The notes below the pieces were generated by a model, which worked only from the letters and a program-made list of their open reading frames with translations, had not been told where the DNA came from and did no database searches. A stretch of 59,238 nucleotides of DNA from positions 22,652 through 81,889 of the forward strand of contig QHVE01000058.1 in NCBI GenBank assembly GCA_003223455.1, read 5' to 3'. Every line of letters starts with the position of its first letter. The stretch's first letter is position 1. This DNA is from Gemmatimonadota bacterium. Lineage in GTDB: Bacteria > Gemmatimonadota > Gemmatimonadetes > Gemmatimonadales > Gemmatimonadaceae. Below are positions 1 to 59,238 of the stretch, one piece after another. Both the position numbers and the translations under genes were made by a program.

Positions 1-1
1 C

Positions 2-970
2 GGTGTAGAGCAGTGGCAGCTGAGCAATGCCGAGGTGGCGCTCGCGTCGTTCTTCTTCCACCGCGACTACCGCGACTACTACGGGCGGCATGGAGGGGAG
101 CTGTACGCCGCGCTGCGGGCGACGGAGGACGCCGATCTCACGCTCTCGTACGGTGACGAGCGCTGGCGGGCACGCGAGACACGGGACCCGTTCGCGCTCG
201 CCTGGAACGCGATGGCGTGGCGTGAGAACCCGCAGATGGACGCGGGCCGGTTCCACGTCGTGAACGTCACGCTGCGGATCGACACGCGGAACGACGCGCT
301 CAATCCATGGGCGGGGTGGTACGTCTACGCCGATTTCGAACGTGGCGCAGGCTCGATCGACGTGCCCGGTCCGACGTCGGCGAACGTGCGCGCGCTTCCG
401 ACTGGGCCGACGCGCTACCACCGCGGCTTCCTCGACGTGCGGCGATACAATCGGGTCTCGCCCAGTGCGCAGCTGAACCTTCGGCTGGTGCTGGGCGGCT
501 GGCTGAGCGGAGATCCCCTGCCCCTGCAGCGTCGGTTGTCGATCGACGGACCCGGCACGATCCCCGGCTTCGACTTCCGGACGACGGAGGGCACGGACGT
601 CGGCACGTGCAGCGAGGGGACGGCGCCGCCGGGCCGGCCGGCGCAATGCGAGCGCGTGGCGTTGACGCAGCTCGAGTACCGAAGCGACCTGCGCGTGTCG
701 GTCACGCGCGGACGCGGCACCGCGCGACGCACGCGACTGCGCTTCGATGGCGCCTGGGTGTTCTTCGCCGATGCCGGCCGCGGCTGGCTGGTGAACGCGC
801 CGAACAGCTCCCTCAACATCGGCCGCCACGACCTGCCGTCGCTGTCGTCGTACCGCACGGACATCGGGGCCGGTCTGGTGTTCGAGCGCGTCGGCGTTTA
901 CATGGCGAAGGCATTGTCGGTGCCGAACGAGTCGGTGAACGTGTTCGTCCGGATACGGCACCGGTTGTAG
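2..970 (+). CDS. Outer-membrane beta-barrel protein, Omp85/BamA-TamA-like (5' end outside window)
   Basis: The frame is open from base 2 and stops with TAG at 970, so only about 322 C-terminal residues are visible and the start lies upstream of the window. The visible part looks like the barrel half of a D15/Omp85-type protein. It has alternating aromatic and charged strands (HRDYRDYY near the start of the window), a DTRN turn, an IPGFDFR segment that may correspond to the loop motif of BamA-type barrels, and the terminal strand VNVFVRIRHRL. A POTRA region would be expected upstream but cannot be seen. The next gene starts 3 bases downstream, so the two are probably co-transcribed. The barrel assignment rests on sequence pattern only; a two-partner-secretion type transporter is an alternative. 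Confidence 0.72.
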   Translation, partial: GVEQWQLSNAEVALASFFFHRDYRDYYGRHGGELYAALRATEDADLTLSYGDERWRARETRDPFALAWNAMAWRENPQMDAGRFHVVNVTLRIDTRNDALNPWAGWYVYADFERGAGSIDVPGPTSANVRALPTGPTRYHRGFLDVRRYNRVSPSAQLNLRLVLGGWLSGDPLPLQRRLSIDGPGTIPGFDFRTTEGTDVGTCSEGTAPPGRPAQCERVALTQLEYRSDLRVSVTRGRGTARRTRLRFDGAWVFFADAGRGWLVNAPNSSLNIGRHDLPSLSSYRTDIGAGLVFERVGVYMAKALSVPNESVNVFVRIRHRL

Positions 971-973
971 CGC

Positions 974-1603
974 GTGCACCGAGTCGCGCGGCCGATGCTG
1001 ATCGCGTGGATGCTGCTGCTCGCGTGGAGCACGCCGGCGGCCGCGCAGCGGCGCGTACAACTCGAGGTGAGCGTGCCGGGCGTAGCCGCGCCGGGAATCG
1101 TGACGACCGCGGGTCTGTTCGGCGACTCGGAGATGCGCGAGCTCGTACGTGCGGGATTCCCGATCTCGCTCAAGTTCCGACTCGAGCTGTGGCGCTCGGG
1201 CGGATTGTTCAACGACCTGGAAGGGAGCCAGGAGTGGGAGCTGATCGTCGCGTACGATCCGTCGCGTCAGCGATATGGAGTGGTGCGGCGTCAGGGTGGA
1301 CGCATGGAGGATCTGGGCAGCTTCGCGACGCTGTCGACGGCGCAGAGCGTCCTCGAGCGCCCGCTCCAGATCACGCTGCTCCCACGCCGCGAGAGTCGGC
1401 GCTACTACTACAACTACGCGCTCGACATCGTGGCGCTCTCGGTGAGCGACATGGATCAGCTCGAGCGCTGGCTGCGCGGCGTGCGCGGCTCGACGGCGGC
1501 GAGCGCGGTGGGATCAGGGGTGCGAACGCTGATGCTGCGGATGCTCGGCGGAGAGAACCGCCATTACGAGACGCGGAGCGCGACGTTCGTGGCGGAGCGC
1601 TAG
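974..1603 (+). CDS. Exported protein of unknown function, DUF4390-like
   Basis: This is a 209-residue protein with a GTG start 3 bases after the preceding stop; an in-frame ATG at 995 is an alternative start. The N-terminus is a clear signal peptide (hydrophobic LIAWMLLLAWS, cleavage near AAAQ). The mature part has an FPISLKFRLELW stretch followed by YDPSRQRYGVVR and a later LERPLQITLLP. This order resembles DUF4390, small periplasmic proteins often found near sensor kinases, but the similarity is by eye only. Coupling to the upstream barrel gene suggests an envelope role. It ends just before a terminator-like hairpin shared with the convergent HNH gene. Confidence 0.75.
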   Translation: MHRVARPMLIAWMLLLAWSTPAAAQRRVQLEVSVPGVAAPGIVTTAGLFGDSEMRELVRAGFPISLKFRLELWRSGGLFNDLEGSQEWELIVAYDPSRQRYGVVRRQGGRMEDLGSFATLSTAQSVLERPLQITLLPRRESRRYYYNYALDIVALSVSDMDQLERWLRGVRGSTAASAVGSGVRTLMLRMLGGENRHYETRSATFVAER

Positions 1604-1621
1604 CGCACCTCCCACACGAAA

Positions 1622-1651
1622 AGGGGCCTCAGCTAGTCCGCTGCGGCCCCT
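1622..1651. terminator. Bidirectional intrinsic terminator between convergent genes
   Basis: AGGGGCC (1622-1628) pairs with GGCCCCT (1645-1651), and CAGC pairs with GCTG inside it across one mismatch, giving an almost continuous 12-bp stem with a 6-base loop. On the minus strand the stem is followed by TTTT, the classical intrinsic-terminator layout. The hairpin contains the stop codon of the HNH gene. On the plus strand the downstream T-run is weak. Confidence 0.7.
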
Positions 1652-2274
1652 GATTTGTCCCCGACCTCGAGCACGTGATGGCTCCCCGCGTGCCCTCGAT
1701 GGGGATGGGTGCGGTGCTCGAGCGCCTCGAGCTGATGGAGGATGGCGTCGCCGTAGAAGGTGCGGATGTAGCGCGCCTGCGTCTGCGTGAGTCGGCGAAC
1801 GGCCCACGAGAGATGCACGAAGTGGGGCTCCACCGGTCGGGTGAGCGGGACCATTCCGATCTCGTGCGGCAGTCGGTTGCCCTTGCGCGTGTTGCAGGGC
1901 GAGCACGCCGTGACGACGTTCGTCCAGTCGTTCGTTCCGCCGCGCGAGATGGGAATCACGTGATCGCGCGTGAGCGCCTCGCGCGGCTTGAGCTCCGCCG
2001 CCGGCCGGCCACAGTACTGGCACCGGTAGTGGTCGCGCGCGAACAGGAAGGTGTTCGTGACCTGGCGGCGGAACCGCCGCGGGACGTGGATGAACTTGGT
2101 GAGCCGGATGACCGCGGGCCTCGGCATCGTGAGCCGCTCGGAGCGCACGACGCGATCCTGCTCCGCTTCGACGATCTCGGCCTTGCCGTCGATGACGAGA
2201 CGGAGCGCCCGACGCATGGGGACCATCGTCAGCGGCTCGAATGACGCATTCAGTGCCAGACAACCAAGGATCAC
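1633..2274 (-). CDS. HNH endonuclease family protein
   Basis: This 213-residue protein has the complete HNH/zinc core: YRCQYCG, then DHVIPISRGG, then the Asn of TNVVTACSPCN, with CxxC pairs that would hold a structural zinc. The N-terminus (LALNASFEPLTMVPMRRAL) matches the widespread chromosomal HNH family of unknown biological role. The GTG start is supported by a GGAGG ribosome-binding site 6 bases upstream and a promoter at 2307-2335. After the core there is a histidine-rich tail (HRTHPHRGHAGSHH) not needed for the fold. It lies downstream of the amidohydrolase but has its own promoter. Nothing nearby suggests a homing or mobile element. Confidence 0.9.
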   Translation of the reverse strand: MILGCLALNASFEPLTMVPMRRALRLVIDGKAEIVEAEQDRVVRSERLTMPRPAVIRLTKFIHVPRRFRRQVTNTFLFARDHYRCQYCGRPAAELKPREALTRDHVIPISRGGTNDWTNVVTACSPCNTRKGNRLPHEIGMVPLTRPVEPHFVHLSWAVRRLTQTQARYIRTFYGDAILHQLEALEHRTHPHRGHAGSHHVLEVGDKSGAAAD

Positions 2275-2306
2275 GCGATCCCTCCAGGCGTTGTGCGACT
2301 CACTTC

Positions 2307-2335
2307 AAAGTACGCCCGCGCAACAGCCCCAACAA
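2307..2335 (-). promoter_or_regulatory. Predicted promoter of the HNH gene
   Basis: On the minus strand TTGTTG (2335-2330), a 17-base spacer and TACTTT (2312-2307) form a vegetative-type promoter with the TAnnTT -10 pattern seen repeatedly in this window. Transcription would start near 2300, leaving a leader of about 25 bases that contains the GGAGG site. Confidence 0.5.
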
Positions 2336-2371
2336 GAGATCGCATGCAGTGACGCGGGCCATGCCGCGTCG

Positions 2372-3763
2372 TCAGCGACCTGTCGTCGGCACGGGATTCG
2401 TCGTGGCACGCGCGCCGTCGGGGGTGGCGAGCCACGCTTGCAGCCGATCGGCGCTCTCCTGAACTCGATGCGCGAGCGACGAATCCGCATCGAGCACGCG
2501 ACCATCGCGCACGAGCGGTCGACCCGCGACGGCGACGAACGATGCGGGCGTGCCGGCGAGCGCGAGCACGGCGGCGGCGATGGGATCGTGCGTCGGCCCG
2601 CGCCCGAGCGCAGCAAGCGGGAAGGCGGCGAGGTCGGCTGCCTTGCCCACCTGGAGCGAGCCGATCTCACCGTCGAGTCGCAGCGCACGTGCTCCGCCGA
2701 GCGTCGCCAGCGCCAGCGCCTGCGCGGACGTGAGATGGTCGGAGGGGCGGGCGCGCGCCGTGGCGAACAGGAGCGCCTGCCGCGCCTCGTCGAGCAGGTC
2801 CATGCGGTCGTTGCTCGCCACCGAATCGGAGCCGAGACCGACGTCGACACCCGCCGCGAGCAGCTCGGCGAGAGGCGCCACACCGTGCGCGAGCCGCGCG
2901 TTGGAGGCGGGACAGTGCGCGACCGCGCACCGACGGTCCGCGATCGCACGGATGTCGGCGGCGTCGACGCGGACGCAGTGGATGAGGAGCGGATCGACGG
3001 CGAGGACGCCCAGCACGTCGAGCAACGCGATCGGCGAGCGCGCGCGCGGCGCGACGGCGATGCCGCGCTTGCGCAGCCCGTCGGCGAACGCGCCCGCACC
3101 CCTCGCGACCAACTCCGTTTCGAGCTCGCTCTCGGCGATGTGCACCGCCACGGGAGCGGCGAGCTCGCGCGCGAGCGCCGCGGTGGCGCGGTAGAGCGGA
3201 TCGGAGACGGTATACGGCGCGTGCGGCGAGAGGCCGGCGCGCACGAGCGGCGTCTCGCGTTCTCGCATGCGTGCGTACCTCTCGCGCAGCTCGGCGACGG
3301 CGTGCTCGCACTGCGCAGGGTCGGGCCCGAATACCTCGCGATAGCAGATGCCGCGCACGCCGCGCTCGAGCATGGCGTCGAAGCCGGTCCCGGAGTCGCC
3401 CGTGTCGGCGAAGGTCGTCACGCCGACGCGTAGGCCTTCTTCCACGCCGAGGCGCGCCGCGTCGAGCAACGTGGCGGCGTCGAGCGCCGCGCGGCGCGCC
3501 GACGTGAGGCGCAGGATCCATTCGCGGAACGAGAGTCCGTCGAGAAAGCCGCGCATCGCGGTGAGCTCGAGGTGGCAGTGCGCGTTGACGAGCCCGGGGA
3601 GGAGAATGGCGTCGCCGAGGTCGACGTCGTCGTCCTGCGTATCGGGGGGCGCCTCGTCGCGCGCGCCCACCCACTCGATGCGACCCGCGCGCTCGAGCAG
3701 CGTCCCGTGCGCGATGGGGGCCGCCGAGACGGGGACGATCCACCGCGCGTGATAGCGCGTCAT
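2372..3763 (-). CDS. Amidohydrolase-superfamily metal-dependent deaminase/chlorohydrolase-like enzyme
   Basis: This 463-residue cytoplasmic enzyme has the metal-dependent amidohydrolase (TrzA/AtzN/SsnA group) signature set: NAHCHLE metal motif near residue 60, SPHAPYT, HIAESE, a conserved HC pair, and SDSVASND carrying the C-terminal metal Asp. An N-terminal composite beta-sandwich and a C-terminal VGKAADLA segment are also typical. The family includes S-adenosylhomocysteine, guanine and aminofutalosine deaminases. The substrate cannot be fixed from sequence; aminofutalosine deaminase of the futalosine menaquinone pathway is one candidate. Its ATG overlaps the stop of the upstream PHP gene by 4 bases, so it is translationally coupled to it. 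Confidence 0.9.
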   Translation of the reverse strand: MTRYHARWIVPVSAAPIAHGTLLERAGRIEWVGARDEAPPDTQDDDVDLGDAILLPGLVNAHCHLELTAMRGFLDGLSFREWILRLTSARRAALDAATLLDAARLGVEEGLRVGVTTFADTGDSGTGFDAMLERGVRGICYREVFGPDPAQCEHAVAELRERYARMRERETPLVRAGLSPHAPYTVSDPLYRATAALARELAAPVAVHIAESELETELVARGAGAFADGLRKRGIAVAPRARSPIALLDVLGVLAVDPLLIHCVRVDAADIRAIADRRCAVAHCPASNARLAHGVAPLAELLAAGVDVGLGSDSVASNDRMDLLDEARQALLFATARARPSDHLTSAQALALATLGGARALRLDGEIGSLQVGKAADLAAFPLAALGRGPTHDPIAAAVLALAGTPASFVAVAGRPLVRDGRVLDADSSLAHRVQESADRLQAWLATPDGARATTNPVPTTGR

Positions 3764-4521
3764 CCGTCGAAGGCGCCGGTGCGGGATCCGTGGCGGGTGG
3801 GATCGTACAGGTCCTCGTCGCGCACGCCGACCGAGCGCGCAAGCGCCAGCGGATGCGCCAGATCGGCCACCTGCTCGCGCGAATGGCCGTCGGAACCGAG
3901 CGAGAGCCTCACCCCGGCGTCGGCCGCACGCCGCACGATGCGGGCGTGCGGCCGATAGCGATTGGAGATCTCGAAGGCGATCCCGGCATCGCGCAACGCG
4001 CGCACGAGACGCTCCTCGTGCGACTCGCTCCAGAACTCGTTCGGCTCAATGTGGCGAAGCGAGGGCGAGATCAGCGTGGGGTGCGCGAAGACGTCGATCG
4101 GCATCTCGCCGGCGAGCGCTTCGAGCGACGCGACGTGGGCCTCGACGTACGCCGCGGGGGTGAGCCCCTCGGGCAGCTCGCGATGAAAGACGCGGAAGTA
4201 GTCGCCGTTGGCGAGCCGGATGGAGTGCAGCGAGCCGACGCGGTGCGTGAAGCGGCGGACCGTGTCGGGGGGCAGCTCACGCCAGAGCGCATCGTGCCAG
4301 CAGAACTCTCCGCCTCGCAGGACGTCGTATCCCTCGAGATCGTCGAGGTAGCGCTCGACGGCGCGCGGCGAATCGACCGTGGTGGGTGCGTCGCGCGAGA
4401 TGTGATCGGTGACGCTCGGTCGAACGCCGCGGACGCGCGCCTGCTCGACGACGGCGGCGACGCTGAGCGCACCGTCGGAGTGCGTGGAGTGGGCGTGGCA
4501 GTCGACGGGCTGCCACGTCAT
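3760..4521 (-). CDS. PHP-domain metal-dependent phosphoesterase
   Basis: This 253-residue protein begins MTWQPVDCHAHSTHSDG, the first PHP motif (HxH followed by SD). Later PHP metal motifs are VTDH, FAHPT and LGSDGHS. The size and single domain match stand-alone PHP phosphoesterases such as histidinol-phosphatase-like or nucleotide-phosphate-hydrolysing enzymes, not the DNA polymerase type. The start was set at 4521 because its ATG overlaps the PBP1A stop codon (ATGA) and the PHP motif follows at once. Its own stop overlaps the start of the amidohydrolase in the same way. Substrate unknown. Confidence 0.88.
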   Translation of the reverse strand: MTWQPVDCHAHSTHSDGALSVAAVVEQARVRGVRPSVTDHISRDAPTTVDSPRAVERYLDDLEGYDVLRGGEFCWHDALWRELPPDTVRRFTHRVGSLHSIRLANGDYFRVFHRELPEGLTPAAYVEAHVASLEALAGEMPIDVFAHPTLISPSLRHIEPNEFWSESHEERLVRALRDAGIAFEISNRYRPHARIVRRAADAGVRLSLGSDGHSREQVADLAHPLALARSVGVRDEDLYDPTRHGSRTGAFDG

Positions 4522-6872
4522 CTGTGTTGCGACGGGGGAAGCGTGAACGGGTTGCTGGTGTCGCGTGGCGTCGTGGTGTTGACGGAATCGCGCGCGGGAT
4601 GGGGGCGCGAGAGTCGCGGGATCGGCGCGGCGCCAGGGGTGACGATCGAGCCGGGCGAGGTGCGCACGTGCGTCATCGTCGACGTGTCGGGCCGCGGCGC
4701 CGGTGTCGTGGGCGCCGGGAAGCCGAACGACGTATCCACTGGCGCCGTCCCGGGCTCCGTTTGTCCGCCGGGTGTCGTCGGATACGGATTGGCGATCGGG
4801 ACGCACGTCCCGATCGGATCGGTGCCAGCGAGGAAGTACTCCGAGACCGCCGGGCCGCAGCCCGGCGCCCACAGCTGGCCGCTCGCGAGGTCGATCTGTC
4901 GCTCGACGACCCCGTCCGGCTTGGGCCAATCGGGCGAGGCGGGCTTTCGACGATAGACCTCGCGCATGAACGCCGTCCACGCCGGCGCGGCGAGGACGCC
5001 ACCCTGTGCGTTGCCCTTGATCTTCTGCGGCTTGTCGAGGCCCATCCACACGCCCGCCACCAGGTCCGACGTGTATCCGATGTACCACACGTCGGCGCCG
5101 TCGTTCGTCGTCCCGGTCTTGCCGCCGGCGGGAATGTGGAACAGGCTGCCGACGGTGCCCGCGGCGGTCCCACGCTGCACGACATCCTTCATCATGCTGA
5201 CCATGAGCCACGCTTCGTCGGGTGTCATCACGGGAGTGCGCGTCGGCGTCGGCTCCCACAGGACGTCTCCGCGCGAGTTCTCGACGCGCACGATGCCGTT
5301 CGGCGCGGCGCGCGTGCCGAGGGTGGCGAACGCGCTGTAGGCGGCGATCATCTCGATGGGATAGACGTCCGCGGCACCGATGTAGATCGAGGGATACGGC
5401 GGGATCGGCGTCGTCAGGCCGAACTTGCGCGCCATCTCGGTCACGGTCGACGGACCGAGCTCCATGCCGACCTTGATCGCGACGATGTTGCGCGACTGGT
5501 AGAGCCCGCGGCGCATCGGCATCGGGCCCTCGAACTTCCCGTCATAGTTCTGCGGCGTCCAGCTCCCACCGCCCGACTGCGGCACGGAGAGCGGCGAGTC
5601 GTCCACGATGTACGCGGGCGGGCGGCCGTTCTGCACGGCGGCGGAGTAGACGACGGGCTTGAACGTCGACCCGGGTTGGCGGAGCGCCTGGGTGGCGCGA
5701 TTGAACTTGGAGTCGTCGAAGTCGCGACCGCCGACGAGCGCGCGCACGGCGCCCGTGCGCGGGTCCATCGCAACGAAGGCGCCCTGCAGGTACGGCGAGT
5801 TGGGCGACGACTGCTCGCCGGTCCGCTCCGAGGCGCTCGCCATGTGCGCCTCGTAGGAACGGTGCGCGTACGCGCCGAACCGTCCCGCCTCGATCGCGCG
5901 GAGCTGATTCTCCAGCGCGCGCTCGGCCGCGGACTGCAGATCGACGTCGAGGGTGGTGTAGACCTTCAACCCCTGCTCGTAGAGTCGCTGTCCGAACTGC
6001 TGCTCGAGCTGCTGTCGGATCCATTCGACGTAGTACGGCGCGACATCCCCCGCCTCCGAGCGACGCGCGAGCTGGAGCGGATAGGCCTTTGCGAGGCTCG
6101 CGTCCGCATCGCTCACCGCCTTCTGCTGCCGCATGATCTCGAGCACCGTGTTGCGGCGCTGGATGGCGCGCTCGGGGGCGCGGCGCGGGTTGTAGCGCTC
6201 GGGAGCCTTGGGCAGGCCGGCCAGCGTCGCCGCCTCGGCGAGGTTGAGGTCGCGCGCCGACTTGCCGAAGTAGCGCTGCGCCGCGGTCTCGATGCCGTAC
6301 GCACCGTTTCCGAGCGCGATCTGGTTGAGATAGAGCTCGAGGATCCTGTCCTTCGAGTATTTCTCCTCGATGGCGCGCGCGACCTTGATCTCCTTGAGCT
6401 TGCGCACCGGCGACTTGTCGCGCGTGAGCCGCTCCGGGAAGATGTTCCGCGCCAGCTGCATCGTGATCGTCGAGAACCCTTCGGCGAAGCTGCGGCGCCT
6501 GATGTCGGTGAGGAGCGCACCGGGCACGCGATGCCAGTCCACACCGGAATGCTCGTAGAAGCGCTTGTCCTCCGTCAGCACGAAGGCGTTGCGCACGAGC
6601 GGGGGGATCTGGTCGATCTTGAGCAGCGTTCGACGCTCGAGCCCGAGCTCGGCGATGAACCGGCCGTCGGCGGCATACAGCTTGGAGGTCTGGCGCGGCT
6701 GGTACTGGTCGAGCACGTCGACCGAAGGGCACGCTCCCGCTCTGCAGACAAGCGCCCAGCTCGAGTAGCCGAGCCCGACGACAAACGAGACGAGGAACGT
6801 GGCGGCAACGGCGAGGCCGCGTGTGAGCTGTGGATGCCGTTGCCGGAACTTCTTGGAGAACGGAAGGTCCAT
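4518..6872 (-). CDS. Penicillin-binding protein 1A, bifunctional transglycosylase/transpeptidase
   Basis: This 784-residue class A PBP polymerises and cross-links peptidoglycan in the periplasm. One membrane anchor (AVAATFLVSFVVGLGYSSW) precedes the GT51 domain, with EDKRFYEHSGVD containing the catalytic Glu and TITMQLARN. The transpeptidase domain follows with STFK (nucleophile Ser), SRN and KTGTT. A Pro/Thr-rich tail of about 90 residues follows. I chose ATG 6872 (MDLPFSKKFRQRHP) because residues encoded further upstream are Arg-rich and unlike the family; an ATG at 6947 is a weaker alternative. It is the first gene of an operon with the PHP and amidohydrolase genes and is divergent from tyrS. 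Confidence 0.95.
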   Translation of the reverse strand: MDLPFSKKFRQRHPQLTRGLAVAATFLVSFVVGLGYSSWALVCRAGACPSVDVLDQYQPRQTSKLYAADGRFIAELGLERRTLLKIDQIPPLVRNAFVLTEDKRFYEHSGVDWHRVPGALLTDIRRRSFAEGFSTITMQLARNIFPERLTRDKSPVRKLKEIKVARAIEEKYSKDRILELYLNQIALGNGAYGIETAAQRYFGKSARDLNLAEAATLAGLPKAPERYNPRRAPERAIQRRNTVLEIMRQQKAVSDADASLAKAYPLQLARRSEAGDVAPYYVEWIRQQLEQQFGQRLYEQGLKVYTTLDVDLQSAAERALENQLRAIEAGRFGAYAHRSYEAHMASASERTGEQSSPNSPYLQGAFVAMDPRTGAVRALVGGRDFDDSKFNRATQALRQPGSTFKPVVYSAAVQNGRPPAYIVDDSPLSVPQSGGGSWTPQNYDGKFEGPMPMRRGLYQSRNIVAIKVGMELGPSTVTEMARKFGLTTPIPPYPSIYIGAADVYPIEMIAAYSAFATLGTRAAPNGIVRVENSRGDVLWEPTPTRTPVMTPDEAWLMVSMMKDVVQRGTAAGTVGSLFHIPAGGKTGTTNDGADVWYIGYTSDLVAGVWMGLDKPQKIKGNAQGGVLAAPAWTAFMREVYRRKPASPDWPKPDGVVERQIDLASGQLWAPGCGPAVSEYFLAGTDPIGTCVPIANPYPTTPGGQTEPGTAPVDTSFGFPAPTTPAPRPDTSTMTHVRTSPGSIVTPGAAPIPRLSRPHPARDSVNTTTPRDTSNPFTLPPSQHR

Positions 6873-6982
6873 CGAGCGCGGAAGAGGGGCCGTCGGTCCA
6901 GCGGGCGGACGCCGCGCGGACTCACACGAGAAGGTTAATGCGCGCATCAGGCGACCGCACCGATTCCACCGAGTCCCGTCGC

Positions 6983-7014
6983 CTGACAATCGGACCCCCG
7001 AGCGTCTACTTTTG
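6983..7014 (+). promoter_or_regulatory. Predicted leaderless promoter of tyrS
   Basis: CTGACA (6983-6988), an 18-base spacer and TACTTTTG (7007-7014) match a TTGACA-type -35 box in five of six positions and a perfect TAnnTTTG -10 box, the form known from Bacteroides and Flavobacterium. The ATG follows 4 bases after the G, so transcription should start at or within a base or two of the start codon. No Shine-Dalgarno sequence precedes the ATG. Confidence 0.65.
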
Positions 7015-7018
7015 TGCC

Positions 7019-8314
7019 ATGCAGACGACTGGAGCGGTGCTCGACGAGCTTCGATGGCGCGGGCTGGTGTACCAGCACACCGACGGCGTGGCCGACGCGC
7101 TCGAGGCTGGCCCCGTCTCGGCGTACATCGGCTTCGACCCGACGGGGAGCAGCCTGCACGTCGGCAGCCTCGTCCCGATCATGGTGCTCGTGCACCTGCA
7201 GCGGCACGGGCATCGGCCGGTGGCTCTGGTGGGCGGCGGGACGGGAATGATCGGCGACCCGAGCGGGAAGATGTCAGAGCGGCAGCTGCTCACGGCCGAG
7301 CAGGTGGCGGAGAACGCGCGCGGCATCCACGCACAACTCGAGCGCTTCCTGGATTTCGACGGACCGAGCGCGGCACGGATGCGTGACAATGCGGCGTGGT
7401 TGACACCGTTGCATCTCGTGGACTTCCTCCGCGACGTCGGGAAGCACTTCACGGTGAACTACATGCTCCAGAAGGACTCGGTGCGCTCGCGCATGGACGC
7501 CGGGATCTCGTTCACCGAGTTCACCTACATGCTCCTCCAGGCATACGACTTCCTCGAGCTGCGGCGTCGCGACGGCGTGACACTTCAGCTGGGCGGGAGC
7601 GACCAGTGGGGAAACATCACGGCGGGAATCGAGCTGATCCGCCGTGTCGATGGTGCCGACGCACACGCACTCACGATGCCGCTCGTCACGACGTCGAGCG
7701 GCGCGAAGTTCGGAAAGACGGAGGCGGGCGCCGTCTGGCTCGACGCGGACCGCACGTCACCGTACGCGTTCTATCAATTCTGGCTGGGGACGGAGGACGC
7801 GGACGTGGGGCGGTATCTGCGCTACTACACGCTCCTCGCGCGCGCCGAGATCGAAGCGCTGGACGCGGAGACGGTGTCCGCGCCGGAGCGTCGCGGCGCG
7901 CAGCAAGCGCTGGCCCGGGACGTGACGAGGCGTGTACATGGGGACGCGGCGCTCGCGGCGGCCGAGCAGGTGTCCGGATTCTTCTTCGGCGGACTCGAGG
8001 CGCGCGAATTGAGCGAGGAGGCTTTCGCGATTCTGCGCGCCGAGGCTCCGTTCACCGAGGTGAGTCGCGGAGAGCTGTCGATCGAAGGCGATCCTGCGAT
8101 GTTCGATGCTGTTCGACTGCTAACAGCATCGGGTTCGGCCGCATCCAATGGTGCGGCAAAGCGGCTGCTCGAGCAGGGAGGCGTCTCGGTGAACAAGGAG
8201 AAGCTGACAGCCGCCGATCGATATCTGCCCGCCGGCAACGTGCTGCTCCGCGGCGGGCACGTCGTCGTCGGCAAGGGGAAGCGAGACTACGCGTTGCTCC
8301 GAGTGAAGGACTGA
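7019..8314 (+). CDS. tyrS: Tyrosyl-tRNA synthetase
   Basis: This 431-residue class I synthetase charges tRNA-Tyr. FDPTGSSLHVGS carries the HIGH-equivalent motif (HVGS, residues 47-50), LGGSDQWGN is the tyrosine-binding loop, and KFGKT (residues 230-234) is the KMSKS-equivalent. The C-terminus holds an S4 RNA-binding domain (RLLEQGGVSVNKEKL). Length and order are normal for the TyrZ/TyrS bacterial group. The ATG at 7019 was chosen because the protein begins in the family register there and a -10 box ends just before it. It converges on the flippase gene, with a terminator between. Confidence 0.97.
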   Translation: MQTTGAVLDELRWRGLVYQHTDGVADALEAGPVSAYIGFDPTGSSLHVGSLVPIMVLVHLQRHGHRPVALVGGGTGMIGDPSGKMSERQLLTAEQVAENARGIHAQLERFLDFDGPSAARMRDNAAWLTPLHLVDFLRDVGKHFTVNYMLQKDSVRSRMDAGISFTEFTYMLLQAYDFLELRRRDGVTLQLGGSDQWGNITAGIELIRRVDGADAHALTMPLVTTSSGAKFGKTEAGAVWLDADRTSPYAFYQFWLGTEDADVGRYLRYYTLLARAEIEALDAETVSAPERRGAQQALARDVTRRVHGDAALAAAEQVSGFFFGGLEARELSEEAFAILRAEAPFTEVSRGELSIEGDPAMFDAVRLLTASGSAASNGAAKRLLEQGGVSVNKEKLTAADRYLPAGNVLLRGGHVVVGKGKRDYALLRVKD

Positions 8315-8315
8315 G

Positions 8316-8351
8316 CCGAAGCCGCCGCGCTCACGCGGCGGGACGCTTCGG
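8316..8351. terminator. Two-part hairpin between tyrS and the flippase gene
   Basis: CCGAAGC (8316-8322) pairs with GCTTCGG (8345-8351), and CGCCGCG (8323-8329) pairs with CGCGGCG (8334-8340) around a 4-base loop; four unpaired bases (8341-8344) form a bulge. The structure begins just after the tyrS stop and contains the flippase stop. No clear T-run follows on either strand. Confidence 0.5.
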
Positions 8352-9698
8352 AAGCGCGATCAGGCTCACTCCCACCGTGCGTCGCACGATGACGGCGAGG
8401 ATCACGGCGCGCGTGAGGACCGCGATGCCCGTCGCCAGCGCGACACCGATGAGACCGAGCAGCGGTGTCAGCACGAGCGTGAGCACCAGGTTCTCCACCG
8501 CCGTGCCGGCGACCACTCGGCTCGCCTCCCGCTGATGGCCGGTCATCGTGAGCAGATAGCCGGCGATCGCGCCGACCGTCGAGAGGCAGATCTGGCCAAG
8601 GCCGAGGATCAACATGACGGAATAGCCGGCACGGAAGTCGGCGCCGAACCAGCCGAGCGCCCACTTGCCGAGCACGACGAGTCCCAGAAAGGCGGCGAGC
8701 GACACGGCGAAACTCGCGAGCTGGACCAGGCTGACCAGCCGTTGCAGATCGCTCAGCCGCTGCTGCGCGAACAACCGCGCGATCTGCGGCTGGACGATGA
8801 GCATGAACGCGGTGAACGCGAGCCCGATGAGCGCGGAGAGCTGGCTCGCCGTTCCGTACACCGCGGTCGCCTCCTTGCCGAGGAACGCGTTGACCACCAG
8901 CACGTCGGTCTGCGTGGACAGCACGAGCTGCGACACGGCGATGACCATCAACGGTCCGACGGTGTGCACCCACTCGCGCGTGTCGTCGATCTCCACGGCA
9001 TCCGAAACCTCGGGCGGCGTGTTCTTCGACATCAGCCGCATGGTGACGATGAGCGCCGTCGTCGTGGCGAACAGCTGCAGCAGCAGGGCGACCGGCACGC
9101 TCAGCCGATAGACGCTGGCGCCGATCGCAAGGACCGTGATGCAGAGGACGGTGGGCCGCAACAGCTGGAACGGCGCCTGCGACTCGCGGACGCGCCGCAG
9201 TCCCTGCAGGTATCCCGCTTCGACCTGAAGCCGCGAGGCAGCAGGCAGGATCAGACAGCCGATCAGCAGCGGGACGGTGTAGCCGGCGGGCAGCGAGCGC
9301 TGCACCACGAGCACGACGGCCGCTGCGAGCAGGGCGAGACCGCCGGAGGTGGAGTTCACCCACCGACGGCTCTTGTGCAGAAAGCCGCGCAGCAGCCCCC
9401 ACGAGTGCGTCGCGTGATACGCCCCGACGAATCGCACCGCCGCGGTATCCAGCTCCAGGCGAGCGAAGATCGACAGCGCGTTCATCGCCGCCATCACGTA
9501 CAGGTACACCCCGAAGCCGGCGGTACCCAACTGCCGCGCGAGCGCCACCTGCGACAGCATGCCGAGGCCGACGCCACCGCCCGTGATGAGCAGTCCCCAG
9601 ATGGCCCCTCGCGCGATCGTACCCGAGGAGAGCTTGAGGGTGGAGCGCCAGAGGTCGCCGATCGAGCGTGGCGCGGCGCCAACTTCAGGTAATGTCAT
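8331..9698 (-). CDS. Polysaccharide biosynthesis flippase (MATE/Wzx-like)
   Basis: This 455-residue integral membrane protein has roughly 12-14 hydrophobic segments. The N-terminal pattern (GVGLGMLSQVALARQLGTAGFGVYLYVMA) and the RLELDTAAVRFV stretch after the second helix pair match the oligosaccharide-flippase branch of the MVF superfamily, which moves undecaprenyl- or other lipid-linked sugars across the inner membrane. The ATG at 9698 gives a normal-length protein. Its substrate is unknown; the nearby glycosyltransferase and MsbA-like exporter are consistent with surface polysaccharide or glycolipid synthesis. Confidence 0.85.
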   Translation of the reverse strand: MTLPEVGAAPRSIGDLWRSTLKLSSGTIARGAIWGLLITGGGVGLGMLSQVALARQLGTAGFGVYLYVMAAMNALSIFARLELDTAAVRFVGAYHATHSWGLLRGFLHKSRRWVNSTSGGLALLAAAVVLVVQRSLPAGYTVPLLIGCLILPAASRLQVEAGYLQGLRRVRESQAPFQLLRPTVLCITVLAIGASVYRLSVPVALLLQLFATTTALIVTMRLMSKNTPPEVSDAVEIDDTREWVHTVGPLMVIAVSQLVLSTQTDVLVVNAFLGKEATAVYGTASQLSALIGLAFTAFMLIVQPQIARLFAQQRLSDLQRLVSLVQLASFAVSLAAFLGLVVLGKWALGWFGADFRAGYSVMLILGLGQICLSTVGAIAGYLLTMTGHQREASRVVAGTAVENLVLTLVLTPLLGLIGVALATGIAVLTRAVILAVIVRRTVGVSLIALPKRPAA

Positions 9699-9887
9699 CG
9701 AGGTTTGCGAGCCTTTGTCGTCCGAACGGCGCTGGACGTGTGGGCGGCGGCCGATCGGTGCTTGTCGATTCGTTCACGAGTGACGCCGGCCAGCACGAAC
9801 GGATCGCGACACCGGGCCCGGCTGCAATCTAGCGTCGCGCATCGGGCCGTCGCGGCTCTCGCGAGACGTGCTCGAGCTACGGGTGGA

Positions 9888-11033
9888 TCAATCAGCGAAT
9901 AGCTCAAGCGTCGATTCGATCTCTGAACTCGTCGTGTAGCAGTGCGGCGACAGCCGGATGGTCCCCTCACGGACGGAATGGATCACGCGTGCGTCACGCA
10001 TGCGCTCGCTCGTGGCGTGGACGTCGCGTGGGCGCAGCGTGACGATTCCCGCACGACGGCCTGGCGGCGTCACGACCTCGACCCCCGCCTCGCGGGCGCC
10101 GTCGGCCAGCTCGGTGACACGCTCCGCGACGTGCGCCTGCACGGCTGGATGGCCCAGCTCACGGAGCAGCTCCAGACTCGCCGCCATCCCCGCGAAGTCC
10201 TGGAACGGCACCGTGATCTGCTCGAACCGACGCGCGCCGTCGCGCCAGGTGAGGTCGTAGTCGACGAGCGCGGAGAAATCGTCGGCGCCACGCACGGCCA
10301 TCCAGCTCACCGGCTGCGGCGAGATCACGTCGAGCAGGTCGGGATGCACGTACGTGAAGCCGCTCCCCCAGGGAGAGAGGAGCCACTTCTGCCCGCCGCA
10401 GGCGATCAGATCGACGTGCGTCCGGGCGACGTCGAGAGGAAGCACGCCCAGCCCCTGCATCGCGTCGACCACCAGCCAGATGCCGCGCGCGCGGCATCCC
10501 TCGCTCAATCGATCGAGATCGGCCACGAAGCCCGTGGCGAAGCCGACCCACGAGAGCGACAGCACGCGCGTGCCCGGCTCGTCGAGCGCCGCGAAGAGTG
10601 CGTCCTCGTCGAGCAGTCCGTCACGCGCCGGAATCCTGCGCACCTCGTATCCCCGCACCTGCGACGCCGCCATCCAGGGATAGACGTTGGCCGGAAACTC
10701 GAGGTCGGGGATGACGACGACCGAGCCCGCGCCGAGCGGGAGCCCCCACGCCGCGAGGTTGATTCCTGCCCCCGTGTTCGCCGACAGCGCGATCGTTGCC
10801 TCGCTCGCGCCCAACAGCTCGGCGACGAGTGCGCGGCAGCGGTCGAGCACCGAGAACTGCTCTTCGTGCGAAAGACGGTGCGGTGCGGCGCGCTTGCGCG
10901 AGAACTCCGCTTGTGCGCGCAGCGTACGCTCAGGCAATGGTCCCGTGCTGGCGGCGTTCAGGTACACGGCCTCGCCGGCGGCGGCCCAGGGGAACTCCTC
11001 GCGCCGCAGCCGATCGACGTCGTACGATGCCAT
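9888..11033 (-). CDS. Class V PLP-dependent aminotransferase (cysteine desulfurase-like)
   Basis: This 381-residue protein has the fold type I class V pattern: YLNAASTGPLP at the N-terminus, NTGAGINLAAWG, the PLP-binding Asp in VVDAMQGLG, and the Schiff-base Lys in CGGQKWLLSPWG. The length fits. It could be an isopenicillin-N-epimerase-like, cysteine-desulfurase-like or serine-glyoxylate-type enzyme; no motif decides between them. The ATG at 11033 overlaps the last base of the preceding permease stop (TGATG), so it is coupled to that gene. Confidence 0.88.
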   Translation of the reverse strand: MASYDVDRLRREEFPWAAAGEAVYLNAASTGPLPERTLRAQAEFSRKRAAPHRLSHEEQFSVLDRCRALVAELLGASEATIALSANTGAGINLAAWGLPLGAGSVVVIPDLEFPANVYPWMAASQVRGYEVRRIPARDGLLDEDALFAALDEPGTRVLSLSWVGFATGFVADLDRLSEGCRARGIWLVVDAMQGLGVLPLDVARTHVDLIACGGQKWLLSPWGSGFTYVHPDLLDVISPQPVSWMAVRGADDFSALVDYDLTWRDGARRFEQITVPFQDFAGMAASLELLRELGHPAVQAHVAERVTELADGAREAGVEVVTPPGRRAGIVTLRPRDVHATSERMRDARVIHSVREGTIRLSPHCYTTSSEIESTLELFAD

Positions 11034-11892
11034 CAGGTGCGCGCCGATGGCGGTGCTTCGATCGTGCCGCTCTTGGCCGCGTGACGCGGATCGAGCGCAT
11101 CGCGCAGCGCGTCGCCGAGCAGATTGAAGCCGAGCACCGCCGCGCCTATCGCCATCCCGGGCGCTACCGAGGTCCACGGCGCGTTCCGCAGTTGATTGAG
11201 GTCGCGTCCGTCGGCGATCATCGATCCCCAGCTCGGCGTCGGCGGCTGGACGCCCAGTCCGAGAAACGACAGCGCCGATTCCGCCATGATCGCCGCAGCG
11301 ACACCGAGCGTGCCGGCGATGAGGACCGGCGCGACGACGCTCGGCAGCACGTGCTGCATCACGACGCGCAGGTCGCGCGCGCCGAGCGCCTTGGACGCCT
11401 GCACGAACTCGAGCTGACGAACGACGAGGGCGCCATTCCCGCCCAGCCGACGACCCCAATCATGAAGAACACGACGGTCAGAGACGGCTGCAGCGCGGCG
11501 GCCATCGCGATGAGCAGCAGCAGCGTGGGGAAGGCGAGCGTGACGTCCGCGAGGCGCATCACGAGCTCATCGACCCAGCCGCCCTTGTAGCCGGCGAGCA
11601 GGCCGAGCGAGAGACCGAGCAACAGTGCGATCGCCTGCGAGACGATCCCCGCCGTGAGCGACACGCGCGAGCCGTACACGAGCCGCGCCCACACGTCGCG
11701 ACCCTGGATGTCCGTGCCGAGCCAGTGCGCCGTCGACGGCCCCTGAAGCTGGTTCACGAGGTCGATCTCGAGTGGATCGTGGTGCGACACCAGTGGCGCG
11801 AGGAGCGCGAGCAGCACGATCACGACGACCACACCGATGCCGAACCAGGCGCGGAGGTCGCGACGCAGCGCTCGCTTGACGCGTTCGTTCAT
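11033..11892 (-). pseudogene. DppC/OppC-type ABC permease, frameshifted
   Basis: Two frames together encode one peptide/nickel-type permease. Residues 1-155 (11892 down to about 11430) contain the N-terminal OppC segment, GTDIQGRDVWARLVYGSR and GWAGMA. The rest, in another frame from about 11430 to 11033, contains LEFVQASKALGARD, the EAA loop region and ESALSFLGLGVQPP. The join falls where family members read GMARLVRGQV, and part of that segment is missing as well as the frame. This may be a genuine disabling deletion or an assembly error. The start overlaps the acyltransferase stop by 4 bases. Its usual partners (binding protein, DppB) are not adjacent; a candidate pair lies at 55.7-58.1 kb. 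Confidence 0.8.
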
Positions 11893-12812
11893 GAGGGATC
11901 CCCCAGCTCCGGCGGCGTTCCCGGCCGCTGATGCTTCCAGCGCCGGTGATGCCAGAAGTATTGCTCGGGCGCGCGTCGCACCCAGCGCTCGAGCGTGCTC
12001 GTATAGGAGGCGACGATGCGGTCCACGTCGGCATCGAGCGTGCCGGTCGATTCGACGGGCACGCGCTCGAAGTGGATCACGAAGCGCCCGCTCGGCTGTC
12101 GCAGGGCGCAGGCGAAGAGGAGCGGGGTCCTGAGTCGCAGCGCGAACACCGCCGGCCCCCGCGGCGTCTTGGCGTACCGGCCGAAGAATGGCACCCAGGT
12201 GGACGCGAGCCCCACGGCGCCCTGGTCGACGAGGAAGGCGACGACGTGCCGCTCGCGCATCGCCCGCGGAACACGCCGCACCGCGTCGGCGTCATGGATC
12301 ACCGCCATGCCGATCCGGCGACGGGTCTCGTTGAGGTACGCGTCGAACAGGGGATTCTCCATGCGCCGCGCGACCGCCTCGAGCGGAATGCCACGCGCGG
12401 CCACGTACGATCCGCCGAGCTCCCAGTTGCCGAGGTGACCCGTGACGACCATGAGCCCACGCCCCTCCGCGAGCGCTCCCTCGACGAGATCCCATCCTTC
12501 CGTGCTCTCGACCAGCTCGAGCACCTGCTCGCGCGAGTACGTCGGCAAGAGCGCCGTCTCGATCGTCGTGCGTCCGAGGCTCGCATACGACGCGCGCGCG
12601 ATGCGCGCCACCTCGCGCTGGGTGAGCCCGGGGAATGCCGCGCCCACCTGTCGCTCGACGACGGCGCGCCTGATGCCGAACGGTCGATAGCCGAGCATGC
12701 CGATCCACTCCCCGATCGCGCTGGCGCGCTGAAAGCTCAATCGGCGCAGCGCGGCGACCGAGCCGCGGATTCCGTAGTACTGGGCGTAGTGGGATAAGGT
12801 GGCCGGACTCAC
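11889..12812 (-). CDS. LpxL/HtrB-like lysophospholipid acyltransferase
   Basis: This 307-residue enzyme of the lipid A acyltransferase family transfers a secondary acyl chain to a lipid A precursor or a related glycolipid at the inner membrane. The catalytic HxxxxE motif is in TGHLGNWELGG, and the C-terminal HHRRWK motif is also characteristic. A GYRPFGIRRAVVERQVGAAFPG stretch before the catalytic site matches the family N-terminus. It sits between a glycosyltransferase and a permease with 4-base overlaps on both sides, and an MsbA-like exporter lies two genes upstream. This context fits assembly and export of a lipid A-like molecule. Confidence 0.9.
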   Translation of the reverse strand: MSPATLSHYAQYYGIRGSVAALRRLSFQRASAIGEWIGMLGYRPFGIRRAVVERQVGAAFPGLTQREVARIARASYASLGRTTIETALLPTYSREQVLELVESTEGWDLVEGALAEGRGLMVVTGHLGNWELGGSYVAARGIPLEAVARRMENPLFDAYLNETRRRIGMAVIHDADAVRRVPRAMRERHVVAFLVDQGAVGLASTWVPFFGRYAKTPRGPAVFALRLRTPLLFACALRQPSGRFVIHFERVPVESTGTLDADVDRIVASYTSTLERWVRRAPEQYFWHHRRWKHQRPGTPPELGDPS

Positions 12813-13897
12813 CGCGCCGCCCAGGACGCCCGATCACCGGCCGCAGTCGCCGCGGCGTTGAACCCATCGATCATCGCGACCTCGCCGAAGTCGCGCTGGG
12901 CGCGCGTACGGCCGGCGCGCCCCATCGCGTCGCGCTGATCGCTGTGGGCGAGGAAGGACGCGACGGCGGCCGCGGTGTCGCTCGGATCGGCCGGAGGCAG
13001 CAGCACGCCGGCGATTCCATCGGGCACGTAGTGCGACACGAGCGATGAGCGTTCCGAGACGATCGGGACGCGCGCCGCCATGAAGTCGAGGCAGGCGAAT
13101 CCCGCGTCGTCGCCGTCCGCCGCGACCCAGCCCACGTCCGCCGCCGCCAGCACGAGCGGCAGGTCGTCGCGCTCCCCGAGAAAGTACACGAGCGAGCTCA
13201 CACCGAGCGCCGCCGCGTGCATGTGCACGTCCTCCTGATCTGCGCCCTGCCCCACAAGCGCGAGCCGCAGGCCGGGATGTCGCTCCGCGAGCAGCGCGAG
13301 CGTGCGCAACGCCGTGCCTGCCCGGACGCGCGCCGAGCCGGCGGTCACGCACACGATGAGCTGCGTGTCCATGTCGATGCCGAGGCTCGTGCGCGCGGTG
13401 GCGCGAACGCCGTCCACTTTCGAGACATCGACGCCGAGCGGCGCGAGGAACTCGCCCGATGCGCCCGGGGTGCGCGCGCGGTCCTCGTCGGTGGTGAACA
13501 GCAGTCGCGACGACGCGAACCGGCTGGCGAGCTTCGTGGACCTGCCCTGTGTGGCGATGAGCCCCGCCGGGATGCGACGGATGATCGCGCCGCGCTCGGC
13601 CATGCGCATCGCCGAGCTGGCGACGAGCTGCTCGCGCTCCGTGTGCAGGAACACGACTTCCACGAACCGCTCGCGCAGCACGTTGCGCAGGCGAAACGCG
13701 TCACCGGCGATCGTGCCGTCGGGGGGCAGCGTCACGACCTCGATCCCCTCGCGCGCGAACGACTGCTCTGCTGCGGAGTCGGCACAGCACGCGACGAGGA
13801 CCGGCTCGCCGCGCGCCGCGAGCCCGCGGGCCGCCACGGCAAAGGCCCGCGCGGAGCCGGACCATCCGTGCGCTGTGTAATAGAAGAGTGCGCGCAC
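12809..13897 (-). CDS. Glycosyltransferase, GT-B fold (GT4-like)
   Basis: This 362-residue protein has the two-domain GT-B arrangement. The N-terminal half begins MRALFYYTAHGWSGSARAF (glycine-rich donor/acceptor loop), and the C-terminal half carries GQGADQEDVHMHAAALG and the donor-binding VAADGDDAGFACLDFMAARVP, a variant of the EGxxxxxLEAMAxGxP motif of family GT4. The start is GTG, 3 bases after the stop of the upstream ABC exporter gene. Sugar and acceptor are unknown; the acyltransferase next door suggests a glycolipid. Confidence 0.85.
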   Translation of the reverse strand: MRALFYYTAHGWSGSARAFAVAARGLAARGEPVLVACCADSAAEQSFAREGIEVVTLPPDGTIAGDAFRLRNVLRERFVEVVFLHTEREQLVASSAMRMAERGAIIRRIPAGLIATQGRSTKLASRFASSRLLFTTDEDRARTPGASGEFLAPLGVDVSKVDGVRATARTSLGIDMDTQLIVCVTAGSARVRAGTALRTLALLAERHPGLRLALVGQGADQEDVHMHAAALGVSSLVYFLGERDDLPLVLAAADVGWVAADGDDAGFACLDFMAARVPIVSERSSLVSHYVPDGIAGVLLPPADPSDTAAAVASFLAHSDQRDAMGRAGRTRAQRDFGEVAMIDGFNAAATAAGDRASWAAR

Positions 13898-13900
13898 CCG

Positions 13901-15796
13901 TCAGTGCGCTCCGGCGGTCAGCGAGGCCGAGTCGGCCGGCTCGCCCTCGTCGCGGCGGAGCTGGGCCGCATGCAGGCGATGATACACGCCGCGCAGCGCC
14001 AGGAGCTCCGCGTGCGTGCCGCGTTCGACGATCTCGCCGCGCTCCAGCACGAGGATCTGGTCCGCGTGCACGACCGTCGACAGGCGGTGCGCGATGACGA
14101 ACACCGTGCGGCCGGCCAGCAGACGGTCGATCGCCTCCTGCACCAGCCGCTCCGATTCCGTGTCGAGGGCCGACGTGGCTTCATCGAGGACGAGGATCGG
14201 CGGATCGGTGAGCAGAGCGCGCGCGATCGCCAGCCGCTGCCGCTGGCCGCCGGACAGCCGCGTCCCGCGCTCGCCGAGCACGGTGTCGTAGCCCTGTGGC
14301 AGCTCCGAGATGAAGCCGTGGGCATTCGCGGCGCGCGCCGCCGCGGTCACCTGGTCGTCGGTGAACCGGCCGACCGCGCCGTAGGCGATGTTGCTTCGCA
14401 CCGTGTCGTTGAACAGCACCGTGTCCTGGCTCACGATTCCCGTCAGGCCGCGCAGCGACGCGAGCGTGATCTCGCGCGTGTCGACCCCGTCGAGTCGAAT
14501 GACGCCCGACGTCGGCTCGTAGAAACGTGGGATGAGGTCCACCAGCGTGCTCTTCCCCGCCCCGCTCGCGCCGACGAGGGCGACGACCTCTCCGCGCCGC
14601 GCCACGAAGCTCACATTGCGCAGCACCGGCTCCTCGCCGTAGGAAAAGCTCACCCGCTCGAAGGCGATCGCGTCGCGCAGCTGGGTCACGGTCCGCGTGC
14701 CGCTGTCGAGCTGAGTCTCCGTCGGCTGGTCGAGCACCTCGAACAGCCGCTCCGCCGACGCGAGCGACTGCTGCGCCGTCGTCGGCGCCTGCGAGAGCTG
14801 CTTGAGGGGCGGCAGCAGGCGCATCACCATGATCATGAAGGTGATGAGCGTCGCGCTGTCCATCGCCTGGGGTCCGCCGAGCAACACCTCGCGCGCACCG
14901 ATCCAGAGGATCATCATCGCGACCGAGACCCCGATCAGCTCCGTCATCGGCTGCGACAGCGAGGCGATGCGCGTGATGCGCACCATCCCCGACGAGTAGC
15001 GATGGCTCGCCTCCATGAAGCGCGAATCCTCGTACGCCTCGCCGCGGAACGACTTCACGAGCCGCACGCCGCTCACCGCCTCCTGGAGCACGCTCGTGAT
15101 CTCGCCGTAGTCGCCACGCAACCGACGGTGTCCCTTCCGCAGCTTCCGCAGCACGGGCTGGAGGGCGAGCGTGAGCAGCGGCGCGATGACGAGCGCGACG
15201 ACCGTGAGTCGCACCGAGTAGCTGAGCAGGATCACCAGCGTGCCGACGATCTGCGCCAGGTTCTGCAGCGTGCGCGTCACGAGCTCCGTGATCAGCGCCT
15301 TCGTCTGCTCGGTGTCCGACAGCACGCGCGAGATGATCTGCCCCGTCTTCGTGCGCTGGAACCAGCCCAGGGGCAGCCGCTGGAGGTGCCGGAAGACACC
15401 GTCGCGCAGATCGCGCGTGACGTTCTCCTGGAGCGACGCGCCGAACTGCCCCGCGAGCCAGACGAACACGTTCTTCAGCGCCACGATCGCGATGATCGCG
15501 ATCATCATCGTCTCCACCGACCCGAGCCGGTCGGCGGGATCGAGGAACGCGCCGACCATCCGCTCATGCGCCGCCGTGATCCAGCCCGGTGAGGCCGCGG
15601 GGATGAGGCGCTGCGCGCCGAACAGTGCGTTGAGGAAAAGCGGGAGGAGCGTGAACGAGAAGACATCCAGGCCGGCGGCGATCACGTTGGACGCGATCGT
15701 CCCGACCATCCGCCACGCGTGCGGACGAAGGAAGTGCAGGAGCCGGCGATACACGGTCAGCGCTTCGGCGTGAGCAGCGACACGGGGAGTATGCAC
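13901..15796 (-). CDS. MsbA-like ABC exporter (fused membrane and ATPase domains)
   Basis: This ABC half-transporter of up to 631 residues exports lipids or glycolipids. The membrane domain occupies roughly residues 20-330 with six helices. The ATPase domain has GASGAGKST (Walker A), LSGGQRQRLAIARAL (signature), ILVLDEATSALD (Walker B) and IAHRLSTV (H-loop). The longest frame starts with GTG at 15796, overlapping the upstream gene by 40 bases; a GTG at 15754, three bases after that gene's stop, is an equally plausible start. Context with a glycosyltransferase and an LpxL-like acyltransferase supports an MsbA-type role. Confidence 0.93.
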   Translation of the reverse strand: MHTPRVAAHAEALTVYRRLLHFLRPHAWRMVGTIASNVIAAGLDVFSFTLLPLFLNALFGAQRLIPAASPGWITAAHERMVGAFLDPADRLGSVETMMIAIIAIVALKNVFVWLAGQFGASLQENVTRDLRDGVFRHLQRLPLGWFQRTKTGQIISRVLSDTEQTKALITELVTRTLQNLAQIVGTLVILLSYSVRLTVVALVIAPLLTLALQPVLRKLRKGHRRLRGDYGEITSVLQEAVSGVRLVKSFRGEAYEDSRFMEASHRYSSGMVRITRIASLSQPMTELIGVSVAMMILWIGAREVLLGGPQAMDSATLITFMIMVMRLLPPLKQLSQAPTTAQQSLASAERLFEVLDQPTETQLDSGTRTVTQLRDAIAFERVSFSYGEEPVLRNVSFVARRGEVVALVGASGAGKSTLVDLIPRFYEPTSGVIRLDGVDTREITLASLRGLTGIVSQDTVLFNDTVRSNIAYGAVGRFTDDQVTAAARAANAHGFISELPQGYDTVLGERGTRLSGGQRQRLAIARALLTDPPILVLDEATSALDTESERLVQEAIDRLLAGRTVFVIAHRLSTVVHADQILVLERGEIVERGTHAELLALRGVYHRLHAAQLRRDEGEPADSASLTAGAH

Positions 15797-17278
15797 TCCT
15801 CCGGCGTCACCCCACCGTGCAGAAACGAGCCGCGGTACCGGCTCTGATACTCCCGCAGCTTCGTGGGATAGACGAAGAAGCTGTCGCCCGTGGCGAGCAG
15901 TGTGTTGGTCCCGAGCCCGCGTCGCGGAAGCTTGAGGTCATCCTCTTTCTTGAACAGCAGCGCCAGATCAGGATCCTCGGCACGCAGATCCTCGCCGAAC
16001 TTGTAGCGAAGGTTCTGCGTCGCGTCGCGCTTGGCGAACACGGTGGCCGGCGTGTGGCAGTGGATCGAGCCGTGATCGCTCGTGACGAGCACCGTGACCT
16101 TCCGTCGCGCCGCCTCCTGGAGCACGCTGAACAGCGCCGAGCGCTTGAACCACTGGAGCGTGAGCTGACGCAGCGCGATCTCGTCGCGCGCCACCTCGTA
16201 CAGGATCGCCGACTCCGAGCGACCGTGCGTGAGCAGATCGACGAAGTTGAACACGAACGCGCTGATCCCGTCGGGCGCGATCGCGTTGGCGAGGCGGCGC
16301 TCCAGCTCGTCCGCCTCGTACGACGTGGACACCTTGTCGTACTTGACCGGCACCTCGTGCTTCAGCTCCACGAGCTGCGACTCCAGGAGCTCGCGCTCGT
16401 GCGCGTTGAGCGTCTCGTCCTCCTTCTCTCCCCACCAGTCGGGGAAGCGTGCCGCGATCTCGTTCGGGAACAGCCCGCTGAACAGGGCGTTCCGCGCGTA
16501 CGGCGTCGCCGTCGGCAGCACGCCGAAGTAGTGCGTGGTCTCGATGTCGAACAGCGGCGCGATCACAGGCTCGAGCGCCTTCCATTGATCGAGCCGCAGG
16601 CAGTCGATCACGATGAACACGGCCGCGCGATCCCGTTCGATGACCGGCAGCAGGAACTCCTGGACGATGTCGATCGACAGGGGCGGACGGTCTCCCTCCA
16701 GGTCTCGCAGCCAGGCGGGATATGCCGTTGCCATGAACGAGGCGAAGGCGCGTCGCAGATCGGGAAACAGTCCCTGAAGCGAGTCGTGCAGCCCCATCTC
16801 GTTCGCCGAGGTGAGGTCGAGGTCCCACTGCACGAGCTCCAGGTAGCGATCGATCCAGCCACGCCAGTCGAGGTCCCGAAGCGACTCGTTCTGCATCGCG
16901 CGGAAGCGGTCGACGAACGACCGCGCGATCGCCTGCTGCCGGATTCGAGGTCCCTCCAGCATGCGCGCCACGAGCGCGTACACCTGGCGCGGCGACACCG
17001 GCTTCACGAGGTAACCGGCGATGTCGTTGCCGAGTGCCTCGGTGAGCGTGGAATCCTCCTCGCTCTTCGTGACCATGACGACCTGCAGGTTCGGGTCGAT
17101 GTCGCGCAGCTCGGTGAGCGACTCGAGTCCGCGCGTCCCGGGCATCTGCTTCGGCGGCGTCGTCGGCGTTCGTCGCGGTCTCGACCTCGAAGCCCTTATC
17201 ACGCAAGAAGATGCGATGAGGCTCGAGCAGCTCCGCCTCGTCGTCGACCCAAAGGACGGCCTTCACTTGGTGCGGCAT
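15757..17278 (-). pseudogene. PorX-like response regulator with PglZ domain, frameshifted in the receiver domain
   Basis: Translation from ATG 17278 gives VKAVLWVDDEAELLEPHRIF, the start of a CheY-like receiver with its acidic pair. It then runs to VETATNADDA and changes frame near 17150. The second frame resumes at MPGTRGLESL and continues with the receiver Thr (MVTKSEE) and Lys (YLVKPV), then a PglZ domain (VIDCLRLDQW, TSDHGSIHCHTPATVF) to LTPKR at 15757. The segment between, which should hold the phosphoacceptor Asp, is absent. Apart from this join the gene looks intact. PorX controls type IX secretion in Bacteroidota, and its PglZ domain is a zinc phosphodiesterase there; whether this homologue does the same is unknown. 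Confidence 0.82.
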
Positions 17279-17282
17279 GGTT

Positions 17283-17313
17283 CAAACGTAGCCGTGCACG
17301 AAATGGCGAGCAA
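17283..17313 (-). promoter_or_regulatory. Predicted leaderless promoter of the PorX-like gene
   Basis: On the minus strand TTGCTC (17313-17308), 17 bases, then TACGTTTG (17290-17283), a perfect TAnnTTTG box, and the ATG only 4 bases further on. No ribosome-binding site is present, so the transcript should start at or next to the start codon. Confidence 0.6.
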
Positions 17314-17320
17314 TTGAAAA

Positions 17321-17390
17321 ACCGCTGGGGAGCGGGGAGTGGCGGGTGACTGCAACCGCCACTCACGACGCCGTCACTCCAAAACTCCCC
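17321..17390. repeat. Intergenic inverted-repeat element of GGGGAG/GAGTGGCGG words
   Basis: GAGTGGCGG (17337-17345) is the exact reverse complement of CCGCCACTC (17356-17364) around a 10-base loop. It is flanked by CCGCT/AGCGG (17322-17335) and by GGGGAG on the left against CTCCCC (17385-17390) on the right. The element lies between the PorX-like gene and the divergent small gene at 17447. Confidence 0.55.
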
Positions 17391-17446
17391 ACCTCCGATC
17401 GCCGCGTCGCCTAGCCTGGACGACTCACGCATTCCAGATTCGTCCC

Positions 17447-17854
17447 GTGCCCGTCACGCTCCCACCCTACGCCCTCCCCGCGCCCGTCTTCCGATTTCGG
17501 AACCTGGCCACGCTCGCCGGACGTGCGCCGATCGGCGGCGCCCGCGAGGTCGCGCTCGCGTGCTTCGTCGCGGCTCGTCTCGTCAACGACTGCTGCGATC
17601 CGCTGCTCGCGCTGGACGAGGAGGCTCGCGTCGCGCGCTGCGTCGGCGCGAAGGGGTGGCTCGGGACGATCGCCATCCCGACTCCGGTGCGCGCGCCGGT
17701 CGCGAAGCTCGCCGACGCGTCGGCGAACGGACATCCGGAGTCGATGGCGCCCCTCGTCGCCGCGCTCGCAAAAGCGGCCGACGCCTTCCTCGATGCCGCC
17801 GCGCGATCGGAGCTCGACGCATTGGCCACGCAGCTCGCTCGATGGAAGCGGTGA
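17447..17854 (+). CDS. Hypothetical protein
   Basis: This 135-residue protein has a GTG start, chosen because the sequence upstream in the same frame is Arg/His-rich, unlike a protein N-terminus. It is Ala-rich and probably helical, with a CFVAARLVNDCCDPLLALDEEAR segment and a Lys-Arg end. I recognise no domain, signal peptide or membrane segment. Third-position GC is high, as in real genes nearby. It is followed after 127 bases by the DnaB-like gene, which has its own promoter. Confidence 0.6.
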   Translation: MPVTLPPYALPAPVFRFRNLATLAGRAPIGGAREVALACFVAARLVNDCCDPLLALDEEARVARCVGAKGWLGTIAIPTPVRAPVAKLADASANGHPESMAPLVAALAKAADAFLDAAARSELDALATQLARWKR

Positions 17855-17946
17855 CGACGCACACGTTCGCGGCGCCGGACTTCTAGTTCCGATCAGTGGT
17901 GCCGGACGTCGGGAGCGCGTCCACGCGGGTTCGAGCCGTCGATTCC

Positions 17947-17976
17947 TTGCTCACCCCAAGTCGCGAACCCTATCTT
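17947..17976 (+). promoter_or_regulatory. Predicted leaderless promoter of the DnaB-like gene
   Basis: TTGCTC (17947-17952), an 18-base spacer, TATCTT (17971-17976), and ATG after 5 bases. The -35 hexamer is identical to that of the PorX-like gene. There is no room for a ribosome-binding site. Confidence 0.6.
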
Positions 17977-17981
17977 GGACG

Positions 17982-18833
17982 ATGACGCGCGGCGCCGACA
18001 TCTCCCCCCTCTCGCTTCTGCTCGGCCGCGTCGATGCGGTGGCGGACGGCGCGGCGCCGATCGACACCGTCCCCTCCGGCTTCCCCAGTCTGGACAAGCT
18101 CCTCGGCGGCGGCCTGCGGCGAGGCGACCTCGTGGTGCTGGGCGGCGACGTGGGCAGCGGCAAGAGCGCGCTGGCCCTCGCGATCGCCCTGCGCGCGGCG
18201 GGCGCGCGTCGATCTGCCGTCTTCTATTCGGGGGAGATGAACCCGGAACGCGTCCTCGAGCGAGTCCTGGCCATCGAAGGGCGCACGCGCATCGACGATC
18301 TGCGCCGCGGCACGCTCGACGAGGCCACTCGGGCAGGGGTCGGGGCGGCGGCCATTCGCTTGCGCGACGAGCTTCCGATCGTCGAGAGAGTACCCGCTGG
18401 CGGCGTCGCGGCGATCGCCGAGGAGCTTTCGGCGCTCCGAACCATGGAGCTGGTCGTTATTGATGGGCTGGACGCGCTGCTGCCCGGTGCGAACAGCACC
18501 GAGGAGGAGGAGGCCGCCACGATCCGTGCGCTCAAACGGCTGGCGCTGGAGGCACGCACCGCCGTGCTCGTGACATCTCCGCTGCCCCACCTCGCGGCGC
18601 GCGACGACCGCCGCCCGGTGCTCGACGACTTCGGCGCGCGCGGCGCCGTGAAGGAGCGCGCCGACGTCGTGCTCGGTCTGTTTCGGGAGGGGATGTACGA
18701 CGGCGCCCGCGGCATCGAGGGGGCGACCGAGTTGCTGGTGCGGAAGAACAGAAACGGGGGTACGGGTTATGTGGACCTGTACTTCTACGAGCAGTGGATG
18801 CGTTTCGAGGACATGCTCGATCCCGACCGCTAG
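17982..18833 (+). CDS. Stand-alone DnaB-type RecA-fold ATPase (helicase C-terminal domain only)
   Basis: This 283-residue protein is essentially the C-terminal motor domain of replicative helicase DnaB without the N-terminal primase-binding domain. It shows PSGFPSLDKLLGGGLRRGDL, Walker A GGDVGSGKSAL, a DnaB-like EMNPERVLERVLAIEGR, Walker B LVVIDGLDAL, and the DnaB tail RRPVLDDFGARGAVKERADVV followed by RKNRNGGTGYVDLYF. The Walker A is GDVGSGKS where DnaB usually has ARPxxGKT. It may be a ring ATPase acting on DNA or a KaiC/RadA-like regulatory ATPase. A lipoprotein gene starts 13 bases downstream, so they probably share a transcript. Confidence 0.85.
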   Translation: MTRGADISPLSLLLGRVDAVADGAAPIDTVPSGFPSLDKLLGGGLRRGDLVVLGGDVGSGKSALALAIALRAAGARRSAVFYSGEMNPERVLERVLAIEGRTRIDDLRRGTLDEATRAGVGAAAIRLRDELPIVERVPAGGVAAIAEELSALRTMELVVIDGLDALLPGANSTEEEEAATIRALKRLALEARTAVLVTSPLPHLAARDDRRPVLDDFGARGAVKERADVVLGLFREGMYDGARGIEGATELLVRKNRNGGTGYVDLYFYEQWMRFEDMLDPDR

Positions 18834-18846
18834 CAGGAGTCATCGG

Positions 18847-20178
18847 ATGCGACCGCATCGATCGTTCGCCACGATCCTGTTCGCGCTCTCGCTCGTCGGC
18901 TGCACGACCAGTAGCTCGGGACACTCCCTCGCGCACCTGGAGCAGGCGCAGCGCGCCGAACCGGGCTCGTTCGCCGCGAACCGCAGCCTGGGGATCGCCT
19001 ACTACAAGGCGGCACGATTCGCCGACGCCCGCGCCGCGCTGGAAACGGCGTCACGCGCGAATCCGAAGGATGGCACCACCGCGCTCTATCTCGGACTCGC
19101 CGCGGAGGAGTTGGGCGACGTCCCCGCGGCGAAGCGTGCCTACTCCACGTACCTGTCCGTCGGCCGGACCAGCCGAGTTCGAATGCAGCTCCAGTCGCGT
19201 CTCGCGGCGCTGACGCGTATCGAGCTGGCCGAGGACGCGAAACGCGCCGTGCAGCAGGAGCAGGCGATCGGCGCAATCGACGGTGCGCCGACGACCGTCG
19301 CCGTGCTCCCCCTCCGGTTCAGCGGCAGCGACAGCTCGCTCCGTCCGCTCGGGCGCGGTCTCGCCGAGCTGCTCACCACCGACCTCGCGCGCTCTTCGAA
19401 GCTCACGGTGATCGAGCGTGCGCGGCTCCAGGCGGTGCTCGACGAGCTCGCGTTGCAGCGCCAGGGCAGCACGGATGCGTCGACGAACGTCCGCGCGGGG
19501 CGATTGCTGCGCGCGGGACGCCTCGTGCAGGGCTCGATCCTCCAGCTCGACGAATCCCAGCTTCGTGTCGACGCGGCCGTGGTCGACGTTTCATCGACGC
19601 AGGTTCGCGGCGTCGCCCAGGACGCCGATCAGATGGAGCAGCTGTTCGCGCTCGAGAAGCGCATCGCACTCGATCTGTTCGATCAGCTCGGCGTGACGCT
19701 GACCGTCGCCGAGCGCAACGCGATCGAGCAGCGGCCGACCCGGTCGCTCGCCGCCTTCCTCGCGTTCAGTCGAGGCCTCACAGCGGAGGACGAAGGACGG
19801 TACGACGAGGCGAATCGATTCTATCGTGACGCCGCGCGGATCGATCCGGACTTCGCCCCGGCGATGCAGAAGAGCCGCGACACGCGCATGCTCGTCGTCG
19901 GCTCCCGACTCTCCGGACAGAGCATCGAGCGCGGACTCGATGGGACCGCCGAGTCAGCCGCCGCGCCGGGATCGCGGGGTCGAGGGAAGGCAGTGTCCGA
20001 CGCGGTGCACGCTGCGGCCGAGGATCTCAATCCGTCGGCGGCAGGGGACGCCACCGCACCGGGACGGAGCGGCGAGCATGGGCCGCCTCAAAAGGATCCC
20101 GCCTCCGCGGCCACCAAGACCGACAAGCCGGGCAAGGCGAATCGCGGGATGGCGATCGGGCGACGCGGGAAGACATGA
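18847..20178 (+). CDS. Lipoprotein with TPR repeats and CsgG-like domain
   Basis: This 443-residue protein has a lipoprotein signal peptide (lipobox LVGC, Cys about residue 19). Residues about 30-140 form TPR-type helical repeats (AANRSLGIAYYKAARFADA). A CsgG/FlgO-like alpha-beta domain follows from about 155 (TTVAVLPLRFSG, LARSSKLTVIERARLQAVLDEL, VQGSILQLDESQLRVDAAVVD). Another TPR (FLAFSRGLTAEDEGRYDEANRFYRDA) and a low-complexity Ala/Gly/Lys tail complete it. The start is ATG with AGGAG 7 bases before. CsgG domains build outer-membrane export channels or act as envelope lipoproteins. The next gene encodes an outer-membrane protein and overlaps it by 4 bases, so the two likely act together. 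Confidence 0.85.
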   Translation: MRPHRSFATILFALSLVGCTTSSSGHSLAHLEQAQRAEPGSFAANRSLGIAYYKAARFADARAALETASRANPKDGTTALYLGLAAEELGDVPAAKRAYSTYLSVGRTSRVRMQLQSRLAALTRIELAEDAKRAVQQEQAIGAIDGAPTTVAVLPLRFSGSDSSLRPLGRGLAELLTTDLARSSKLTVIERARLQAVLDELALQRQGSTDASTNVRAGRLLRAGRLVQGSILQLDESQLRVDAAVVDVSSTQVRGVAQDADQMEQLFALEKRIALDLFDQLGVTLTVAERNAIEQRPTRSLAAFLAFSRGLTAEDEGRYDEANRFYRDAARIDPDFAPAMQKSRDTRMLVVGSRLSGQSIERGLDGTAESAAAPGSRGRGKAVSDAVHAAAEDLNPSAAGDATAPGRSGEHGPPQKDPASAATKTDKPGKANRGMAIGRRGKT

Positions 20179-21335
20179 TCGGTTCGGCACGGCCGTCGGG
20201 CCGGCTACTTCTGGCCTGCGCCGTTCTCTTCACCGCCCTTCCCCGTCCGATCGCTGGCGCGCAGTCGCTGTTCGACGTCGAGGCGCGACTCGCGCCGCAG
20301 TATCTGCAGTATCAGGTGCATGCGCCAGCCGACGAGACGATCGCCGAGTTTGCGCTGCCTCTCTTCGTCTCGATTCCAGCGGGATCTCGTCTCAGCTTCG
20401 ACATCGGGAGCGCGTACGCGAGCGCGCGCGTGACGGCGGGCGCGGTGCACAGCGAGATCTCGGGACTCACCGACACAGAGATCCGCGGCAGCTATACGCT
20501 CGGCGGCGACTTCATCGTGCTCACCGCGGGGGTGAGCCTCCCGACCGGAACCTCCTCGGTGACGCTCGATCAGCTCCTCGCGGCAGGGCGCATCGGAAAC
20601 GACTTCCTCGCGTTCCCCGTCTCCAACATGGGCACCGGGCTCGCGGCGACGGGCGGCGTCGCCGTCGCGCATCCGATCGGGGACTGGAGCATCGGCGCGG
20701 GGCTCGCCATGCGTCGGTCGCGCGCCTACGACCCGTTCGACGTGCCCGGCGAGAGCTTCCGATATCGGCCCGGCAACGAAGTGCGTGTGCGTCTCGGTGG
20801 GGACCATCCGCTCGCAGCGGGACGCCTCGCGCTCGGAATCACCTACGCGGCTTTCGGACGCGACGATGCGGAGGGCTCGGCGTACAACACCGGCGACCGC
20901 GTGATCGCCCAGGGGGTGCTCACTGGGCTCGTCGGTACGCACGACTATACGGTCGCCGTGTACAACGTCTTCCGTGCCCCGGGCGAGTATGCGTCGGGCG
21001 AACAGGCCGGGCGCGAGAACGTCGCCAACATGTTCCTGTCGCTCGGCCTGCATGTGCGGAGCACGGTCATCGAGCCGAGCCTCGAGCTCCGGCACTGGCT
21101 CCAGCACGTGTTCGACGTGCCGGCCCCGGGTGGTGTGGCTACGGAGCGCGCCCAGTCCAGTCGGCTCGCGACGGTGGCGGTGCGCGCGAGCGCGCGCGTC
21201 GGTGTGCTCCAACTCTTCCCGAGCGCCGGCTACACCCTGCTCGGCCGGCTCGCGACGGAGGATGCCAACGGGGTTCGCGTGACAGCCGATCTCACGGGCT
21301 TTCACGTCGGTCTGACGATGCGCGCGGCGCCGTAG
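20175..21335 (+). CDS. Outer-membrane beta-barrel protein of unknown substrate
   Basis: This 386-residue protein has a signal peptide (ACAVLFTALPRPIAGAQS) followed by repeated amphipathic beta strands with Gly/aromatic ends (GSYTLGGDFIVLTAGVSLPTG, WSIGAGLAMRRSRAY, DYTVAVYNVFRAPGEYASG). The size fits a 12-14-strand porin or FadL-like channel. It does not end in the usual terminal Phe but in LTMRAAP, and I cannot name the family. Translational coupling to the CsgG-like lipoprotein suggests a shared envelope function. Confidence 0.72.
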   Translation: MIGSARPSGRLLLACAVLFTALPRPIAGAQSLFDVEARLAPQYLQYQVHAPADETIAEFALPLFVSIPAGSRLSFDIGSAYASARVTAGAVHSEISGLTDTEIRGSYTLGGDFIVLTAGVSLPTGTSSVTLDQLLAAGRIGNDFLAFPVSNMGTGLAATGGVAVAHPIGDWSIGAGLAMRRSRAYDPFDVPGESFRYRPGNEVRVRLGGDHPLAAGRLALGITYAAFGRDDAEGSAYNTGDRVIAQGVLTGLVGTHDYTVAVYNVFRAPGEYASGEQAGRENVANMFLSLGLHVRSTVIEPSLELRHWLQHVFDVPAPGGVATERAQSSRLATVAVRASARVGVLQLFPSAGYTLLGRLATEDANGVRVTADLTGFHVGLTMRAAP

Positions 21336-21367
21336 CGGCCAGAATCCCGTCGCCATCCGCCCGAACG

Positions 21368-21375
21368 TATATTTC
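21368..21375 (+). promoter_or_regulatory. -10 box upstream of yebC
   Basis: TATATTTC stands out in a GC-rich gap 49 bases before the yebC ATG and fits the TAnnTTT pattern of this window. No convincing -35 hexamer is visible at 16-19 bases. If used, it would drive yebC-ruvC-ruvA with a leader of about 40 bases. Confidence 0.4.
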
Positions 21376-21423
21376 CCAACCGGCGTCAGCGGACGACCGG
21401 CGAACTCCGACGACGAGCGACGT

Positions 21424-22176
21424 ATGGCTGGCCACAGTAAATGGAAGCAGATCAAGCATTACAAGGCGGCGACCGACGCGAAGCGTGGGGCGCTGTTCAC
21501 GAAGCTGATCCGTGAGATCACGATGGCTGCCAAGATGGGCGGCGGTGATCCGGCGGGGAACGCACGTCTGCGTGTGGCCATCGAGGCCGGCAAGGCGAAG
21601 TCGCTGCCCAAGGAGAACATCGATCGCGCGATCAAGAAGGGCACCGGAGAGCTCGCCGGCGAGGACATCCAGGAGGTCACGTACGAGGGCTACGGACCCG
21701 GCGGCGTGGCGCTCATCATCGACGCGATGACCGACAACCCGACGCGCACCGTGGCCGACGTGCGGCACAAGATGTCGCGAAACGGGGGAAACCTCGGGAC
21801 GCCAGGCTCCGTCGCGTTCATGTTCGAGAAGAAAGGTCAGCTCGCGATCGATGCGAACAGGTACTCGGACGAGGATGCCACGCTGGAGGCGGCGCTGGAT
21901 GCCGGCGCGGAGGACTTCCGCCGAGACGACGAGGAGTACGTCGTCACGACGGATCCGGCGTCGTTCCACGCCGTGAAGAGCGCGCTCGAGGCTCGCGGCA
22001 TCACACCGACCGACTCCGAGATCGCCATGGTGCCCAAGAGCACGGTGCCCGTGACCGGCGCCGACGTGGAGTCGCTGCTCAAGCTGATCGAGGCACTCGA
22101 GGATCTCGACGACGTGCAGAAGGTGTGGGGCAATTTCGAGATCGACGACGCCGAGCTGGCGAAGCTGGAAGGCTGA
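21424..22176 (+). CDS. yebC: YebC/PmpR-family protein (TACO1-like)
   Basis: This 250-residue protein begins MAGHSKWKQIKHYKAATDAKRG, the diagnostic start of the YebC family, and contains YEGYGPGGVALIIDAMTDN and LRVAIEAGKAKSLPKENIDRAI. It acts on DNA as a transcriptional regulator in some bacteria, and as a translation factor relieving ribosome stalling at proline runs in others; sequence does not decide. As in many bacteria it precedes ruvC and ruvA, 32 bases upstream of ruvC. Confidence 0.97.
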   Translation: MAGHSKWKQIKHYKAATDAKRGALFTKLIREITMAAKMGGGDPAGNARLRVAIEAGKAKSLPKENIDRAIKKGTGELAGEDIQEVTYEGYGPGGVALIIDAMTDNPTRTVADVRHKMSRNGGNLGTPGSVAFMFEKKGQLAIDANRYSDEDATLEAALDAGAEDFRRDDEEYVVTTDPASFHAVKSALEARGITPTDSEIAMVPKSTVPVTGADVESLLKLIEALEDLDDVQKVWGNFEIDDAELAKLEG

Positions 22177-22208
22177 CCGCACCACTCACCCTCACGCAGG
22201 CGGCGCGC

Positions 22209-22778
22209 GTGCTCGTACTCGGCATCGATCCGGGGACGGCGAACACCGGCTATGGCGTCGTCCGCGGCGGTGGGCCCGGCGTTCCCGTGCTCGTGGAGTG
22301 CGGCGTGATTCGCACGCGCGCCCGCGATCCGCTGCCGGCGCGGCTGCGTGAGATTTTTTCTGGTGTACAGGAGCTCATCGGGAGACACCGCCCCGACGCG
22401 CTCTCGGTGGAAGACGTCTTCTACGCGCGCAACGTGCGCACGACCGTGGTGCTGGGGCATGCGCGTGGAGTGATCCTTCTCGCCGCCGAGCTGGCGAACG
22501 TCCCTGTGAACGAGATGGCGCCCGCCGAGATCAAGAAGGCGGTCGTCGGCACCGGCGGTGCGACGAAGGAGCAGGTGCAGTTCATGCTCACGCGCCTGCT
22601 GCGGCTCAAGAGCGTGCCGCAGCCGTCGGATGCGGCAGACGGCGTCGCTGCCGCGCTCGCGTGCGTGATGGGCGCGTCGCTGCCGCGCATCGACGGCGGC
22701 AGCCGGGTGCGCGAGCCGTCTCGGCCGCGACTCGCCGCTTCGCGCCTCGCACCACCACCGACCACGCGCCGCCCATGA
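22209..22778 (+). CDS. ruvC: Holliday junction resolvase RuvC
   Basis: This 189-residue endonuclease cuts Holliday junctions in the RuvABC complex. Catalytic carboxylates are visible in VLGIDPGTANTGYG (Asp7), SVEDVF (Glu), and the C-terminal SDAADGVAAALA pair. GTG 22209 was chosen because the family begins right at the GIDPG strand. A run ATTTTTTCTGGTGTA inside the gene is unusually AT-rich for its surroundings. Its stop overlaps the ruvA ATG by 4 bases. The tail after the core is Arg/Pro-rich. Confidence 0.96.
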   Translation: MLVLGIDPGTANTGYGVVRGGGPGVPVLVECGVIRTRARDPLPARLREIFSGVQELIGRHRPDALSVEDVFYARNVRTTVVLGHARGVILLAAELANVPVNEMAPAEIKKAVVGTGGATKEQVQFMLTRLLRLKSVPQPSDAADGVAAALACVMGASLPRIDGGSRVREPSRPRLAASRLAPPPTTRRP

Positions 22779-23380
22779 TCGTCCAGGTCGCCGGTACGCT
22801 GATCGCGAAGGAGCTGGACCGGATCGAGATCCTCACCGACGGCGGCGTCGCCTACGAGCTCGCGGTGCCGCTCAACGCATACGAGGCGCTCCCCAAGGCG
22901 GGTGAGCGCTGCGCGGTGCACACGTATCTCGTCGTGAAGGAAGATGGCTGGCAGTTGTTCGGTTTCACCACGCCGCACGAGCGTCGCGTGTTCCAGAAAG
23001 TCCTCGGCGCGAAGGGCGTGGGTCCCGCGCTGGCGCTCGGGCTGCTCTCGTCGCTCACCGCCGAGCGGCTCGTGCGCGCCATCCGCGAGAAGGACGTGGC
23101 GACGCTGCAGAGCGTGCCGCGCGTCGGCAGGAAGAAGGCCGAGCAGCTCATCCTCGATCTCGCCGACAAGCTCGACGACCTGCAGAGCTCCGGCGTGCCG
23201 TCGGGCGTGGCGCGTGGTGTGGGGCCCGGCACCGACGACGCGATCCGAGCGCTCGTCTCGCTCGGCTACACGACCGTGGACGCGGAGAAGGCAGTGCGTG
23301 GCGTCCTCGATGGCGGAGCAAAGGGGATGTCGGCGCCGGAGCTCATTCGCGCGGCGCTCGCGCGGATCGGAGGGCGGTAG
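22775..23380 (+). CDS. ruvA: Holliday junction branch migration protein RuvA
   Basis: This 201-residue protein binds the junction as a tetramer and loads RuvB. The N-terminal OB domain begins MIVQVAGTLIAKELDRIEI. Two helix-hairpin-helix motifs follow (VLGAKGVGPALALGLLSSL and LQSVPRVGRKKAEQLILDL). A flexible linker and the C-terminal RuvB-binding domain (TDDAIRALVSLGYTTVDAEKAV) complete the normal layout. The ATG overlaps the ruvC stop. ruvB is not in this operon but lies 1.7 kb downstream after an aminotransferase gene. Confidence 0.97.
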   Translation: MIVQVAGTLIAKELDRIEILTDGGVAYELAVPLNAYEALPKAGERCAVHTYLVVKEDGWQLFGFTTPHERRVFQKVLGAKGVGPALALGLLSSLTAERLVRAIREKDVATLQSVPRVGRKKAEQLILDLADKLDDLQSSGVPSGVARGVGPGTDDAIRALVSLGYTTVDAEKAVRGVLDGGAKGMSAPELIRAALARIGGR

Positions 23381-23396
23381 CGGTCCCCCTTGCCGG

Positions 23397-23564
23397 ATGA
23401 AGCCTGCCGCGGGCGCCGACTGGATCGTTACGCCCGCGCACACGATGCTGATCGTGCCAGATCCCAAGCAGCTCGACTCGTATCCGAGTGATCCGAAGAG
23501 CGGTGGACCCTTCGTGATGTTCAAGGGGACGCCGTACGCGCACCTGATGGTGCCGGCACACTAG
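23397..23564 (+). CDS. Small ORF, possible C-terminal remnant of a larger conserved protein
   Basis: This 55-residue frame begins 16 bases after ruvA. It has high third-position GC and reads DWIVTPAHTMLIVPDPKQLD, then KSGGPFVMFKGTPYAHLMVP. This looks like the C-terminal end of longer (about 150-200 residue) exported proteins I recall with a GGPYVMWKGTPYAHIMVP-type ending; the recollection is not verified. There is no signal peptide and the N-terminal body of such a protein is missing, so this is either a relic or a genuine miniprotein. No ribosome-binding site is obvious. Confidence 0.4.
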   Translation: MKPAAGADWIVTPAHTMLIVPDPKQLDSYPSDPKSGGPFVMFKGTPYAHLMVPAH

Positions 23565-23629
23565 AGCCGACAAGCGAGCGGTAGCGTTTCGACGACATGG
23601 GCGGCTCGCGAAAGCGGCCGCCCATTGCC

Positions 23630-23659
23630 TTGCGGCGCTCCGACCCGCGACGATACTTC
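23630..23659 (+). promoter_or_regulatory. Possible promoter of the class I aminotransferase
   Basis: TTGCGG (23630-23635), an 18-base spacer and TACTTC (23654-23659) lie 45 bases before the ATG at 23705. The -10 box lacks the final T of TAnnTT, so this is a weak assignment. Confidence 0.3.
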
Positions 23660-23704
23660 GCTCTTCTGTTCGGCCACACGATCCTCGCTGGGAGCTATGC
23701 CCTG

Positions 23705-24865
23705 ATGCTCGCTGCACGTCGCACATCCACGTTCACCGAATCGGTCATCCGCGAGATGACCCGCATCGCGAACCAGCACGAGGCGGTCAATCTCGCGCAG
23801 GGATTTCCCGACTTCCCGATGCCCGAGCCGATGAAGGATGCGGCGTGCGCGGCGATTCACGGCAACATCAACCAGTACGCCGTCACCTGGGGCAGCTCGG
23901 CGCTGCGCATCGCGATTGCCGAGAAGTACAGGCGATGGTACGGGATGCAGGTCGACCACGACCGGGAGGTCACGGTCACCTGTGGCGCGACGGAGGCGAT
24001 GGCCGCCGTGTTCCTCGCGCTGCTCGATCCGGGCGACGAAGTCATCATCTTCGAGCCCTTCTACGAGAACTACGGCCCCGACGCGATCCTCGCTGGTGCG
24101 ATCCCCAGCTTCGTGCCCCTCGAGCGGCCGCACTGGACGATCGATCTCGACCGCCTGAAGAAGGCGTTCACGAAGCGCACGAAGGCGCTCGTCCTCAACA
24201 CCCCACACAACCCGACCGGCCGCGTGATGACCCGCGCCGAGATGACGGCGATCGCCGAGCTGTGCATCAAGCACGACGTATGGGTCATCACCGACGAGAT
24301 CTACGAGCACATCCGCTACGCGGGCGAGCACCATGTCATGGCGACGTGGCCGGACATGCGCGAGCGCACGATCACGATCTCCGGACTGTCGAAGACGTTC
24401 AGCTGCACGGGATGGCGGCTGGGATACGTCGTGGCGCCCGCGGCGCAGACGGCGGCGATCCGGAAGGTCCACGACTTCCTCACCGTTGGTGCCCCTGCTC
24501 CGCTGCAGGCCGCGGGCGCGGTGGGGATGCACTTCGACGCCGACTACTTCAACCATCTCGCGCTCGACTACCGCGGTCGCCGCACACTGCTCTGCGACGC
24601 GCTCAGCGAGGCCGGCTTCAGCTTCACGCAGCCCGAGGGTGCGTACTACGTGCTCGCCGACTTCTCGGAGCTGAGTGACATGGACGACGTGTCGTTCGCG
24701 AAATGGATGTGTCAGGAGATCGGCGTGGCCACCGTGCCAGGCTCGAGCTTCTACTCCGACCGCTCGCTCGGCAAATCGCTCGTCCGCTTCGCGTTTTGTA
24801 AGAAGTACGAGACGCTGAAACGGGCGGCGGATCGGCTTGCCACGGTCAGAGCTGAGGTTCGCTGA
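23705..24865 (+). CDS. Class I/II PLP-dependent aminotransferase (methionine/kynurenine aminotransferase-like)
   Basis: This 386-residue enzyme has the fold type I aminotransferase landmarks: AVNLAQGFPDFPMP (N-terminal substrate loop), NTPHNPTGRV (PLP Asn), DEIYEHIRY (PLP Asp and Tyr), SGLSKTFSCTGWRLGY (Schiff-base Lys), and the substrate-carboxylate Arg in SLVRFAFCKK. The start LAARRTSTFTESVIREMTRI and the QGFPDF motif place it with kynurenine-oxoglutarate or methionine aminotransferases. ATG 23705 was preferred over one at 23597 because the family begins there and GGGAG lies 11 bases upstream. Confidence 0.92.
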   Translation: MLAARRTSTFTESVIREMTRIANQHEAVNLAQGFPDFPMPEPMKDAACAAIHGNINQYAVTWGSSALRIAIAEKYRRWYGMQVDHDREVTVTCGATEAMAAVFLALLDPGDEVIIFEPFYENYGPDAILAGAIPSFVPLERPHWTIDLDRLKKAFTKRTKALVLNTPHNPTGRVMTRAEMTAIAELCIKHDVWVITDEIYEHIRYAGEHHVMATWPDMRERTITISGLSKTFSCTGWRLGYVVAPAAQTAAIRKVHDFLTVGAPAPLQAAGAVGMHFDADYFNHLALDYRGRRTLLCDALSEAGFSFTQPEGAYYVLADFSELSDMDDVSFAKWMCQEIGVATVPGSSFYSDRSLGKSLVRFAFCKKYETLKRAADRLATVRAEVR

Positions 24866-24867
24866 CT

Positions 24868-25044
24868 CTAGTGAGTTGGTGCGTTGGATCGTTGGTTGGC
24901 TGGTCGGTTGATTGGTGAGTTCACTACCCAGGCCACTCAAGCAGCATGGAGTCCGGTCGTGGAGTCTCCACGCTGGTCGTCGCCAGGGCCGTTCCGTTCA
25001 CTGGTTCACCGACCAACTAGCCAGCTACCCAACTCACGGATTCA
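24868..25044. repeat. Imperfect long inverted repeat of TTGG/GTGAGTTGG words
   Basis: The left arm (24871-24925) contains GTGAGTTGG followed by TTGGTTGGCTGGTCGGTTGA. The right arm (about 24998-25044) contains CCGACCAACTAGCCAGCTA and CCAACTCAC (25029-25037), so GTGAGTTGG and the TGG-rich run recur in inverted orientation. A perfect small palindrome CGTGGAGTCTCCACG lies between them (24958-24972). The gap has no gene; ruvB transcription signals follow immediately. Confidence 0.5.
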
Positions 25045-25075
25045 CCCCACACTGGCCTCAGGTCTCGCTTCGGTC

Positions 25076-25110
25076 TATATTCGGTAACACGCCCCCTGCC
25101 TTACGAGGAG
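25076..25110 (+). promoter_or_regulatory. -10 box and ribosome-binding site of ruvB
   Basis: TATATT (25076-25081) fits the local TAnnTT pattern; TGGCCT 17 bases before it is a poor -35 box. GAGGAG (25105-25110) lies 8 bases before the GTG start and decides it. Confidence 0.45.
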
Positions 25111-25118
25111 CTGTACCA

Positions 25119-26147
25119 GTGTCCCGCCCCGAGATCACCACCCCCGAAGTTCTCTCCGACGAGAGCGTCGTCGAGCTCTCGCTCAGGCCGCAGCGCCTCG
25201 AGGAATTCATCGGGCAGCAGAAGGTCAAGGAGAACCTCCGGCTCGCGATCGACGCTGCGCTCGCGCGGAGCGAGCCGCTCGATCACGCGATCTTCTATGG
25301 GCCGCCGGGGCTCGGAAAGACGACCCTCGCCGAGCTCATCGCGCGCGAGCTTCGGGTCAACATCCGCACGACATCCGGCCCGGCGCTCGAGAAGCCCGGT
25401 GATCTCGTCGGCACGCTCACCAACCTGCGGGCGGGCGACATCCTGTTCATCGACGAGATTCATCGCCTCCGCCCGGTGATCGAGGAGTTCCTCTATCCCG
25501 CGATGGAGGACTACCGGATCGACATCCGCCTCAGTGAAGGACCGAAGGCGCAGACGATCACGATGCCGATCGAGCGGTTCACGCTCATCGGCGCGACGAC
25601 GCGGTTCGGCATGCTCACTCCGCCGATGCGCGCGCGGTTCGGCATCGAGCAGCGGCTCAACTACTACGCGCCGGAAGACCTCGAGCTGATCGTGCGCCGC
25701 ACCGCCGAGGTGCTGAAGGTGGAGATCGAGACGGCGGGCGCGCGCGAGATCGCCCGACGTTCGCGCGGCACGCCACGCGTCGCCAACCGCCTCCTCCGCC
25801 GCGTGCGCGACTACGCGCAGGTGCGCGCGAATGGCGTGATCACCGAGGACGTCGCGCGCGCCGGGCTCGCGATGCTCGACGTCGATCAGTTCGGCCTCGA
25901 CGACATGGACGCTCGGATCCTCAAGGCGATCATCGAGAAGTTCGACGGCGGTCCGGTCGGGGTGGCGACCATCTCGGCCGCGATCGGCGAGGACGCGAGC
26001 ACGCTGGAGGAGGTGTACGAGCCCTTCCTCGTCCAGCAGGGATTCCTTCAGCGCACGCCGCGCGGGCGTGTGGCCACGCCGACGGCGTACCGGCATTTCG
26101 GGTACACGCCGCCACCGGTTCCCAGCGAGCAGGTCGCGCTGTTCTGA
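25119..26147 (+). CDS. ruvB: Holliday junction branch migration DNA helicase RuvB
   Basis: This 342-residue AAA+ motor drives branch migration with RuvA. It shows [11 protein letters not shown], Walker [10 protein letters not shown], Walker B FIDEIH, sensor GATTRFGML with the arginine finger region RARFGI, and the C-terminal winged-helix DNA-binding domain ([17 protein letters not shown]). The GTG start is supported by GAGGAG 8 bases upstream; the frame is open further upstream but runs through the repeat element. Separate from ruvCA, with its own -10 box. Confidence 0.97.
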
Positions 26148-26180
26148 GGAATTTTCCCAGCTCGATCTAGTGCGCGCCGC

Positions 26181-27122
26181 TCACGCGGCCGGCTTGAGCA
26201 TTCCGTGCATGCCGAGCCAGCGGACGAACTCCTCGAACCAACCGGTGCTGGTGGTTCCCTTCGGATACATGCCGAAGCCGTGTCCACCCTGCTCGAACAG
26301 GTGCAGCTCCGCCGGTCGCTTTGCCGCGAGCCAGCTCTTGATGATGCCCATCTCCCCGCTCCCGAAGAACGGATCATCGGCGGCGACCGCGACGAACAGC
26401 GGCGGCGCGTCGGCCGGCACGGTCATGGAACCGACAGGTCCGTAGATGTCACCGACAAAGGCAGGTTTCGCGTCCTGCCCGGCGAGGGCTGTGGTCATGG
26501 TCAGCATGGCGCCGGCAGAGAAGCCGACCATGCCGATGCGGTTCGGATCGACGTGCCATTCGGCCGCCCGTTTGCGGATCAGGGCGAATGCGGCGCGCGC
26601 GTCCTCGAGCTGAGGCGCGATGCTCGCCGCCATTGCCTGAGGATCGGACGGCCGAGGTGGACGGGCGGCAGCGCCCGAGAACATCTCACGCATGGACTTC
26701 TCGAAGCCTGCCATGTCTGCCGGCGTCTGCACGAGGCGGTACTTCAGCACGAAGGCGGCGACACCCTTGGCCGCGAGCGCCTTGGCGACGTCCGATCCCT
26801 CGTTCTCCATCGACAGGGTGCGGAAGCCCCCACCGGGCGCCACCACCACTGCGGTCCCGGACGCGTTGGCCGGATCCGGCAGATAGGGTGTCAGCGTGGC
26901 CACCGTGACGTTGCGCGCAAAGAGGCTCCCATACTGGCTGTGCCAGGACTCTTTCGCCGTTGCGCCGGGAAGCGGCCCAGTTCCCAGCTCGATCGCGTTC
27001 GGCTGCGCCGGTGTCGGAACCGGCGTCATCTTGTCCTTCTGGGCGAGCGCGGGCGTGGCCAGCGCACACGTCGCTGCCATGCCTATCGCAGTCAGTCGTC
27101 CGATGCGCAACACTGTATTCAT
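26181..27122 (-). CDS. Exported alpha/beta-hydrolase (esterase/lipase, acetylxylan-esterase-like)
   Basis: This 313-residue protein has a clean signal peptide (RLTAIGMAATCALATPALAQ). The alpha/beta-hydrolase catalytic residues are visible: nucleophile Ser in GFSAGA, Asp in VAADDPFFG, His in GGHGFGMY. VVVAPGGGFRTLSMENEG provides the oxyanion loop (GGG). This order matches the secreted BD-FAE/axe-type esterases that deacetylate plant or microbial polysaccharides; the substrate is inferred only from family. ATG 27122 was chosen for the signal peptide and the upstream GAGGGG site. A hairpin lies in its leader. Divergent from queA. Confidence 0.88.
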   Translation of the reverse strand: MNTVLRIGRLTAIGMAATCALATPALAQKDKMTPVPTPAQPNAIELGTGPLPGATAKESWHSQYGSLFARNVTVATLTPYLPDPANASGTAVVVAPGGGFRTLSMENEGSDVAKALAAKGVAAFVLKYRLVQTPADMAGFEKSMREMFSGAAARPPRPSDPQAMAASIAPQLEDARAAFALIRKRAAEWHVDPNRIGMVGFSAGAMLTMTTALAGQDAKPAFVGDIYGPVGSMTVPADAPPLFVAVAADDPFFGSGEMGIIKSWLAAKRPAELHLFEQGGHGFGMYPKGTTSTGWFEEFVRWLGMHGMLKPAA

Positions 27123-27146
27123 CTCCGTTCCCCTCGTCAGTGTGTC

Positions 27147-27180
27147 ATTGCCCGATTCAGCGGGTCGGCGGTCGGGCAAT
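27147..27180 (-). promoter_or_regulatory. Perfect 9-bp inverted repeat in the esterase leader
   Basis: ATTGCCCGA (27147-27155) and TCGGGCAAT (27172-27180) are exact reverse complements separated by 16 bases, 25 bases upstream of the esterase ATG. On the minus strand CATATT, a possible -10 box, overlaps the distal arm. The repeat could be an operator (two half-sites about 25 bases centre to centre) or a leader hairpin. Confidence 0.45.
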
Positions 27181-27234
27181 ATGAGATGCGCGTCTCGCCT
27201 GTGATAGGCTCCTGCGACCCGGCGACCGCGCGAC

Positions 27235-27265
27235 TTCACAGCGCTCGGCACCGGCCATCTATCTT
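27235..27265 (+). promoter_or_regulatory. Predicted leaderless promoter of the queA operon
   Basis: TTCACA (27235-27240, five of six bases of TTGACA), a 19-base spacer, TATCTT (27260-27265), then ATG of queA after 6 bases. This would drive the long run of genes from queA onward. No ribosome-binding site precedes queA. Confidence 0.55.
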
Positions 27266-27271
27266 CATGCG

Positions 27272-29857
<2,586 letters not shown>

Positions 29858-29867
29858 GCGCGGTCCC

Positions 29868-30434
29868 GTGAGCATCCTCGACATCCGCGTCCTCGGCGAC
29901 CCGATTCTGCGCCAGAGCACGGTGCCCGTGCAGGAGATCACCGACGAGCTGCGTACGCTCGTGGCAGACATGTTCGAGACGATGCATCACGCCCGCGGGA
30001 TCGGGCTTGCCGCGCCGCAGGTCGGCCGCACCGAGCGCCTCGCCGTGATCGAGATCGACGGTGAGCCGCTCGTCGTCATCAACCCCGAGATCCTCGAGCG
30101 GTCGGGCAAGGCGAAAGCGGAGGAAGGCTGTCTCTCCATTCCCGACATCTACGCCGACGTCGAGCGACCCAAGGACGTCGTCGTGCGCGCGATGGACCTC
30201 GATGGCAACACGTACGAGGTGCAGGCGACCGAGCTGCTCGCGCGCTGCCTGCAGCACGAGATCGACCATCTCGACGGCAAGCTGTTCCTCGACTACCTGA
30301 GCGTCCTGAAGCGCACCGCCGCGCTCACGAAGTGGAAGCTGCAGCAGGACAAATATCCCGGCTTCATCCGTCACACGGCGCTCGAGACGCCCGAGGAGCG
30401 CGAGCGCCACAAGCATCCGGAGGAGGAGCTCTAG
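29868..30434 (+). CDS. def: Peptide deformylase
   Basis: This 188-residue metalloenzyme removes the formyl group from nascent proteins. All three motifs are present: GIGLAAPQVG, EGCLSIP (metal Cys) and QHEIDHLDG (metal His pair and catalytic Glu). GTG start; AGGAG lies 13 bases upstream, at the end of yajC. A basic tail follows the core. Adjacent to fmt, as is usual. Confidence 0.97.
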   Translation: MSILDIRVLGDPILRQSTVPVQEITDELRTLVADMFETMHHARGIGLAAPQVGRTERLAVIEIDGEPLVVINPEILERSGKAKAEEGCLSIPDIYADVERPKDVVVRAMDLDGNTYEVQATELLARCLQHEIDHLDGKLFLDYLSVLKRTAALTKWKLQQDKYPGFIRHTALETPEERERHKHPEEEL

Positions 30435-30435
30435 C

Positions 30436-31389
30436 GTGCGCGTGCTCTTCTGGGGCACGCCCGAGTTCGCGACGGCGCCGCTGCGGGCGCTGCTCGGCGA
30501 AGGGTTCGAGGTCATCGCGGTCGTCACGCAGCCCGACAAGCCAGTGGGCCGCTCGCGCTCCGAGCGGCGCGCGTCGGCGGTCAAGCAGGTCGCGGTCGCG
30601 GAAGGCATCACCGTGCTGCAGCCGGAAAAGCCGAAGGGAGACGAATTCCTCGCGCAGCTTCGCGAGCTCGCACCGGACGTGAGCGTCGTCGTGGCGTACG
30701 GTCATATTCTCCCCAAGGCGGTGATCGACCTGCCGCGACTGGGGACCTTGAACATCCACGCCTCGCTGCTGCCCGCGCTGCGCGGGGCCGCACCCATTCA
30801 GGCGGCGATCCGGGAGGGACTCGGCGAGACGGGTGTGACGATCATGCAGATGGTCCCGGCGCTGGACGCGGGTCCGATCGTACATCGGGTGCGGACGCCC
30901 ATCGTCGAGGACGAGACGGCGGGGGAGCTCGCCCTGCGCTTGAGCGAACTGGGCGCCGCCGCGCTGATCGAGTCCCTTGCCCTGATCGAGCTCGGACTCG
31001 CGAAGCCCGAGGCGCAGAACGACGCGGAGGCCACGTACGCGACCAAGCTCTCACGCGAGTCCGCACAGGTGGACTGGACGGCCAGCGCGCACGAGGTGGG
31101 CCGCCACATCCGCGCCTACGATCCCAAGCCCGGCGCCTGGGCGCGCCTGCGCGGCACCGAGGTGAAGCTGTTCGGGGCGCGGATCGCACCGCGCGGAAGC
31201 TCCCACGGTGCTGGCGAGGTCCTGGCCATCGACGAGGTCGGAATGCTCGTGGCGTGCGGCGGCGGCGCCGTCCGCGTCGCCATCGTCCAGCCGGCGGGAA
31301 AGCGGCGACTCAGCCCAGCGGAGTGGGCGAATGGGCGCGGCGTGGCCGTCGGCGACCGATTCGACACCGCAGCGCCCGCTTCTCCGTAG
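30436..31389 (+). CDS. fmt: Methionyl-tRNA formyltransferase
   Basis: This 317-residue enzyme formylates initiator Met-tRNA. FWGTPEFATAPLRALL begins the Rossmann domain; LNIHASLLPALRGAAPIQAAI carries the catalytic Asn and His, and ALDAGPI the Asp. The C-terminal OB domain (KLFGARIAP onward) is complete. GTG start one base after the def stop, with GGAG 7 bases upstream. The def-fmt pair is translationally linked. Confidence 0.97.
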   Translation: MRVLFWGTPEFATAPLRALLGEGFEVIAVVTQPDKPVGRSRSERRASAVKQVAVAEGITVLQPEKPKGDEFLAQLRELAPDVSVVVAYGHILPKAVIDLPRLGTLNIHASLLPALRGAAPIQAAIREGLGETGVTIMQMVPALDAGPIVHRVRTPIVEDETAGELALRLSELGAAALIESLALIELGLAKPEAQNDAEATYATKLSRESAQVDWTASAHEVGRHIRAYDPKPGAWARLRGTEVKLFGARIAPRGSSHGAGEVLAIDEVGMLVACGGGAVRVAIVQPAGKRRLSPAEWANGRGVAVGDRFDTAAPASP

Positions 31390-31396
31390 GGGGAGC

Positions 31397-32074
31397 GTGC
31401 TCGAGCCTACCGTGAACACCCCGCCGGCGCCCGCCCGGACGCCGACCCTGCCGATCATCCATGCGGTGACGAGCGACGAGATCGTCTCGCGAGACGATTT
31501 CATCGACGTGGCCTGCGCGGTGATGGCCGCGCTCGGCGCCCGCGGTGCGCTGCATCTCCGCGCCGGCCGCATCAGCGCGGCCCGATTGCAGACGCTGGCC
31601 GGCGGACTGGAGGCGGCGCAGGCGATCACCGGTGCGTGGCTCATCGTCAACGACCGGATCGACCTCGCGCTCGGCGCGCGTGCTCGTGGTGCGCAGCTCA
31701 CGAGTCGCTCGCTGCGTGTCGCCGACGCGCGCCGCGCCGCGCCGGGGCTCGCGCTCGGCGCGAGCGTGCATTCGATCGAGGAGGCACGCGTCGCCGTGAA
31801 CGAGGGCGCCACCTGGCTCGTCGCCGGCCACGTCTTCGCCACCGAGTCCCATCCTGGCACGGAAGGGCGTGGACTCTCGTTCGTGCGCGCGTTGACGTCG
31901 GCGATGACGGTCCCCGTCGTCGCCATCGGAGGCGTGCGTCCGGAGCACTGCCGGGTACTTCGCGCGGCGGGCGCGTACGGGCTCGCCGTGATCCGTGGGA
32001 TCTGGGACGCGCCGAATGCCGAACGCGCCGCGAGCGACTATCTTTCGGCGTATGACGACGCCGCTGGTGCATGA
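31397..32074 (+). CDS. TenI/ThiE-family protein, probably thiazole tautomerase
   Basis: This protein of about 225 residues is a TIM barrel of the ThiE/TenI family. It matches TenI better than ThiE: it has GASVHSIEEA, AGHVFATESHPGTEGRGL (TenI GHVF and RGL) and VVAIGGV, but lacks the ThiE Lys after Arg (LRAG instead of REK) and the ThiE Asp and Lys that bind pyrophosphate. TenI aromatises the thiazole made by ThiG, which fits its place before thiS and thiG. A ThiE activity is not excluded. GTG 31397 or GTG 31412 may be the start. It overlaps thiS by 23 bases. Confidence 0.85.
   Translation: MLEPTVNTPPAPARTPTLPIIHAVTSDEIVSRDDFIDVACAVMAALGARGALHLRAGRISAARLQTLAGGLEAAQAITGAWLIVNDRIDLALGARARGAQLTSRSLRVADARRAAPGLALGASVHSIEEARVAVNEGATWLVAGHVFATESHPGTEGRGLSFVRALTSAMTVPVVAIGGVRPEHCRVLRAAGAYGLAVIRGIWDAPNAERAASDYLSAYDDAAGA
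32039..32046 (+). promoter_or_regulatory. Possible internal -10 box before thiS
   Basis: TATCTTTC ends 5 bases before the thiS ATG, the same spacing as the leaderless promoters elsewhere in the window, but it lies inside the TenI-like coding sequence and no -35 box is recognisable. Confidence 0.25.
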
Positions 32075-32288
32075 GCCGTCCGCCCTCGCGTTGACGGTCA
32101 ACGGAGACCCGCGCTCGGTCGCAGCGGGTAGCTCGCTCTCGGATCTCCTCGCCTCGCTGAAGCTCGATCCCCGCCTCGTCGTGGTCGAGCACAACCGCAC
32201 GATCCTGCGGGATCGCGACGCGTATCCATCGATCGCGCTCGCCGACGGCGACGTGCTGGAGATCGTGCATTTCGTCGGAGGCGGGTGA
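32052..32288 (+). CDS. thiS: Sulfur carrier protein ThiS
   Basis: This 78-residue ubiquitin-like protein carries thiocarboxylate sulfur to ThiG. It shows LTVNGDPRSVAAGSSLSDLL, VVVEHNRTILRD and the C-terminal IVHFVGGG. The end is Gly-Gly-Gly rather than the common Gly-Gly, which still supplies a free C-terminal glycine. ATG 32052 gives a protein longer than the usual 65-70 residues because of a short N-terminal extension. It overlaps the TenI-like gene and precedes thiG by one base. Confidence 0.93.
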   Translation: MTTPLVHEPSALALTVNGDPRSVAAGSSLSDLLASLKLDPRLVVVEHNRTILRDRDAYPSIALADGDVLEIVHFVGGG

Positions 32289-32289
32289 G

Positions 32290-33096
32290 GTGACCGCGTC
32301 TCCCGTCGCGCTCGAGGCGCTCGACACGCCCTTCGTGATCGGCGGGCGCGAGTTCCGTTCCCGCCTCATGGTGGGTACGGGGAAGTACGCGTCGAACCAG
32401 CAGATGATCGCGGCGATCGAGGCGTCGGGCGCCGAGGTGGTCACCGTCGCCGTGCGGCGTGTGGACCTCGATCGCACCAAGGACGAGGGGATCCTGTATC
32501 ACCTCGACCCACAGCGGTTCATGCTGCTCGCCAATACGGCGGGCTGCTTCACCGCCGACGACACGATCCGCTATGCGCGGCTCGCGCGCGCCGCGGGCTT
32601 CAACGAGTGGGTGAAGCTCGAGGTGATCGGCGACCAGCAGACGCTGCTCCCCGACGCCGCGGCGACGATCGAGGCGACCCGTGTGCTGGCGGCCGAAGGG
32701 TTCAAGGTCATGGCGTACACGAACGACGATCTGATCAGCGCCCTGCGCCTCGAGGACGCCGGCGCGGTCTGCGTGATGCCGCTCGCGTCGCCGATCGGAT
32801 CGGGGCTCGGGATGCTCAACGAGTTCGCGATCCGTACGATCAAGCATCGGCTGAGCGTGCCCGTGATCGTCGACGCGGGAGTCGGTACGGCGTCCGACGC
32901 GGCGATCGTGATGGAGCAGGGCGTGGACGGCGTGTTGATGAACACCGGCATCGCTGCGGCCCAGGATCCCATCCGCATGGCCACCGCGATGCGGCTCGCT
33001 GTCGATGCCGGCAGATTGGCGTACCTCGCTGGCAGGATGCCGCGGCGCGAGGTCGCGGTGCCGTCGTCACCCACCACGGGGATGCTCGACCGGTGA
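32290..33096 (+). CDS. thiG: Thiazole synthase
   Basis: This 268-residue TIM-barrel enzyme condenses deoxyxylulose phosphate, dehydroglycine and ThiS sulfur into the thiazole of thiamine. It shows FVIGGREFRSRLMVGTGKY, the Schiff-base Lys in WVKLEVIGD, and VIVDAGVGTASDAAIVMEQG with the phosphate-binding loop. GTG start with GGAGG 8 bases upstream. thiO or thiH, which would supply dehydroglycine, is not in the window. The stop overlaps the rsmB start (GTGA). Confidence 0.97.
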   Translation: MTASPVALEALDTPFVIGGREFRSRLMVGTGKYASNQQMIAAIEASGAEVVTVAVRRVDLDRTKDEGILYHLDPQRFMLLANTAGCFTADDTIRYARLARAAGFNEWVKLEVIGDQQTLLPDAAATIEATRVLAAEGFKVMAYTNDDLISALRLEDAGAVCVMPLASPIGSGLGMLNEFAIRTIKHRLSVPVIVDAGVGTASDAAIVMEQGVDGVLMNTGIAAAQDPIRMATAMRLAVDAGRLAYLAGRMPRREVAVPSSPTTGMLDR

Positions 33097-34451
33097 GCGA
33101 GGCCGGGCGCCCCGCGATGGCGGTGCGTGGCGCCGTGACGGAGGCTCGCGGCGCTGCCGCCGACGTGCTCACCGACCTGCGCGGCGGCGCGCTGCTCGAC
33201 AGCGCGTTCGATCGCCGCACGACGCCGCTCGATCCACGCGATCGCCGGTGGACGCGTGAGCTCGTGTTCGGGATGCTGCGCCGGCGGAGCTGGCTCGACG
33301 CGCTGCTCGACGACCGTGTGCGTGGCGGCCTGGCGAAGCTCGACCCCGACCTGATCGACCTGCTGCGGCTCGGCGCGTATCAGCTGCTGTCGATGGGCAG
33401 CGTGCCGGCGTACGCGGCGATCGGCCAGACGGTGGAGCTGACGAAGCGCCGGCACGGCATCGGCGCGAGCAAGCTCGCCAACGCCGTGCTGCGCCGGCTG
33501 GACCGCGAGCGCGATCGGCTCGTTGTGGCCACCCCCGAGGATCCCGTCGAAGCGCTGGCGCTCCAGCATTCGCATCCGCGCTGGCTCGTGGCGCGGTGGA
33601 TCGCGCGCTGGGGTGCCGACGAGACGCGACTCCTGCTCGAGGCGAACAACCGGGAAGCGCCACTCGTCGCCCGGCCCTATCACGTCGTGCGCGAGCAGCT
33701 CGAGGCGATGCTGGAGGCGGCGGGGGTGACCGTGGCCGATGCGCCCCTCGTTCCGGACAGTCTCGTGCTGACGGGCGGCGTGGGGGCGATGACCGAGCTC
33801 GGCGCGTTCAAGCAGGGACTCTTTCATCTGCAGGACCCCGCGTCCACGCTCGTCACGCGCTATGCGGCGATTCCGTCCGGGGCGCAGGTCGCTGACCTGT
33901 GTGCGGCTCCGGGTGGGAAGACGCTCGAGCTGGCGCGCACGGCGGGCACCGTGTTCGCCGGCGACGCCTCGTTCGCCCGACTCGTGCGCGTGCGCGAAAA
34001 CGTCCGCCGCCTCGACGCGGGCAATGTCGTCCCCTTCGTCGGCGATGCGCGCTTTCCCGCCGTCGGCGGGATGGACGCCGTGCTGATCGACGTACCCTGC
34101 ACGGGGACCGGCACCTTCCGGCGGCACCCCGACGCGCGCTGGCGGCTCAAGGTGAGCGACCTCGCCGTGCTGCCCGCGGTGCAGCGCTCGATCCTGCGCG
34201 GTGCGGCCGTCAGCGTGCGGCCCGGTGGGCTGTTGATCTACAGCACCTGCTCGCTCGAGACGGAGGAGAACGACGCGCAGATCGAGAGCTTCCTGTCCGA
34301 CAATCCGGGGTGGCGGCTCGAGCCGCCGCCCGAGGGGTCGGTGCCGGCGGCGGTGCTCGACGCGGGACGGCTCCGCGTGCTCCCACAGCGTCACGGGACC
34401 GACGGGGCGTTCGCGGCGAGACTGCGCCGGTCCGATTCCGCGTCGGCATGA
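33093..34451 (+). CDS. rsmB: 16S rRNA (cytosine-967-C5)-methyltransferase RsmB
   Basis: This 452-residue protein combines an N-terminal NusB-like RNA-binding domain (about residues 15-150, with RELVFGMLRRRSWLD) with a C-terminal SAM methyltransferase. The latter has DLCAAPGGKTLEL for SAM binding, DVPCTGTGTFRRHPD and the nucleophile Cys in YSTCSLETEEN. GTG 33093 overlaps the thiG stop; an ATG at 33117 is an alternative. Overlaps the PASTA gene by 4 bases. Confidence 0.95.
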   Translation: MSEAGRPAMAVRGAVTEARGAAADVLTDLRGGALLDSAFDRRTTPLDPRDRRWTRELVFGMLRRRSWLDALLDDRVRGGLAKLDPDLIDLLRLGAYQLLSMGSVPAYAAIGQTVELTKRRHGIGASKLANAVLRRLDRERDRLVVATPEDPVEALALQHSHPRWLVARWIARWGADETRLLLEANNREAPLVARPYHVVREQLEAMLEAAGVTVADAPLVPDSLVLTGGVGAMTELGAFKQGLFHLQDPASTLVTRYAAIPSGAQVADLCAAPGGKTLELARTAGTVFAGDASFARLVRVRENVRRLDAGNVVPFVGDARFPAVGGMDAVLIDVPCTGTGTFRRHPDARWRLKVSDLAVLPAVQRSILRGAAVSVRPGGLLIYSTCSLETEENDAQIESFLSDNPGWRLEPPPEGSVPAAVLDAGRLRVLPQRHGTDGAFAARLRRSDSASA

Positions 34452-35254
34452 CCTGGCGCGCACGATTCCGCCGATCGCTCGTCTACCTCGTCGCCATCGT
34501 GGCGGGGTTCTCGCTCGCCTATCTTCTCGTCGCGTTCGTCATCTTCCCCGCGGGAGTGATCCCGCGCGACATGAAGGTGCCCAACGTCACCGGTCTTGGC
34601 TTCGACGAGGCGACGCAGCGGTTGGCGCAGGCGGGATTCAAGACCGAACAGAGCGAGCAGCGCTACAGCAACTCCGCACCCAAGATGACCGTCCTCGAGC
34701 AGTCGCCACCTCCCGGCGCGCGTGAAGGCGCAGGCGCCACGATCAAGCTCATCGTGAGCGGCGGCCAGCGCATGATCACGGTGCCCACGGTGACGGGGAT
34801 GACGCGCATCGAGGCGCAGGTGCTGCTGGAGAAGGAGGGCTTCGACGTCGGCGACGTCCAGCAGGCGCAGAGCAACTCGCCGCCTGGATCGGTGATCGGC
34901 ACGAGGCCCGCCGCCGGCTCGGCGGTGAGCGTACCGTCGACGGTGTCGCTCGTCGTGAGCAGCGGCGCCCCGGCGCCGACGATGCCCGATCTCATGGGGC
35001 GCGACGTCGGCGCCGCACGACAGGTGCTGACGCAGCTTGGCTTGAGGAGCGTGTCCATCGTGCGCGAGCCGGGCGGGCCCGGGGCGCCGGGCACCGTCAT
35101 CGGCCAGTCGCCGGTGAGCGGAGCGGCGATCGCGCCCGGCGCCACGATCACGCTTCGCGTCGTCGCCGAGCCCGCACCGCCGAGTGAGCCGCCACAGGAA
35201 CCAGCGACGCAACCGGCGCCGCAGCCGGTGCCGCCACCGACACAGCAGCCATGA
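34448..35254 (+). CDS. Membrane-anchored protein with three PASTA domains, no kinase
   Basis: This 268-residue protein has a short basic cytoplasmic start and one membrane helix (LVYLVAIVAGFSLAYLLVAF). Three PASTA repeats face the periplasm at roughly residues 40-105, 108-172 and 175-240 (each with a V/MPxLxG-type start and the QSPxxG core). A Pro/Gln-rich tail (PPSEPPQEPATQPAPQ) follows. PASTA domains bind muropeptides or lipid II in kinases and PBPs. Here there is neither a kinase nor a PBP domain, so it may be a peptidoglycan-sensing adaptor. It is coupled to rsmB and rpe by 4-base overlaps. Confidence 0.9.
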   Translation: MTWRARFRRSLVYLVAIVAGFSLAYLLVAFVIFPAGVIPRDMKVPNVTGLGFDEATQRLAQAGFKTEQSEQRYSNSAPKMTVLEQSPPPGAREGAGATIKLIVSGGQRMITVPTVTGMTRIEAQVLLEKEGFDVGDVQQAQSNSPPGSVIGTRPAAGSAVSVPSTVSLVVSSGAPAPTMPDLMGRDVGAARQVLTQLGLRSVSIVREPGGPGAPGTVIGQSPVSGAAIAPGATITLRVVAEPAPPSEPPQEPATQPAPQPVPPPTQQP

Positions 35255-35919
35255 GCACCGTGCGCATCGCTCCTTCCGTGCTGAGCGCCGACTTCGCCCG
35301 CCTCGGCGACGAGGTCGCGATGCTCGAGCAGGCGGGCGCCGACTGGATCCACGTCGACGTGATGGATGGCCGCTTCGTGCCCAACCTCACCTTCGGCGCG
35401 AAGGTGATCGAGACCCTGCGCCGGCGCACGGCGCTGCCGCTCGACGTGCATCTCATGGTCGTCGAGCCGGAGCGCTACTTCGACGACTTCGCCGCCGCTG
35501 GCGCGACGGGCATGACGATCCACGTCGAGGTGGCGCCGCATCTCAACCGACAGCTCGCGCGCATCCGGGAGCTCGGATGCTCGGCCGGCGTGGCGCTCAA
35601 TCCGTCCACGTCGCTCTCCGCGGTCGAGGAGGTGCTGCGCGATCTCGACCTCCTGCTCGTGATGTCGGTGAATCCCGGCTTCGGCGGACAGTCGTTCATC
35701 GAGGGATCGCTCGACAAGATCGCGCGCGCGCGCCAGCGGCTCGATGCGGCGCGCTCCGGCGCGACGCTGCAGGTCGACGGCGGCATCAACCGCGACACGA
35801 TCGGGTCCGTGTGGCGTGCGGGTGCCGATACCTTCGTCGCAGGCCACGCGGTGTTCTCGGCGAGCGACCCGAGCGCCGAGATCGCCATGCTGCGCTCGCG
35901 CTGCGCGCACGAGGCCTGA
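35251..35919 (+). CDS. rpe: Ribulose-phosphate 3-epimerase
   Basis: This 222-residue TIM barrel interconverts ribulose- and xylulose-5-phosphate in the pentose phosphate pathway. It shows IAPSVLSADFARLGDEV, HVDVMDGRFVPNLTFG (metal and acid/base Asp), DVHLMV, MSVNPGFGGQSF and VDGGIN. Length and motifs are complete. rpe next to a PASTA gene recalls Firmicutes, where stkP/prkC and rsgA precede rpe, but here the kinase is absent. Confidence 0.97.
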   Translation: MSTVRIAPSVLSADFARLGDEVAMLEQAGADWIHVDVMDGRFVPNLTFGAKVIETLRRRTALPLDVHLMVVEPERYFDDFAAAGATGMTIHVEVAPHLNRQLARIRELGCSAGVALNPSTSLSAVEEVLRDLDLLLVMSVNPGFGGQSFIEGSLDKIARARQRLDAARSGATLQVDGGINRDTIGSVWRAGADTFVAGHAVFSASDPSAEIAMLRSRCAHEA

Positions 35920-35932
35920 GCGGTCGCCGACG

Positions 35933-36565
35933 ATGACACATCGCCAGCAGTGGGGAATCGTCGCCGGCATCGTGCTTCTTCTCGCCGGCGTGCTCGCCGC
36001 CGGCGTGCACTTCCTCGGCGACGAGCTGTTTCCCGTGTCCGTCGGCTCCAAGGCGCCGCCCATCGAAGGCGTCACGCTGGACGGCAGCAACACGCACAAG
36101 ACACTGGCCGACTACTCGGGCCGCGTCGTGCTGCTCAACGTGTGGGCCACGTGGTGCGAGCCGTGCCGCGTCGAGATGCCGAGCATCGAGAAGTTGCACA
36201 AGGAGTTCGCGCCGCAGGGGTTCTCCGTGGTGGCGATCAGCGTGGACGATCCGGGAGCGGAGCAGCGCATCCTCGACTTCGCGAAGCAGTACGGACTCTC
36301 GTTCGAGGTGCTGCACGACCCCCGGCAGGTGACGACGCGCAACTACCAGATCACGGGCTACCCCGAGACGTTCCTCATCGCGAAGGACGGCACGATCCGG
36401 CTGAAGCGAATCGGCGCAGCCGATTGGAGCTCCGAGGGCAACCGCGCCCTCGTGCGCGAGCTGCTCGGCATCCCCGGCGTCGTCGCGACACCGCACCCGA
36501 CCGGGTTGGAGAACGACCGGCCCGATTCGGTGACGCTGAGCGGCGCCCCGAAGCCGGCGCGTTGA
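35933..36565 (+). CDS. TlpA/ResA-family thioredoxin-like protein
   Basis: This 210-residue protein has an N-terminal membrane anchor (GIVAGIVLLLAGVLAAGVHFL) and a periplasmic thioredoxin fold. The redox site is WATWCEPC (CxxC), followed by MPSIEKLHKEF, the TlpA insertion VDDPGAEQRILDFAKQYGLSF, and cis-Pro in TGYPETFLI. It probably reduces envelope disulfides, for example in cytochrome c maturation; the di-heme protein at 39-41 kb would be a possible client. The start ATG lies 13 bases after rpe. Confidence 0.92.
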   Translation: MTHRQQWGIVAGIVLLLAGVLAAGVHFLGDELFPVSVGSKAPPIEGVTLDGSNTHKTLADYSGRVVLLNVWATWCEPCRVEMPSIEKLHKEFAPQGFSVVAISVDDPGAEQRILDFAKQYGLSFEVLHDPRQVTTRNYQITGYPETFLIAKDGTIRLKRIGAADWSSEGNRALVRELLGIPGVVATPHPTGLENDRPDSVTLSGAPKPAR

Positions 36566-36575
36566 TCGACTGACG

Positions 36576-37307
36576 ATGCCGGCTTCTCCCGTTTCCGGCG
36601 CCACGTGGCAACGCCGTCTTCACGAGATCGCCGGCGAGCGGCTTGGCCTCAAGGCGATCGCGCTGCTCATCGCGGTGCTGCTCTGGCTCGTCGTCTCGGC
36701 GCGGCAGCCGACGGAGGGCTTCGTGCGGGTGCGCGTGTCGCCGACGCTCGACAGCACACTCGTGCTCCTCGCCGGAACCACCGAGGTGCGCGTGCTGGTG
36801 GCGGCTCGAGCGGCCGATCTCGTCAAGCTGGCCGCCGACCCGCCGGTCGTACGCCGCAGCGTCGGCGGCGATGCCCCGGATACGCTCGTGCTCGACCTGA
36901 CACCCGCGGACGTGCACGTGCCGCCGGAGCTCGCCGACCACGTGCGCGTGCTCGACGTCCAGCCGAGGAGCATCGTCCTCCGGTTCGAGACGCGCGCGTC
37001 GCGCCGCGTGCCCATCGTCAACGACGGACGCGTCGTCGTGCGCGCGGACAGCGGCGTGCGCACGAGTGCGGACGTCGCGTTCGAGCCGCAGGCCGTGCGT
37101 GTCACGGGGCCGCGGCGCGTCGTGCGCCGGCTGCAGGCGATCCATCCGTACGCGCTCACGATCGCGATGAACGACACGATGCCCCACGTGGCGGAGCTCG
37201 ATACGGCAGGGACAGGGGTGCAGGTGCAGCCGGCGCAGGTGAAGGTGCAGTGGCATGGCGCGACGGCGGCGGCATCAGCCGACACACCGGTCGCGCCGAA
37301 GCCGTGA
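36576..37307 (+). CDS. YbbR-like domain protein
   Basis: This 243-residue protein has the YbbR N-terminal pattern: a short basic start, LGLKAIALLIAVLLWLVVSA as the membrane helix, then about two YbbR-type beta domains (RVRVSPTLDSTLVLLAGTTEVRVLV, then RRVPIVNDGRVVVRADSG and PQAVRVTGPRRVVRRLQAI). In Firmicutes the protein CdaR regulates diadenylate cyclase CdaA, encoded next to it. No cdaA or glmM is adjacent here. Eleven bases separate it from the tsaD start. Confidence 0.85.
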   Translation: MPASPVSGATWQRRLHEIAGERLGLKAIALLIAVLLWLVVSARQPTEGFVRVRVSPTLDSTLVLLAGTTEVRVLVAARAADLVKLAADPPVVRRSVGGDAPDTLVLDLTPADVHVPPELADHVRVLDVQPRSIVLRFETRASRRVPIVNDGRVVVRADSGVRTSADVAFEPQAVRVTGPRRVVRRLQAIHPYALTIAMNDTMPHVAELDTAGTGVQVQPAQVKVQWHGATAAASADTPVAPKP

Positions 37308-37317
37308 GACGCGGCGC

Positions 37318-38355
37318 GTGACGCGCATCCTCGGCATCGAGACGTCGTGCGACGAGACGTCGGCGGCGGTGATCGACGGCGCGGGAGACGAGGTGACGAT
37401 GCAGTCGCTCGTCATCCTCTCGCAGGACGTGCATCGCATCTTTGGCGGTGTCGTTCCCGAGATCGCATCGCGACAGCACCTCACGGCGATCGTCCCCGTG
37501 GTGACGCGCGCGCTGACCGAGTCCGGCGCGACCCTCGACACGATCGACGCGGTCGCGGTCACGCACGCGCCGGGGCTCGTCGGCGCGCTGCTGGTCGGCG
37601 TGAGCTTCGCCAAGGCGATCGCGTTCGGGCGCGGCGTGCCGTGTCTCGGCGTGCATCACATGGAGGGGCATCTGTTCGGCACCGCGCTCGAGCATCGCGA
37701 TGCCGTGCCGCCGTTCACGGCGCTGCTCGTCTCCGGCGGCCACACGATGCTCGTCGACGTGCCCGAGTGGGGACGCTACGCGCTGCTCGGGCGTACGCGC
37801 GACGATGCGGCGGGAGAGGCGTTCGACAAGGTCGCGAAGCTGCTGGGCCTCCCCTACCCCGGTGGGCCGCACGTGGAGCGGCTCGCGGCGACGGGCGATC
37901 CGTCGCGTCTGCGCTTCGCGCGGCCGATGCTGCGCCGCGACCAGCGGCCCGGTGACGCCGACTACTATGATTTCTCGTTCAGCGGCCTCAAGACGGCGGT
38001 GTTGAACGCGGTGCACGCCGCCGCGCCGGACGATCATCCCCACATCGCACGCGCCTTCCACGAGGCGATAGTCGAGACACTCGTCGAGAAGACGGCCCGC
38101 GCCGTCGAGCAGCACGGACGCAGGCGCGTCGTGCTCGGCGGCGGCGTGGCGGGAAACCGCACGCTCGTCGGAGCCATGCGTCAGCGCATGCAGCGCCTGG
38201 GTGCGGAGGTGTTCGCGCCGAGCGCGCGCATCGCGACGGACAACGCGGCGATGATCGCGCGAGCGGGGCTGTTCCACTTCGAGCGGGGCGCACGCTCGCC
38301 GCTCGATCTGAACGCGTTCGCCACTCTGCCGCTCCCGGGTCTCGTGGACGCATGA
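37318..38355 (+). CDS. tsaD: tRNA threonylcarbamoyladenosine synthase subunit TsaD
   Basis: This 345-residue ASKHA-fold protein transfers threonylcarbamoyl to adenosine 37 of tRNA together with TsaB and TsaE. It shows RILGIETSCDETSAAV, the metal-binding HHMEGHL, SGGHTMLVDV, KLLGLPYPGGPHVERLA and VLGGGVAGNRTL. GTG start after the YbbR gene. tsaB and tsaE are not in the window. The stop overlaps lgt by 4 bases. Confidence 0.97.
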   Translation: MTRILGIETSCDETSAAVIDGAGDEVTMQSLVILSQDVHRIFGGVVPEIASRQHLTAIVPVVTRALTESGATLDTIDAVAVTHAPGLVGALLVGVSFAKAIAFGRGVPCLGVHHMEGHLFGTALEHRDAVPPFTALLVSGGHTMLVDVPEWGRYALLGRTRDDAAGEAFDKVAKLLGLPYPGGPHVERLAATGDPSRLRFARPMLRRDQRPGDADYYDFSFSGLKTAVLNAVHAAAPDDHPHIARAFHEAIVETLVEKTARAVEQHGRRRVVLGGGVAGNRTLVGAMRQRMQRLGAEVFAPSARIATDNAAMIARAGLFHFERGARSPLDLNAFATLPLPGLVDA

Positions 38356-39227
38356 CGCTGCCGCATCCGATCGTCCACCATCCCTTCGTCATCGCGCTCG
38401 GGCCGCTGCAGCTCACCGGGTTCGGCATCGCCATCCTGATGTGCTTCGTCACCGGACAGGCGGTGGCGCAATACGAGCTGCGCCGCCGCGGATACGACGC
38501 CGAGCCCGTGAACGATATGGTCTTCGCCGGAGTGATCGCGGGGCTCCTCGGCGCGAAGCTGTACTACGTCGTCGTGCTGCGGAACTGGAACGCGATCTTC
38601 GACCGCGGCGGTTTCGTGTTCTGGGGCGGATACATCCTCGGCTCCATCGCCGTGCTCGCGGTGGTGTTGAAGAAGCGATTCGGGATCCGTCGCATGATGG
38701 ACGTCGGCGGCGCCGCGAGCGCCGCGGCGTACGCCGTCGGCCGGACTGGTTGCTGGGCTGTCGGCGACGACTACGGGCGTCCGTGGCGCGGCTTCCTGGC
38801 AGTCGCATTCCCCCACGGTGCGCCGCCGTCGACGGCGGGTGTGATGGCGCGCGAGTTCGGCATCCCGCTACCGCCTGGCGCCGGCCCCACGACCGTGCTG
38901 TCGGTCTACCCGACGCAGCTCTACGAGGTGGCGATGGGACTGGTGATGTTCGGCATCGTCTGGCGCCTGCGCGACCACAAGCACGCCGAGGGGTGGCTGT
39001 TCGGCGTGTACGCGGTGCTGGCCGGCATCGAGCGGTTCATCGTGGAGTTCTACCGTGCCAAGGACGATCGGCTGGTGTACGGGTTGACGTACGCGCAGTT
39101 GATCTCGATCGGATTCGTGGTGTTCGGCGTGGTGTGGATGTCCGTGTTCTGGCGCGTGCGCGAGCGGTGGCCAGGCATCTACGGCTCGCGCGCGTCAGTC
39201 CCTGCGCCTGAAGCGTCGACCGCCTGA
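38352..39227 (+). CDS. lgt: Prolipoprotein diacylglyceryl transferase (Lgt family)
   Basis: This 291-residue membrane protein has about seven helices and attaches diacylglycerol to the lipobox Cys of prolipoproteins. Family marks: FGIAILMCFVTGQAVAQYELRRRG, GLLGAKLYYV, the signature GRTGCWAVGDDYGRPW, YPTQLYEVAMGLVMF, and RFIVEFYRAKDDR with the catalytic-region Arg. The signature differs from enterobacterial Lgt (GRIGNFxNxExxG) in having Cys for Asn and Asp for Glu, as in other non-proteobacterial family members. The window encodes at least four predicted lipoproteins, the expected substrates. Last gene of the long run. Confidence 0.88.
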   Translation: MTLPHPIVHHPFVIALGPLQLTGFGIAILMCFVTGQAVAQYELRRRGYDAEPVNDMVFAGVIAGLLGAKLYYVVVLRNWNAIFDRGGFVFWGGYILGSIAVLAVVLKKRFGIRRMMDVGGAASAAAYAVGRTGCWAVGDDYGRPWRGFLAVAFPHGAPPSTAGVMAREFGIPLPPGAGPTTVLSVYPTQLYEVAMGLVMFGIVWRLRDHKHAEGWLFGVYAVLAGIERFIVEFYRAKDDRLVYGLTYAQLISIGFVVFGVVWMSVFWRVRERWPGIYGSRASVPAPEASTA

Positions 39228-39335
39228 GTTGCACGCGCCGGTCGGGCGAGAGCATTCCACTCCTCGTCGCCCGTGGTCCCGCGGCCGCGGATACCCTCGC
39301 GCGACCGACCCCGCGCGACCACATCAGAAAGGCCG

Positions 39336-39354
39336 CGCCGCGAGAAGCGCGGCG
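39336..39354 (-). terminator. Hairpin between lgt and the FTR1 gene
   Basis: CGCCGCG (39336-39342) pairs with CGCGGCG (39348-39354) around the loop AGAAG. On the minus strand it is followed after CC by TTT (39328-39330), weakly terminator-like for the FTR1 transcript that ends 6 bases before the stem. It could also stop transcription coming from lgt. Confidence 0.45.
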
Positions 39355-39359
39355 AGTTG

Positions 39360-41534
39360 CTATCCGCGCGCGGTCTCGCGCGCCAGCGCTTCCTCGAGCG
39401 CCACCAGGCGACGCCGGAGTTCCTCGTTCTCGGCGCGGATCTGGGCGATCGCGTCCGGCGACGGCACCGCCGCCGCGGGCATGACCGTCGGGAGCGTCAC
39501 CGACCGCTTCGGCCAGAACGTCTTCAGCAGCGCGAAGGCGAAGAGCAGCAGCAGCGCCAGCTGCGACAGCACCCCCTGCCAGCTCGGGTAGAGCCCGAGG
39601 AACTCCGAGTGTGGGAAGCCGGGGATCGCCGTCAGCGGCAACGCGTTCCCTTCCTGCAGCTCGCGCACGCCCTTGCCGATGAAGACGAACGCCATGAAGT
39701 ACAGCAGCACGCTCGTCACCGAGAAGAACGGTCGCAGCGGGATCCGCACGCCGAAGCGGTAGAACAGCGTGAAGATCACGGCGAGCGCGGCGAACCCGGC
39801 GAGGATCCCCATCGTGAGCGGGAATGCCACGTTCGGTCCCTCGTTGAACAGCGCCTGGTAGAACAGCGCCGTCTCCGCCCCCTCGCGGTACACGGCCAGG
39901 AAGGCGACGAACGTCAGCGCGCGGCCTCCGCCGTGCTCCAGCGCGTTGTTCACCTTGTCGCGAATGAACTGCTGCCACTTCGCCGCCTCGACCTTCGAGA
40001 TGAGCCAGTAGCTCACCGAGAACAGCACGGCGACGGCGACGATCAGCGTCAGCCCCTCGATGATCTCGCGGCTCGCCGGCATCGCCGCGAGGATGGTCTT
40101 GAGCACGACGGCGGTGGCCGCGCTCGCGACCAGCGCGTACGCCACCCCTCGCCAGATGTTGCGCAGCCGCTCGCGATGCCCCGTCTTGATGAGGAACGCC
40201 ACCACGGCACCGACGACGAGAATCGCCTCGAACCCCTCGCGCAGGATGATCAGGAACGATTGCCAGAACGCCTCCCACCCGCTCCCCGCCGGCGCGGTCA
40301 ATGCGACGACCTCCGGCAACCCCGACTCGATCGCATCGCGCAGCCGCTCGGCGGCGCGCACGTCGTTCGCGCGAACCGCACCCTTGAAGTCCGTGAAGAT
40401 GCGCTCCATCGAGGCGACGAGCCCCGGGTTCTTCGCGCGCGCCGGAGACTCGATCGGCTCGAACGCCATGTAGGCGTCCGCCGCGCGGTCGGTCGCGTCG
40501 TCCGGACGGCCGCTCTTCGCCGCGCTCAGTGATTGTTCGAGCAGCCCGAGGATGGTGCGCGTCACGTCCTGCGTGCTGCCGCTGTCCGACGCCAGTGCGG
40601 CATTACCGCGCGACGGCAGCGTGCGCAGGTACGCCACCATGCTCTGTACCTGCGCGGGCGAGAGCTCCGGGCTCGGAGGCATCGCAGTGCCGGGAACCCC
40701 GGCTTTCACCGCCTCGCTGAGCTGGTCGTCGCTCCGCTCGATCTGCCACGCGACCGTGCCGATGTCGGGGGGTAGCCGCGTGAGCGACTTGGCGAGCGCG
40801 CCGTCGCCGGAACCGCTCACCCCGTGGCAGGAGGCGCAACGCTGCGTGAACAACCCCTCCCCTTCGAGCTGCTGGGCGTGCGTCGCGCGCAACGAATTGA
40901 CGTAGGCCACCACGTTCCAGCGTTGATCCGGCGTCAGCAATCCGGCGAAGCCGACCATCGGCGTTCCCGCGATGCCGACCGACAGCACCCGATACGTGAG
41001 CGCCGGCGTGACCCCGCGCATGTGCTCCGCCGTCCCGATGGCCGGCGGCTTGGGATTCATCGTTTGCCCCGCGACGCCGTCGCCCAGCCCCCTCGCGCCG
41101 TGGCAGCTCGCGCAGCTTCGCTCGTAGATCGCCTTCCCTTCGGCGAGGTCCAGCGCGCGCTTGGGGAGCTCGAGCTTGGCCTCGTTCCCGAGTGCCGCAG
41201 CGAACCGCTTCTCGAGCGAGCCGACCATGGCGGGGGGCCGCTTGGCGGACACGGCGACGGAGATGGAATCGAGCAGCGCGAGCGCCGTCGGGGCATTCGA
41301 CCCCGAGAGCCGATCCGCCGCCCGGCGGGCATCGAGCAGGAAGTCGTTGGTCTCCTGGAACTCCTGCGCGCTGATCAGGCGGCCCTGTTCGTCCACCGCC
41401 TTCCCGTACTCTTCGACGGCGACGCTGACGATGTTGGCGACGCGGCGAGCGGGGTGCTCCTGCGCCGATGCGGGCGCGGCCGCGAGGCAGGCTGAAAGGA
41501 GAAGAAGTCGGTCGAAGGCGATCGAAATTCTCAT
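39360..41534 (-). CDS. Di-heme cytochrome c fused to FTR1-family iron permease
   Basis: This 724-residue protein has a signal peptide (LLLLSACLAAAPASAQ) and a short helical region. Two cytochrome c domains follow, at about residues 130-210 and 220-305, each with CASCHG. A linker helix bundle leads into an FTR1 permease domain from about residue 420. The iron-binding motifs REGFEA and REGAET lie in transmembrane helices, with about seven helices in all. A coiled-coil-like C-terminus (IRAENEELRRRLVALEEAL) ends it. FTR1 imports ferric iron coupled to an oxidase in yeast or to EfeO/EfeB in bacteria. Here the hemes are in the same chain, suggesting electron transfer during uptake. Confidence 0.92.
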   Translation of the reverse strand: MRISIAFDRLLLLSACLAAAPASAQEHPARRVANIVSVAVEEYGKAVDEQGRLISAQEFQETNDFLLDARRAADRLSGSNAPTALALLDSISVAVSAKRPPAMVGSLEKRFAAALGNEAKLELPKRALDLAEGKAIYERSCASCHGARGLGDGVAGQTMNPKPPAIGTAEHMRGVTPALTYRVLSVGIAGTPMVGFAGLLTPDQRWNVVAYVNSLRATHAQQLEGEGLFTQRCASCHGVSGSGDGALAKSLTRLPPDIGTVAWQIERSDDQLSEAVKAGVPGTAMPPSPELSPAQVQSMVAYLRTLPSRGNAALASDSGSTQDVTRTILGLLEQSLSAAKSGRPDDATDRAADAYMAFEPIESPARAKNPGLVASMERIFTDFKGAVRANDVRAAERLRDAIESGLPEVVALTAPAGSGWEAFWQSFLIILREGFEAILVVGAVVAFLIKTGHRERLRNIWRGVAYALVASAATAVVLKTILAAMPASREIIEGLTLIVAVAVLFSVSYWLISKVEAAKWQQFIRDKVNNALEHGGGRALTFVAFLAVYREGAETALFYQALFNEGPNVAFPLTMGILAGFAALAVIFTLFYRFGVRIPLRPFFSVTSVLLYFMAFVFIGKGVRELQEGNALPLTAIPGFPHSEFLGLYPSWQGVLSQLALLLLFAFALLKTFWPKRSVTLPTVMPAAAVPSPDAIAQIRAENEELRRRLVALEEALARETARG

Positions 41535-41594
41535 TGCCGAGGAAAGGTATCGGGATTCATCGCGCCTCGCTATGGAACCTGGGGCGCACGAATG

Positions 41595-42080
41595 TCACCG
41601 AGGACGACGGAACCAGCGTCCGTTTCTTTCCTCGCGCGGTGGGTCGGCGAGCACGCGGGCGAGGTGGCCGCACGCCTCGTCCGCCGCCGCGAATGCCCGC
41701 CTGAGCGCAGTGATCCAGGCCGTCCATTCGGGCGAGCCCGAGCCCGACGTCGAGGCCGCGGCAGCGTGGACATCGAGCGAGCGGAGCGCCGAGCGAAGCG
41801 GCTCGATCGCGTCGCGCGCCGCGGCCGATCGGGCGCGCGCCACGGCGGGATCCTCCGTGCCGATCGCCGCGGCGCCGTTCACCGCGCGCTCGATCGCCTC
41901 GAGCAAACTTGCGCCGTGGAACGAATGGACGACGTCGATCCCATCGGCGCGCGCGGCACGGACCCGCGCGGCGATGAGCGGGGCGAAGATCGCGTCGTGC
42001 GCCGCCTCGGTGGCCGCGTCGCGTGCGGCCCCGAGTGCGCGCAGCGAACGCGCGAGCTCGGGAAGCGATGGATCAGGCAT
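41595..42080 (-). CDS. Hypothetical protein
   Basis: This 161-residue, Ala/Arg-rich, probably helical protein has no signal peptide or recognised domain. Visible features are VVHSFHGASLLEAIERAVNG and a Ser/Gly linker (STSGSGS) before WTAWITALRRAFAAADEA. Its ATG lies inside the 3' end of the CYTH gene (8-base overlap), so it is the third gene of a HAD-CYTH-hypothetical operon. No function is proposed. Confidence 0.65.
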   Translation of the reverse strand: MPDPSLPELARSLRALGAARDAATEAAHDAIFAPLIAARVRAARADGIDVVHSFHGASLLEAIERAVNGAAAIGTEDPAVARARSAAARDAIEPLRSALRSLDVHAAAASTSGSGSPEWTAWITALRRAFAAADEACGHLARVLADPPREERNGRWFRRPR

Positions 42081-42666
42081 TGGAGACGTCGTACGACCCG
42101 TCTCCCGCGAGGTCCGCGTCCGAGATGGCGGCGCGCCCGCCGGTGCGCTCCTCGTACCGTCGCACGAAGTCGGGCAGCCGATCGGTCGTGAATCCGCCGC
42201 GCACCAGGCCGAGCACCGCGATCGCCCGCTCGATCTGCTCCGGCGTCCCCTCGACCTCGACGAGATCGTCCATGCGTGGATAGTGCTCGAACCGGACCAT
42301 CGCGCCGCCGAGATCGTACTGCACGACCACGCGGTCGATCGCGATGCTGACCTCGTAGCCGAGTTGTGTCAGGATCTCGGCCAGGGCGTCGGGGTCGCTC
42401 ACCGACGTCCCCAGCTCCTCGCGGAGCTTGTAGTTGGTGTCTCGCCGCGTGGGCCCCTTCCACTCGAGCTCCGAGCGCGCGTGTCCGCCGCCGCGGTACA
42501 CGCGTACACGGAGCACGTGGTCCCTCGCCAGCATCGCGCGATCGGGCGTGTCCCAGCGCCGGTCTTCGAGTCGGCCCGCGAAAACGAGCGTCGCGCCGGC
42601 CTGCTCGACCGCCGCGCGGCACCGCTCCACGTCGTCCACGACGCTCTTGAGCTCGACCTCGAGCAT
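42073..42666 (-). CDS. CYTH-domain protein (class IV adenylate cyclase / triphosphatase-like)
   Basis: This 197-residue protein starts MLEVELKSVV, the ExExK signature of CYTH triphosphate tunnel enzymes. Further tunnel residues are in LRVRVYRGG, LEWKGPT, YKLREELG and VEVEGTPEQIE. Members cleave inorganic triphosphate, thiamine triphosphate or other triphosphates, or make cAMP (CyaB type); sequence alone does not separate these. I set the start at 42666 from the motif. It follows a HAD phosphatase gene by 5 bases. Confidence 0.9.
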   Translation of the reverse strand: MLEVELKSVVDDVERCRAAVEQAGATLVFAGRLEDRRWDTPDRAMLARDHVLRVRVYRGGGHARSELEWKGPTRRDTNYKLREELGTSVSDPDALAEILTQLGYEVSIAIDRVVVQYDLGGAMVRFEHYPRMDDLVEVEGTPEQIERAIAVLGLVRGGFTTDRLPDFVRRYEERTGGRAAISDADLAGDGSYDVSNA

Positions 42667-42671
42667 GTCGA

Positions 42672-43409
42672 TCAGTCCGCGAGGATCGCGCGCACGACGG
42701 CAGCCGTGTCGGTGAGATCGGCGAAGACTGCGGCCGCACCGCACGCACGCAGCTCGTCCACCGAATAGCGGCCGGTCGCGACGCCGATGGCCCGCGCGCC
42801 GATGCTCACGCCGCATTCGACGTCGGCCGGCGTGTCGCCGATGACGACGAGCTCATGGCCCGCCACGGGATGTCCGAGCGCGCGCTCGGCACGGCGGCGT
42901 GCGATCTCTGGCAGCTCCGGCCGCTCGTGATGATCCGACCCGAACGCGCCGACGACGAAGCGCTCGGGATCGATCCCCACGGCGGCGAGCTTGGCGCGCG
43001 CGCCGGAGTGGATGTTGCCGGTGAGCAGGCCGAGCACGACGTCGCCGCGCGATTCGAGTGCATCGAGCAGCTCGCGTACGCCCGGAAAGACGTGCTGTGC
43101 ATGGTCGGTCGACGCGAGCTCGTCGCGCAGCAGCGCGAGGTATCGATCGAGCACCTCGTCGAGCCGCGCATCGATGTCCGCGTCGGAGACGCCGGCGTGG
43201 CGCATCAGCTCGCGCACGATCTGCGGATCGGTCTTCCCGTCGAAGCGATGCTCGCCCGGGCCGCTCTTGCCGAAGTGCTCCTCCAGCGCCTGGAAGACGG
43301 CGCGTCGTCCCGCGCCGTCGGTCCAGAGGATGGTGCCGTCGATGTCGAACAGCACGAGGCGACGGGCGCGCGCGGGGTCCGACGCGATCATTCGAACCGG
43401 TGATGCCAT
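42672..43409 (-). CDS. HAD-superfamily hydrolase (phosphoglycolate phosphatase-like)
   Basis: This protein of about 245 residues has the HAD motifs: VLFDIDGTI (nucleophile and acid Asp), LLTGN (motif II), and VIGDTPADVECG (motif IV) with a helical cap between motifs I and II. A Lys expected near motif III may be in the GAFGSDHHERPELPEIARRRAE stretch but is not obvious. Substrate is unknown; phosphoglycolate or pyrophosphate are common in this subgroup. The ATG at 43409 has a -10 box 5 bases upstream; an ATG at 43391 is an alternative. Confidence 0.9.
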   Translation of the reverse strand: MASPVRMIASDPARARRLVLFDIDGTILWTDGAGRRAVFQALEEHFGKSGPGEHRFDGKTDPQIVRELMRHAGVSDADIDARLDEVLDRYLALLRDELASTDHAQHVFPGVRELLDALESRGDVVLGLLTGNIHSGARAKLAAVGIDPERFVVGAFGSDHHERPELPEIARRRAERALGHPVAGHELVVIGDTPADVECGVSIGARAIGVATGRYSVDELRACGAAAVFADLTDTAAVVRAILAD

Positions 43410-43412
43410 GCC

Positions 43413-43442
43413 GAAAGCTAGACGGGCGCTCGAGCGTCGCAA
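43413..43442 (-). promoter_or_regulatory. Predicted leaderless promoter of the HAD gene
   Basis: On the minus strand TTGCGA (43442-43437), a 16-base spacer, TAGCTTTC (43420-43413), then ATG. The TAGCTT hexamer ends 5 bases before the start codon. The -35 hexamer is the same six base pairs that serve the divergent promoter. Confidence 0.55.
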
Positions 43443-43465
43443 ACCAGGTGGCTGGGCGCTACCTT
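43437..43465 (+). promoter_or_regulatory. Predicted leaderless promoter of the DUF6941-like gene
   Basis: TCGCAA (43437-43442), a 17-base spacer, TACCTT (43460-43465), and ATG after 6 bases. The -35 match is weak, but its position coincides exactly with the -35 hexamer of the divergent HAD promoter. Confidence 0.45.
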
Positions 43466-43471
43466 CGCTCC

Positions 43472-43900
43472 ATGCACGTCGCCTTCGCACTCTTCGCCGA
43501 CGCGGCGAATCTCTCGCAGGAAGGGAAGCTCAACATCCTCGGCGTGTTCGACGCGCTCCAGGTCGGCACTCTTCCGGCGCTGCACCCGCGCGCGACCCTC
43601 GTGGTGCACCTCAAGGGCAGCGCGCTCGACGTCGGCTCGCACCGCGTGACGCTGCAGTGGATGAGCCCGAGCGGCAATGAGCTGTGGAAGAGCGAGGGCG
43701 AGCTGGGCGTCGCCACACCCCCGCAGGGCGTGCTCGAGATGGACTTCCCACTCATCGCGCAGCTCGACCTCCCCCTCGACCAGAGCGGAGGCTACGTGAT
43801 GCGCGTCGGCCTCGACGGCGATACGCGCGCCGAAGTAGCACTGGAGGTGCGGACGCCCGGAACACCGACAGCGGCGGCGGCCCCGAAGTGGATGTCGTAA
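43472..43900 (+). CDS. DUF6941-like small beta-rich protein
   Basis: This 142-residue protein begins MHVAFALFADAANLSQEGKLNILGVFDALQ, a pattern I associate with DUF6941 proteins (short cytoplasmic proteins of unknown role, with ALFCDxAxxSxDGKLNIxGxFD). The rest alternates beta strands (RVTLQWMSPSGNELWKSEG, GGYVMRVGLDGDTRAEVALEV). No signal peptide. Single-gene transcript with a predicted leaderless promoter; it ends 9 bases before the 20-bp repeat array. Confidence 0.78.
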   Translation: MHVAFALFADAANLSQEGKLNILGVFDALQVGTLPALHPRATLVVHLKGSALDVGSHRVTLQWMSPSGNELWKSEGELGVATPPQGVLEMDFPLIAQLDLPLDQSGGYVMRVGLDGDTRAEVALEVRTPGTPTAAAAPKWMS

Positions 43901-43909
43901 TCCTCATCA

Positions 43910-44022
43910 GGCACTGCTGTACTCTGTACCGAGTACCCACTGACGTACCTGGACCCGCGCGACGAATGCCGTAACCAGTACAGAGTACGGCAGTGCCCAG
44001 CCGGACGGAGTAGGGCAGTGCC
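43910..44022. repeat. Three copies of a 20-bp repeat, one inverted
   Basis: The unit GGCACTGCYSTACTCYGTMC occurs at 43910-43929 on the plus strand and at 43978-43997 and 44003-44022 on the minus strand. Copies 1 and 2 differ at one position and could pair into a 20-bp stem with a 48-base loop; copy 3 has three changes. GTAC recurs several times between them. The array fills the gap between two convergent genes and could act as a transcription barrier or be a REP-like element. Confidence 0.65.
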
Positions 44023-44025
44023 TTC

Positions 44026-44781
44026 CTAGAGAACCCTTCTCGCACACGCGAACCGCTCCACCAGCCTCCTCACGTACGAATCCGAGCGGTCATCCAGCTG
44101 CTCGATCCCGAACCCTCCTCGTCCGAGCGCGAGGTGGACGATCGCGCAGTGGCCGAGTGAGACGGCGACGTGCGTGATGTGACGGTCGGCGCGGTCGGAG
44201 AAGAAGAGGAGATCGCCCTCGCGCGCGGCCAGCGGATCGTCGTCGCCGGGAACGCCGGCGGAGGCCTGCTGCCACGCGTCGCGCGGGAGCTGCACGCCGT
44301 GGAGCGCGAACGTCGTCTGCGCGAGTCCCGAGCAATCCGCGCCCCAGGGTGTCACACCCCCCCACTGGTAGCTCGTGCCCTCGAAGTACCGCCGCGCGGT
44401 CCGTGTGATCGCCGCGGCGTCGAGTGGAAAGTGGTGCGCCTGATCGGCCACGTCGATCGTCTCGCCGGCGACGACGTGATCGTCGTGCGCGAGGTACGCG
44501 CCGAGCGGCAGGGCGCGGCGCCCGCCGTCTCGCGTCACCGCGCACCCGAGCGACAGACGCGTGTGGGCGCTCGCGTCGCGGTTCGCCTCGAGATACCCAC
44601 GATGCATCCACCCTTCGTATCGGTCGGCTCCCTGCACGCAGCACCAGCCGTCGCGCTCCTCGAGCAGCTCGACGGGGTGCCCAGCGAGGAGCTGGGAAAT
44701 CTGGACGCTGGAGATGCGCGGCTCGTCGAACAGCGGCGCGACGGGGCTTCGCACGACGGCGCGCGGAGTCTCGATGTTCAT
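44026..44781 (-). CDS. NlpC/P60-family cysteine peptidase with SH3 domain (YkfC-like)
   Basis: This 251-residue protein has an N-terminal bacterial SH3 domain (SPVAPLFDEPRISSVQISQLL, then DRYEGWMHRGYLE). The papain-like NlpC/P60 domain has catalytic Cys in WGADCSGL and His in RHITHVAV. This architecture is that of endopeptidases cleaving gamma-D-Glu-diamino acid bonds in murein peptides. No signal peptide is visible, so it probably works on imported peptides in the cytoplasm, as YkfC does. Its ATG overlaps the last base of the upstream P1-peptidase stop. Confidence 0.9.
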   Translation of the reverse strand: MNIETPRAVVRSPVAPLFDEPRISSVQISQLLAGHPVELLEERDGWCCVQGADRYEGWMHRGYLEANRDASAHTRLSLGCAVTRDGGRRALPLGAYLAHDDHVVAGETIDVADQAHHFPLDAAAITRTARRYFEGTSYQWGGVTPWGADCSGLAQTTFALHGVQLPRDAWQQASAGVPGDDDPLAAREGDLLFFSDRADRHITHVAVSLGHCAIVHLALGRGGFGIEQLDDRSDSYVRRLVERFACARRVL

Positions 44782-45728
44782 CACTCCAAGATGTCGCCCG
44801 GCGCGGCGGCGCGCACGCTCCGTTCGATCGCCGTCTCCAGCGCGCGGACGGCGAGCGCCTCGACCTGGGCGGGCCTCGCCTCCACGCCACCCGAGATGGG
44901 CGCCGTCGCGAATATCACGTCGCCGTCGAATGGCGTCGCAACGGGCGTGATGCGCCGAAACAGGGCGGCGCTCGCCGAGCGCGCGAGTGCGCGGAGCGCC
45001 GCGCGGTCGAGCGCGACGTTCGTGGCGACGACGCACAGCGTCGAGCTCCGGCCGGCGAGGTCTCTGAACCGTTCGTCCCCGGTGTCGCCCCGCGCGAGAA
45101 ACGCGGCGCCGTCCAGCCAGGAGCCATCGGGGGCGCGGGCCCCGGCGACGATCCGTCCCTCGGCGTCTCGAACGTCGCCGACCGCATTCACCGCCGCGAG
45201 CGCACGCACCTCCACTGTCCCCGCGCTTGCCTCGCCGCATCCGACGCCGCCCTTCATGGCGCCCGACGCTCTCGCCACCTTGCCGACCGTCGCGCCGGTC
45301 CCCGCGCCGACCGCACCTTCCACGACATCGGCTGTCGCCCGCTCGCACGCGTCGTACGCCATCTCCGGCGTCGGTCGCGCGTCGAACCGGCCAAGCGGCA
45401 CGAGATCGAACAGCACGGCCGCCGGCACGATCGGCACGACGCCGGCGCCGACGTCGAATCCGCGTCCGCGCTCCTCCATCCAGCGCATCACACCTGCCGC
45501 CGCATCGAGCCCATAGGCCGAGCCGCCGGCGAGGAGGATCGCGTCCACGCGGTCGACGAGATGGCTGGGGTCGAGCAGCGCGAGCTCGCGCGTGCCCGTC
45601 GCACGGCCGACGACGGCGACGCCGCAGGAGAACGGCCCGCGCGCCCCTCGAATCACCGTGCAGCCGGTCGCGCCGGCGACGTCGGTCGCGTGGCCCACGA
45701 CGAGCCCACAGGCGGCGAAGCTCGTCAT
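44781..45728 (-). CDS. P1-family peptidase (DmpA/L-aminopeptidase D-esterase-like)
   Basis: This 315-residue protein begins VGHATDVAGATGCTVI and contains AILLAGGSAYGLDAAAGVMRWMEE, GAVGAGTGATVGKVARASGAMKGGVG and LAAVNAVGDV. These are characteristic of the P1 (DmpA) Ntn-hydrolase-like peptidases, which self-cleave to form the active N-terminal nucleophile and release N-terminal amino acids from small peptides. The exact cleavage residue cannot be fixed by eye. I placed the start at 45728 by the family N-terminus. Forms an operon with the NlpC/P60 gene downstream. Confidence 0.9.
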   Translation of the reverse strand: MTSFAACGLVVGHATDVAGATGCTVIRGARGPFSCGVAVVGRATGTRELALLDPSHLVDRVDAILLAGGSAYGLDAAAGVMRWMEERGRGFDVGAGVVPIVPAAVLFDLVPLGRFDARPTPEMAYDACERATADVVEGAVGAGTGATVGKVARASGAMKGGVGCGEASAGTVEVRALAAVNAVGDVRDAEGRIVAGARAPDGSWLDGAAFLARGDTGDERFRDLAGRSSTLCVVATNVALDRAALRALARSASAALFRRITPVATPFDGDVIFATAPISGGVEARPAQVEALAVRALETAIERSVRAAAPGDILE

Positions 45729-45744
45729 CCTGGCGATCGGACGA

Positions 45745-45933
45745 TCAATCCTCGAGCCACTTGGGCGTGGGCGGCGACTTCTCGGCGCACGCGCGACACT
45801 CCACCACGCCGCGCATGTTGCACACGACGCAGACGAAGGTTCCGCACTTGACGCACGGATAGCCCTCCGACGCACGCTCCTCGTTGCCGCAGGAGCGGCA
45901 GACCATTGCGTCGCGTTCTCTCAGATTGCTCAT
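45745..45933 (-). CDS. Small zinc-ribbon protein
   Basis: This 62-residue protein has four CxxC pairs (CRSC, CVKC, CVVC, CRAC), enough for two zinc sites, followed by a short Pro-rich acidic tail (PPTPKWLED). Its ATG overlaps the stop of the NtrC-like regulator by 4 bases. The tight coupling suggests a partner or modulator of that regulator, but there is no direct evidence for this. Confidence 0.82.
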   Translation of the reverse strand: MSNLRERDAMVCRSCGNEERASEGYPCVKCGTFVCVVCNMRGVVECRACAEKSPPTPKWLED

Positions 45934-47279
45934 GCTCCTTCCGTGTTTCCGCGTCGGTTGGCGGCGCTCGGCCGCTCGCCCAGCTCGTACTCCCGGATCT
46001 TCTTGATCAAGGTCGCACGGGAGATCCCGAGCTCGCGAGCGGCGCGCGTGCGATTGGCTCCGTGCGCGCGCAGCGTCCGTTCGATGTGTGCCCGCTCCAG
46101 CGGCATCCGAAGATCGTCACCGGCCCCGCGCACTTCGACCGGCAGATGCTGCGGCAGCACCGCGGGTACACCGCGCGCCAGCAGCAGTGCGCGTTCGAGC
46201 ACGTTGCGAAGCTCGCGCACGTTGCCGGGCCACGGGTACGAGCCGATCAGCTCCAGCGCGTCGGCGCTGATCTCGCGCGGCGCGTCGGGCACACCGCGGC
46301 GCAACTCGATGACGAGGGCACCGATCGTCTCGTGCAGGTCCTCGCGCGAGCGCGCGCGCAGCGGCGGCAGATAGAGGGGCATCACGCCGAGCCGGTAGTA
46401 CAGATCCTCGCGAAACCGCCCTTCCGTCACCTCGGTCGCGAGGTCGCGCGCCGTGGCAACGATGAGACGCACGTCGACGACGACCTCGCGGGTGCCATCC
46501 GTGCGTCGCACCCGGCGCGACTCGAGCGCGCGCAGCAGCGTCGCCTGGAGGGACTCCGGCAGATCGGCGATCTCGTCGAGAAAGAGGGTGCCGCCGTCCG
46601 CCGCCTCGAACAGACCCGGCATCGGACCGCCGGCGCTGCGCTCGGCGCCGAACAGCTCCAGCTCGAGCTCCTCCACCGTTCGCGTCGAGCAGTCGATCTC
46701 GTGAAACGCGCGGCTGCTCCGCGCGCTCATCCCGTGGATCGCCCTCGCGACGCGGCCCTTCCCTACGCCGATCTCGCCGACGAGCAGCGCCACCGTGCGC
46801 TCGCTCCGTGCCAGGTGCTCGATCTGCTGGGCGAGCTCGCGCATCGGCGGCGAGGAGCCGAGCAGCATCTCGGTGGACGCTCGTCCCGACCGGGCGCCCG
46901 CGGCGCGGCTGAGATCCCGCAGCTGCGCCTTCTCCAGCGCACGGTCCACCACGGCACCGAGGTGCGGCAACTCGATCGGCTTCGTGAGAAATCCCTCGGC
47001 GCCCTCCTGCATCGCCTGCACCGCCAGCGCGATGTCGCCATTGCCGGTGATCACGACGACGACCGGCCGATGCTCGCGCGTCTGCGCCAGCACGTCGAAC
47101 CCGGTCATGTCCGGCAGCTTGAGGTCGAGCAGCATCAGCGCCGGACGCTCGGCCTCGACCACCGCGACCGCCTCCCTTCCCGTATCCGCGCGCAGCACGT
47201 CGTGCCCCGACCGCTCGAAGTAGCGGGCGAAGGCGGAGGAAAGGTTCGGCTCGTCGTCGACGATGAGAATCTTGGCCAT
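45930..47279 (-). CDS. NtrC-like response regulator lacking the GAFTGA loop
   Basis: This 449-residue protein has a receiver domain (ILIVDDEPN, phosphoacceptor Asp in LLLDLKLPDMTG, Lys in FLTKPIE), an AAA+ domain with Walker A GEIGVGKGR, Walker B GGTLFLDEIADLP and FREDLYYRLGVMPLYLPPLRAR, and a Fis-type HTH at the end (ANRTRAARELGISRATLIKKI). Between ELFG and LFEAADGGT, where the sigma-54-contacting GAFTGA belongs, it reads AERSAGGPMPG, four to five residues shorter. Regulators without GAFTGA, such as TyrR or HupR, act on sigma-70 promoters or as repressors. No histidine kinase is adjacent. Confidence 0.92.
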   Translation of the reverse strand: MAKILIVDDEPNLSSAFARYFERSGHDVLRADTGREAVAVVEAERPALMLLDLKLPDMTGFDVLAQTREHRPVVVVITGNGDIALAVQAMQEGAEGFLTKPIELPHLGAVVDRALEKAQLRDLSRAAGARSGRASTEMLLGSSPPMRELAQQIEHLARSERTVALLVGEIGVGKGRVARAIHGMSARSSRAFHEIDCSTRTVEELELELFGAERSAGGPMPGLFEAADGGTLFLDEIADLPESLQATLLRALESRRVRRTDGTREVVVDVRLIVATARDLATEVTEGRFREDLYYRLGVMPLYLPPLRARSREDLHETIGALVIELRRGVPDAPREISADALELIGSYPWPGNVRELRNVLERALLLARGVPAVLPQHLPVEVRGAGDDLRMPLERAHIERTLRAHGANRTRAARELGISRATLIKKIREYELGERPSAANRRGNTEGA

Positions 47280-47374
47280 CAGCGAAGCCGAACGTCGATC
47301 ACGGGTGCTGGGTCCAGCGGGAAGGACACGAGCGTGCGGTGCGGGGAGCGGCGCCGACGGCGCCGTGCTGGGGC

Positions 47375-47395
47375 GCGGGGCGAAAGGGGCCCCGC
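47375..47395 (-). terminator. Possible terminator hairpin after the lipid kinase gene
   Basis: GCGGGGC (47375-47381) and GCCCCGC (47389-47395) form a perfect 7-bp stem with a 7-base loop in the 167-base gap downstream of the Tam/lipid-kinase operon. No T-run follows on the minus strand, so its role is uncertain. The rest of the gap shows nothing recognisable. Confidence 0.3.
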
Positions 47396-47446
47396 TCTCG
47401 ACTGGATGTGCCCGCCACACGTCACGAGCTGGCGAACCCGAATCGC

Positions 47447-48370
47447 TCAACGGCGCGGGATGAGCAGCTGCACGGCCAGAGGCTCGACACCGACTTCTGC
47501 CGGCGTCGGACCGAGGAGCTCGCCGTCGGCCTGGACCGGGAGCACCGGATCGGTCTCGATTCGAAAGCGCGTCCCCTTTCTGTATAGTATCGACGCGTCT
47601 GGCCGAAAATCGCGTCGAGTTACCCGCCACATGATGCGCATCGCGTCGCGGAGGCTCGTCGGCGAGAAGATGCAGCAGTCCAGCACGCCATCGTCCACGG
47701 CGATCTCTGGTCCGAAGGCGATGCGGTCCTCGAGGATGGCGCCGAAGTTGGCGAACAGTACCGCCGCCGCGCGCCGCTCGATCACTTCCCCCCCCACCTC
47801 GATCCGGGCGAGGAAGAACTGTCGGCGTAGCACGGCACGGAGTGCCGCCCTCGTCGCGATGAGGGTGTAGGCCAGTACGCCCAGCCGGCGCTTGAGCCAG
47901 GCCGGCGTCTCCTCGACCATCGCCGCGTCGATCCCGACGCCGGCAGCCACGGCGAACCGATGGCCCTTCACCACCCCGAGATCGATCCGCCGGCGCGTGC
48001 CGCCGAGGAGTGCCGGCACCGCCTTCTCGACGCGCATCGGGACGCCGAGCGCCCGTGCGAGCAGGTTCCCTGTGCCGCCCGGCAGCACGCCGATCGGCGT
48101 GTCGCGCCATGCCAGCGCCCCGGCGACCTCCATCGCTGTCCCGTCGCCGCCGAGCGTGAGCACGACATCGAACTGCTCGGCGCGCGCCGCCGCGATCTCC
48201 GCCGCGTGGCCGGAGCGCTCCGTGCGCGCCACTTCGATCACGGCTCCGGTCTTGTTCACCGCCTCCACGACGCGACCGATGAGTCGCGCGCCTCGCCGCG
48301 ACGCCGGATTGGCGATGAGCAGAACGCGTGTCGTCAGAACGACCAGGAGCGGAAGAGCGAGACGCCCCAC
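47447..48370 (-). CDS. Diacylglycerol/lipid kinase family protein (YegS-like)
   Basis: This protein of about 307 residues has the DAGK catalytic domain: ANPASRRGARLIGRV, VVLTLGGDGTAMEVAGAL (nucleotide loop GGDGT), GVLPGGTGNLLARALG, and the C-terminal beta-sandwich ending EPLAVQLLIPRR. It phosphorylates a lipid such as diacylglycerol, undecaprenol or a sphingoid-type lipid. There is no ATG near the family start; GTG 48370, overlapping tamB by 37 bases, is the best conventional choice, while a CTG overlapping the tamB stop as CTGA would match the family start better. Confidence 0.9.
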   Translation of the reverse strand: MGRLALPLLVVLTTRVLLIANPASRRGARLIGRVVEAVNKTGAVIEVARTERSGHAAEIAAARAEQFDVVLTLGGDGTAMEVAGALAWRDTPIGVLPGGTGNLLARALGVPMRVEKAVPALLGGTRRRIDLGVVKGHRFAVAAGVGIDAAMVEETPAWLKRRLGVLAYTLIATRAALRAVLRRQFFLARIEVGGEVIERRAAAVLFANFGAILEDRIAFGPEIAVDDGVLDCCIFSPTSLRDAMRIMWRVTRRDFRPDASILYRKGTRFRIETDPVLPVQADGELLGPTPAEVGVEPLAVQLLIPRR

Positions 48371-51300
48371 TGCTGCGGGGTGGCCACGAACCCACGTACG
48401 CTGCCCGTCGTGCCGCACCGCAGCGCGCTCGCGGGCGGTTCGCGTCCCGCGCGCAGCGAGAGCTGGTCGGGCGCGATGAGGGGGAACCGGTACTCCAGCT
48501 TCCCCTCGATGGAGTTCACGAAGCCGGTGACCCCCTGCTGGTCCTTGTCGTTGGAGCCGAGCGGGCAGAGGCCCGTGCTGAAGCTGAGGAAGAGTCGATC
48601 GCTGATCTGCTTCTCGCCGCCCAGCCGCGTGCCGGAGAGCACGTTCCGGAAGTTCTCGGAGGCGGTCTGTCGCTGGCTGGAGTTCGTTTCCCGCGTGTCC
48701 GCGGCACCGGTCTGGATCTGGAACAGGTCGACCCATCCGCCCAGCTGGTCGCGCAGCGCACGGCTGAGCAGCGCGCTGCCGGTGGGCAGCAACACGTCCG
48801 CCGCCGCCTGCGTCGCCTGCGTGTTCGCCGCATTCAGCTCGGCGATCGGGCGTCCCGTCACGAGGTACGACACGAGGTCGGTCTGGGAGATGAACGCGTC
48901 GTCGCTCGACAGCTCGAGCGACGGCTGCGGATAGAACGGCCCGACGATGCGTGCCTTCACGTCGATGTCCGCGCGCCGGGACTGCTTCACGCGATACAGC
49001 GCGCTGACGTCGATGCTCGGATTGAAGTCGGGGGTGCCGAAGAAGGTGATGCGCCCCGACTGCACCTGGAACTCGCGCTGCACCACGCCGACGTCGAGCG
49101 TGTACGTGCCGCGGTCGGCGCTGAGCGCACCGCTCAGCGCCAGTCGATACACGGGGTCTTCGTTCGTCCGGCCGAGCGACGAGCGCCGCGTCTCGCGGTC
49201 GTCTCTCGCGCGCGTGACGTTGAGCGATCCACCGAGCTTGATGTTCGCTTCGGCCGAGCGCAGCCACACCTCGTCGCCCACGTTCACCGAGACGCCTTCC
49301 AGGCGGAGATTCTCGACGAGCCGCGCCGGCGGCTGCGGCATGAGCGAGCGGTTGCGTACGTCCGTCGTGTCGAACAGCTCGGCGAACTCCTCCTGGGTGA
49401 AATCCTCGATGCGCTTGTTGACCAGCTCGGGGATGTAGATCGTCCCGCGGTCCACGATCAGCGTGCCGCTGAGCCGCGCGTCGTCCTCGGTGCCGCTGAT
49501 CGTCAGCCCCGACTCTCCGGTGGACACGTCGAGCCGTGCGAGACCGCTCTTGTCCACGGCGCGCAACCCGCGCGCGTCCAGGCGCAGGTCGATGCGCGGG
49601 TTCTTGAGCTCGCGGAACACCATCGACCCGCTCACCGACGCGCTCCCGCCGCTCGCCGGGCTCGTCCAGTGCATCTGCTCGATCGTCAGCGAGTCGCGCT
49701 GCGCGTCGACGTTGAGCCGCGTCTCGATGTCGGCGAAGCGGAGGCCGAAGCTCGGGACGTCGATCGTGCCGCCGCGGATTGTGGCGAGCCCGCCCACATG
49801 TGGATGCTTCGGATCGCCGGTCACGGCGAGATCGAGTGCGAGTCGGCCGGTGGCGTTCTTCAGCTTGGGCGACAGTGCCTCGACGAGCGCGAGGTCGACG
49901 CTGTCGGCGTGGATTCGTCCGCGCAGCGAGTCGCCGGCCGGCTTGGCCGTGAACAGCGTGATCGCGACCGGATAGTCCACGCTCGCGTCGAGGATCGACC
50001 GGCCGCCGCGCACGAGCGTCGCGTCCATCGCCGCGCGATCGAGCGCATAGCGCCCGGAGACGCGCATCGACTCCGCGGAGAGTCCACCCACCTTGAGCGA
50101 GTCGGCGGCGCCGGTCAGGCTCAACGTCGGCTGGGCACGCGTGCCCGCGATGTCGAGCTCGAAGCCGAGCCGGCCGGCGATCGGGGTCGTGAGTTGCGCC
50201 AGCACGCCGATGTCCGCCAGCGGCATTCGCTCGGCGCGCAGGTGACCGCGCACCGGTGCGTTCGACGGAATGTCCGCCGAGCCGGCAATGCGCGCGTTCC
50301 CAGCTCCGAGAAGCAGGGTGTCCACCGTGAGTCCGGCCGGCGTGTTTCGCACGCGCATCGGCAGCAGCAGCCCCCACCGGGACGCCCCGATGGCGATGTC
50401 CAGCGTGTCGAGGCGCACGTCGGTGCTGTCGGCGACGGCGGCGTACTCACCGCTCGCCCGCAACGACGTCCCGTTTCCCGCCTGGCCCGTGGCCGAGAAC
50501 GACGCGCGGCCCTTGTCGAGCAGCCGTGCGGAGAGCGTCGCCGCCTCGACGCGGAGCCCACCCGCCGCGACCGTGTCCGCCTGAAGCATCACGGATCCGG
50601 TCGCACGCCCCTTGAGCTGCTGAATGGCGACCGTGCCGCGCACGCCGCGCGCGCGCTGCGCGCGCGCGAGAAGATCGCGCCCCTCGAGCGTCCCGCTCAC
50701 GTCGAGCGAGTCGAGCCAGCCGCGCAGGACCAGCCGCGAGCGCAGCGTGCCGGTGAGCGAGTCAAGCGCCGCCGCGCTGTCGGTGCGCGCCGCGGCCGTG
50801 AGGCCGATGTAGCGCCGCAGCCCGCCGAGCGAATCGACCGTCATCGTCACGACGAGCGAATCGTTCGTCGTGGGCCGCGTGAGCCCGAGCGAGCCGCGCG
50901 CCACGAGAGTGCCGAGGTCGCCCTCGAGCCGCAGCGTGTCGACGCGCACGATCCCGGCGTCGAACTGCGCCCTCGCCACACCGCCGGCGTAGCGCACGCC
51001 ATCCACCTCGGAGCGCGCGAGCTCGACGCCGAGCGAGCCCGTGAGGTTCGACAGCAGGTCGCCGGTGAGATCCACCTGGTACGTGCCGGCGAGCCGCGAA
51101 GGCGGTGTGGTCCGTCCGACGAGCGCCGCGGCGTCGAGATTCTCGAACGTGCCGCTGCCGTGCGCGCCGTAGCCGCCGATCGAGTCCGCGTCGGCGCCAC
51201 CGACATACGTCACCCGCCCCGCCGCGCCGGTGAGGTCGGCCGTCACTTCGAGCGTGGGGGCGATGCCCTTCACGGTGATCGGACCCGTGAACGTGCCGCG

Positions 51301-52929
51301 CAGCGGCAGGAGTGGGTACGAGCGCCCGAGCGTGGTGAAGGAGAGCGGCTGCGCCTGGAGCGCGAGGTCGTACGCCATGAACTTCGTGCCGTACGTGATC
51401 CGGCCGCCTCCCGTCATCTTCGTCGGCTCGGCCGGGCCGTCCGTGTGCGTCAGCTTCGCGTTCGAGACCCGGACGTCGAGCCACGACGAGTCGAGCACGG
51501 CACTGCCGCTCACGACCCCCGTCACGCGTGGGAATGCGGGGTAGATCGCCACCAGCGTGCGCAGGTCGAGGCGCTCGGTCTCCGCCGCGAAGTGGTGGAA
51601 CGCGGTGAACGCCGGGAACAGGATGTCGAGCTCGCCCCGCCCTTTCAGCTTCGACTCCGCTCCCGGCACGTGCTTGTCGCGGAAGGTGACGTCGGCCGCG
51701 TCGACGAAGAAATGCGTGAGCGGCCCGCCGCGCGCGTCTACCGTGCCGGTGATCGTCCCCTGCCAGTCGGCCGGGAACGGCTTGCCGTTCAGCGTCCGCA
51801 GCAGATCGAAGTCGACCGGATCGGCGCGCATCTTCACGTCGTGCACGGCGAGCACCGGTCCGCCCACCTCGAACGTCATGTCTCCGATCAGCCGCGACTT
51901 CGTGGTGCGTACGTCCATCTTGCTGATGGCGTAGTCGAGCTGCTTCAGGTTCCGCTCGTTCTTGATGTCGAGGATCATCGTGCCGCCGCCGGTGCGCGGC
52001 AGCGTCGGATACACCCACGCCACGTCGTCCAGCGAGACGGAGTCGCCCCAGATGCGGATCGCGTAGCGCACGGGAAGGTCGCTGCCCCATGTGATCTTCC
52101 CCGAGGCGTGCCCGGTCGACGCGGGCAGGTCCCAGTGCGGTGCGTCGATCCACACCGAATCGCCGAGCTGGCGCACGACGGCCGACACGTTCCGCCATTT
52201 GAACGTCGGGACGCTCTCCACGGTGTGGAGCGTGTCGATGCGGAACAGTCGTCCCACGCTGTCCGGATCGGCGACGCGCATGTGCGACACCGCGACGTAC
52301 GCGTCCGTCCATCGGTAATTCTGAGAGAACCCATCTCCCGTACGACGAATCTCGTGGTCCTTGCGGGCCAGGTTCGTGCGGATCGCGCTGTCGCGCTTCG
52401 CGCCGTGCAGCGTGTCGTCGGGGTGCCAGGGCATCGTCAGGCGCATCTGCGCACGCGTCAGATGCACCGAGTCGATCACGACGAAATCGCCGAAGCCGCG
52501 CTCCGGGCCCTTCGGCTTCTCGGGGCCGGATCGCTGGAACATCCGCTTGAAGTTCCAGCTGAAGTCGCCGTTCTGGCGCAGCACGACGTTCGGATGCTCC
52601 ACATCGACGCGCTCCAGGTGAATGCGCCGGTCGACGAGGTCGCGCGGATCGTAGGTCACGCGCACCCGCCCCGTGGCAGCGAACAGCGAGTCCTGCTCGT
52701 CGCGCAGCTCTACCGAGTCGATCGTGACACCGGTCAGAAAGCCACCGCTGATGCGCCCGAGGTGCACCTTGCCCTTCACGGCGCGCGCGAGCTGCGTCTC
52801 GACCGTGCTGCGCACCAACTCTCGCCCGTAATCGGTGTGGGTGATGAACAGCAGGGTCCCAATGGCCACCGTCCCGAGCGTGACGAGCACGCACAGGCTG
52901 ACGATCGCGATGAAGCGACGTCGAGTCAT
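48334..52929 (-). CDS. tamB: Translocation and assembly module subunit TamB
   Basis: This 1531-residue AsmA-like protein is anchored in the inner membrane by an N-terminal helix (IAIVSLCVLVTLGTVAIGTLLF). It continues with a very long periplasmic beta-taco of repeated strands (many GxLxVxG-type repeats, for example ADLTGAAGRVTYVGGADADS). The C-terminal DUF490/TamB domain includes GRGxI-like INLxG repeats (GTIYIPELVNKRIEDF, GGSLNVTRARDDRE) and ends LFRSWSF with a terminal Phe. TamB spans the periplasm and helps insert outer-membrane proteins or move phospholipids. It follows tamA by 16 bases, the canonical pairing. Confidence 0.93.
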   Translation of the reverse strand: MTRRRFIAIVSLCVLVTLGTVAIGTLLFITHTDYGRELVRSTVETQLARAVKGKVHLGRISGGFLTGVTIDSVELRDEQDSLFAATGRVRVTYDPRDLVDRRIHLERVDVEHPNVVLRQNGDFSWNFKRMFQRSGPEKPKGPERGFGDFVVIDSVHLTRAQMRLTMPWHPDDTLHGAKRDSAIRTNLARKDHEIRRTGDGFSQNYRWTDAYVAVSHMRVADPDSVGRLFRIDTLHTVESVPTFKWRNVSAVVRQLGDSVWIDAPHWDLPASTGHASGKITWGSDLPVRYAIRIWGDSVSLDDVAWVYPTLPRTGGGTMILDIKNERNLKQLDYAISKMDVRTTKSRLIGDMTFEVGGPVLAVHDVKMRADPVDFDLLRTLNGKPFPADWQGTITGTVDARGGPLTHFFVDAADVTFRDKHVPGAESKLKGRGELDILFPAFTAFHHFAAETERLDLRTLVAIYPAFPRVTGVVSGSAVLDSSWLDVRVSNAKLTHTDGPAEPTKMTGGGRITYGTKFMAYDLALQAQPLSFTTLGRSYPLLPLRGTFTGPITVKGIAPTLEVTADLTGAAGRVTYVGGADADSIGGYGAHGSGTFENLDAAALVGRTTPPSRLAGTYQVDLTGDLLSNLTGSLGVELARSEVDGVRYAGGVARAQFDAGIVRVDTLRLEGDLGTLVARGSLGLTRPTTNDSLVVTMTVDSLGGLRRYIGLTAAARTDSAAALDSLTGTLRSRLVLRGWLDSLDVSGTLEGRDLLARAQRARGVRGTVAIQQLKGRATGSVMLQADTVAAGGLRVEAATLSARLLDKGRASFSATGQAGNGTSLRASGEYAAVADSTDVRLDTLDIAIGASRWGLLLPMRVRNTPAGLTVDTLLLGAGNARIAGSADIPSNAPVRGHLRAERMPLADIGVLAQLTTPIAGRLGFELDIAGTRAQPTLSLTGAADSLKVGGLSAESMRVSGRYALDRAAMDATLVRGGRSILDASVDYPVAITLFTAKPAGDSLRGRIHADSVDLALVEALSPKLKNATGRLALDLAVTGDPKHPHVGGLATIRGGTIDVPSFGLRFADIETRLNVDAQRDSLTIEQMHWTSPASGGSASVSGSMVFRELKNPRIDLRLDARGLRAVDKSGLARLDVSTGESGLTISGTEDDARLSGTLIVDRGTIYIPELVNKRIEDFTQEEFAELFDTTDVRNRSLMPQPPARLVENLRLEGVSVNVGDEVWLRSAEANIKLGGSLNVTRARDDRETRRSSLGRTNEDPVYRLALSGALSADRGTYTLDVGVVQREFQVQSGRITFFGTPDFNPSIDVSALYRVKQSRRADIDVKARIVGPFYPQPSLELSSDDAFISQTDLVSYLVTGRPIAELNAANTQATQAAADVLLPTGSALLSRALRDQLGGWVDLFQIQTGAADTRETNSSQRQTASENFRNVLSGTRLGGEKQISDRLFLSFSTGLCPLGSNDKDQQGVTGFVNSIEGKLEYRFPLIAPDQLSLRAGREPPASALRCGTTGSVRGFVATPQQWGVSLFRSWSF

Positions 52930-52945
52930 CCGGGTGGCGCGCGGC

Positions 52946-55258
52946 TCAGAAATCGGGACCGATCGAGAAGGTGAAGGTCAACCGGCTGAAGAACGAGTTC
53001 TTCTGCGGAGGATTGTACGTCGCGGGGCAGCTCCCTCCCGAGATCTGCTCGTACCCGCCATTGGGAAGCAGGACGGCTGGAATCTGGTTTCCCGGGCTCA
53101 CGCAGTAGAGTGGGGCAAACCCCTTCTCGTCCGGCGCCTGGTCGTAGAAGATCGCACCGGCGGGTCTGGGGTACGGGTTGTACCCCACGTTCATCTGAAA
53201 GGGACCGACCGGCGTGAAGACGCGCACCCCCACGCCTGGCGTCCAGCGCAGCCGCTTCAGCGAGAAGCTCGACAGCGCCGGCACCCCGTTGCTGAAGTTG
53301 CCGCCGCGTTGCCACACGCTTCCGCCATCCAGGAACGTGGTGAACTGGATCAGCTCGGGATAGATCGCGCTGCGGAAGCGCAGCTCGAGGTTGGCGACGA
53401 TCAGCGAGTTGCCGCCGACGGGGACGACGCGCCGGAACTCGCCCGACGTATCCTCGAAGAACACCGTGTCCGCCGACGCGCCGGTCGTGAGACGTGGAGC
53501 GCCTTCGGCGATGTAGATCAGGTCGCCCAGCTCGTTCTGCTGGAAGCCGCGCACGCTCGCGGCGCCGCCGGCGTAGAGGCGCTCCTCCGGAGGGACGAAC
53601 CCCACCGTGTCGCCGAACGAGAAGTTGCGACCGAGCACGCTCCCGAGGCGCAGTCGCGCCGCGAAGGTCACGCCGGGCGACAGCGGTCGATAGTACGAGC
53701 CGTCGGCGAGACCCTTGATGAACTGCTGATCCTCGTCCGAGCCGATCGCCTTCGCTGCGCCTCGCAGGTCGAGCCGCAGCGTCGTGCCCGAGCGTGGGTT
53801 CACGGGGTTGTCGGTCCGCAGCCGATCGAGGTGCGCGCTCGCCACGGCGAGTGGGCGGTTGCTTCCCGTGATCAGTGCGCGCGACTCGCTGTCGCAGCGG
53901 TTGAACACCGCGCACAGCAGCGCAGGCTGGGCATCGGTGCGGCCGTACTCGAGCGAGTACGCCAGGCGCAGCGGCAGCTCGTGGCGCAGATCGCGCGTGA
54001 GCGACGCCTCGCCGCCGATGATCGTCGTGCGCAGGAACGCCTGATATTCGCCGCGCCGCTCGCTGTACAGCGAGATCGCCGGCGAGCCACGCAGCCCGAA
54101 CAGCGTCGGCAGCCGGAACGTGCTGTTCAGGAAGTAGTTCACCTCGCTGCTGAATGGGTCCTGCTCCATCCGCGACGAGCACAGGTTCCCGCCGGCGAAT
54201 CGGGTGTTCTCGGCGTGGCCGATCTTCGACACCTGCGCCGTCAGCTCTAGGCGTCGCGCCTCGCCGAGAAAGTTCTTGTCGACGAGCACCGCGCGACCCT
54301 TGAAGCAGTCGAGCACCGCCCAGCCGACTTCGGTGTCCACCTGTCGCACGAAGTTCTCGCGGAGCTCGACGTCGATCGTCACGCGCGTGGAGTCGCCCTT
54401 GGGCTGCGCGCTGTCCGGTGCGAGCCGCACCTCCACGTGGCGAAACAGGTCGCTCTGGTACAGCTCGCGCTGCGCGTCGGCGATGGCGTGCTCGCTGTAC
54501 TCGTCGCCGCTGCTCACGCTGAGCAGCCGCAGCACCGTGGAGTCGCTGAGTCTGCGCGGTGCGCCCGTCAGCGGCTCGTCGAACACCCTGATCTGCCCGA
54601 TCCTCGCGCGCTCACCCGGGATCACCTCGAGCGCGACCCGCGCGCGGTGCGCGATCGTGTCGTAGACCGTGTAGCTCGCCGCGACGTCGGCGCGCGGGAA
54701 GCCGTTGTCCCGCAGCCGCGTCTTGATCGAGTCGATCGCCGCCTGGAGGCGCGTTCGATCGAGCACCACGCCGGGACGCAGATCGAGCTCGCTCGTGTTG
54801 GCGATCGGCGCGGTTGCGGAATCCAGTCCGGTGATGCGGAGCGTGTCCACGAGCACCGGCGGTCCCTCGGTGATGAGGAACGTCACGCGAACGCGGGCAT
54901 CGGCGCTCGCGACGACGCTGGTGTCCACCGCGGCCGAGTAGTAGCCGTGCCGATTGTAGAACAGACGCAGGCGCCCGACGTCGAGGCGCAGCTCGTCGCT
55001 GTCGAGGCAGCGTCGCTTGCCGAACACGCGGAAGGTCCGGCGTGCGAAGCTCGACGGTGTGGTCGAGACCCGGAGCGCCAGCTCGCTGCCACGGAAGGCG
55101 TGATTGCCGCGGAATTTGAGCGAGCGGATCTCCCGTTCCCCCGGATCACACTCCGAGCTTTGCGCGCGCAGGGCGGCCGGCAGGAGCAGGAGCAGCGCAG
55201 CGGTCAGGGCACCGCGCCACCACTCGCGCGCGCGCCGCCGGCGACCGCCATCCGTCAC
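52946..55258 (-). CDS. tamA: Outer-membrane assembly factor TamA/BamA-like
   Basis: This 770-residue Omp85-family protein has a signal peptide (LTAALLLLLPAALRAQ). POTRA domains span about residues 40-330 (IRSLKFRGNHAF, VLVDTLRITGLDSATAP, ARIGQIRVFDEPLTG). A 16-strand barrel follows, with NPRSGTTLRLDLRG, the VRGFQQNELG lid-lock motif, FLDGGSVWQ and the ending FTFSIGPDF with C-terminal Phe. Pairing with tamB argues for TamA rather than BamA, and the POTRA region looks shorter than the five of BamA. GTG 55258 overlaps the small upstream gene stop (GTGA). Confidence 0.92.
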   Translation of the reverse strand: MTDGGRRRRAREWWRGALTAALLLLLPAALRAQSSECDPGEREIRSLKFRGNHAFRGSELALRVSTTPSSFARRTFRVFGKRRCLDSDELRLDVGRLRLFYNRHGYYSAAVDTSVVASADARVRVTFLITEGPPVLVDTLRITGLDSATAPIANTSELDLRPGVVLDRTRLQAAIDSIKTRLRDNGFPRADVAASYTVYDTIAHRARVALEVIPGERARIGQIRVFDEPLTGAPRRLSDSTVLRLLSVSSGDEYSEHAIADAQRELYQSDLFRHVEVRLAPDSAQPKGDSTRVTIDVELRENFVRQVDTEVGWAVLDCFKGRAVLVDKNFLGEARRLELTAQVSKIGHAENTRFAGGNLCSSRMEQDPFSSEVNYFLNSTFRLPTLFGLRGSPAISLYSERRGEYQAFLRTTIIGGEASLTRDLRHELPLRLAYSLEYGRTDAQPALLCAVFNRCDSESRALITGSNRPLAVASAHLDRLRTDNPVNPRSGTTLRLDLRGAAKAIGSDEDQQFIKGLADGSYYRPLSPGVTFAARLRLGSVLGRNFSFGDTVGFVPPEERLYAGGAASVRGFQQNELGDLIYIAEGAPRLTTGASADTVFFEDTSGEFRRVVPVGGNSLIVANLELRFRSAIYPELIQFTTFLDGGSVWQRGGNFSNGVPALSSFSLKRLRWTPGVGVRVFTPVGPFQMNVGYNPYPRPAGAIFYDQAPDEKGFAPLYCVSPGNQIPAVLLPNGGYEQISGGSCPATYNPPQKNSFFSRLTFTFSIGPDF

Positions 55259-55488
55259 GCCGCGCGCGGCCCCCCGCCCGACGCGTGGTGCTTGCCCGCT
55301 CGCCGCTCCTCGGGCAGGAGCGGCGTGCGCTGCAGGAACAGGCGCGCCACGTAGAACGCCGCCAGGCCGGCGGCGACACCCACACCGATCGCGGGCAGCA
55401 GCTCGCTGCCACTCAGCGGGCGCCGATAGACGTAGCCCTCGAGGCGCGCCGTCGGACGCGGCGACCGGGCTCTGGATGTGCGACTCAT
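55255..55488 (-). CDS. Small membrane protein at the head of the Tam operon
   Basis: This 77-residue protein has a basic N-terminus (MSRTSRARSPRPTARLEGY), one membrane helix (LLPAIGVGVAAGLAAFYVARLFL) and a basic Gly/His/Ala tail. No family is recognised. A TPLLPEERR motif follows the helix. It is coupled to tamA by a 4-base overlap and is the first gene of the operon, so an envelope role is likely. A short Arg-rich frame in high-GC DNA could be spurious, but the hydrophobic segment and overlap argue for a gene. Confidence 0.6.
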   Translation of the reverse strand: MSRTSRARSPRPTARLEGYVYRRPLSGSELLPAIGVGVAAGLAAFYVARLFLQRTPLLPEERRAGKHHASGGGPRAA

Positions 55489-55542
55489 GGCTGCCGGCGA
55501 GCGGACGGGAGGGGGAAGGGACGCAACTTGCAGCTTTCGGGA

Positions 55543-55561
55543 GCGCTGCGGCTCGCAGCGC
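55543..55561. repeat. Perfect 8-bp inverted repeat in divergent promoter region
   Basis: GCGCTGCG (55543-55550) and CGCAGCGC (55554-55561) with a 3-base centre lie between the divergent Tam operon and binding-protein gene. The short spacing suits either an operator for a dimeric repressor or a tight hairpin in the Tam leader. Confidence 0.4.
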
Positions 55562-55602
55562 GACGCGTCCGCGGCGCATCGTGCCGGCGAGCGCGCCTAC
55601 GT

Positions 55603-55631
55603 TTGACGCTGCTCGGCGGCGCGGGTAAGTT
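55603..55631 (+). promoter_or_regulatory. Predicted promoter of the peptide-binding protein operon
   Basis: TTGACG (55603-55608), a 17-base spacer and TAAGTT (55626-55631) form the best -35/-10 pair in the window, with a leader of about 36 bases before ATG 55675. A TACGTTTG box overlaps the -35 (55598-55605) and could be a second, upstream start. Confidence 0.6.
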
Positions 55632-55674
55632 CTCGCGCCTTCTCCCGGCTGTCAACTGCTTGCGCCAGAACGTC

Positions 55675-57267
55675 ATGCGTCGTTCCCTCGCCCTTCTCCT
55701 TCCGTTCCTCGCCATCGGTTGCGGTGGCGGCGGCGGAGGCACCGAGCGGCGCACCCTGGTGGACTCCCGCGACAACTACGATCCCCGGTCGCTCGACCCT
55801 GCGCTCTCGACCGACGTGCCCACCGGCCGGGCGGTCGCCTACCTCTTCGACGGGCTCACCCGCTTCACCCCCGATGCCCGCGTCATCCCCGCCCTGGCCA
55901 CGAGCTGGGAGACGTCGCCTGACGGGCTCACCTACACCTTTCATCTGCGCCGCGGAGTCACCTTCACCGATGGCACCCCCTTCGTCGCGCGTCAGGTGCT
56001 GGCGAGCTGGCAGCGCGTGCTCGACCCGAAGGTCCGCGGCGGCCGCGGGTGGCCACTCTATCCCGTCCTGGGCGCCAAGGAATACGCCGACGGCAAGTCC
56101 ACGACCCTCCAGGGGCTTTCGGCGCCGAACGACTCGACCGTCGTCGTCGTCCTCAAGGAGCCGTTTGCCATCTTTCCCAAGCTGCTGGCGATGCCGGTGG
56201 CATCGGTCGCGCCCGAGCGGGTGCCCGAGGGTTTCGGCGAGCATCCGATCGGTACCGGCCCCTGGAAGCTCGTCGAGTGGAAGCACGACGACTACCTGCT
56301 GTTTGCCCCAAACGAGCGGTACTGGGGCGGTCGTCCGCGCGCCGATTCATTGAAGGCGCGCATCATCGCCGAGCCGAGCACGGCGGTCGCCGAGTTCCAG
56401 AGCGGGAACGTCGACGTGCTTCAGATCCCGCAGGGCGAGATCGCCGACTGGCAGGAGGACACCGAGCGCCGGAAGCTGCTCGCGTCGACGCCGTCGCTCG
56501 AGCTGGTCTACGTCGCGATCAACACGACGCGCGGTCCCCTCGCCGACGTGCGCGTCCGCCAGGCCCTCAACTACGCCGTCGACCGCCGGCGCATCGTCCG
56601 CAATCTGATCGCCGGACGCGGCGAGCTCGCCGCCGGAGTGATTCCGTCGTCGCTTCCCGGCAGCGACAAGGCACGCGTCGGCTTCGCGTTCGACACCACG
56701 CGTGCCCGCCAGCTGCTGCGAGAGGCAGGCTACCCGAACGGGATCGACCTCGAGCTGTGGACCTCGACCAACCCGATCTACGTGCGCATCGCCGAGACCC
56801 TGCAGGCGTACCTCAAGCTCTCCGGCGTGCGGGTGAAGGTCGTGCAGCGCGAGAGCGCGGCCGCGCGCGAAGCGGCCCGCAAGGGACGCGCGGATCTCTT
56901 CATCAAGGACTGGTACGCCGATTACCCCGACGCGGAGAACTTCCTGTATCCGCTGCTGCACAGCGCAAACAAGGGGGTCGGCGGCAACGTCTCGTTCTAC
57001 GCCAACGCGCAATTCGACTCGCTCGTGACACTCGCGCGTCGCGAGCCCGACGAGGCGAAGCGCATTGCCCTCTACACTCAGGCCGACCAGATCGCCTTCC
57101 GCGACGCGCCGATGATCTTCCTGTGGTTCTACAGCGAGCTGTACGCGGTGCAGCCCTGGCTCCGCGGATTCCAGCCCCCGGTGATCTTCAACGGCCAGCC
57201 GTGGACCACGGTGACGACGACCGCGGCGACGAACGGGAAGCTCGCATCGCGACAGGAGCAGCCATGA
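55675..57267 (+). CDS. Oligopeptide ABC transporter substrate-binding lipoprotein
   Basis: This 530-residue protein has a lipoprotein signal (lipobox LAIGC, followed by a Gly run) and the DppA/OppA family fold (SBP_bac_5): DPRSLDPALSTDVPTGRAVAYLFDGL, ATSWETSPDGLTYTFHLRRGVTFTDG, VRVRQALNYAVDR and DLFIKDWYADYPDAENFLYPLLHS. It binds peptides or related ligands in the periplasm for the downstream permease, whose ATG overlaps its stop. No dppC, dppD or dppF follows, so the transporter must borrow other subunits. Confidence 0.95.
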   Translation: MRRSLALLLPFLAIGCGGGGGGTERRTLVDSRDNYDPRSLDPALSTDVPTGRAVAYLFDGLTRFTPDARVIPALATSWETSPDGLTYTFHLRRGVTFTDGTPFVARQVLASWQRVLDPKVRGGRGWPLYPVLGAKEYADGKSTTLQGLSAPNDSTVVVVLKEPFAIFPKLLAMPVASVAPERVPEGFGEHPIGTGPWKLVEWKHDDYLLFAPNERYWGGRPRADSLKARIIAEPSTAVAEFQSGNVDVLQIPQGEIADWQEDTERRKLLASTPSLELVYVAINTTRGPLADVRVRQALNYAVDRRRIVRNLIAGRGELAAGVIPSSLPGSDKARVGFAFDTTRARQLLREAGYPNGIDLELWTSTNPIYVRIAETLQAYLKLSGVRVKVVQRESAAAREAARKGRADLFIKDWYADYPDAENFLYPLLHSANKGVGGNVSFYANAQFDSLVTLARREPDEAKRIALYTQADQIAFRDAPMIFLWFYSELYAVQPWLRGFQPPVIFNGQPWTTVTTTAATNGKLASRQEQP

Positions 57268-58124
57268 GCGCCTTCATCCTTCGCCGGCTGCTTCTCGCGA
57301 TCCCCACGCTCGTTGGCGTGCTCATCATCGCATTTCTCCTGCTGTACGTCGCCCCGGGCGACCCGGTCATGGCGATGGTCGGCGAACGTGCCGACGAGGA
57401 GACGATCGCCCGACTGCGCGCCGAGCTTCGGCTCGACGATCCACTCCCCGTGCAGTTCGGGCACTACGTGGCCGGAATCGCCAAGGGAGATCTCGGGCGC
57501 TCGTACATCACGAATCGGCCGATCCGGCGCGACATCGTCGAGCGCTTTCCGAAGACGCTGCAGCTCGCCGGCGCCGCGATGCTCCTCGCGACGATCTGTG
57601 GCGTCACGCTCGGCGTGTTGAGCGCCCGGAACCCCGGCGGCCCGATCGATCGGTTCGGGCTCGCCCTCGCCTACCTCGGGATCAGCTTCCCCCCATCCGG
57701 GTTCGGCGGCGCGCGCTATCTCGTGCTGCCCGCGCTGGCGCTCGGGATGCGCTCGATCGCCTTCCTCGCGCGCATGACCCGCTCCGCGATGCTCGATTCG
57801 CTCGGCGCGGACTACGTCCGCACGGCACGGGCGAAGGGGCTCCGCGAACGGAGCGTCGTTGCCCGCCATGCACTCCGCAACGCGCTCATCCCGATCATCA
57901 CCGTGCTTGGCCTCGATTTCGGCGCCTATCTCACGGGAAGCATTCTCACCGAGACGATCTTCTCGTGGCCCGGCATCGGCCGGTATGTCGTCAACGCGAT
58001 CGCGCGGCGGGATCTTCCCGCCATCCAGGGCTCGGTGCTCTTTCTCTCCGCGGTGTTCGTGCTCGTGAACCTGATCACCGACCTGGCCTACGCGAAGGCC
58101 GACCCGCGGGTGACCTACTCATGA
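57264..58124 (+). CDS. DppB/OppB-type ABC permease with an internal deletion
   Basis: This 286-residue permease has the DppB N-terminus (ILRRLLLAIPTLVGVLIIAFLL), LRLDDPLPVQFGHYV, GDLGRSY, and the EAA-loop region MTRSAMLDSLGADYVRTARAKGL near the C-terminus. It is shorter than the usual 305-330 residues. GISFP runs directly into PSGFGGARYLVLPALALG, where homologues have about 18-20 more residues forming a transmembrane helix (xxWLGLLLILLFA region). The deletion keeps the frame. With a helix missing the protein would probably not fold correctly unless this is an assembly error. Its stop overlaps the MazG-like gene. Confidence 0.9.
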   Translation: MSAFILRRLLLAIPTLVGVLIIAFLLLYVAPGDPVMAMVGERADEETIARLRAELRLDDPLPVQFGHYVAGIAKGDLGRSYITNRPIRRDIVERFPKTLQLAGAAMLLATICGVTLGVLSARNPGGPIDRFGLALAYLGISFPPSGFGGARYLVLPALALGMRSIAFLARMTRSAMLDSLGADYVRTARAKGLRERSVVARHALRNALIPIITVLGLDFGAYLTGSILTETIFSWPGIGRYVVNAIARRDLPAIQGSVLFLSAVFVLVNLITDLAYAKADPRVTYS

Positions 58125-58432
58125 CCCATCCGGCGGAGAACGGCGGAACGCTGGCCGGGTATCAATCCGAGGCGAGGCGCACCATCAACCTCACGCTCAC
58201 CGACGAGCAGCGACTCCTCGACGCGTCGGCGGGGTTGGCCGAGGAGGCTGGGGAGGTGCTGGCCCACGTTCGCAAGCACGTGTTCCAGGGGCGGCCGCTC
58301 GACCGGGAGGCGTTGACGCTCGAGCTTGGCGACGCGCTCTGGTGCCTCGCGATTGCGGCGGATACACTGGGGGTCTCACTGGCTGACGTCGCTCGGCGGA
58401 ACGTAGAAAAACTGCGGTTGCGCTATCCCTGA
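58121..58432 (+). CDS. MazG-like nucleotide pyrophosphohydrolase-fold protein
   Basis: This 103-residue protein has the all-alpha NTP-PPase pattern: LAEEAGEVLAHVRKHV (EExxE-type metal site), LELGDALWCLAIAADTLGVSL (the second acidic ExxD) and VARRNVEKLRLRYP. It is a single-domain form that would hydrolyse aberrant or surplus nucleoside triphosphates. It is coupled by ATGA to the permease gene, with no obvious functional link. Confidence 0.9.
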   Translation: MTHPAENGGTLAGYQSEARRTINLTLTDEQRLLDASAGLAEEAGEVLAHVRKHVFQGRPLDREALTLELGDALWCLAIAADTLGVSLADVARRNVEKLRLRYP

Positions 58433-58475
58433 TCGGACGCATTGGTTGGCGTTCGCGCCGATTCATTTCATTCAT

Positions 58476-58922
58476 ATGAGGCTCGACATGTTCGCTCGTC
58501 GTCTACTTCTCGTCGCTCTGCTCGCCGGCGGAGCTGCGTGCGCGCAGCAGACCGCAATTCCGTCCAGCGGCACCACGTCGGGCACGCCGGTTCGCGTCCG
58601 GAAAAACCCGGACATCATCAGCACCCAGGAGCTGCGCGATCCGACCATCGCCGGCGTCGACGCGATGACCGCGATCCGGCAGCTTCGTCCCGCGTTCTTC
58701 CGCAATCGCGGTCCGCAGAGCTTCTCGAATGCGACTGCCGGCCAGGTCCAGGTGTCCCAGGACTACGGTCCACTGCAGTCGGTGACCGCGCTGTCGGCCG
58801 TCGATACGCGGAGTCTCGTCGAAGTGCGCTACCTCAACGCGAACGACGCGCAGAACCGGTTCGGGATCAATGCCAACGGCGGACCCGTGATCGTCGTGAT
58901 GACCACGATGTCGGCCAAGTGA
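58476..58922 (+). CDS. Lipoprotein of a tandem family, plug-like domain
   Basis: This protein of about 148 residues has a lipoprotein signal (LLAGGAAC) and the motif NPDIISTQELRDPTIAG, DAMTAIRQLRPAFFRNRGP, SQDYGPLQSV and the ending LVEVRYLNANDAQNRFGINA, GGPVIVVMTT. The end resembles the small plug-like domain of TonB-dependent receptors (VxxIRYLxxxDAxxRFGxxxxGGVIxVxT), as if a plug module stood alone on a lipid anchor. ATG 58476 or ATG 58488 may be the start; there is no ribosome-binding site, and the leader is unusually AT-rich (ATTCATTTCATTCAT). A paralogue follows after 38 bases. Confidence 0.78.
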   Translation: MRLDMFARRLLLVALLAGGAACAQQTAIPSSGTTSGTPVRVRKNPDIISTQELRDPTIAGVDAMTAIRQLRPAFFRNRGPQSFSNATAGQVQVSQDYGPLQSVTALSAVDTRSLVEVRYLNANDAQNRFGINANGGPVIVVMTTMSAK

Positions 58923-58960
58923 GTCCACGTAGCGCTCGTCCTTTCAACCACAGGTGCATC

Positions 58961-59238
58961 ATGAGGCCCAGTCGCGTTCTCCTTTACGCCGCGCTCGTTC
59001 TCGCCTCTGCCTGCGCGAGCTCGCACGCAAACGACAACGAGCTGCGCGCCGTCGAGCCCAAGGCGAAGAGGAATCCGAACGTCATCTCGAGGGAGGAGCT
59101 GGCCGATCCGGCCATGCAGAGCCGCGATGCGGCGACGGCCATTCGGATGCTCCGACCGCATTTCTTCTCGTATCGCGGCCCGACCAGCTTCTCGGGGACG
59201 TCGGGCGACACGCACATCTCGTACGATTACGGCCCGCT
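58961..59238 (+). CDS. Second lipoprotein of the tandem family (3' end outside window)
   Basis: Translation from ATG 58961 runs open to the window end (92 full codons). It begins MRPSRVLLYAALVLASAC, a lipoprotein signal, and then follows the same plan as its upstream neighbour: RNPNVISREELADPAMQ, DAATAIRMLRPHFFSYRGP, TSFSG and SYDYGP. The two are clear paralogues and arose by tandem duplication. The C-terminal plug-like part lies outside the window. Confidence 0.75.
   Translation, partial: MRPSRVLLYAALVLASACASSHANDNELRAVEPKAKRNPNVISREELADPAMQSRDAATAIRMLRPHFFSYRGPTSFSGTSGDTHISYDYGP

Follow-up and report, generated by a model that had tools for sequence, protein, structure and literature searches.

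TAnnTT promoter boxes placed directly before ATG in Gemmatimonadaceae: a candidate leaderless gene set and a sigma factor of Bacteroidota type

The promoters read by sigma-ABfr in the Bacteroidota (B. fragilis, B. thetaiotaomicron, F. johnsoniae and F. psychrophilum) carry a -7 box TAnnTTTG, with its T at -12, and a -33 TTTG element; in the numbering used for Flavobacterium the hexamer runs from T-12 to T-7 (PMC6847099). Leaderless mRNAs account for 3.7-5.5% of the mapped mRNAs in B. thetaiotaomicron and F. psychrophilum. In the survey table of Zheng et al. 2011, which lacks a row for Gemmatimonadetes, one of the 37 Bacteroidetes/Chlorobi genomes contains leaderless genes, with a share of 2.4% (PMC3160421). 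The TANNNT-led genes of Actinobacteria and Deinococcus-Thermus, described in the same work, stand in high-GC genomes and are transcribed from the start codon (+1), the first T of their -10-like box being about 12 nt further upstream. E. coli sigma70 promoters follow the pattern TTGACA-17-TATAAT. For the Gemmatimonadota, a literature search turned up neither a promoter consensus nor a map of transcription starts.

The Gemmatimonadaceae promoters analyzed here share with the sigma-ABfr promoters the TA at -12/-11 and the TT at -8/-7, together with a putative cognate sigma factor of the same type, without region 1.1 and nearly the same in region 2.4. They differ from them in lacking T-6 G-5, in their TTGAC-like -35, in the use of Shine-Dalgarno sequences and in a box that often stands directly before the AUG. 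The -10-like box, its distance from the start, the predicted +1 at the start codon and the high-GC genome are common to the TANNNT-led genes; here, however, T at -8 is required, the start is ATG only and the share of genes is smaller. With E. coli they share T-12, A-11 and T-7 and probably also a weak TTGAC-like -35 at a spacer near 17. They differ in having T-8 for A-8, and neither the own genome nor any other searched from the class yielded a full-length RpoD with region 1.1.

The window, that is, the whole stretch of DNA analyzed, comprises 59,238 nt (positions 22,652-81,889 of contig QHVE01000058.1) of a Gemmatimonadaceae draft genome (127 contigs, 4.96 Mb in total, 69% GC), whose TyrS has its closest named relatives in Gemmatimonadaceae/Gemmatimonadetes MAGs (76-78% identity). 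TAnnTT occurs 21 times on the two strands of the window and seven of these sites are followed, after 5-7 nt, by the ATG of a real gene, namely tyrS, porX-like, dnaB-like, queA, thiS, HAD and DUF6941 (Table 1), where chance would provide 0.05 sites at the window density, or 0.34 if the higher density of intergenic DNA is taken (p about 7e-8). An earlier note on this DNA had proposed such promoters, and every site that it named was present in the sequence with correct coordinates and spacings. Six sites of its list were retained; thiS had been overlooked, and the FTR1 gene, counted there as a looser fit, is a doubtful member with its gap of 9 and no further support.

Table 1. Promoter elements and genes in the window (positions are those of the window; gap, nucleotides between the end of the -10 hexamer and the start codon; spacer, nucleotides between -35 and -10).
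Feature	Position	Strand	Remarks
tyrS -35 CTGACA	6983..6988	+	spacer 18; TGACA at spacer 17-18 also in many orthologues
tyrS -10 TACTTTTG, TACTTT(TG)	7007..7014	+	followed by TGCC and ATG 7019; gap 6 from TACTTT
tyrS, tyrosyl-tRNA synthetase	7019..8314	+	TIGR00234, 366.9 bits; predicted leaderless, +1 at the A of ATG 7019
porX-like -10 TACGTTTG	17283..17290	-	ATG 17278, gap 6; same gap in 3 relatives (L093-L095)
porX-like -35 TTGCTC	17308-17313	-	spacer 17
PorX-like response regulator, PglZ domain	15757..17278	-	NF052313, 452 bits over the downstream part (15757-17145)
DnaB/RecA-like -35 TTGCTC	17947..17952	+	spacer 18; TTGCYC kept in 3 relatives
DnaB/RecA-like -10 TATCTT	17971..17976	+	gap 5 to ATG 17982; box and gap identical in 3 relatives
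DnaB_C/RecA-like ATPase gene	17982..18833	+	from family search; predicted leaderless
queA -35-like TTCACA	27235..27240	+	spacer 19; from the sequence
queA -10 TATCTT	27260..27265	+	gap 6 to ATG 27272
queA	27272..28315	+	predicted leaderless in own genome
thiS -10 TATCTT	32039..32044	+	gap 7 to ATG 32052; ThiS TIGR01683
HAD hydrolase -10 TAGCTT	43415..43420	-	gap 5 to ATG 43409
HAD hydrolase -35 TTGCGA	43437-43442	-	spacer 16
DUF6941 gene -10 TACCTT	43460..43465	+	gap 6 to ATG 43472; PF22091; overlaps divergent HAD promoter
FTR1/cytochrome c gene TACCTT	41544..41549	-	9 nt from ATG 41534; doubtful, outside enriched gaps
ruvB TATATT	25076..25081	+	likely -10 of a leadered promoter; contrast case
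ruvB SD-like GAGGAG	25105-25110	+	GTG start 25119

The divergent leaderless-type promoters of the HAD (-) and DUF6941 (+) genes overlap within about 65 bp (window 43407-43474), so that competition between the two polymerases for this DNA is expected. The window also encodes a PorX-like protein (15757-17145, minus strand), PorX being known in Bacteroidota as a response regulator of type IX secretion. The frame of this gene is broken near 17150, where a short receiver-domain stretch is missing and the frame changes by comparison with an intact orthologue of 520 aa (L095); either an error of assembly or genuine decay may account for the break.

For comparisons beyond the window, sequence samples consisted of contig starts plus a few long contigs, and genes were called with a home-made codon-model script that misplaced some starts (tyrS was called at 6938). 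It handled one genome of 73% GC (G123) poorly, and this genome contributes nothing to the pooled first-gene counts. Because an unconstrained EM search for motifs ahead of start codons strayed into codon-phase patterns, dyad and single-substitution counts took its place. The shifted pattern TAnnTT-N18-ATG was added as a control, a reversed-pattern control being weaker.

Throughout the draft genome TAnnTT-N6-ATG was found 93 times and the TAnnTT-N18-ATG control 7 times; the count of TAnnTT against distance from starts, set beforehand as the test that could overturn the earlier note's proposal, showed enrichment near starts. In a 1.05 Mb sample, ATG followed TAnnTT at gaps of 5, 6, 7 and 8 nt in 9, 22, 13 and 8 cases, against about 4 elsewhere, and there was no peak for GTG/TTG or for permuted motifs of equal composition. 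The first genes of six genome samples had 42 TAnnTT boxes at gaps 5-7 before ATG where 6.3 were expected, and substitution of T1, A2, T5 or T6 brought the figure down to background or about twofold. TAnnAT was counted 7 times (3.2 expected) and the E. coli-type requirement for A at -8 was not found; the T at -8 makes this box distinct from TATAAT. At gap-6 sites C was common at -9 and A rare at -10. Concerning the TG with which the earlier note had extended the box to TAnnTTTG, it did not prove to be part of the motif: TTTG was present in only 6 of the 93 gap-6 sites and T-6 in 32 of them. TAnnTTTG as a motif was discarded as too rare (n=16 in 1.05 Mb).

A TTG at a spacer of 16-19 accompanied 11 of 74 leaderless-type sites, against 1-4 in control windows (about 4-fold). 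The register of TTG, TGA and GAC pointed to TTGAC at spacer 17-18, and TTT at that place was without enrichment. The TTG-like -35 that had been claimed at 16-19 nt is thus present as a weak TTG(AC), weak in most sites. The -33 TTTG element of Bacteroidota was not found here, the -35 being TTGAC-like at 16-19 nt. The box also has an orientation. In co-directional intergenic DNA there were 120 TAnnTT in sense against 39 in antisense, and 26 against 4 when a TTG 18-22 nt ahead was included; in convergent regions TAnnTT was nearly absent (1 and 2). Because TAnnTT is directional in intergenic DNA, it is the general -10 box, of which the leaderless placement is one use.

With a probability of about 0.88, judged from sequence comparison, the housekeeping RNA polymerase, equipped with a Bacteroidota-type sigma factor, uses these sites as core promoters, a subset of which is leaderless. 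A short primary sigma of the sigma-ABfr type would recognise T-12 A-11 n n T-8 T-7 plus a weak TTG(AC) 16-19 nt upstream. In some of the promoters, which by the strict box serve no fewer than about 5% of the first genes in transcription units, only 5-7 nt would separate the -10 from the AUG, so that transcription would start on the A, and the ribosome would engage the 5'-terminal AUG of the resulting leaderless mRNA directly, as for other leaderless mRNAs. The remaining genes would be leadered, many of them with a Shine-Dalgarno site.

The search for a housekeeping sigma in the own genome found no full-length RpoD, the best matches being three sigma70 paralogues of about 285-300 aa; in the class genomes searched (L233-L235, L237-L264) no full-length RpoD scored over the family cut-off and short sigma70 paralogues were found instead. 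The main sigma, sA, has about 285 aa, is without region 1.1 and has a diverged region 2.4. Its identity is 57% with Bacteroides, 59% with Algoriphagus, 52% with the second Chitinophaga paralogue and 41% with E. coli RpoD. With most of the Bacteroidota primary sigmas compared it is 55-59% identical and region 2.4 is nearly the same; the full-length RpoDs group apart, in a clade of their own (support 1.0). It is improbable, though it keeps an appreciable share of our belief, that the leaderless promoters are read by sB or sC instead of the sigma-ABfr-like sA. The other two paralogues are 45-51% identical to sA and have a similar region 2.4, and a 98% complete genome of family f7 (G148) showed no clear sA orthologue in the RpoD search, its best matches being sB- and sC-like. 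Yet sA gave the best RpoD-search score in most class genomes searched, it resembles more closely than sB or sC the Bacteroidota sigma for which recognition of TAnnTTTG is established, and TAnnTT is the general -10 box that heads housekeeping genes, all of which favours sA as the probable reader.

The leaderless placement is not evenly spread over the phylum. In 60 genomes of the family the gap-6 and gap-18 counts were 5386 and 1369. Among the genomes tallied, the gap-6/gap-18 ratio was 3.9 in the own family, Gemmatimonadaceae (f1), 2.9 in f2, 2.6 in f3, 2.2 in f4, 1.4-1.6 in f5-f10 and 0.93 in f11, which is the other class of the phylum sampled. The order therefore shows the largest leaderless excess, the other families of the class show a weak one, and there is none in f11, a family in which one genome (G130) encodes an RpoD of 562 aa plus short forms. 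In Bacteroidota loci (1.14 Mb) there was no start-linked TAnnTTTG peak, which as raw counts without gene calls is weak evidence. The earlier suggestion that the motif may be shared across the FCB group is supported for TAnnTT and for the sigma homology, and is not supported for the TG extension and for leaderless placement as a general trait of the wider group.

If the promoters were not leaderless, transcription would start a few nucleotides off and translation at a later in-frame codon, or there would be a leader of 1-4 nt. The spread of gaps from 4 to 8 would suit this, a gap of 6 being found in 39 of the 74 leaderless-type sites, but we consider it quite unlikely. The peak at gap 6 is the exact distance from a -10 to +1, so that the A of the ATG becomes +1 whether one numbers as for sigma70 or as for Flavobacterium, and it stands only before ATG (27 against 4.8 expected; 3 against 3.1 for GTG). 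In called genes the peak is in frame, with no out-of-frame peak. In addition, a later tyrS start would remove conserved sequence, since the tyrS orthologues align from residue 1-8. Of the 93 gap-6 sites, which were listed, 30 were cut out and most of these head long ORFs, some with N-termini that by eye look like TrpS, UvrB and PanD.

Conservation around tyrS is consistent with a start at the AUG. Of the 33 tyrS orthologues compared within the family (58-100% identity), 31 have TAnnnT at a distance of 4-7 nt from the start, 23 of them at exactly 6 nt, and 28 have T at -8; the same procedure at random coding places gave 5/780. A -35 of the form [CG]TGAC lies 17-18 nt upstream in about half of the tyrS loci, and [CG]TGACA in somewhat under half. 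TATAAT was seen in two orthologues. The box and gap of the porX-like and dnaB-like genes are kept in three MAGs. As to the distribution of the gene itself, the sole TyrS match in genomes of family f3 (G014, G016, G018, G020, G027) is distant, with about 32-36% identity to the window TyrS; in most other genomes of the order TyrS is more than 50% identical to it.

TAnnTT could also be a translation signal, an AT-rich, unstructured or protein S1 site, and AT-rich stretches do precede starts in Bacteroidota (PMC3155529); we regard this as very unlikely. The leaderless-type box is nearly limited to the first genes of transcription units: at gaps 4-8 it was found in the own sample in 36 of 776 first or distant genes against 4 of 408 close co-directional genes, and is thus almost absent from operon-internal genes. 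Such a site would explain neither the direction of TAnnTT across intergenic DNA at large nor the TTG 16-19 nt upstream. The queA gene also speaks against it, as the box is missing from most of the queA copies that stand behind ruvB; apart from the own copy, that of one relative out of 30 carries it. Where relatives yielded a ruvB, the distance from it to the queA downstream is in most cases no more than about 110 nt; it is 1127 nt in the own genome, where a gene on the opposite strand (26181-27239) parts the two and the queA promoter is of the leaderless type. Finally, composition or chance would make the boxes AT-rich words that happen to stand close to starts (the genome has 69% GC, and A+T content is higher between genes than within them), but this reading is already refuted to the point of being barely credible by permuted words without a peak, by the 93 sites against 7 and by the loss of the excess on single-base changes.

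Gap, frame, first-gene position, restriction to ATG, conservation and orientation thus agree with the proposal of the earlier note that these promoters are placed for a transcription start at the AUG, and from this placement we infer leaderlessness. The leaderless genes are a minority beside the commoner Shine-Dalgarno genes. No other start signal in first genes was as strong as the Shine-Dalgarno words (GGAG 60 against 11), which come first in the dyad counts, ahead of TAnnTT. The anti-Shine-Dalgarno end GGATCACCTCC was seen in the 16S genes of two genomes, the own one (other strand of the locus) and one of the same genus. By the strict box the leaderless share is about 5% of first or distant genes, which is not unusual given the share of leaderless mRNAs in Bacteroidota. 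What is new is the conservation and the box of the leaderless set, not its share.

Taken further, the Gemmatimonadales may, as a tentative proposal that we hold to be somewhat doubtful, possess a hybrid promoter code, with a Bacteroidota-type sigma, TAnnTT, a TTGAC-like -35 and no TG, and with a long-conserved, AUG-only leaderless set (including tyrS) beside Shine-Dalgarno genes. If true, this code would be a state between Shine-Dalgarno-using bacteria and the Bacteroidota that lack these sequences. The comparison indicates that the Bacteroidota-type sigma and its preference for T-8 extend past the Bacteroidota. It also offers a usable consensus, TTGAC-N17/18-TAnnTT, and a means of start-codon correction, as for tyrS, which would start at 7019 and not upstream. 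As a predicted conserved natural leaderless mRNA, tyrS could be used to test how the ribosome enters such a message in a lineage also using Shine-Dalgarno sequences.
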